Virus record (IMG/VR): IMGVR_UViG_3300017963_000724
Span: 1-24,665 of that record
From: a virus
Reading direction: 5' to 3' (one strand)
Length of the DNA stretch: 24,665 nt
The position numbers and the translations under genes are program-made. A model generated the notes under the pieces. It worked only from the letters and a program-made list of their open reading frames with translations, searched no databases and had not been told where the DNA came from. Positions within the stretch are counted from its first letter, which is position 1, and each line of letters opens with the position of its first letter. This document shows positions 1 to 24,665 of the stretch, one piece after another.

Positions 1-843
1 CTCGAATGTATGGAGACATACTAGTCTTTGTTTAATACTAAACATCAACTTGCAACCATAAAGAGTGTCTGTAGAATTTAAAGATGGTTGAAATTGTTCT
101 ACCCTTGGGTTTGCTGCATCATAGTAGACAATTCCATCGGTACCAGGTGTGCCACCTGTAAAAGCTTTGCCGTTGGTGATATACACACGGTTTACAGAAC
201 CTGCGTGTTGCCAATTTGCCGACCATATATAATCAACATTTGTTGAATTCCAAACATCAGAATCTGTTCTTAGTGTTGATGTACTGTCAAAAAGATCAAG
301 TGGATCAAATATTTGCGTAGTAGCATTGTAAAGAGCTACTCTCTCGGTATCAGAAATCAATAACTGTCTTGTATTGTCAGATCCAATATATCGGAATATT
401 CCCATAATCCGATTGCCTTCAAAGGTGCCAAGACGTCCACTACTCCCTGTATAAACACCTAATCCTGACCCATCAACTGCTGTTCCTGTAGAATCAAGCA
501 GTTCAAAGTTAGTTCCTGCAAGATTGTCAATTGTATATTTCTGACCATTAAGGTTTGCCCAGCTACCACCCGCTAGGTAATGTAGCGATACAGTGTCTCC
601 ATCACTAAGGCCAGTAGCAGAAGCCACGGTGAATACCGCCGGATTCGCAGCAGTAGCTGCAGTAATTGGTCTCCCATGAACCATGTCTCCCAAAAATCGA
701 TATCCCTGCCTTTTTTCGATATAACCATGGTGAATATGGGCGTTGATGATGTCTGTAAAAGCATCAATTGGCAAAAGCCAAGGTTCAAGATCAGTATCAA
801 GCCCAGTTCCAAAAGGTGCTATCAAAAAAGGCTGATAACCCAT
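1..843 (-). CDS. Tail/virion protein, partial (C-terminus beyond left edge)
   Basis: The frame is open from an ATG at 843 to the first base of the window (281 codons), so the C-terminus is missing. The ATG overlaps the stop of the upstream gene as TAATG, which supports the start. Residues about 60-130 form a small beta-rich module (motifs GDTVSLHY, LNGQKYTI, TNFELLDS). After this come repeated strand-turn units (RIMGIFRY, QLLISDTERVALYN, YIWSANW, GIVYYDA) that look like beta-propeller blades. Its place after the head-tail adaptor is where P22-like phages encode gp10, a DNA-stabilising tail hub with a propeller fold. Assignment to a virion tail protein is secure from context. The gp10-like role is inference, since the C-terminus is absent and similarity to gp10 itself was not testable. 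Confidence 0.75.
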   Translation of the reverse strand, partial: MGYQPFLIAPFGTGLDTDLEPWLLPIDAFTDIINAHIHHGYIEKRQGYRFLGDMVHGRPITAATAANPAVFTVASATGLSDGDTVSLHYLAGGSWANLNGQKYTIDNLAGTNFELLDSTGTAVDGSGLGVYTGSSGRLGTFEGNRIMGIFRYIGSDNTRQLLISDTERVALYNATTQIFDPLDLFDSTSTLRTDSDVWNSTNVDYIWSANWQHAGSVNRVYITNGKAFTGGTPGTDGIVYYDAANPRVEQFQPSLNSTDTLYGCKLMFSIKQRLVCLHTFE

Positions 844-1547
844 TATCTTCCTCCACAAATCATGATGAAGAAATCGTCAAAATCATTGGTTCTCCCACCA
901 TCCCTTTTAACTTCTAACTGTATGGTAGTTGCTGTGCTAGCAACAGGTGCAGGTGTTAGAAGAGGCATCACGCCACGTACAGATCCTCCACTATTACCAG
1001 AATTTCTCACAGAACCTGATATTACATAGTTCGCATTCTGCAATACATCTGCATCAACATTTACATTAAACAATCCTGTAGACGGTCTTGGTGTCCCTGC
1101 AGTTGTCATGTTCTTTCCAAATTGTAAAATCCCTAAAACATTGAAATTTCCATATGCGACAATCATTTGACCATCGACATACGTTAATCCGGTAGTTGAA
1201 TCGACGTCAAACGCTAGACCATTAGCGTTAACCTGAGTAGATGTACTTCCAAGGGCGCCATTTTGTGTAATTTGAAAGTTGTTCGCTGGTGATCTATCAT
1301 CTAGAAGAAATAACTCTGTCTCACCAGCTGAGTCCTGCTTAGAAAACATGATCATCGTATCATCGGCACGCGTTGGATCGTTGGCCGGAGGAGGTGCGCC
1401 AGGTACTGCATTTCTTTCAATAAAGTTGATTTGCCAATGCTTTAAACTAATATCCCCTTCTTCAATAGCTGCAAAGTTGTTGGTCAAAACCGTCGGATAA
1501 TTCCTTATCTTTGTGCTATTAGCTGGAAGTGTTTTGTCATATGCCAT
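843..1547 (-). CDS. Minor virion/tail protein, unknown role
   Basis: A 234-residue protein preceded by an SD (GAGGTAATC before the ATG). The N-terminus (LPANSTKIRN, then NFAAIEEGD) resembles the opening of many phage tail-fibre or virion attachment proteins. The middle is rich in G, T, N and S, and the end (LEVKRDGG, FFIMICGGR) resembles the closing beta-strands of virion trimers. It lies between the head-tail adaptor and the large tail protein, overlapping the latter by one base, so it is very likely made late and incorporated into or used to assemble the tail. No catalytic motif, signal peptide or membrane segment is visible. It could be a short fibre, a needle-like plug or a tail accessory protein. 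Confidence 0.7.
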   Translation of the reverse strand: MAYDKTLPANSTKIRNYPTVLTNNFAAIEEGDISLKHWQINFIERNAVPGAPPPANDPTRADDTMIMFSKQDSAGETELFLLDDRSPANNFQITQNGALGSTSTQVNANGLAFDVDSTTGLTYVDGQMIVAYGNFNVLGILQFGKNMTTAGTPRPSTGLFNVNVDADVLQNANYVISGSVRNSGNSGGSVRGVMPLLTPAPVASTATTIQLEVKRDGGRTNDFDDFFIMICGGR

Positions 1548-1556
1548 GATTACCTC

Positions 1557-2477
1557 TTAAAAAAATGGTTGCGCTCGTGTGTTTAGCAAGTTTTGATTGG
1601 TTCTTTTCAACACATAAGCTAATTGCTCTTTGTAAAGCGCCGTCACTTCACCATATGCGTCCATTTCGCCTTTATCTGCGTGTATATCGCGACTTGCCCC
1701 ATAGGCTATACAAGGGCCCCATTGTTCCAGTAAAGGCTTGTCTGTAGCATTAATAAAAAGAGCAGCGTTAGTACCTGCTGCCGTCGTAACCAGTGTGTCT
1801 GCATAAGCTTTTGTTCTAAATCGATAAGCTGTATCTGGCACAGGGAAAAACGTGAATTGATTATTATACACCAAGACAGCTGTTGGCCTTCCTGCTTGAA
1901 ACTGGATGTAGGAAAAATAAATGTTTTGACCACTGGTAGGCGCTGTATTAAAAGTCACAGTGAGAGCACCAGTCTCATAATTTAAAACGGCATTTCCTCC
2001 TAAACTACCCGTTATAACAACAGGTGATGCGGAAAAGTCTGTGTTTGTATCTTCAAATACTTCGTTATCATCTGTAATCACGGTGCTTCCAGGAAGAATC
2101 GGAAAATTTCCAGCTGTTGCATTAAATGCTGTAGTAGCTCCATCACCTGTTCCGATCGTCTGACGTGCTATGTTTTCTGGATTGTTATCATAAAAGGATG
2201 ATGGCTCTTGGTACCAAAGCAAGGAAAGCCGATCCAATGTCGCAGGGGGTTCAAAGTTCACATATCCTGCAGGGAAATCGTAGGATTGTGTATTTGCTAC
2301 AGTGAGAAATTCATAATATGTGTGAAATCTCTCGAGCTTTAACTCTGCCGGGAAGGTGTATTGGAAATACTTATTAATATATTCATCCAATTGCTCATTT
2401 GAAAGCTCCTGGGGTGAATATCTTCCCGTAACCTGTCTAACCTTTTGCCTGATTTCTGCTAGGTCCCAATTTGCCAT
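1557..2477 (-). CDS. Head-tail adaptor-like protein with inserted beta domain
   Basis: A 306-residue protein. Two ATGs are adjacent. The second, at 2477, has correct spacing from the SD GAGG, while the first is only two bases from it. The N-terminal 70 residues (NWDLAEIRQKVRQVTGR, then LDEYINKYFQ) and the C-terminal 80 residues are helical, as in portal-proximal adaptors of podoviruses (P22 gp4-type). Between them, about residues 105-195, is a repetitive beta-rich insertion (TIGTGDGATTAF, PGSTVITDD, LNYETGALTVTFN, YFSYIQF) of a kind found in many phage structural proteins. Position after coat and before the tail proteins fits an adaptor joining portal to tail. The role is inferred from fold-like pattern and gene order, and sequence identity to P22 gp4 is not claimed. 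Confidence 0.65.
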   Translation of the reverse strand: MANWDLAEIRQKVRQVTGRYSPQELSNEQLDEYINKYFQYTFPAELKLERFHTYYEFLTVANTQSYDFPAGYVNFEPPATLDRLSLLWYQEPSSFYDNNPENIARQTIGTGDGATTAFNATAGNFPILPGSTVITDDNEVFEDTNTDFSASPVVITGSLGGNAVLNYETGALTVTFNTAPTSGQNIYFSYIQFQAGRPTAVLVYNNQFTFFPVPDTAYRFRTKAYADTLVTTAAGTNAALFINATDKPLLEQWGPCIAYGASRDIHADKGEMDAYGEVTALYKEQLAYVLKRTNQNLLNTRAQPFF

Positions 2478-2488
2478 CATTACCTCGT

Positions 2489-2857
2489 TTATTCAAATAC
2501 TTCGCGCATCTGGAATCTGGATTTTTGTCCCTTTTGGGTCTTTTCCATTTGTCCCGAACCGTTTGGTTTCCATCCCCACATAGGAGTGGATTTTGATTCC
2601 ACATGTCTAGCAATAAAGCGAGGTACGCGATATCTGCCTCCATGCATAAAGACAAAAGTATGCTTGTTTGTAGCATTGCCATAAGTGAACTTCTGCATTA
2701 ATCCAGGCTCTTCCAGATTCATAAACTCATAGCTAATGAGTTCGCGCAAATGCTTCTCTTCCTTTTCTGTAAACTTACGATTAGGGTTTACAGGGTCAAT
2801 AATGGGAAGTCTTTGCAACTTTTCTAGATCGACCTTGTCCATGACTGCTTGATCCAT
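2489..2857 (-). CDS. Unknown protein of the head-tail gene block
   Basis: A 122-residue basic protein with SD AAGGAG eight bases before the ATG. The N-terminal half is charged and helical (FTEKEEKHLRELISYEF). The centre has aromatic and basic stretches (FVFMHGGRYRVPRFIARH), and the C-terminus is Lys/Gln-rich. No known domain is recognised. It is the first gene after a strong hairpin that follows the capsid gene pair, and is separated by 11 bases from the adaptor gene. Conservation of a gene here between capsid and adaptor genes suggests a role in head completion or tail assembly, but that is positional inference only. Confidence 0.6.
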   Translation of the reverse strand: MDQAVMDKVDLEKLQRLPIIDPVNPNRKFTEKEEKHLRELISYEFMNLEEPGLMQKFTYGNATNKHTFVFMHGGRYRVPRFIARHVESKSTPMWGWKPNGSGQMEKTQKGQKSRFQMREVFE

Positions 2858-2877
2858 ATTTCATACTCCTTATTTAA

Positions 2878-2902
2878 GGAGGGGGACTAAGTGTCCCCCT
2901 CC
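2878..2902 (-). terminator. Strong intergenic hairpin, likely partial terminator or processing site
   Basis: A perfect 10-bp stem (GGAGGGGGAC paired with GTCCCCCTCC) closes a five-base loop. It sits after the stop codon of the 199-residue head protein. On the transcribed minus strand it is followed by TTAAATAAGG rather than a run of T, so it is not a full intrinsic terminator. It probably lowers read-through or stabilises the 3' end of the abundant coat message before the tail genes. Confidence 0.6.
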
Positions 2903-2906
2903 ATGT

Positions 2907-3506
2907 TTAAACTACTGGCTCCTCGCCGTAGACCATCGCAACCATAGAAGCGCTGTTAGCACCAACGCAGCCGGTACCAAGGGTAACGCCGCGAATAGCT
3001 AAGTTTTCTACTGGGATTGCATCACCGTTTGTGTCGGAAACGCGTACTGCGTAACCGCCAGAAACATAGGCGCTGTAACCAGAAGATGTGTCTTCAACAA
3101 GTGTGATAGTAGTAGCTGTGACAGATGCGATAGTGAACTCGCCATTAAGGCTGTTTGCTGCCGCTCCATCATCAGCAAGACCTGAAACTTTGATAGTATC
3201 GCCAGCAGCGAAACCAAAAGTTGCAGTGTCATTGACAGTGATTACCCCTGGGTTAGCATTGGTGAATCCACTAATGGATGCGCCAATAGCTGTGCTCTGG
3301 GATAAAGGAGTCACACCGTTAGAAGTGGTGTATGCCAGCGTTCCTAGTGTGAAGTAGGAACCGTCTGCCATATCTGTAGTCCACTCGAAACGGTTTGGTG
3401 TAGTTAAGTCCCAAATTTCGACCTTCACAGGATCGAAACCGCAATCAAGGTTTCTTGCTACGGCTGGATTTGGGTTTGTCCATGAGAATCTTTTAATTTG
3501 TGCCAT
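2907..3506 (-). CDS. Head decoration or minor capsid protein with beta module
   Basis: A 199-residue protein with the strongest SD in the block (AAGGAGGTAAATT before the ATG), suggesting high expression like the coat gene 11 bases upstream. Residues about 75-155 form a beta module: GDTIKVSGL, NSLNGEFTI, TTITLVED, GYSAYVSGGY. This pattern resembles the domain that sequence databases often label as ubiquitin E1 FCCH-like when it occurs in phage proteins. It is a small barrel with no ubiquitin function implied. The flanking N-terminal (FSWTNPNPAV) and C-terminal strands would be the capsid-binding part. A decoration or cement protein is the best guess, and a minor capsid protein is the alternative. 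Confidence 0.65.
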   Translation of the reverse strand: MAQIKRFSWTNPNPAVARNLDCGFDPVKVEIWDLTTPNRFEWTTDMADGSYFTLGTLAYTTSNGVTPLSQSTAIGASISGFTNANPGVITVNDTATFGFAAGDTIKVSGLADDGAAANSLNGEFTIASVTATTITLVEDTSSGYSAYVSGGYAVRVSDTNGDAIPVENLAIRGVTLGTGCVGANSASMVAMVYGEEPVV

Positions 3507-3517
3507 AATTTACCTCC

Positions 3518-4462
3518 TTAAGAGTGTGTTGCTTCAAGATTCAACATGAAGCTATCGTTAAGGATTCTAGCCACAAACGGATGCTGCCATCCGACAGATC
3601 CTCTCTGGTGCAATGGATCGGCTGATCCTGCAGAACCAAGAGGTTCAATGTAGAAATCTCCAGTCTCAGAGCCAAGGTGCACTACTGCGTAGGCCTCTTT
3701 TCCAATAATGAAGTTGTTATACACTGCAGGGGATGCAGCACTGACGCTTCCAACAGATGTGTAAAGCCAGCGTACGTTTCCTGTAGCACCCCATTCAGCA
3801 TCGAGAACAGATTGCTGATTTGGATAGTTAGCGCTGTGGACAAAGTTTGCTACAGCTTCTAGATCGTCTAGAAGTGCTGTATCAATATAGCCCCAGAACG
3901 CTGGTCTGACAGGTGCAGTACCGAAAGCATCGCGTCCAACGACAACTTCACTGATCATTTCGGCATCGTTATTCAGAAGTGTCTGAACAGCGCTGTCAAT
4001 ATCAGCTTTTGTTAGCTCAGTTGGAGTATTCCCGTTCACACCGTTGCTGCATTGGAGTACAGAACTGGTAGAAGCGAGAACATCGCGAGTAACTTCATCC
4101 ATTGTCTGAGCCAAATTCTGTGCAAGAAGGCGAGAGGATTCATTAAGAACTCTGTCTTCAACAGTTAATTCAACTTGGTTCGTAATGGTTACGAAATTAC
4201 CGTAAAAATCGACTCTTGCCTTGATGTCAGTAGCCGATAAAGGTGCTCCTGGAGGAGTAATTCCATCCTGAAGCGGGATAGGTACAGTTGCTAGGCGTGC
4301 ATACCTACGGAACACAATAGTGTCGCCCATCTTTTCTGGAAGTACACGTTTCTGAGCGAACTTCGTATGAATAAGCTGCGGATATGCAGTCATCAAAAGA
4401 AGTCGATCGTAGTACTCCCGAACAGCTGGAGGTAGCACTGCAACAGTTGTTACATTTGCCAT
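3518..4462 (-). CDS. Major capsid protein, N4 gp56 family
   Basis: A 314-residue protein with SD AGGAG. It carries the recognisable family signature near the N-terminus: PPAVREYYDRLLL, then FAQKRVLPEKMGDTIVFRRY, then a loop with PLQDGITPPG. Further on are FYGNFVTITNQVELTVEDRVL and the helical stretch LAQTMDEVTRDVL. These are hallmarks of the N4 gp56 capsid family, which has an HK97-type fold. About 310 residues is slightly shorter than many members. It forms the icosahedral shell, assembled around the scaffold encoded just upstream. Gene order scaffold, coat, decoration, adaptor matches many podoviruses. Confidence 0.9.
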   Translation of the reverse strand: MANVTTVAVLPPAVREYYDRLLLMTAYPQLIHTKFAQKRVLPEKMGDTIVFRRYARLATVPIPLQDGITPPGAPLSATDIKARVDFYGNFVTITNQVELTVEDRVLNESSRLLAQNLAQTMDEVTRDVLASTSSVLQCSNGVNGNTPTELTKADIDSAVQTLLNNDAEMISEVVVGRDAFGTAPVRPAFWGYIDTALLDDLEAVANFVHSANYPNQQSVLDAEWGATGNVRWLYTSVGSVSAASPAVYNNFIIGKEAYAVVHLGSETGDFYIEPLGSAGSADPLHQRGSVGWQHPFVARILNDSFMLNLEATHS

Positions 4463-4472
4463 TGGTTATCTC

Positions 4473-5144
4473 CTAGTAGTAGCCCAGGTTTTTCTGAACA
4501 GTCTTCTTAAACTCGTCATCGGACATGTCTTTAAATCGCTTAGCTTCTGAAATCGGCGACGTTTGCCCAACACTTGAAAGTGATCCCGCCCTATTGGCGT
4601 TTTGAACTATGCGTTCAGCATCGGCATTCTTTTTCGCGCTCTTGCTTTGCGTCTTATACGCATCACTATTCTTCGCTAAGTAATAAGCAAGCTCGTAGTC
4701 CTGTGACTTGGTAAGTGACTCCCTTAAACCTGGGTTTTGTTTCAAAACTTCGGGTAAATACTGGGTGACGATCTGCTGATAATCCGGATACTTCTGGGTC
4801 ATTTGCAGCTCTTGAATAGTCATCTGGAACTCTTTTTCTTTCTGACCTAAGGCCCTTTTAAGGTCCTTAACAGTCAAAACATCGTCTTCAGATAACCCGT
4901 CAAACTCATCTTTAGGCTCGGCCTTTGGCTGAGATTGATTTGCTGACATTAACGCCAGATGATCTTTCATCATGCGCAATTCGTCTTGTAGTTTTTGTCT
5001 TTCTGCCCGTTCGGCTTGCAAGGCATCTAACGGAACATTACGTTCCTGATGCTCGACAGCTTGTGTGGGTTCAGCAGTTGCATCCACTACCGGAGCGGCG
5101 GCCTCCGAAATTTGATCGCCCGAAACGTTTGGTTCTTCGCTCAT
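4473..5144 (-). CDS. Scaffolding protein
   Basis: A 223-residue, highly charged, Gln- and Glu-rich protein with no hydrophobic core. A long predicted coiled coil covers about residues 35-70 (ALQAERAERQKLQDELRMM), followed by acidic and helical regions and a Lys-rich segment (KSAKKNADAER). The C-terminus ends SDDEFKKTVQKNLGYY, a helix-type coat-binding tail. The ATG at 5144 has SD AGGAG ten bases upstream. An in-frame ATG 13 codons earlier lacks one and reads into Arg-rich sequence. Composition, length and position immediately before coat identify a scaffold that directs procapsid assembly and is later lost. Function is by composition and synteny, since scaffolds diverge quickly. Confidence 0.8.
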   Translation of the reverse strand: MSEEPNVSGDQISEAAAPVVDATAEPTQAVEHQERNVPLDALQAERAERQKLQDELRMMKDHLALMSANQSQPKAEPKDEFDGLSEDDVLTVKDLKRALGQKEKEFQMTIQELQMTQKYPDYQQIVTQYLPEVLKQNPGLRESLTKSQDYELAYYLAKNSDAYKTQSKSAKKNADAERIVQNANRAGSLSSVGQTSPISEAKRFKDMSDDEFKKTVQKNLGYY

Positions 5145-5182
5145 CGCGTATAGTCTCCTTTTCGCCCGTAAAGTCGGCGGCA

Positions 5183-5554
5183 CTATTGTGTTACGTAAGC
5201 TCCTGGTATAGAGGTGGTTTCAACGACCACTTCGTTTGCTGATTCAGCACCAAGTGCTTTTAGCGCATCAAAATCAAACGGTCTCTGGGGCATATTCACG
5301 TCCCACGAGATCGCACCCGTTTGGTTGTTTACCTCTCCTACAATCATTCCAACCTGTGGGGTTGGTTTGGTGTAATAAGGCTTGATGTGCTTCATCAAGG
5401 TTGGTTTTCCGTCAACTACGACCTTGGCCGGTTTGGCAAACATCACGATCCAATAGGGATCACGTCGATCCTTATTAGCGTCTAGAATTTGCTGTATTAC
5501 CTTTTCATCGTCTTCAATGATCGCATCGCGGGTTTCTCCAGTCTCTTGTGCCAT
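5183..5554 (-). CDS. Unknown protein between portal and scaffold
   Basis: A 123-residue protein with SD GGGAG. The N-terminus is acidic and helical (AIIEDDEKVIQQILDANK). The middle is a compact beta region (PYWIVMFAKPAKVVVDG, then VGMIVGEVNN). It ends with a motif about a fully sequenced segment PFDFDALKAL. No family is recognised. It is packed between portal-side and scaffold genes and so belongs to the morphogenesis unit. An assembly factor or minor head component is plausible, without direct evidence. Confidence 0.65.
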   Translation of the reverse strand: MAQETGETRDAIIEDDEKVIQQILDANKDRRDPYWIVMFAKPAKVVVDGKPTLMKHIKPYYTKPTPQVGMIVGEVNNQTGAISWDVNMPQRPFDFDALKALGAESANEVVVETTSIPGAYVTQ

Positions 5555-5564
5555 CTAAGTCTCC

Positions 5565-5789
5565 CTAGAATTTGTAATCCCAAGCCATCTTGGGATTTCC
5601 ACGGTTGTCCATTGGCTCACGCTGAACCCTATGCATGTCGCTCTTCTGAGCGGCGAAAGCATCGCATTGCTTAGGTTTGCTATCGTGTCCCATGACTCCC
5701 ATTCCACCCATTCCATGACGTTCGTTACGCTTTTTCATCGCATATCTCTCGTCTTGGCGGTCGGCATAGCCTTGCTTATACTTGGCCAT
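5565..5789 (-). CDS. Small basic Met/Gly-rich protein downstream of portal
   Basis: A 74-residue protein starting at 5789, chosen because GGAGGT lies six bases upstream. A longer in-frame start would run 34 codons into the portal gene without an SD. It overlaps the portal stop by 14 bases, so translation is probably coupled. It is rich in Lys, Arg, Met and Gly, with the repeat-like segment GMGGMGVMG near residues 26-34 and a C-terminus ending NPKMAWDYKF. No family is recognised. A basic, low-complexity protein in this place might bind nucleic acid or scaffold, but that is speculative. Confidence 0.6.
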   Translation of the reverse strand: MAKYKQGYADRQDERYAMKKRNERHGMGGMGVMGHDSKPKQCDAFAAQKSDMHRVQREPMDNRGNPKMAWDYKF

Positions 5790-7857
5790 CTGGTACCTCC
5801 ATGGTTTGTTGTTCAGGTATTTCCTGAAGTAAATTTCCAACTTCAGGAGGATTCTGCTCAGGCATGTTTGCCTTTGCGGAAATTTGGACATCGTCTTCTT
5901 TGACCTGTTCTTCCTTACGGCGGTTCATCTCTTCCATCATGCGAACAATGGTCAGGTATTTGATCAGACGATCGTCATCTAGGCTTTCAAGCTCTTTAAT
6001 TGCTTTTGTTCGTGAAAGAGCGGCATCTGCACGATTTTCGACAGCAGCTGATGCTCTTTCATCTTCAAGACCCATATTTGCAACAGCACGGGTAAACCGC
6101 TCTTTGCTGAGTGCGATATCACTGATAGCCTTGGCTTGTGTTGCTTGACTCTGGGTTTGTAGAACTTGCTGTTGAATTTGTTGTTGTTGCTGTGCTTGCT
6201 GTGCCTGCTGCTGTTCCATTTCGGCAAGCTCTTCGATGTATTCTGTTTTCCCTTGGATTGGGGCAGCTTTTGCAAGCATTTCACCGGTAACAGGAGCGCC
6301 AAGCTGACGAAGATCAACAAGCTGACGGAAATACATTTGACGCTGTGTATCTGTAAGAATTCCCTCTTGAACAGTGACGTCGTATTTCAAAAACTCACTG
6401 TTATAGAACTCTTCTGTCGGCTGTTCATTAATGATTCTTTGCACCTTAGCCGGTCGCCATTTTTGAATCATTTTTAAGACTTTTTTACTAATTGACTTCT
6501 GGCTATTGCGTAAATTGTCAAAAAGCTCCTGGAGGTTAACAACAGCTGCACCTTGACGAAGCATCATCATTACACCAGATTCGCCTGCATTTTCCGTCTG
6601 CCCGAATGCGGCATCATTGATACCGGCGATTTCGACCATATCGCGATCGAAGAGCTCTTGTAGCTGGAACATAGACGGCGGAATCTGAGCGGGAGGTATT
6701 TTTTCCAGTGCCCCTGGAGGAGCGTCTTCTCGACGCCAAATGACTTTACCTTGGGAAGACTGGAAGAGACTGCGGGGGTTAATTACACTGTTTTCATTGG
6801 CAATCCAACCGGAATTGATCTGCGAATCTAGGATATCCACCATTTGTGATCGCCTTCTGTTCGCTTCACGCTGTGGATCGACCATGCATCTTGTTAAAGA
6901 TTGCACTTTTAGGCCCCATTGATCACTTTCCGGTTCGAAAATGGCTGTAAAAGGAACAAATGGATACTCATCCAGATCATAAGGATTGATTTCAGAGCGC
7001 ATGACATGGTCATTGACGATGACGTGCATTTCGATATAACGTTTTGGCTTTTGGACGACCTTAAGTTGCGGATATTGCTTAAGAAACATGTTCAACGTCT
7101 CTTGATCCATGTCAAATTCGGTCGTTTCACCAGAATCCATGTCCACGAGCATTGGCACGTTGCGCCATTTCTGCATGTACATCTCGTTATAAGCCATTAA
7201 TTCCTGGCCGTTAGGCTGTCTTTGGTATGGAAGCCAAGTAAACTTATCGTCACGCTCCCAACCAACGCGATAAAGGGCATAGATTTCTTTTTCCTGACCG
7301 GGAAGAAGAGAAGCAACATGGTCAACATTCAAATACTTGCGCCGAAGGATGTATCCGCAATCTGAAAGGTCTAAATTTGTGAAATAAGGGTCTAAAATGA
7401 ATCCGTTATAAGGCTCTCTTGCAAATTTAACGTCTCCATTGACAGGATCATCGCGATAGTCCATCCAAAGAGACATCAGATTCCATCCCGTCTTCAAAGC
7501 ACCTGCAAAACAATCAGAAATTAACTGATAACCATTGCCATACTGCATGGCATAAAGAAGTAATTGGGATAATTGATCTGCTGTTCTTTGTTCAGCATTT
7601 TCGATAGGCACGACAACAGACGAAAGCCTGTGCTTTCTCTGATAGCCGGTAACCATGTTGATATTGCGTCTTACGCGGTTGAATACGAAAGTCGAACGAC
7701 CTTCTTGGAATAGCTGTCTTTTTTCTCTCTCGTCCCACTGGTCACCGAGATAAAACCTTAAATCCCTTTCAGCCTCTGGAAAATAAGGATCCCACGCATA
7801 ATAAGCTTCGTTATAATACGTGTCGAACTCACGGATGATGTCTAAATCTTTGGCCAT
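5776..7857 (-). CDS. Portal protein, P22-like
   Basis: A 693-residue protein, close to the 725 residues of P22 gp1. The N-terminal region (ERDLRFYLGDQWDEREKR, then TFVFNRVRRNINMVTGYQRKHR) is characteristic of P22-type portals. The core contains NRRRSQMVDILD, EIAGINDAAFGQ and a conserved GESGVMMMLRQG segment. From about residue 545 the chain becomes a very Gln-rich helix (EQQQAQQAQQQQQ) continuing as a charged coiled coil to about residue 660. This matches the long C-terminal barrel of P22 portals that senses packaged DNA. Twelve copies would form the vertex ring through which terminase pumps DNA. The gene follows a 160-base leader region with inverted repeats and a promoter-like element. Confidence 0.9.
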   Translation of the reverse strand: MAKDLDIIREFDTYYNEAYYAWDPYFPEAERDLRFYLGDQWDEREKRQLFQEGRSTFVFNRVRRNINMVTGYQRKHRLSSVVVPIENAEQRTADQLSQLLLYAMQYGNGYQLISDCFAGALKTGWNLMSLWMDYRDDPVNGDVKFAREPYNGFILDPYFTNLDLSDCGYILRRKYLNVDHVASLLPGQEKEIYALYRVGWERDDKFTWLPYQRQPNGQELMAYNEMYMQKWRNVPMLVDMDSGETTEFDMDQETLNMFLKQYPQLKVVQKPKRYIEMHVIVNDHVMRSEINPYDLDEYPFVPFTAIFEPESDQWGLKVQSLTRCMVDPQREANRRRSQMVDILDSQINSGWIANENSVINPRSLFQSSQGKVIWRREDAPPGALEKIPPAQIPPSMFQLQELFDRDMVEIAGINDAAFGQTENAGESGVMMMLRQGAAVVNLQELFDNLRNSQKSISKKVLKMIQKWRPAKVQRIINEQPTEEFYNSEFLKYDVTVQEGILTDTQRQMYFRQLVDLRQLGAPVTGEMLAKAAPIQGKTEYIEELAEMEQQQAQQAQQQQQIQQQVLQTQSQATQAKAISDIALSKERFTRAVANMGLEDERASAAVENRADAALSRTKAIKELESLDDDRLIKYLTIVRMMEEMNRRKEEQVKEDDVQISAKANMPEQNPPEVGNLLQEIPEQQTMEVPDGQV

Positions 7858-8017
7858 CGCACCCCGTCCATAGCGGTTTTTACTTTCCTCCGCTAAGGAA
7901 AGGATGCGAGGCCCAGGTAGCGGCCTAGAACAAGATGATCAGTCTTTGCCTCGCGTGTAATTTTTGTTTTGCACTTATATTGGTTCAGTGCTAGTTATAG
8001 CTTAAATCCGCTATAAC
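7858..8017 (-). promoter_or_regulatory. Non-coding leader before portal: hairpins and promoter-like element
   Basis: These 160 bases have no supported ORF but dense symmetry. GTTATAGC (7994-8001) pairs with GCTATAAC (8010-8017), directly after the preceding stop. GCACT (7971-7975) pairs with AGTGC (7987-7991). GCGAGGC (7906-7912) pairs with GCCTCGC (7947-7953). AGCGG and CCGCT enclose the purine-rich GGAGGAAAG near 7872-7895. On the minus strand, TATAAC followed by TAGCACT (7987-7999) looks like a -10 and start region, and recurs almost exactly at 14697-14709. A late promoter with a structured untranslated leader is the simplest reading. Confidence 0.5.
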
Positions 8018-8188
8018 TTACTTTTTGCCATTATTTCTTGGCACAGGTTCTTTCGGTAAATCCATCACATAATTAGGCGATGTGCCACGATATCCGTAGT
8101 CAACCTGACGATTGATTGTCATGGCTTCATACTTCTTGACGAGATCTGGATACTTACTCTTCTTATGTTTCACGTATTCACTTTTCAT
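8018..8188 (-). CDS. Small basic protein between large terminase and portal
   Basis: A 56-residue Lys-rich protein. The ATG at 8188 is preceded by GGGGAG. An in-frame ATG four codons earlier has no SD. The N-terminus is KSEYVKHKKSKYPDL and the C-terminus is proline-rich (MDLPKEPVPRNNGKK). No family is recognised. A tiny gene in this slot is common in phages, and the overall basic charge suggests DNA or packaging-complex contact, but nothing here proves it. A perfect inverted repeat starts right after its stop codon. Confidence 0.55.
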   Translation of the reverse strand: MKSEYVKHKKSKYPDLVKKYEAMTINRQVDYGYRGTSPNYVMDLPKEPVPRNNGKK

Positions 8189-8232
8189 GAATCTCCCCAT
8201 TGTTAACTTTATTTATACAAAATCCTTGGATT

Positions 8233-9609
8233 TTAAACATGTCTAAAAGAGTACGCCCTTTCCAACGCATCGGCTTCCTCTTCTGACATCGTTCCCTTTC
8301 TTTGCTTGTTTTGTATAACCGACAAATATCTGAAGGCGTCGGCACTGTGTGATGACCAGTCATGTACAGGTTTATCGCTATATACGTTTAATTTTTCATT
8401 AAAATTTTTGTGGTAATTTTCTAATGCTTTTACAAGATAGCTACATTTTTCGCTATCAATCCACAATCTAGGGAACAAACCCCTAGCTAGTTCAATTCCT
8501 TCCTGTATTGGAATATTTGGAACGATTTTGAAGTTTATTCCCAAGTCTTTAGCGATTTGCATTCTTGTTTGTGCCCCGGAACCGAGTTCACGCACCTGAA
8601 TATCGTGGGGTGCGTAGTGGTCTCCGTAAATGTAGTCCCATTTTTCACCTTCAGACTGCAACCACTTGGCGTAATGATTAAGTCCTTCCCCTTGATTTCG
8701 ATACATATTGATGATGTGGATTTGGTTTCCTGCATTTTGACAGAGCAATATAACTGTCTCGTCTGATACGCCAAGATCCCAATAAGTATCAACACGACAA
8801 TTTGGGTCATAAGGCACACTCGTAATCCGTCCATCTAGTTCAGCCTTTGATAGTAGTTTTGCGTAATAAGCACCTTCGGCACCTTGATCAAAGTTACAAT
8901 AGTATTCTTGTTGGATAAGATGCTCGGACATTCCTTCCTGTCTTTCAAACTCCATGTCATCGTCAGAAAGAACGCCGGTATCACGTATGCTAAGGCGCTG
9001 GCAGAACCAGTCTGGATTGTTCTTCGCCATAAGAAACAGGTCGTGGGCGTGATTCTTCCCGCGAGGCGTGAAGTTGAAAACAGCCCAACCACCATTTTCA
9101 CGAAGGATCGGACGAATGAAGTTCCAACACTTAGGATCTTGGAGGGAATACTCTGAGAAGACGCATCCAACAGGGTTAATCCCAACATTGATGATCTGAT
9201 CAGAACCGATGATTTGTATGATGCTTCCATTTGTAAGCTTAACCTTCATTTCATTGCTGTTGATGTTACCATCTATAATTTCCTTGGGTATATAATCCAA
9301 AAAACGTTTTCCATCTTTATTGGCACCATCCCATAAAATTCTTCGTCCAAGTGTACTGGTAGGAAAAAAGTATACGTAAGTTCCAACACGATGCCACCAC
9401 GCCATTTTGATCATGAAGTTAAAGCAAGCAATTTCCTTGCCAGCACGACGATGCCATACCAGCACAGCACGCTTGGCACCGTTATCCATAGCACGAAGAA
9501 AATCAAGCTGATAATCCCTGGGAACAAACTGTGGTATTCGTACTCTTTCTTGGACTTCTTTGTCATTGAATTTGTAAAACCTTTCTTTATTCTTCTTTTT
9601 CTTGCTCAT
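8233..9609 (-). CDS. Terminase large subunit
   Basis: A 458-residue DNA-packaging motor. The ATPase half shows an adenine-binding Q motif region (PRDYQLDFLRAM, residues 30-41), a Walker A of the viral HRRAGKE type (53-59), and a Walker B with the coupling acid in VGCVFSEYS (E153). The nuclease half has YWDLGVSDE near residue 275, IYGDHYAPHD, and HSADAFRYLS near residue 420. These hold the metal-binding aspartates of the RNase H-like fold. The chosen ATG at 9609 overlaps the small terminase by 23 bases. An ATG at 9633 is possible, and neither has an ideally spaced SD, so the first eight residues are uncertain. It pumps DNA through the portal encoded downstream and cuts the concatemer. Confidence 0.9.
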   Translation of the reverse strand: MSKKKKNKERFYKFNDKEVQERVRIPQFVPRDYQLDFLRAMDNGAKRAVLVWHRRAGKEIACFNFMIKMAWWHRVGTYVYFFPTSTLGRRILWDGANKDGKRFLDYIPKEIIDGNINSNEMKVKLTNGSIIQIIGSDQIINVGINPVGCVFSEYSLQDPKCWNFIRPILRENGGWAVFNFTPRGKNHAHDLFLMAKNNPDWFCQRLSIRDTGVLSDDDMEFERQEGMSEHLIQQEYYCNFDQGAEGAYYAKLLSKAELDGRITSVPYDPNCRVDTYWDLGVSDETVILLCQNAGNQIHIINMYRNQGEGLNHYAKWLQSEGEKWDYIYGDHYAPHDIQVRELGSGAQTRMQIAKDLGINFKIVPNIPIQEGIELARGLFPRLWIDSEKCSYLVKALENYHKNFNEKLNVYSDKPVHDWSSHSADAFRYLSVIQNKQRKGTMSEEEADALERAYSFRHV

Positions 9610-9982
9610 CTTCCCATCGCTTAGGCTCACCATCTCCAAAATGGACGATTTCTTGCACTACTGTTCCCTGATGATTCAATCGTATATCATCTCTTTGACC
9701 TAATACTTGCTTACCAAGAAATATTGCCATAGCTGCATTTTTATCCGCTAGAAGCCATTGCTTTCTCCTAAGTGAAGCTTTACCACCAACGCGCCATTCT
9801 TCAAGTTTTTCACCAAAAGTACAGCCGAATTCTTTTTCGCACTTTCTCTGAAGGTTTCTTCTGTCGATGTCTATTGCTGCTGCAATTTCATCGCGAGTGC
9901 ATTGGATTGTTGCAAGCCTTTTAACAAGCTCCCAATCGATGTCAATCTCGCCGCCAAAAGGCCGGCCCTTCTTTTTTGTCAT
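9587..9982 (-). CDS. Terminase small subunit
   Basis: A 131-residue protein directly before the large terminase, overlapping it. SD AGG lies seven to eight bases upstream. The N-terminus is a basic patch (MTKKKGRPFGG) followed by a helix-turn-helix segment (ELVKRLATIQCTRDEIAAAI, then DRRNLQRKCEKEFG) typical of DNA-recognition domains of small terminases. The second half has the oligomerisation-type helix MAIFLGKQVLGQRDD, a phrase common in this family, and an acidic tail (EDEQEKEE) that would contact the large subunit. It recognises the packaging site on the genome. Synteny and motifs agree. Confidence 0.85.
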   Translation of the reverse strand: MTKKKGRPFGGEIDIDWELVKRLATIQCTRDEIAAAIDIDRRNLQRKCEKEFGCTFGEKLEEWRVGGKASLRRKQWLLADKNAAMAIFLGKQVLGQRDDIRLNHQGTVVQEIVHFGDGEPKRWEDEQEKEE

Positions 9983-9983
9983 G

Positions 9984-10520
9984 TCACACCTTTATCTTGT
10001 AAGACGACCCCGGATAAGCATCCACGATCGTCGCAATTTTGTTTTCAGCTTCTTGAAGATGTCCTACGTCCATGAACTTAATCGTCATCGAGCATGATTT
10101 GTTTGCAGGGCCTTCGCCTGCCTCTTCGCCTGATGATTCGATATCTTCAATATGCATTTCTTTCTCGGTAAAACCCCATTCTATAAGATCATTTTCATCC
10201 CAAGCATTGCCAAGCATATCCCAATCCCAGTCACCTGAGTTTTTGTTAAGCCTAATATTAAGCTCTTCGACCTCTTTCTCACTGAGTGGGGAATCGGGAA
10301 CATAAACATCGACCTCCTTGTATCCCATCTTTCGCATTGTACGAAGGCGCTGGTGCCCTCCGATGATAATGTTGTCCGAGTTGATAACGATAGGTTCGCA
10401 CTGTCCAAACTTGTCGAGACTAGAGTGAAGGTGGGCCGCTTGTTCTTTGCTAAGGGTTCGGGGGTTTTTTGTGTATTCATATAGATCTTTTACTTTCCTT
10501 TTTTCTAGCTTCCATTTCAT
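9984..10520 (-). CDS. ParB/sulfiredoxin-like nuclease-domain protein
   Basis: A 178-residue protein. Residues about 10-85 match the ParB N-terminal (ParBc) domain: NPRTLSKEQAAHLHSSLDKFG, then PIVIN, then the signature IIGGHQRLRTMRKMGY. The rest is acidic with TGA-adjacent translation coupling on both sides (ATGA with the P63C gene, one base from the small terminase start). In many phages this domain is fused to or paired with a DNA methyltransferase, but none is encoded here. No partition partner (ParA) is present either. Roles considered for such orphan phage genes include nicking, nucleotide-dependent DNA clamping or packaging regulation. The biochemical activity is unknown. Confidence 0.8.
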   Translation of the reverse strand: MKWKLEKRKVKDLYEYTKNPRTLSKEQAAHLHSSLDKFGQCEPIVINSDNIIIGGHQRLRTMRKMGYKEVDVYVPDSPLSEKEVEELNIRLNKNSGDWDWDMLGNAWDENDLIEWGFTEKEMHIEDIESSGEEAGEGPANKSCSMTIKFMDVGHLQEAENKIATIVDAYPGSSYKIKV

Positions 10521-11380
10521 ATCTCTGACACTCCTAGATGAAATTCCATTTGCCCAGAATTCTTCGGGAAAGCCTTACGATGAAGCTCTTTGAACTTCTC
10601 AGGCATTCCAGGAGGCGTGATCTTAAGCAGCGTACGCACCTGGGCAATAACAGCCATTAATGCAGGGTCACCCACATCACCGGATAAAAACTGATGGTTT
10701 TTATGCTTGCGATATCTTCCTTTGACGTAAGGATTGCGATTACGAATCTCTTGCATCACTTCGTCAGGGAGCACTTTATAGATGTAGGTATCGATAAATT
10801 TGGATAACCACGCACCCTCATGCATCGGGCGATCCTTGGGTATCTTCTTGCCATATACATGGTATATGTCTGGCCACATATCACCTGCAAATCGCTTTTC
10901 ATGGGGTCTAAGATAATCGCTAAGGAAGCGGTTAAAATATTCCACGATAGCATCGCGTTTGATCTCTTGCAAATAACCTGCCGCATCGTAACAAACAGCG
11001 CGTACACCAGCTTTACCGAAAGCCCGCACAAGAGACCAGCATTGGTTGACGATTTGTTGTTTAGCAGGAGAAAGCTCCTTTTCTTCAAACTTAGACATTA
11101 CGATGATTTTTTCCGCAAAATCATACAAAACATCTGCTTCAAACCCTGAATAAACGCGTTTGTTTCCAGGAATCTGCCATTTTAGTGGTTGTCCGATCAC
11201 TTCTTTTAGTTGACCGGTTAATTGGGGAAAAAACTTCCCTTTCTGTGCGTTCAAACCGAAAAACTTCTCTGCACTTCCGTAAGAAATGACAGGTGTTCCA
11301 TCTTTCAGTATGGTGATTTCCAATTCTAAGTCGCCAATCGCGAGTGTACCCGCGTGGTTCGTGGCTTCTTGTATCTGCAT
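10517..11380 (-). CDS. P63C-domain phage protein
   Basis: A 287-residue protein with SD AAGGAG. The C-terminal half, about residues 145-275, carries the P63C signature: VEYFNRFLSDYLRPHEKRF, then IYHVYGKK, then WLSKFIDTYIYKVLPDEV, IRNRNPYVKG, and a final HRKAFPKN. The N-terminal half has DGTPVISYGSAEKFFGL and a helical segment (SKFEEKELSPAKQQIVNQ). The family is widespread in prophages near regulatory and replication genes, and its molecular function is not established. Here it sits downstream of the accessory genes and overlaps the ParB-domain gene, so the two are co-expressed. Confidence 0.8.
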   Translation of the reverse strand: MQIQEATNHAGTLAIGDLELEITILKDGTPVISYGSAEKFFGLNAQKGKFFPQLTGQLKEVIGQPLKWQIPGNKRVYSGFEADVLYDFAEKIIVMSKFEEKELSPAKQQIVNQCWSLVRAFGKAGVRAVCYDAAGYLQEIKRDAIVEYFNRFLSDYLRPHEKRFAGDMWPDIYHVYGKKIPKDRPMHEGAWLSKFIDTYIYKVLPDEVMQEIRNRNPYVKGRYRKHKNHQFLSGDVGDPALMAVIAQVRTLLKITPPGMPEKFKELHRKAFPKNSGQMEFHLGVSEI

Positions 11381-11434
11381 GTAGTTTGACTCCTTATCTC
11401 CTTTTCTGCCTGTGGTCCTCTCGCACTGAACCTT

Positions 11435-11737
11435 TTAATCCGGCTTGTACTTGTTTACTTCCACTGGATCGAGACCGTCCTCGCTTTTGGGCGTCGATTC
11501 TTCTGTTTTCTCCAGAGTTAGTAGTTGTTTTTCTTCTCCTAGCTCTTGCCATGGCTTCCTGAAGGGGTTGACGTATCTTCCGATGAAAACATCTTCATAC
11601 GAGTGTTCACAATTGTTTAAAAACCTTTGAAAAGCATCCTTTTCGCGATCTTCAAGGAGTTTCATCTCCTCCCTGATTATCTTCACTTCCTTCCTGTACT
11701 GGCTGATCGCACTTTGGATCTTCTCCGTTAGACTCAT
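11435..11737 (-). CDS. Unknown coiled-coil protein
   Basis: A 100-residue charged protein. The ATG at 11737 has SD AGAGGA, whereas a longer in-frame reading adds 23 residues lying inside the previous gene. A helical coiled coil spans about residues 5-45 (LTEKIQSAISQYRKEVKII, then REEMKLLEDREKDAF). The C-terminus is acidic and Pro-rich. The first 86 bases overlap the upstream gene in another frame. No family is recognised. It precedes the P63C gene by 54 bases, a gap in which nothing is seen besides the P63C SD. Confidence 0.55.
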   Translation of the reverse strand: MSLTEKIQSAISQYRKEVKIIREEMKLLEDREKDAFQRFLNNCEHSYEDVFIGRYVNPFRKPWQELGEEKQLLTLEKTEESTPKSEDGLDPVEVNKYKPD

Positions 11738-11939
11738 TGATTTCTTCCTCTGGTTTTGGCTGTACAATGATATGACGCAGTTGGTCCACAGACGTCCAAA
11801 AGCCAACGCTCGACTCTTTATTTATAAAAACTTCACCAGCGTTTAGTTTTTTAAAAAAGTCGTCTATCTGCTCTTCTTTCATGTGAATCCGAACCGTCTT
11901 ATCATCGCGATAAGTTAATGTAATTAAAAACGGGTTCAT
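11652..11939 (-). CDS. Unknown small protein with acidic tail
   Basis: A 95-residue protein coupled to the gene before it by an ATGA overlap, with SD AGGAG. Residues 1-60 look like a compact alpha/beta domain (FLITLTYRDDKTVRIHM, then IDDFFKKLNAGEVFI, FWTSVDQLRHIIVQ). The last 35 residues are very acidic and disordered (PKPEEEINESNGEDP). The pattern of a single small domain plus acidic tail is typical of phage host-takeover or DNA-mimic proteins, but no family can be named. Confidence 0.6.
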   Translation of the reverse strand: MNPFLITLTYRDDKTVRIHMKEEQIDDFFKKLNAGEVFINKESSVGFWTSVDQLRHIIVQPKPEEEINESNGEDPKCDQPVQEGSEDNQGGDETP

Positions 11940-12151
11940 CGATCATCTCCTGTTAGATGTTTCCCAGAGCCACGAGGTACGATATTCTTGCTCGATCTCT
12001 GGGACTTCTTTTTCCTTTCGTATTCTTCGTCTTTCAGCTTAGCCAATATCTTGTTGCGTATGGCCTTTCCATCGCGATTAGCAAGCTCTTGCTTTAGATA
12101 AAGCTCTTTGTATCCGTCACCTCCAAAGTGACTCTTTTGTCTATCTGCCAT
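11936..12151 (-). CDS. Small basic protein, unknown
   Basis: A 71-residue Lys/Arg-rich protein with SD AGGAG. It is mostly helical (GYKELYLKQELANRDGK, then IRNKILAKLKDEEYERKKK) and ends in a basic, probably unstructured stretch (PRGSGKHLTGDDR). Composition suggests nucleic-acid binding. It is translated in a chain with the next gene (ATGA). The gap before it (12152-12193) contains a 10-bp tandem repeat. Confidence 0.55.
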   Translation of the reverse strand: MADRQKSHFGGDGYKELYLKQELANRDGKAIRNKILAKLKDEEYERKKKSQRSSKNIVPRGSGKHLTGDDR

Positions 12152-12164
12152 CTACCAATCTCCT

Positions 12165-12190
12165 ACTAAATTTTACTAAATTTTACTAAA
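12165..12190. repeat. Tandem 10-bp repeat, ACTAAATTTT x2.6
   Basis: Two full copies of ACTAAATTTT and a third partial copy lie in the short gap between two genes of the accessory operon. The AAATTT tracts repeat once per helical turn, which favours intrinsic DNA bending. On the transcribed strand they lie just upstream of the SD of the next gene and make an unstructured AU-rich leader. Confidence 0.7.
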
Positions 12191-12193
12191 TCG

Positions 12194-12523
12194 TTAGAAA
12201 GGACAGTCTGAATCATCGAAAAATGGTTGATCCTTGGGTTTTTCTTCTACCGGCTGCTTAGCGCAATAATCGTCAATAGCCTTCTTGCAAGCGTTGACGA
12301 ATGCTTCGAAATGCTCTTTCTTCCTAAAACGAATCACAGGTGCGTATTTCGTTTCACCCTGTTCGTTTTGATACTCTTTTGATGGAAGGTTTACCCATCT
12401 TCTCCCGTCCTTCATGTAAAGCGAGCATCCTGTAAGCTCGCATCCCCACTTTTCCACATAGAAATCAGCAAATCCTTGAAGACTTCCTTTCACGTGTGAT
12501 TTAAAACGTATGCATTCAATCAT
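12194..12523 (-). CDS. SpoVG-like protein with SSB-type C-terminal tip
   Basis: A 109-residue protein, coupled to its upstream neighbour by ATGA, with SD GGAGG. The body reads like the compact beta fold of SpoVG-type nucleic-acid-binding proteins: VKGSLQGFADFYVEKWG, then LTGCSLYMKDGRRWVNLPSKEY, then a helix FEAFVNACKKAIDDY. The extreme C-terminus, FFDDSDCPF, has the acidic residues and terminal Pro-Phe of bacterial single-strand-binding proteins (DDDIPF in E. coli), the tip through which SSB recruits partner enzymes. No ordinary SSB is found in the window, so it may replace it. Family assignment is from pattern only, and binding is not shown. Confidence 0.6.
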   Translation of the reverse strand: MIECIRFKSHVKGSLQGFADFYVEKWGCELTGCSLYMKDGRRWVNLPSKEYQNEQGETKYAPVIRFRKKEHFEAFVNACKKAIDDYCAKQPVEEKPKDQPFFDDSDCPF

Positions 12524-12762
12524 CTGTCAGGAACCTCCTTTTTAAGTTCCTTTAAATTCATCAACGCAAGCTCCAAGGCTTCTAGACATTTAGAACTCCT
12601 CTCGACTTCGCGATTCAAAGCACGAATCATGCGGATGTTGTGCTCCATATGATCCTTTAACTTGTCGATCTCGTAGTGAAGATGGTATTCTTCCGGGGTC
12701 TTCTGGAGCATATCGATCTTATCTTGCAGGAACGGGTCGTGTGCTTCGGGACTTTGTTTCAT
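12520..12762 (-). CDS. Unknown coiled-coil protein
   Basis: An 80-residue, almost entirely helical protein (EEYHLHYEIDKLKDHMEHNI, then RALNREVERSSKCLEALELA). Heptad-like spacing of Leu, Ile and Met suggests a coiled coil. ATGA overlaps link it to the genes on both sides and SD AAGGG precedes it. No signal peptide or membrane segment is seen. Function unknown. Confidence 0.6.
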   Translation of the reverse strand: MKQSPEAHDPFLQDKIDMLQKTPEEYHLHYEIDKLKDHMEHNIRMIRALNREVERSSKCLEALELALMNLKELKKEVPDR

Positions 12763-13040
12763 TCTATTACCCTTCTTTCTGTGTCTTCATATTTTTTTAG
12801 ATAATAATTCATATCAGCAACTCCACGCTCTGCTGCACAGATGCCATTTCTAACGGCTGACACAAGGTCCTTTATTGCGTTGCAATATGCCTCTTCAGAA
12901 CTATAACCCCTTCCAAGCTCGAGAAGAGATTCGGTTTGCTTGCCCTCCACCGTACTTCTTATCGTTCTGGCAATGACAACCCATTGGTGTGTTTCGGTAT
13001 CTTTTTCTAAGATTATATTTGTTCCAAATGGGCTATGCAT
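12759..13040 (-). CDS. Unknown small protein
   Basis: A 93-residue protein. The ATG at 13040 has SD GGAGGAG and overlaps the stop of the lipoprotein gene upstream. An in-frame ATG 19 codons earlier lies inside that gene and lacks this SD. Beta strands (TNIILEKDTETHQWVVIART) are followed by a helix (SEEAYCNAIKDLVSAVRNGI) and a charged tail. No family is recognised. Confidence 0.55.
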   Translation of the reverse strand: MHSPFGTNIILEKDTETHQWVVIARTIRSTVEGKQTESLLELGRGYSSEEAYCNAIKDLVSAVRNGICAAERGVADMNYYLKKYEDTERRVIE

Positions 13041-13164
13041 TGGACTCCTCCACCGGCATCCATTCAGCAGCTCCACCAGCTTCCAAGATATAACCAACCT
13101 TTACATGTCCGGCACAACCAGTTAATAACATAGAAAGTCCAACTAACGAAATAAGTTTATTCAT
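13033..13164 (-). CDS. Small lipoprotein (43 residues)
   Basis: The reading frame starts at 13164, seven bases after GGAG. The 43-residue product has a charged N-terminus (MNKL), a hydrophobic stretch (ISLVGLSMLL) and a lipobox LTGC with the cysteine at residue 17, so a signal-peptidase-II-processed lipoprotein with a mature part of only 27 residues is predicted. It overlaps both neighbours by 8 bases. Its place in the replication-side operon rather than near lysis genes argues against a spanin and for an envelope function such as superinfection exclusion, by analogy with other phage lipoproteins. This role is inference. Confidence 0.7.
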   Translation of the reverse strand: MNKLISLVGLSMLLTGCAGHVKVGYILEAGGAAEWMPVEESNA

Positions 13165-13342
13165 CTTCATTCTCCGTAATTAGTATATTTTGATACTGCT
13201 TAAGTATCTTTATACATTTGTTTAAAGTTTTAATTTGTGGTGTCACATCTTCTTCTTCTATCTTCATTAGATGCATTTTTTTATCCATCATGTCATCTAA
13301 CCAATAGGCAAGGAATTCTGTGTCAGGAAGTTCATGATTCAT
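13157..13342 (-). CDS. Unknown small acidic protein
   Basis: A 61-residue protein. The ATG at 13342 has SD GGGAGG nine bases upstream and overlaps the previous stop by 11 bases. A longer reading frame is rejected because the extension lies wholly inside the upstream gene. Helical segments LPDTEFLAYWLDDMMDKK and IKTLNKCIKILKQYQNIL dominate, and the end is acidic (ENEDE). No family recognised. Confidence 0.6.
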   Translation of the reverse strand: MNHELPDTEFLAYWLDDMMDKKMHLMKIEEEDVTPQIKTLNKCIKILKQYQNILITENEDE

Positions 13343-13658
13343 TTTGCATTGCCTCCCGTGCTTTTTTTTCGTAGTCATGCAAATGACTTTTAAGCTCTTC
13401 AAATCTGGTTTTGTGATTTTTAAGCCAGATGCTGACGTCGCTTGGCCCATCAACATTTAGGCGGATTAGAACATGCATTTGATTTGACTTGCCCACCTTG
13501 ACCAATTCATGGGACATTGATTTTAAAATACCCCTGGGCGCCATCTCTTTTTCCCAGGCTGCCAAAAGGTATTTGGAAACTGACTTGTATTTGCATTCAT
13601 CAAGGAAAGCAATCGAGTCATAGAAAAACTCCCATACGTCAGCCCATGAGAAGGTCAT
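13332..13658 (-). CDS. Unknown protein, coupled to the 46-residue gene
   Basis: A 108-residue protein whose ATG overlaps the stop of the 46-residue gene as TAATG. The N-terminus is aromatic and helical (WADVWEFFYDSIAFLDECK). The middle has a strand pair (NQMHVLIRLNVDG), and the C-terminus is a charged helix (FEELKSHLHDYEKKAREAM). No catalytic motif, membrane segment or known domain is visible. Confidence 0.6.
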   Translation of the reverse strand: MTFSWADVWEFFYDSIAFLDECKYKSVSKYLLAAWEKEMAPRGILKSMSHELVKVGKSNQMHVLIRLNVDGPSDVSIWLKNHKTRFEELKSHLHDYEKKAREAMQNES

Positions 13659-13798
13659 TACTTTTTCCTTTTCTTTTTGGCATCACGAGCAGTTTGGAGG
13701 GAGATAGCGACAGCCTGTTTCCTTGGCTTTCCCGCTTTCATCTCCGTTTTGATGTTCTCGCTTATCGTCTTCTTGCTGTAACCTTTCTTCAATGGCAT
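13658..13798 (-). CDS. Small conserved phage protein, KAGKPRKQAVAI family
   Basis: A 46-residue basic protein starting at 13798 with a textbook SD (AAGGAG, eight bases before the ATG) and ending in TAATG overlap with the next gene. The sequence MPLKKGYSKKTISENIKTE followed by KAGKPRKQAVAISLQTAR is of a kind I recognise from many phages and prophages as a tiny stand-alone protein. Members have this MPLKKG opening and the KAGKP(R/Q)KQAVAIAL core. Its function is unknown to me. The strongly basic C-terminus (DAKKKRKK) suggests nucleic-acid or virion contact. A zinc-ribbon gene covers most of the same DNA in another frame. Confidence 0.8.
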   Translation of the reverse strand: MPLKKGYSKKTISENIKTEMKAGKPRKQAVAISLQTARDAKKKRKK

Positions 13799-13937
13799 CG
13801 ATACGCTCCTTTATTTGATGGTATTGATAACTATCTTCACCAGGGTTAATAAATCCTGACTGGCACGCGTGACATGTTCCTGTCTCGTTTGCTAGAACAG
13901 TGGTTCCACATGTTGTACATCTCATCCAATTAGTCAC
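13683..13937 (-). CDS. Zinc-ribbon protein with coiled coil
   Basis: An 84-residue protein with a GTG start at 13937, seven bases after AGGAG. The N-terminus is a zinc ribbon: CTTC at residues 7-10 and CHAC at residues 22-25. A helical coiled coil follows (YHQIKERIDAIEERLQQED, about 39-58), then a hydrophilic tail. The last 116 bases of coding sequence overlap the 46-residue gene in a different frame, and the tail encoded there (ending RYLPPNCS) looks unconstrained. The ribbon suggests binding of nucleic acid or a protein partner. It overlaps the upstream gene by 8 bases. Confidence 0.65.
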   Translation of the reverse strand: MTNWMRCTTCGTTVLANETGTCHACQSGFINPGEDSYQYHQIKERIDAIEERLQQEDDKREHQNGDESGKAKETGCRYLPPNCS

Positions 13938-14172
13938 AGAATATCTCCTCTGCTTGGATCTCTAATCCGTTAAGCTTGATGCGCCACACCCACACGCCAA
14001 ATTGATGTTCTGGAAGCTTCAAAAGACAGATCATATGATCCATAATCATGTCGGCTTCCTTGATAACCAGGTCAAAATCATCGGAAAAGATTTCTACGAA
14101 ATCCCCGTCGATTGTAAGAATAATACATAGGTCATCATCTTCCATCTGAAGGCTGTGAATCTCAGCTACCAA
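13930..14172 (-). CDS. Unknown acidic protein, TTG start
   Basis: An 80-residue, strongly acidic protein rich in Asp, Ile and Leu (EDDDLCIILTIDGDFVEIF, then FDLVIKEADMIMDHMICLL). The ATG-less start at 14172 is a TTG with AGGG six bases upstream. The first ATG, at 14145, has no SD. It overlaps both neighbours by seven or eight bases. No family is recognised, and low charge balance makes a DNA-mimic or protein-binding role possible. Confidence 0.55.
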   Translation of the reverse strand: MVAEIHSLQMEDDDLCIILTIDGDFVEIFSDDFDLVIKEADMIMDHMICLLKLPEHQFGVWVWRIKLNGLEIQAEEIFCD

Positions 14173-14375
14173 TCGATGCCCTCGACGAAAAGTTCATCCT
14201 GTAGGCGCATCAAAAACTCCCACTCTGCATCGCTTACATCGTTATTCTTCAGATGCTGTCGTATCATGTTTCTCGCTTCGCTAATGGCATACTGCATATC
14301 TTGCGCATGCGAAAAAATGGCTAGATCCTGACGATCTTCGTAAGGGCAACCGGTAATCTTAATCTCCATTTTCAT
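14166..14375 (-). CDS. Unknown small protein
   Basis: A 69-residue protein with SD AGGA upstream of the ATG at 14375, overlapping the previous gene by 17 bases. It starts with a strand (MEIKITG), then helices (QDMQYAISEARNMIRQHLK and DAEWEFLMRLQDELFVE). No motif or family is recognised. A second ATG two codons in is equally possible. Confidence 0.55.
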   Translation of the reverse strand: MKMEIKITGCPYEDRQDLAIFSHAQDMQYAISEARNMIRQHLKNNDVSDAEWEFLMRLQDELFVEGIDW

Positions 14376-14664
14376 AATCTCTTATCCTTCTCTGTTTTTT
14401 ATTTACCTTGAATTTGGACTCTGTGAACAAGTCTTGCCAGTTCTTACGATCAAGCGTGCAAATCTCGACGATCTGGTAGCCGTATGCAATGCTGTCTTGC
14501 AGCTTATGCATTTCCTTATCTGGTGTTACTTTTTGATATTTCGCCATGATGCGCTGGCGATACTTTTCTAAACGATTGTAGATGGGTCGTAGGCTTTTAT
14601 AGGTTTGCTTCCCATGTTCTGGGTATACGACTCCAAATACGTTTAATTGATAGACTTTATCCAT
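14359..14664 (-). CDS. Unknown basic protein, first gene after internal promoter element
   Basis: A 101-residue basic protein. The ATG at 14664 has SD GAGGAA, and an in-frame ATG 11 codons upstream has none. Sequence: a beta strand (VYQLNVFGVVYPEHG), helices with Arg/Lys/Tyr (SLRPIYNRLEKYRQRIMAKY), then a Lys-rich end (KVNKKQRRIRDYENGD). No family is recognised. It is preceded by the only gap in this stretch of operon, which holds a perfect palindrome and a consensus -10 hexamer. Confidence 0.6.
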   Translation of the reverse strand: MDKVYQLNVFGVVYPEHGKQTYKSLRPIYNRLEKYRQRIMAKYQKVTPDKEMHKLQDSIAYGYQIVEICTLDRKNWQDLFTESKFKVNKKQRRIRDYENGD

Positions 14665-14668
14665 GGTT

Positions 14669-14709
14669 CCTCGCGTGTTAGCATTTATGCACTTCAAGTG
14701 CTAATTATA
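14669..14709 (-). promoter_or_regulatory. Internal promoter-like element with palindrome
   Basis: On the minus strand, TATAAT (14704-14709) overlaps the RusA stop and is followed by TAGCACT, then the 13-bp palindrome GCACTTGAAGTGC (14689-14701), then ACACGCGAGG (14669-14678), which provides the SD of the next gene. A -35 match is weak (TTAAAC, 18-bp spacing). The same pieces occur in the same order before the portal gene. It is probably a phage promoter with a regulator site around the transcription start. Confidence 0.5.
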
Positions 14710-15319
14710 TCCCACCTTCCCTAGAAGGTTTAAGTTTTCCCATTCCGTCGCACTCGAAATAAATATGTTTTCCTTCTGAGTCTTCTTCCATAAAGACGCG
14801 AAACAGTTCCCGATCTCGAAGGCCGATACGGTTAGCCTTCTTTACCATATATTCAAGGTCTTCAACCGTAATCTCACCTTTGACCGTGGTGGCGTGTTCT
14901 TTTATCATTGTGCCATTCCCTTCTTCAAAAATAGTAATTACAACTTTAGGTTTATCAGAATATTTTTTCTCACACCACAACTCTGTTATCAGGTTGTCGT
15001 CTTGATAAACTAAATCGTTCATCACATCGCAATAAAACTTCACATAGTTGTCCAAATCCGGTCGCGCTGGGTTGCATTTTCCTAAAACGCTCTCTTTTCG
15101 CTTCTGAGACCACGAATTGGGTATAGGTGTATGAAATGTCATATGAACTGAGATCGGCTCTTGTAGGCGCTTTAAATAGCCTTGATCGGCAATCTCTTTC
15201 ATCATCAGACATCGCACAAGCTTCTTTTCACGTGATTGCCTGTCGTATGTCTTGCCTGTTTTGCTAAACCTTGGCCGCTGTTTTGCTATAGGATTACCGG
15301 GAATTGTTAGCTTAATCAT
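14705..15319 (-). CDS. rusA: RusA-type Holliday junction resolvase with C-terminal extension
   Basis: A 204-residue protein starting at 15319, where IPGNPIAKQRPRF (residues 6-18) begins the RusA fold. The catalytic acids are visible in RPDLDNYVK (Asp88, Asp90, Lys94) and YQDD (Asp107/108), corresponding to the three essential aspartates of E. coli RusA. RusA cuts four-way DNA junctions, here probably clearing recombination and replication intermediates before packaging. The family is usually about 120 residues. An extra 70-residue domain (from about 135, containing ITVEDLEYMVKKANRIG and HIYFECDGMG) is unexplained. The start overlaps the preceding gene by 8 bases. A longer frame to 15448 is rejected because it lies in the preceding gene. 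Confidence 0.85.
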   Translation of the reverse strand: MIKLTIPGNPIAKQRPRFSKTGKTYDRQSREKKLVRCLMMKEIADQGYLKRLQEPISVHMTFHTPIPNSWSQKRKESVLGKCNPARPDLDNYVKFYCDVMNDLVYQDDNLITELWCEKKYSDKPKVVITIFEEGNGTMIKEHATTVKGEITVEDLEYMVKKANRIGLRDRELFRVFMEEDSEGKHIYFECDGMGKLKPSREGGI

Positions 15320-15497
15320 GTGGCTTTTTTTCCTCAGAGGTGGTGGCATACGTTTTCTTGCGATGACGATCAGCCCAGTTCTTGCTGTAGCGCTTCTGAC
15401 ATTCCTTGCAATATGGATGCCTTCTATCTCCTGACCAATAGAAATCAAACGTGCTATCCCTTTCTTCCTGACATTGCAGGCATCTAACTTGGACCAC
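15312..15497 (-). CDS. Small zinc-finger protein, GTG start
   Basis: A 61-residue protein. The GTG at 15497 has AGGAG seven bases upstream. An in-frame ATG 27 codons earlier would lie deep in the XRE gene with no comparable SD, so the short form is preferred. Four cysteines are arranged as CLQC (residues 6-9) and CKEC (residues 30-33), a treble-clef or HNH-like zinc arrangement, followed by YSKNWADRHRKK. The pattern resembles the zinc knuckle of small phage endonucleases, but no HNH catalytic histidine pair is apparent. Binding of DNA or a partner protein is likely, and catalysis is not supported. Confidence 0.65.
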   Translation of the reverse strand: MVQVRCLQCQEERDSTFDFYWSGDRRHPYCKECQKRYSKNWADRHRKKTYATTSEEKKPHD

Positions 15498-15801
15498 GGA
15501 AGTACTCCTTTGCTTTGGGGGCTCTCTTGAACTTTTCAAGGTAGATTGACGCTTTGGCTCGTAGCATATCTTCTTCAAAGCCGAAGAAATCCGATAGTCC
15601 GCTTAGCTCTTCTTGCGACGGCATCACGCGAAACACTCCTGACTCGAGCCTTTTCAACCTTGGCATTGCGATGTTTGAATGCTCGGCGACCTTGTACAGC
15701 CTGATACCCAGTCGCTCTCTAGCTTCGTAGATGATTTCGTGAAAGTCCATGCTTTCCGACTGCTCTTTCACTTCGTTAATTATGCGATCAATTTTTTTCA
15801 T
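15484..15801 (-). CDS. XRE-family helix-turn-helix regulator
   Basis: A 105-residue protein coupled to the O gene by ATGA. Residues about 22-75 match an XRE helix-turn-helix: IIYEARERLGIRLYKVAEHS, then MPRLKRLESGVFRVMPSQEE, then LSDFFGFEEDMLRAKA. The recognition helix would be in IAMPRLKRLESG. In lambda the position after O is occupied by the helicase loader P. Nothing here resembles a loader, so the phage either uses host DnaC or encodes a loader elsewhere. It may regulate the control region or act as a late repressor of replication genes. Confidence 0.75.
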   Translation of the reverse strand: MKKIDRIINEVKEQSESMDFHEIIYEARERLGIRLYKVAEHSNIAMPRLKRLESGVFRVMPSQEELSGLSDFFGFEEDMLRAKASIYLEKFKRAPKAKEYFRGPS

Positions 15802-16709
15802 TTAAGTCTCCATTTCCTAAGGGCGTTATCAACCTGATCTTTGAAACCTTTTTCTTTGTAGCTTATGAAATCCTGTTTTGAACATGTGGGATGTGTGCTG
15901 TAGATTAGTAATCCTTCCCTTTGCGCCTCGAGTGCTATGCTCATACTTGGCGCTCTTTGCAAGTTGAAGTTGTCTGCCACCCGCTTAGCAAATGTTACGT
16001 TGTCCTCAGCCTCTGCGATTCCATTACGCTTCTTTTCCTTTACCTTTTCTTCATTCACTGCATCAGCGACCCATCGATTTATGGATCTAGCATCGTTTTT
16101 CTTCCACTTTGACTTGGGAGTATCTTCTTTCCACTCCTGCAATCTGTCATACAAAAGCTCGACCTTCTCCTCGCCATATTTGTTGCAAAGGTCGGTATGC
16201 TCGTTAACGCTTGTCTCCACATTTTCCCTTCGTTTGATCTTTTTTGGAGTAACGGGAGCGCGAGGAGGCGAAGCCGACCCCTCTCTCTCTTCTTTTTTTA
16301 GGTTTTCTTTTGTAGGTCTTTCTTTTGTGGGTGCGCTGAGAGTACTACCCTGGTGTTCTGAGAGTACTACCCCTGGTGCGCTGAGAGTACTACCCCCATC
16401 CTCTGAGAGTACATTGACTTCATATCGGTTGGGTGCGGGATCTCCATCTTTTGTTTTACTTTTTATCTTATTGATGAGTCCGTACCCTTCTAGATTTGTG
16501 AGTGTTTTAACCAATGATGAGCGGCTGGATAATCCCGTCATGTCCATGATTTGCTTTAGGGAAATCTTATCCCTCGATTTGTGCCATCCAAAAGTTTTTC
16601 TACAGATACAAAGCAAAACTTTAAACTCAGCAGGTGTAAGCTTTTCCATCCAATAGTCGAAAATAACATTTGGTATTTGTGTGTAATTTGGAGTAAAGAT
16701 CTGACTCAT
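15798..16709 (-). CDS. Replication initiator, lambda O-like
   Basis: A 303-residue protein with SD GGAGGTA. Residues about 1-100 are a winged-helix domain of the phage replication protein O type: NYTQIPNVIFDYWMEKLTPA, then FKVLLCICRKTFGWHK, then ISLKQIMDMTGLSSRS and LEGYGLINK. Residues about 100-135 are a low-complexity linker encoded by DNA iterons. The C-terminal part is charged and helical, probably the helicase-loader contact. O-type proteins bind origin iterons and load host DnaB. The iterons lie inside this gene, in the linker region, exactly as in lambda. The protein is thus likely to bind its own coding sequence. No polymerase or helicase is in the window, so host replisome use is expected. 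Confidence 0.8.
   Translation of the reverse strand: MSQIFTPNYTQIPNVIFDYWMEKLTPAEFKVLLCICRKTFGWHKSRDKISLKQIMDMTGLSSRSSLVKTLTNLEGYGLINKIKSKTKDGDPAPNRYEVNVLSEDGGSTLSAPGVVLSEHQGSTLSAPTKERPTKENLKKEEREGSASPPRAPVTPKKIKRRENVETSVNEHTDLCNKYGEEKVELLYDRLQEWKEDTPKSKWKKNDARSINRWVADAVNEEKVKEKKRNGIAEAEDNVTFAKRVADNFNLQRAPSMSIALEAQREGLLIYSTHPTCSKQDFISYKEKGFKDQVDNALRKWRLK
16281..16412 (-). other. Probable replication origin: four iterons plus asymmetric tract
   Basis: Three identical copies of CTGAGAGTACTACCC (16336-16350, 16358-16372, 16381-16395) and a fourth partial copy, CTGAGAGTAC (16403-16412), are spaced 22, 23 and 22 bp, about two helical turns. Each contains the palindrome AGTACT or its half. Spacing is not a multiple of three, so they encode alternating peptide sequences, meaning DNA not protein is conserved. 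Beside them (16281-16335) is an almost pure pyrimidine strand with T-runs. Lambda has the same plan inside its O gene: iterons followed by an A/T-rich strand-asymmetric segment. Confidence 0.75.
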
Positions 16710-16792
16710 TTTTTACCTCCACGCAACATGAATGTTATCAGAAAGATATGGAAATAAATGGTGGGTATGGTATAGTGTATTCGAGCTATCAT
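16706..16792 (-). CDS. Possible 28-residue membrane leader peptide of O
   Basis: An ATG at 16792 is preceded by AAGGA in the last copy of the upstream repeat array. The frame runs 28 codons through a hydrophobic stretch (IYFHIFLITFML, residues 13-24) to a TGA that overlaps the O start codon as ATGA. This fits a small translationally coupled membrane peptide or a leader that regulates O translation. It is short and could be accidental. Confidence 0.3.
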   Translation of the reverse strand: MIARIHYTIPTIYFHIFLITFMLRGGKK

Positions 16793-16970
16793 AAGTTTTT
16801 GATCCTTTTTTGAGATTTATGGCAGTGAGTTTTCATCAGAATTTTAATCCTTTTTTAAGATTTTGATGTTGTTTTCATAAGGTTTTGATCCTTTTTTGAA
16901 GTTATTTTTAATTTCATAGAGGTTTTGATCCTTTTTTGAAGTTTTCAACATGAAATGGCCCTTTTTGGGG
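16789..16970 (-). repeat. Direct-repeat array of 40-45 bp with SD-like cores
   Basis: Four copies share the core TTTTGATCCTTTTTTGA on the plus strand (GATCC starting at 16801, 16887 and 16927; AATCC at 16846), with a fifth degenerate copy GGCCCTTTTTGGGG near 16958. Spacing is about 45, 41 and 40 bases. Read on the minus strand each unit is AAAAAAGGATCAAAA followed 8-16 bases later by an ATG. It could be a second set of protein-binding iterons, or an array of translation-start-like units in the O leader. Confidence 0.7.
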
Positions 16971-17039
16971 TTATTAGTGTTGTTTGACCTAGGAACATTA
17001 CAAACTCCTTGTTTTATGATGTTTTTAGGTGTTTTTGGT

Positions 17040-17060
17040 GGGGGATTCGTCCCCCTTTTT
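17040..17060 (+). terminator. Intrinsic terminator, plus strand
   Basis: GGGGGA and TCCCCC pair across a TTCG tetraloop, followed at once by TTTTT. Stem, exceptionally stable loop and U-tract make a textbook rho-independent terminator reading rightward. The opposite strand has no T-run. Confidence 0.85.
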
Positions 17061-17151
17061 CTGAGATTAGTATGTGTGATTAACATGCTAGCTCTTTTCA
17101 AATAAATGTGGTCGCTATGTCTCGCACACATAGTTATCTCGCGTGTAGTTT

Positions 17152-17187
17152 GGCCAGACTGGATTGGTTCCCGGTCTGGCCTTTTTT
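17152..17187 (+). terminator. Second intrinsic terminator, plus strand
   Basis: GGCCAGAC (17152-17159) pairs with GTCTGGCC (17174-17181), extendable to 11 pairs with one G-T, around an 8-base loop, and is followed by TTTTTT. It reads rightward, as does the terminator about 110 bases upstream, although no plus-strand gene precedes either. Confidence 0.85.
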
Positions 17188-17218
17188 ATTAAACGTTCTT
17201 TTATATAACTAAGCCCGC

Positions 17219-17443
17219 TTAACTTTCTAGCCATTTCTTTAACTTTTCTTTATCATTCTTACCTAGAAGCTCTTCGAGCGTGATATCCCCTCCGCTTGTT
17301 TTGACAATCTTCATCGCGATCAAAAGGGATGGCGAGCCTTTGCCATGCTTATATTTCAATATGGATGCCTCAGTACATCCTACCTTGATGGCCAGCTTCC
17401 TAAGTGACATGCGGTTTCTCCAGCAATATTCGTCAATATCCAT
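17219..17443 (-). CDS. Cro-like XRE repressor
   Basis: A 74-residue protein with SD AGGAGG. Nearly the whole chain is one helix-turn-helix: MSLRKLAIKVGCTEASILKY (residues 12-31), with TEASILKYKHGKG as the recognition helix and turn, then LLIAMKIVKTSGGDITLEEL. It lacks the C-terminal dimerisation or protease domain of CI repressors. It is divergently arranged against the plus-strand early operon, so it most likely binds operators in the 17444-17560 region. Whether it is the lytic switch (Cro) or the only lysogenic repressor cannot be told; no CI-like gene is in the window. Confidence 0.8.
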   Translation of the reverse strand: MDIDEYCWRNRMSLRKLAIKVGCTEASILKYKHGKGSPSLLIAMKIVKTSGGDITLEELLGKNDKEKLKKWLES

Positions 17444-17491
17444 TTGGTTTCCTCCTAAAATTATTATGCATGGTTATCTTATATCGTATGG

Positions 17492-17513
17492 ATATTTTCT
17501 TAGAAGATATTCT
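17492..17513. promoter_or_regulatory. Candidate operator, imperfect palindrome
   Basis: The segment centred at 17502-17503 has dyad symmetry (TTTCTT with AAGATA flanks; AGAA and TTCT arms also present). It lies between the repressor start and the divergent promoter, where a Cro-like dimer would be expected to bind. Symmetry is imperfect and only one clear site is seen. Confidence 0.35.
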
Positions 17514-17519
17514 TTCGTC

Positions 17520-17549
17520 TTGACTTATTCTTGTTTTGTTTGCTATATT
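17520..17549 (+). promoter_or_regulatory. Early rightward promoter
   Basis: TTGACT (17520-17525) and TATATT (17544-17549) match the sigma-70 hexamers in five of six positions each with 18-bp spacing. Transcription would begin near 17556 and read the recombination operon. The candidate operator lies just upstream. The 60-base leader contains a good AAAGGA sequence but no convincing early gene before 17619. Confidence 0.65.
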
Positions 17550-17618
17550 ATCGTTTAGACACACAAAAGGAACGTTGAGTGTCGATGAACCAAGAATCTA
17601 TACGCGAGGAGAACCAAT

Positions 17619-17930
17619 ATGTATGCACCAGATAGCTGGTATGAACCAGATACACCTGCCGATCACGGATGGGTACACAAAGACGATATGCCGGATTTAG
17701 AGCATTGCCAAGATATGCTGAAAGGCATCATCGAAGCTATGTATAATACTGGTGATATCGAAGCGCTTGAAGATTGTTTGGATGAACTTACCAATCAGTT
17801 TGATATGCGTATTCCAGAGTCTGAACCAATTCTGGAGAAAAAGAACAAGAATCGATTGATGCATTGGTACCTGGGTTACCAGCGTGCTCACATCGATCAA
17901 ATGAACAACACGGAGAGAAACTATGTCTAA
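17619..17930 (+). CDS. Unknown acidic early protein
   Basis: A 103-residue acidic protein with SD GAGGAG seven bases upstream. The N-terminus is rich in Trp, Asp and Pro (DSWYEPDTPADHGWVHKDD), the middle is a helix with Asp/Glu (IEALEDCLDELTNQFD), and the end is HWYLGYQRAHIDQM. It is the first gene behind the early promoter and overlaps the RecT-like start by 8 bases, so it is coexpressed with the recombinase. No family is recognised. Confidence 0.65.
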   Translation: MYAPDSWYEPDTPADHGWVHKDDMPDLEHCQDMLKGIIEAMYNTGDIEALEDCLDELTNQFDMRIPESEPILEKKNKNRLMHWYLGYQRAHIDQMNNTERNYV

Positions 17931-18708
17931 TGAACTAGTAGTCAAAGAAACTGATCAAATGCTCGAAGATATTCAAAACACGCAAAAGATGTGCCACGCA
18001 CTTATGCAGTCGCCACATTACAAACGTATGGGAGCTGAGGGCATCTATGCAATCGTAGAAAAGGCCAAGTCTATTGGTGTGTCTCCACTAGACGCATTAA
18101 ATGGCGGTATGTACTACGTACAGGGCAAAGTCGAGATGACCGCTGCCATGATGAATCAAATGATTAGGCAGAGAAACCATAGCATCACCAAAGACAAAAA
18201 GAGCGACGAGAACATCTGTATCCTGCATGGTAAGCGTGTGGACAATGGAGACACCTGGGTCGAGTCCTTCAGTATCGATGATGCTAAGAAGGCTGGTATC
18301 TACCGCAATCAATGGATCAAATACCCAAAAGATATGCTATTTGCTCGTGCTTTATCGCGTTTGGCACGTCAATTGTTTCCCGATGTAATCAAGGGATGCT
18401 ATGTGCAAGGTGAAATTTCAGATGCTCCTCCACTGTATCAGCCTGTTGAACAGGCAGAAGAAACAGTGATTGACGTGGAGACAGCACCCGGCGCAATTAC
18501 AGACGAACAATATCAAGAATTAGAAGAGTGGATGGGCGATAACATCATGCTAAGGCAAAACATCCTTACCTTCATGAAGAAGAAATGGGGTATTGATAAG
18601 TTGCAAGATATGCCAGTCGAAATCTACGACCATGCACTTAGTCGAGCAAAACAACACAGAGCACAAGCCGAAGAATCGCTTGGCGAACAACAACAAATGG
18701 AGGCGTAA
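17923..18708 (+). CDS. RecT-like single-strand annealing protein
   Basis: A 261-residue protein with SD GGAGAG. The N-terminal half has YKRMGAEGIYAIVEKAKSIG, then PLDALNGGMYYVQGKVEM and the segment MMNQMIRQRNHSI, which I recognise from phage RecT-family annealases. The conserved core WIKYPKDMLFARALSRLAR, then LFPDVIKGCYVQGEI (about residues 127-165), corresponds to the RecT/Bet motif of tryptophan, proline and MLxxRAxSxxAR. The C-terminus is variable, acidic and Gln-rich. RecT proteins anneal single strands made by a partner exonuclease. The next gene, one base away, encodes exactly such an exonuclease. Assignment is by motif and gene pair. Confidence 0.8.
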   Translation: MSNELVVKETDQMLEDIQNTQKMCHALMQSPHYKRMGAEGIYAIVEKAKSIGVSPLDALNGGMYYVQGKVEMTAAMMNQMIRQRNHSITKDKKSDENICILHGKRVDNGDTWVESFSIDDAKKAGIYRNQWIKYPKDMLFARALSRLARQLFPDVIKGCYVQGEISDAPPLYQPVEQAEETVIDVETAPGAITDEQYQELEEWMGDNIMLRQNILTFMKKKWGIDKLQDMPVEIYDHALSRAKQHRAQAEESLGEQQQMEA

Positions 18709-18709
18709 A

Positions 18710-19552
18710 ATGATTAAGCAGAATACGCAAGAGTGGCTCGATCTTCGAAAGAATCATATAGGGGCGTCAGACGCTCCTGTAATCTTAGGACAATCGCCCT
18801 GGAAAACAGCCTTCCAGTTATGGGAAGAAAAGCTGGGGCTCCGGGAAGTCCCACAAATGAATGCAGCCATGAAGCGCGGACATGAACTCGAGCCGATAGC
18901 GAGACAAGCCTACAATGACTATACCGGCAATTGCGCTGAGCCTGAAGTTGTGTTCCATCCAGAACATAAATGGATGATGGCATCTTTAGATGGTTTGTCA
19001 TTAGATCGCTCCGTTATTGTCGAGATTAAATGCCCTGGTCAAGCCGACCATGACCTAGCAGCTGAAGGAAAGATTCCTGTGAAATATTATGCCCAGCTGC
19101 AGCATCAGCTTGCCACAATTGGGCTTAATCTGCTACACTATTTTTCATACAAAGATGGAGAATTCCATTTGGTTGAAGTTGAAGCGGATGAAGGTTTTAT
19201 CCGCGGTCTTTACAAAAAGGAAATGGACTTCTGGAAGAAGATGCAAGACTTCGAACCACCCGCTTTACAAGAGCGGGACTTTGTACAAAAGGAAGATCAA
19301 GGCTGGTGTGCTCTGGCGCAGCAATGGGAAGCTGCAAACAAAGCGCTTGCTGAGATGAAGCTTAAGGAGAAGCAATGCCGCGATGCCTTAATACAAGCTG
19401 CTGGCAATCGCAACTGTTTGGGCGCAGGAGTGAAGGTTCAGAAGGTTGTACGCAAAGGCACCGTGGATTACAAGGCTGTTCCAGAATTGGAAGGCGTTGA
19501 TTTAGAAAAATATCGTAAGTCTCCAGTGGAGAGCTGGAGGATCACATGTTAG
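18710..19552 (+). CDS. YqaJ-like (lambda exonuclease family) exonuclease
   Basis: A 280-residue protein with SD GGAGG and a start one base after the RecT stop. A longer in-frame reading adds 39 residues inside RecT and is rejected. The family order is visible: WLDLRKNHIGASDAPVILGQ (residues 9-28), MKRGHELEPIARQAY (54-68), the metal ligand in SLDGL (Asp94), IVEIKCPG (Glu105, Lys107), then YYAQLQHQLATIG. The last 90 residues are a helical coiled coil (about 225-260, AANKALAEMKLKEKQCRD) not needed for catalysis. The enzyme resects double-strand ends 5' to 3' to supply single strands for the RecT-like protein. The pair would serve recombination-dependent replication or genome circularisation. Confidence 0.85.
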   Translation: MIKQNTQEWLDLRKNHIGASDAPVILGQSPWKTAFQLWEEKLGLREVPQMNAAMKRGHELEPIARQAYNDYTGNCAEPEVVFHPEHKWMMASLDGLSLDRSVIVEIKCPGQADHDLAAEGKIPVKYYAQLQHQLATIGLNLLHYFSYKDGEFHLVEVEADEGFIRGLYKKEMDFWKKMQDFEPPALQERDFVQKEDQGWCALAQQWEAANKALAEMKLKEKQCRDALIQAAGNRNCLGAGVKVQKVVRKGTVDYKAVPELEGVDLEKYRKSPVESWRITC

Positions 19553-19632
19553 CGTGGATTTGGGGCGCTTTTCTGTGGTGCTGTTTTGCTTATGGAGTTT
19601 GCGGGTTAATGGAAATGTGCAGGAAAAAATAA
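19546..19632 (+). CDS. 28-residue hydrophobic membrane peptide
   Basis: An ATG at 19546 has GGAGG eight bases upstream and overlaps the exonuclease stop. The frame encodes a single hydrophobic segment (WIWGAFLWCCFAYGVCGLM, residues 4-22) followed by a positive tail (EMCRKK), i.e. a short inner-membrane peptide with probable N-out topology. Its stop overlaps the next ATG as TAATG. Good SD, overlaps on both sides and the amphiphilic pattern support a real gene. It could be a small toxin-like, holin-like or regulatory membrane peptide. Confidence 0.6.
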   Translation: MLAWIWGAFLWCCFAYGVCGLMEMCRKK

Positions 19633-19871
19633 TGCAAATGGAGTTGCTTCCGTCTACCGAAGGGGAGCTTAAAAGTGAGCTGGAGAAGACAAAAACCCAG
19701 CTTAACAATTTAAGACGTGGCCTTTTCGGTAGATTTGATAAACTTGTGCTCGAGTTTTCAACACTTCAGGAAGATATGTTGAAAATACAGCAAAAATTGG
19801 ACATGACGAATGAGTCAGGAACTGAGCCAGAAATACTGGAATTTCCTTTGCGAGTTAGCGAAGGAGTATAA
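19632..19871 (+). CDS. Unknown coiled-coil protein
   Basis: A 79-residue helical protein starting at the ATG that overlaps the membrane peptide stop (TAATG) with SD AGGA. A longer in-frame reading from 19554 would run through the membrane peptide and is not used. A coiled coil covers about residues 10-60 (EGELKSELEKTKTQLNNLR, then LVLEFSTLQEDMLKIQQKL). Function unknown. It may act with the membrane peptide or exonuclease since the three are coupled. Confidence 0.6.
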   Translation: MQMELLPSTEGELKSELEKTKTQLNNLRRGLFGRFDKLVLEFSTLQEDMLKIQQKLDMTNESGTEPEILEFPLRVSEGV

Positions 19872-20031
19872 GGAAGTCTGTGAAGAAGCGGAGGAGTTTT
19901 CTCCCTTCTTCCATCATTTCGAAAAGTCTGGTATCAATATACTATTATTTAAAGGGACTGAAACTGATACCGAAACAATAATCGAGTATCTTAACACACG
20001 TCCCATGGAAGGTGATGAATGCGATATCTAA
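19810..20031 (+). CDS. Unknown acidic small protein
   Basis: A 73-residue protein that overlaps the previous gene by 62 bases in another frame. No good SD precedes the ATG at 19810, so the start is uncertain. Residues 5-30 form a Glu-rich helix (KYWNFLCELAKEYKEVCEEA). Its end overlaps the next gene by 13 bases. Codon structure over the non-overlapping part and the following coupling support it, with moderate confidence. Confidence 0.45.
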   Translation: MSQELSQKYWNFLCELAKEYKEVCEEAEEFSPFFHHFEKSGINILLFKGTETDTETIIEYLNTRPMEGDECDI

Positions 20032-20396
20032 CAATGTTTTTACTGCTTGTCAGCTGCACAGGTCTTGGATCTCATGCTGCGGCAAGCGAAGGATATGGAT
20101 ATTTTCAGTCAATGCAAGCGGCGCTTAACACACCATACTATGCGCGAGATCTTACGGATGACGAAATGGACGATGCTGATAACCGACCTGGTGGCGGATA
20201 TTCCGATGGTAAGTGGACGGGAGAGAATCCTCCTACAGAAGAAGACGAAGACGGTAACCCGATTTATACCTATGACGAGGATGATGATTGGCCTATTCAC
20301 GACTGGTATGCAGCGCAACAAGTCTTTGAAGATGAAAATGGAACCATCATAATCCTTGAAGATGATGGAGAAATAACCGAGATCGAACCTGCATAA
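20019..20396 (+). CDS. Exported acidic protein, probable lipoprotein
   Basis: A 125-residue protein with SD GGAAGG. The N-terminus MRYLTMFLLLVSCTG is a signal peptide. LVSC fits a lipobox with the cysteine at residue 13, and an alternative Ala-x-Ala-type cleavage site lies at GSHAAA. The mature part is strongly acidic, rich in Asp, Glu, Trp, Tyr and Pro (DDEMDDADNRPGGGYSDGKW, then EEDEDGNPIYTYDEDDDW), ending with EDDGEITEIEP. No domain is recognised. It overlaps both neighbours (13 bases and TAATG). Being early and exported, it could alter the host envelope, for example in superinfection exclusion. This is inference. Confidence 0.65.
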   Translation: MRYLTMFLLLVSCTGLGSHAAASEGYGYFQSMQAALNTPYYARDLTDDEMDDADNRPGGGYSDGKWTGENPPTEEDEDGNPIYTYDEDDDWPIHDWYAAQQVFEDENGTIIILEDDGEITEIEPA

Positions 20397-20746
20397 TGCA
20401 ATTTTCTGAAAGGATACGTACATACCCTAAAGAAAAGCCGGAGAGAATGCAGACGGTTTTTTGCTGCAACCACTTCTATGATCATTGGTTTTTTGCGCAC
20501 TACAATATGGGTAAGTTCCATATATTCAACAGATGCTATACACATCATGATCACATGGAGCCGTTAGACATTATCACAAAATGGATTCCGGTTTCTAGAC
20601 CTTGCTTCATGTTTGATCAAGACGAAGGATCTATCAACGACGTTCAATGTCCAAAGTGCCACAGAGAATACAAAGATTGCGAGGCATGGAAGTGTACAAA
20701 AGATATTCCACCTAAAGACCAATATTTGCAGCCGAGTTTGCTGTAA
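20396..20746 (+). CDS. Cys/His-rich protein, probable zinc binding
   Basis: A 116-residue protein coupled by TAATG. It has many His and Cys residues: FCCNHFYDHW near 22-31, CYTHHDH (47-53), and a C-terminal set CPKC (85-88) with Cys95 and Cys100, which could form a zinc ribbon. No known family is identified. It ends the plus operon and overlaps the integrase 3' end by 35 bases on the opposite strand, so the two transcripts are antisense at their ends. Confidence 0.6.
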   Translation: MQFSERIRTYPKEKPERMQTVFCCNHFYDHWFFAHYNMGKFHIFNRCYTHHDHMEPLDIITKWIPVSRPCFMFDQDEGSINDVQCPKCHREYKDCEAWKCTKDIPPKDQYLQPSLL

Positions 20747-21686
20747 ACTCACGCTTTAACCTCTCGTATTTTCTAAGTGTATTCACGTTTTTATGTCCTG
20801 TTTGGCGCATAATCCATGTTTCCGGCGTTCCATTTCCGATAGCAGATGTCACATGGCCAGATCTTAAGCTGTGTCCTGCAATTTCTGCACTAAATCCGAA
20901 TGGCTCACACCTGTTTTTTAGAATTCTTGCCACGCTATGCGGGTTTAAACCTTCCGCTTGGATGTTTCCGCTCTTATTTACACGCCGAAACACATACCCA
21001 TCAGCGCAATCGGCCATCGCAATCCATTTTCTAAGCATTCTTACCGGGCAAAACTGTTCATCTGATGCAAAAGGAATGTCCACAATACGGCCCTCCCCTT
21101 CTTGATCCGTCTTAGAAAAAGGTATGTAAATCGATAACCCGTGTACATCAAATACACAATGTTCGCGCTTGATAGCCACAAGCTCTGATCTACGAAAGGC
21201 ACCTGCAAATCCGATAAGAATTAGCGCGGTGTCACGCAAGCCGATGGGAGAATTTTGATCGATTGAAGAGATAATTTTCTTAATTACATCCGTCTTAAGC
21301 GCAATCTTTTGTGCCTGCTTTTTCCCAAGCGTTCTGCGAATTCCTGACATTGCAGCGCGAATTTTCGGATGACGCGTGTCGACCGTCATACCCTTTTCTT
21401 CGTAATGATGTTTGACGCCAGCAATATATGTTTCAATGGTCGCAACTTTCAATTTCTGCTTTTTTGCGATATCGGAAATGAACATGCCAATGATTAACTC
21501 TCGAGGAATATCCAATGAATACAAATCAAAACGAAGACCAATACACCAATCGCGATACCTTTGCCATGCACAATCATAAGCACGAAGCGTGTTTGCTGAT
21601 TTAGACTTTTTTGTAAATTCGATGAAATCTTTCAGATTTTCCTGATGAACTTCTGCAAGCTCATTTTTTGGCACTTGTATATCCAT
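20712..21686 (-). CDS. int: Tyrosine integrase
   Basis: A 324-residue tyrosine recombinase with complete active site: Arg165 in AGAFRRSEL, Lys192 in IPFSKTDQ, His272 and Arg275 in GHSLRSGH, His298 in QTGHKNVN, and nucleophile Tyr307 in LRKYERLK. Residues 15-110 are the SAM-like core-binding domain (ENLKDFIEFTKKSKSANTLR). There is no extra N-terminal arm-binding domain of lambda type, so a simple Xer-like or Cre-like core arrangement is suggested. It would integrate and excise the genome. It is transcribed separately, downstream of the tail-operon terminator. An inverted repeat lies 11 bases before its start. Confidence 0.92.
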   Translation of the reverse strand: MDIQVPKNELAEVHQENLKDFIEFTKKSKSANTLRAYDCAWQRYRDWCIGLRFDLYSLDIPRELIIGMFISDIAKKQKLKVATIETYIAGVKHHYEEKGMTVDTRHPKIRAAMSGIRRTLGKKQAQKIALKTDVIKKIISSIDQNSPIGLRDTALILIGFAGAFRRSELVAIKREHCVFDVHGLSIYIPFSKTDQEGEGRIVDIPFASDEQFCPVRMLRKWIAMADCADGYVFRRVNKSGNIQAEGLNPHSVARILKNRCEPFGFSAEIAGHSLRSGHVTSAIGNGTPETWIMRQTGHKNVNTLRKYERLKREFTANSAANIGL

Positions 21687-21697
21687 ACTGCTAATCT

Positions 21698-21717
21698 ACG
21701 TTAACTTCACTTAACGT
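21698..21717. other. Inverted repeat, candidate recombination core or int operator
   Basis: ACGTTAA (21698-21704) and TTAACGT (21711-21717) flank CTTCAC. Seven-base inverted arms with a six-base spacer just before int is the layout of a tyrosine-recombinase core site. An autoregulatory operator is equally possible. Confidence 0.45.
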
Positions 21718-21732
21718 CGACTATATCACACA

Positions 21733-21759
21733 TAAAAAAAGACGGGAAGAATATTCCCG
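21733..21759 (-). terminator. Intrinsic terminator, minus strand, ends the tail/lipoprotein operon
   Basis: CGGGAA (21743-21748) pairs with TTCCCG (21754-21759) around a five-base loop. On the minus strand the hairpin is followed by TC and seven T. It lies between the lipoprotein gene and int, so int is not normally read from the tail promoter. Confidence 0.85.
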
Positions 21760-21791
21760 CCAAAGGAAAAAATGGAATCACAATGAAAAAA

Positions 21792-21965
21792 CTAACGCTC
21801 GTCTGACTCCGGACTTAGATCCACGTTCAACCCCGTATTGTGATGAATCAAAGCTTCGACATTTTCTTCTATTATATTATCATCGTCTAAGCCTGCTTTT
21901 TGATTCAACCAGCTACAGCCGCCGATAAAAGCCAAAAGACAGAAAACTGCTATGGAGGAATTCAT
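21792..21965 (-). CDS. Small lipoprotein of the tail operon, possible outer spanin
   Basis: A 57-residue protein from the ATG at 21965 (an upstream TTG would add five residues; neither has a good SD). A hydrophobic N-terminus (IAVFCLLAFIGG) ends in lipobox IGGC, cysteine at residue 17. The mature 41 residues are acidic and end in NTGLNVDLSPESDER. It is the last gene before the terminator of the tail operon, a usual place for lysis genes, and its size suits an outer-membrane spanin subunit. No inner spanin is certain, so this remains a proposal. Confidence 0.65.
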   Translation of the reverse strand: MNSSIAVFCLLAFIGGCSWLNQKAGLDDDNIIEENVEALIHHNTGLNVDLSPESDER

Positions 21966-21987
21966 GAAAAATCTACTCAATGCTTGC

Positions 21988-22086
21988 TCAAAAAGTTGCT
22001 ATTTCCTTTTTTATTTCTATATCATAGTAGATATACGAGCAAGAAGAAAAGCAAAAGCTAAGGATAGCTATAACAAAAAATCTCAA
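21988..22086 (-). CDS. Possible second tiny lipoprotein, TTG start
   Basis: A frame from TTG at 22086, overlapping the stop of the upstream gene, encodes 32 residues beginning with a basic residue and a hydrophobic run (FFVIAILSFCF) and a lipobox-like FSSC at residues 13-16. The rest is YIYYDIEIKKEIATF. SD is weak and the start is non-ATG, so the gene is uncertain. Adjacent to a convincing lipoprotein gene, it could form a pair. Confidence 0.35.
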   Translation of the reverse strand: MRFFVIAILSFCFSSCSYIYYDIEIKKEIATF

Positions 22087-22301
22087 ATATCTAACATCTC
22101 AGTGAGAAGAAATTTTTCTTCATCATTTAAATTCAAAATGACTACAAGTTTTTCTAATATTTCTCTTTTTTTAGATAGTTTAGCGGCCAGTTTTACCCTT
22201 GCCTTTTCATCTTTTTTTTTCGCAATTTCTCTTTCTTCAAGAATTTTTTGTTCTTCTTCAGCGGAAAGTTCTACCTTCTGACCATTAACTATTTTATGCA
22301 T
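22083..22301 (-). CDS. Small coiled-coil protein after the tail fibre, probable fibre assembly or accessory
   Basis: A 72-residue charged helical protein with SD GAGG. It opens MHKIVNGQKVELSAEEEQKI, a type of start seen in phage proteins that follow tail-fibre genes. The remainder is Lys/Glu-rich coiled coil (ILEEREIAKKKDEKARVKLA) ending in a hydrophobic helix (LVVILNLNDEEKFLLTEML). A chaperone or accessory role in fibre assembly is inferred from position, eight bases after the fibre stop. Confidence 0.6.
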   Translation of the reverse strand: MHKIVNGQKVELSAEEEQKILEEREIAKKKDEKARVKLAAKLSKKREILEKLVVILNLNDEEKFLLTEMLDI

Positions 22302-22309
22302 AATACCTC

Positions 22310-23908
22310 TTATGATGCAGATAAACCGTACAATTTAAATGTGCCTGTTTCTATGTTTCCTGAGTTGTAGTAAAACTGGATTGCGTCAACATCTGCTGCG
22401 GATAGTCTGACCCCACCAAACCATTGTTGAAAAAAATCTGTACTATCATCTTGCATATTACCGAAACCGTATATCCTAGTATATTCAGTAGAGGAGGGAT
22501 TCATAATATAAATAGAAAGGCTATATTTTTCATTAGCCGCATTTCCTCCCTGATCTCTAGACAATATAATCTCATTGTCACCAGTACTTGATGTGACACC
22601 AACAGACGATGACGTAGGACTCATAATTCTATACGCATAATCAGAGGATCCAGAATCATAACTAGAACCATTATTCGTTGATGTTCTCATTCTCAATCTA
22701 GCAAAATTCGTGTCACCTTGTACATTGTCACACTGCACTAAATACATGAAATAACTAGAGGACAGGTTTGTAAAAGAAATCGTGGCACTCGTAGAAGCTG
22801 TAGCAGTAGAAATTAATTCCCAAGCTCCACCGCCTCCAGCGGCCGCCCATGAAGGAACACCAGCGGCCAAGGTCAACACATTTCCATTGGTACCCGCTGC
22901 TAATTTAGCTAAGGTATTCGAACCAGACGCATAAAGAATATCACCTGTTGAATAGGTTGTTTGCCCTGTTCCACCATACACTTCATCAAGTGCTGTGTTC
23001 AATTTCAATGTGTTAATGAAAACATCGTCGTTGCTTGTGCCAGTTGGATTAATTGCATTACTATTAACAAGCGTAATTTGCCCATATTGAAAAGTGCCTG
23101 CACCAGTAACAGCATTTGTATTTGAAGATAACATACGTACATTTGTAGCTCTCACTGTACCACTTGTTATCGTGATGTCGCTAGCTGTACCGCTTGCAAT
23201 TTCTGAATTTGCTATAGTCGAAGGTTGGCTTGAATTGTGGGTTATCGTGCTGGTGTTGATTGCAGTGTTATCAAAAAACGAACCCGTAATGTTTACTACA
23301 CCTGATCCCGAAGTTGACCAAGGAATTGCAAGTTCTGAATTTTGTATTCTGATACCACCTGCTGACGCTGTGCTTGCTACCGTCGATCCGCCTGCATTTC
23401 CCCAGTTACAATAACGAAATGATATACTTCCCGTACTAGTGTTTTGGCATACTTTAACACCTGTTGTCGCTACACCTCCAGTGCATAATCTTAAAGTAAT
23501 AGAACCAGTTCCAGAATTACTAACTGCATCATTGTCGGTAGCTTCAATGTAACATGAACGACATTGTATATTTCCTGTTCCAGTTGCTTCCAGACAATAA
23601 TCACCGTTAGTGTGCAGTGCCAAGCCGGCAAGCTTAAATCTGCCAGACGACATCGATACTTTACCAACGATCAGTGTTTTATCCGCAATTTCGGATGCTT
23701 GAAATCCAGTAATTAAAACACCATCTTTTCCTGTAATATTTTCGGTATATGTACCAGGTCTTACAAAAATGGTATCACCGTCTGAAGCATCGTCAATAGC
23801 TCCCTGTATAGTCGTATGCGTTGCACCTGTTTGCAAACCGTTGCTATCTACGATAAACTTAGCCGTTGCAAAGTTATTAGTCCCTGTTCTTCCGTATCCT
23901 AATGCCAT
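22310..23908 (-). CDS. Tail fibre/tailspike with beta-helix and C-terminal receptor-type domain
   Basis: A 532-residue protein with SD GAGGTA. Residues about 28-60 (HTTIQGAIDDASDGDTIFVR, then PGTYTENI) open a right-handed beta helix of the pectate-lyase type, followed by repetitive GTGNI/GTGSI-like turns to about residue 300. A short phage-fibre linker follows (LDEVYGGTGQTTYSTGDILY, then PSWAAAGGGGAW near 350-365). The C-terminal 170 residues (ELISTATASTSATISF to TGTFKLYGLSAS) resemble a receptor-binding jelly-roll domain. No catalytic residues for glycan cleavage could be confirmed. It binds the host surface. Confidence 0.8.
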   Translation of the reverse strand: MALGYGRTGTNNFATAKFIVDSNGLQTGATHTTIQGAIDDASDGDTIFVRPGTYTENITGKDGVLITGFQASEIADKTLIVGKVSMSSGRFKLAGLALHTNGDYCLEATGTGNIQCRSCYIEATDNDAVSNSGTGSITLRLCTGGVATTGVKVCQNTSTGSISFRYCNWGNAGGSTVASTASAGGIRIQNSELAIPWSTSGSGVVNITGSFFDNTAINTSTITHNSSQPSTIANSEIASGTASDITITSGTVRATNVRMLSSNTNAVTGAGTFQYGQITLVNSNAINPTGTSNDDVFINTLKLNTALDEVYGGTGQTTYSTGDILYASGSNTLAKLAAGTNGNVLTLAAGVPSWAAAGGGGAWELISTATASTSATISFTNLSSSYFMYLVQCDNVQGDTNFARLRMRTSTNNGSSYDSGSSDYAYRIMSPTSSSVGVTSSTGDNEIILSRDQGGNAANEKYSLSIYIMNPSSTEYTRIYGFGNMQDDSTDFFQQWFGGVRLSAADVDAIQFYYNSGNIETGTFKLYGLSAS

Positions 23909-23915
23909 ATTACCT

Positions 23916-24665
23916 CTATGCTAATACCCAAACACCAGATGGTGATCCTAAAGACCACCAATCATCTGTGGATGCTTGATAAATTAAATTTAATGAATCA
24001 CCTGTTGCACTACCTGTGGCTGTCCCCCCTGCTGAAGAAGAATCTCCTGCAATATGAATAACCTGTGTTCCTGCAGCTTGAACAGTTAGAATCCCATTTG
24101 TAGCTATTAACTCTACTCTTTCCCCATCGTTTGGGGATGCAGGAAGAGTTAAAGTTACAGAACCAGTCGCAAAACTTCCAGAATCCGAAGTAACAGAAGT
24201 TGAGACGGCTTGGTCAGTATAAACGACTGAATTAACAGTTAACGTGCTACCAGAACCTGTTACTGTAACGCCTGGTCCACCTAAAATGTTAATATTCCCT
24301 GCTGTTGGACTTAGCGCTCCCCCAGTATCTCCAGTTAATGTAAGGATGGCGACGTCAGCGGCTGCAACTGCTAAATCAATACTTCCCGCTCCGTTTGTGA
24401 TAGTAACCGAACCATCTGTTGAGGTGATGTTTGCCAATACAGGTGACAAGCCAGTTGAACCGATAATTAACTGGCCATTAGTTAGGGGACCTAGCTCGGT
24501 AGCGGTAGAACCTGCACCTGCACCAAGCAGAAAAGTGTTAGCTGTCGCCTGTACATTCAATGTAATTGTGTTTGCAACACTTCCGTCTGAGAATACCGAG
24601 GTGCCAGTCACGTCTACAACACCAGAACCATCAGGTGTTACGGGGCCTGATACATCTGTTGTAAA
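23916..24665 (-). CDS. Second tail-fibre protein, partial (N-terminus beyond right edge)
   Basis: The frame is open to the right edge: an in-frame GTG at 24611 exists but the same frame continues through TTDVSGPVTPDGSGVVDV to base 24665, so the true start is outside the window. The visible 249 residues are Gly/Ser/Thr/Val-rich fibre repeats (SVFSDGSVANTITL, LTNGQLIIGSTG, LTSTDGSVTITNG in varied form, LTGDTGGALSPTAGNINI). They end in a compact C-terminal domain (NDGERVELIATNGILTVQAA, then SLNLIYQASTDDWWSLG and GVWVLA). It is a trimeric virion fibre. The following fibre gene begins seven bases after its stop. Confidence 0.8.
   Translation of the reverse strand, partial: FTTDVSGPVTPDGSGVVDVTGTSVFSDGSVANTITLNVQATANTFLLGAGAGSTATELGPLTNGQLIIGSTGLSPVLANITSTDGSVTITNGAGSIDLAVAAADVAILTLTGDTGGALSPTAGNINILGGPGVTVTGSGSTLTVNSVVYTDQAVSTSVTSDSGSFATGSVTLTLPASPNDGERVELIATNGILTVQAAGTQVIHIAGDSSSAGGTATGSATGDSLNLIYQASTDDWWSLGSPSGVWVLA

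Follow-up and report, generated by a model that had tools for sequence, protein, structure and literature searches.

A probable lambda-type replication origin inside an O-type initiator gene and the conserved DNA element beside its iterons

The window, a stretch of viral DNA of 24,665 nt, contains an O-type replication initiator gene of 303 aa on the minus strand (15798..16709). The product of this ORF matched Phage_rep_O (PF04492; E 3.8e-13; 50.2 bits against a curated cut-off of 28.7) and the PHROG for O-like replication initiation (E 5e-22). An AlphaFold model built from 46 aligned relatives contained a confident winged helix at residues 14–98 (H14-23, H26-40, E46-48, H51-58, H63-75, E79-82, E95-98; high pLDDT), and this model and the PF04492 match located a predicted N-terminal winged-helix origin-binding domain at residues 9–83 (16461..16685, minus). 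Residues 101–140 were disordered in the model (pLDDT 35–48), and the iterons and A-rich segment described below are encoded exactly there. The C-terminal domain (residues 156–299; 15813..16244, minus), with pLDDT values mostly of 82–98 that dip to 63–70 near residues 191–210, is presumed to recruit the replisome. By the model and its pLDDT profile, the protein consists of a winged-helix N-domain, a flexible linker, and a separate C-domain. A fold search of the PDB returned winged-helix proteins as weak matches (best E 6.5e-3), and the matches in a viral structure library included GpO-type proteins (E 7e-9).

Compared with aligned phage homologues, the window protein has one extra residue (about 61–63) just before the recognition helix, which could relate to the half-conserved iterons of the window. 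Separately, a 521-aa ORF at locus L458 (G094 match), from a different Chlamydiae-phylum genome, matches the C-terminal 33 residues of the window protein with 71% identity. Because the match is confined to these residues, the C-terminal tail of O may be a mobile module.

Exact copies of CTGAGAGTAC were found at 16336-16345, 16358-16367, 16381-16390, and 16403-16412 (plus strand), all within the O-gene linker, and no further copy free of mismatches occurred in the window. Their spacings of 22, 23, and 22 bp agree with the initial annotation, which had placed four iterons inside the initiator gene and described them as read in two alternating frames. In gene sense (minus strand), the copies of GTACTCTCAG begin at nucleotides 298, 320, 343, and 365 of the gene, with codon phases of 0, 1, 0, and 1. 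Across 100 dinucleotide-shuffled versions of the window, the number of copies of any 10-mer within 80 bp never exceeded two, against the four observed. The 15-mer CTGAGAGTACTACCC was shared by three copies, and the fourth (16403) read ...GTACATTG; of the iteron originally written with a bracketed TACCC, the 10-mer core occurs four times and the 15-mer that includes TACCC only three times.

With borders set by analogy with the family register (-21..-3), the iteron units lie on the minus strand at 16398..16416 (iteron 1; core GTACTCTCAG at 16403-16412, right arm AGGAT, the most degenerate copy), 16376..16394 (iteron 2; core 16381-16390, right arm CGCAC), 16353..16371 (iteron 3; core 16358-16367, right arm AACAC), and 16331..16349 (iteron 4; core 16336-16345, right arm CGCAC, 2 bp before ACAAAAGAAA). 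The right half of the window iterons is degenerate, in contrast to most relatives, whose iterons contain a clear inverted repeat of 5 bp; by inspection, the window copies match at 3 of 5 positions of the dyad arms.

On the 3' side of the iterons in gene sense lies an A-rich, strand-asymmetric segment (16278..16329, minus), presumed by analogy with lambda to be the DNA unwinding element. The sequence after the iterons, CCCACAAAAGAAAGACCTACAAAAGAAAACC, contains ACAAAAGAAA twice with a 15-bp period: a first copy (16319..16328, minus), assigned as the family-wide origin element from its conservation in the family, and a second copy at 16304..16313 (minus). The far end of the presumed unwinding region is a 22-nt purine-only run, AAAAAAAGAAGAGAGAGAGGGG (16278..16299, minus), which on the plus strand is the pyrimidine-only tract already noticed beside the iterons; the ACAAAAGAAA pair between this tract and the iterons was absent from the initial annotation. 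The A-rich segment ranked as the 21st weakest of the 871 40-bp intervals of the gene in thermodynamic stability. Its candidacy as the weakest 40 bp of the gene was rejected, as two other places were slightly weaker.

This layout corresponds to that of lambda (J02459, 39034-39160), where the annotated iterons lie in the O-gene linker at spacings of 20, 24, and 23 bp (22, 23, and 22 bp in the window) and are followed by ACACAAAAGACACTATTACAAAAGAAAA, A-rich and strand-asymmetric, with ACAAAAGA again 15 bp on, the same period as in the window. The plan proposed at the outset, iterons followed by a strand-asymmetric segment in the O linker, is therefore matched by the lambda record. The AT-rich segment of lambda nearly has ACAAAAGAAA, its often-seen repeat included, and the window has it exactly. 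The two initiators belong to the same Pfam family, PF04492, with low protein identity; their iterons are unrelated (ATCCCTCAAAACGAGGGA in lambda, GTACTCTCAG with a degenerate right half in the window), and a P-type loader gene lies beside O in lambda, whereas none was recognised in the window. The origins of the Stx phages P27 and 933W resemble that of the window in lying inside O with iterons and an AT-rich tract, and their iteron number and linker length vary; they differ in having lambda-class iterons in six copies and enterobacterial hosts (PMC7466680).

A search of viral contigs with the window protein alone returned no relative, and alignment-based searches were required. A lambda-seeded alignment search returned mostly near-copies of lambda, and a scan of the genome collection gave 3 relatives. 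Relatives were chosen by N-domain motifs, independently of the element, and the sample comprised 321 O-like genes from viral contigs, genome contigs, phage records, and lambda, forming 98 clusters at 70% identity. A linker repeat (at least 14/19 identity at a lag of 19–26 bp, the repeats falling at 22–26 and nearly all at 22–24) was present in 88 of the 97 testable non-redundant genes, compared with 3–6 genes when the tails were codon-shuffled, and the lag was not a multiple of three in 62 of these 88. Counted from the downstream motif, the repeat unit is sharply bounded at -21 and -3, and its dyad arms span -17..-13 and -7..-3 (complementarity 0.71–0.79 against a median of 0.22). This arm and border analysis took the first ACAAAAGA in each linker, which in the window and some other genes is a chance earlier copy; an unsupervised analysis and the registered set gave the same register.

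Iteron-arm similarity increased with N-domain identity, from 0.28 below 30% identity to 0.89 above 70% (Mantel r 0.28, p 0.001). The iteron sequence varies between phages and tracks the DNA-binding domain, a relationship of which relatedness alone could explain part. The comparison of O linkers among relatives that the initial annotation had suggested as a check thus revealed a repeat architecture that is kept and an iteron sequence that varies between phages. Retention of the peptide with loss of the repeat, the result it had named as contrary, was not the pattern found: under the kept architecture, repeat sequence and peptide both change.

Beside the iterons, ACAAAAGA occurred in 68 of the 98 linkers, against 5.8 expected. 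ACAAAAGAAA is present in most genes, 1–3 bp past the last iteron and often repeated 15 bp on; when placement was determined independently of the motif, 41 of the 52 genes with ACAAAAGA near the iteron end had it starting 1–3 bp after the last iteron. The motif is in frame 0 in 35 genes of the registered exact set, in frame 2 in 15, and in frame 1 in one, with seven frame changes on the best tree, at least three of which are forced by well-supported branches. The same DNA is translated as TKE or, in other genes, as TQKK or PQKK. Of 66 linker TKE tripeptides, 65 are encoded as ACA-AAA-GAA, a choice expected in about 16% from background codon use, and linker xQKK is CACAAAAGAAA in 24 of 29. Positions C1 and G6 of the motif are nearly fixed in the registered set, the registration having used ACAAA, which covers C1 and not G6, and the flanks are A-rich well beyond the motif itself. 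The element is present in a contig of a Planctomycetota MAG and, in diverged form, in one of a Chlamydiae MAG.

We also scanned viral contigs for CACAAAAGAAANNNNNACAAAAGAAA using no protein information, and at least 120 stretches matched. Among the matches listed, 79 of 80 loci were O-type: 72 lay in an O-like ORF by profile, and seven, whose ORFs run off the contig or locus, were judged O-type from their linker and C-terminal sequence; the one unrelated locus was L395. The 80 listed loci include many near relatives and represent 49 distinct contexts. As a control, a scan with the pattern reversed, which leaves its composition unchanged, gave 4 matches, none of them O-like. Given the two reading frames with switches between them, the TKE codon bias, and the retrieval of O-type origins by DNA pattern, ACAAAAGAAA is, on the evidence of sequence, a signal conserved as DNA and not as peptide.

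The genes downstream of O are P in lambda, a gene for an IstB/DnaC-like ATPase in locus L256, one for a DnaB helicase in locus L278, and, in the window and its closest full-length relative (L092), genes for an HTH protein, a zinc protein, and RusA. No helicase or loader was found among the window ORFs scanned (20 with Pfam and 20 with PHROGs, partly overlapping), in a record that may be incomplete. Since the element occurs beside P, an IstB/DnaC-like ATPase, a DnaB helicase, or no recognised loader, it is independent of any one loader kind.

L092 is a contig of the Chlamydiae MAG K1000_chlam_2 whose O protein is 44% identical to that of the window over its full length, in a similar gene order (HTH, zinc protein, RusA, RecT, YqaJ). 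Its iterons, GGTGGTCCAACCATTAGACCA at 23 and 24 bp, occupy the same place but are unlike those of the window; CAAAAGAAAG repeats follow them, and the first copy of the element is diverged (TCAAAAGAAA). The window large terminase had no match in the L092 genome, so that the common module may be the replication-recombination module only. The tailed-phage-like module of L092 (O, RusA, RecT, YqaJ) is binned with a chlamydial genome, as either a true prophage or a binning artefact. A chlamydial host for the window was considered but is not put forward: 3 of 234 Chlamydiae genomes gave a match, at full length in the L092 genome only.

The locus has the anatomy of an origin, this anatomy is conserved, and selection acts on it at the DNA level. 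With binding, unwinding, and helicase loading taken by analogy from the lambda model, in which O acts on iterons, the A-rich region opens, and helicase is loaded (PMC7466680, PMC5043065), we consider it very probable that the locus is a lambda-type origin within its own initiator gene. The O-type protein would use its N-terminal winged helix to bind the four GTACTCTCAG iterons, and O dimers on the iterons would form a compact nucleoprotein assembly that would open the adjoining A-rich segment, starting with ACAAAAGAAA. The opened strand would receive the host replicative helicase through the C-terminal domain and host factors; the host enzyme is invoked because the record yielded no recognisable gene for a helicase or loader. 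In this mechanism, the iterons would provide private specificity and ACAAAAGAAA a common part for unwinding or single-strand contact.

It is barely credible that the iterons and A-rich tract are instead kept for their peptide, as a flexible repeated linker (VLSE/STLSA, TKE..TKE) with no origin role. The model does leave this in-frame linker disordered, and TKE is common at the equivalent place in relatives, but the two frames of the iterons, the 62 of 88 family lags that are not multiples of three, the codon choice in 65 of 66 TKE cases against the predicted 16% or so, and the repeated frame switches that turn the same DNA into TQKK or PQKK all argue against this; no set of relatives was seen in which the peptide is retained but its synonymous sites are randomised. 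Plasmid iterons can serve in initiation and in autoregulation or copy-number control, and the array could be an autoregulatory operator of O or a copy-number (handcuffing) site instead of a replication start. We regard this as highly improbable, because a pure operator would need no A-rich element, whereas in most of the family the iterons stand at a fixed distance from a conserved A-rich element, an arrangement also present in lambda, whose A-rich element becomes unwound (PMC7466680, PMC5043065).

A further alternative bears on a single mechanistic step and leaves the origin assignment intact: O may not read ACAAAAGAAA, the sequence being kept solely because an A-rich tract melts or bends easily or because a host protein binds there. 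This is a real possibility, if somewhat short of an even chance. A-richness extends well past the motif, and A-tract bending is known at the lambda origin; however, A-richness leaves the near-fixed C1 and G6 unexplained, which favours reading of ACAAAAGAAA by O. The persistence of the element beside such different partners as lambda P, the ATPase of L256, the DnaB of L278, or none recognised, and its occurrence in the Planctomycetota contig and, diverged, in the Chlamydiae one, also count against this alternative.

The origin of the window adds a new member, with an iteron sequence of its own, to a known kind; stated generally, the family-wide element may be new. In the open literature searched, no description of a conserved ACAAAAGA element in O-type origins was found, a scope that makes the absence a weak one. 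How origins open after iteron binding by initiators is still debated (PMC5043065, PMC10797057). The chances appear evenly balanced that ACAAAAGAAA is a universal single-strand element of the O-initiator superfamily, read sequence-specifically in analogy with the DnaA-trio, while iterons diversify freely from lambda to phages of other phyla. If so, lambda-type origins could be found from DNA alone, and the specificity module (iterons) would be separate from the opening module. The origin lies within the gene of the protein that would recognise it, as in lambda, and across about 100 genes the repeats vary and the adjoining ACAAAAGAAA is near-constant; a fixed element beside freely changing iterons, selected as DNA in a coding gene, would point to a part that every O protein must use. 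Testable predictions are strand-specific single-strand binding (lambda O, ACAAAAGACACTATTACAAAAGAAAA) and synonymous mutants that are dead for replication. The pattern, with 79 of its 80 listed matches O-type, offers both a DNA-only way to locate origins in phages and a handle for such tests.

In a scan of 2.9 million viral contigs, paired GTACTCTCAG was found in no other O-type gene; the six contigs returned comprised a long repeat array (twice), L007 with its TrfA-type initiator, and further non-O contexts. Because the window iteron is unlike that of lambda and its pairing occurs in no other O-type gene scanned, it is likely to confer a private specificity. The new specificity proposed in the initial annotation thus stands as to sequence, and as to function it is likely yet unproven. 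A private iteron sequence is the rule across the O-type family and no surprise. The plasmid-like contig L007 carries the GTACTCTCAG 10-mer five times at spacings of 22–31 bp adjoining an initiator gene, as in the window, but its iterons lie outside the gene and its initiator belongs to the TrfA family (PF07042, E 7e-12). The 10-mer is most likely common to both by chance. L007 itself combines five CGACCGTACTCTCAGTGATG iterons, the TrfA-family initiator, and a ParA-like gene (1500-1640, 1663-2238), and no plasmid records matching its iterons were found.

The GC skew of the window turns near 16–18 kb. An inflection at the locus had been anticipated, but this is also where gene direction changes between leftward and rightward, so the skew adds nothing independent. 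Upstream of O, four AAAAAAGGATYAAAA repeats (minus strand; 16797-16811, 16842-16856, 16883-16897, and 16923-16937) are spaced 40–45 bp apart, with ATGA within about ten bases after each, and resemble either a reiterated ribosome site with a start codon or a set of operator sites; the corresponding region of L092 has no direct repeats. A reading frame of about 30 codons (about 16710–16801, minus), read by eye, starts at the last AAAAAAGGATYAAAA repeat, and its TGA overlaps the ATG of the O gene, which suggests that this short frame is translationally coupled to O.
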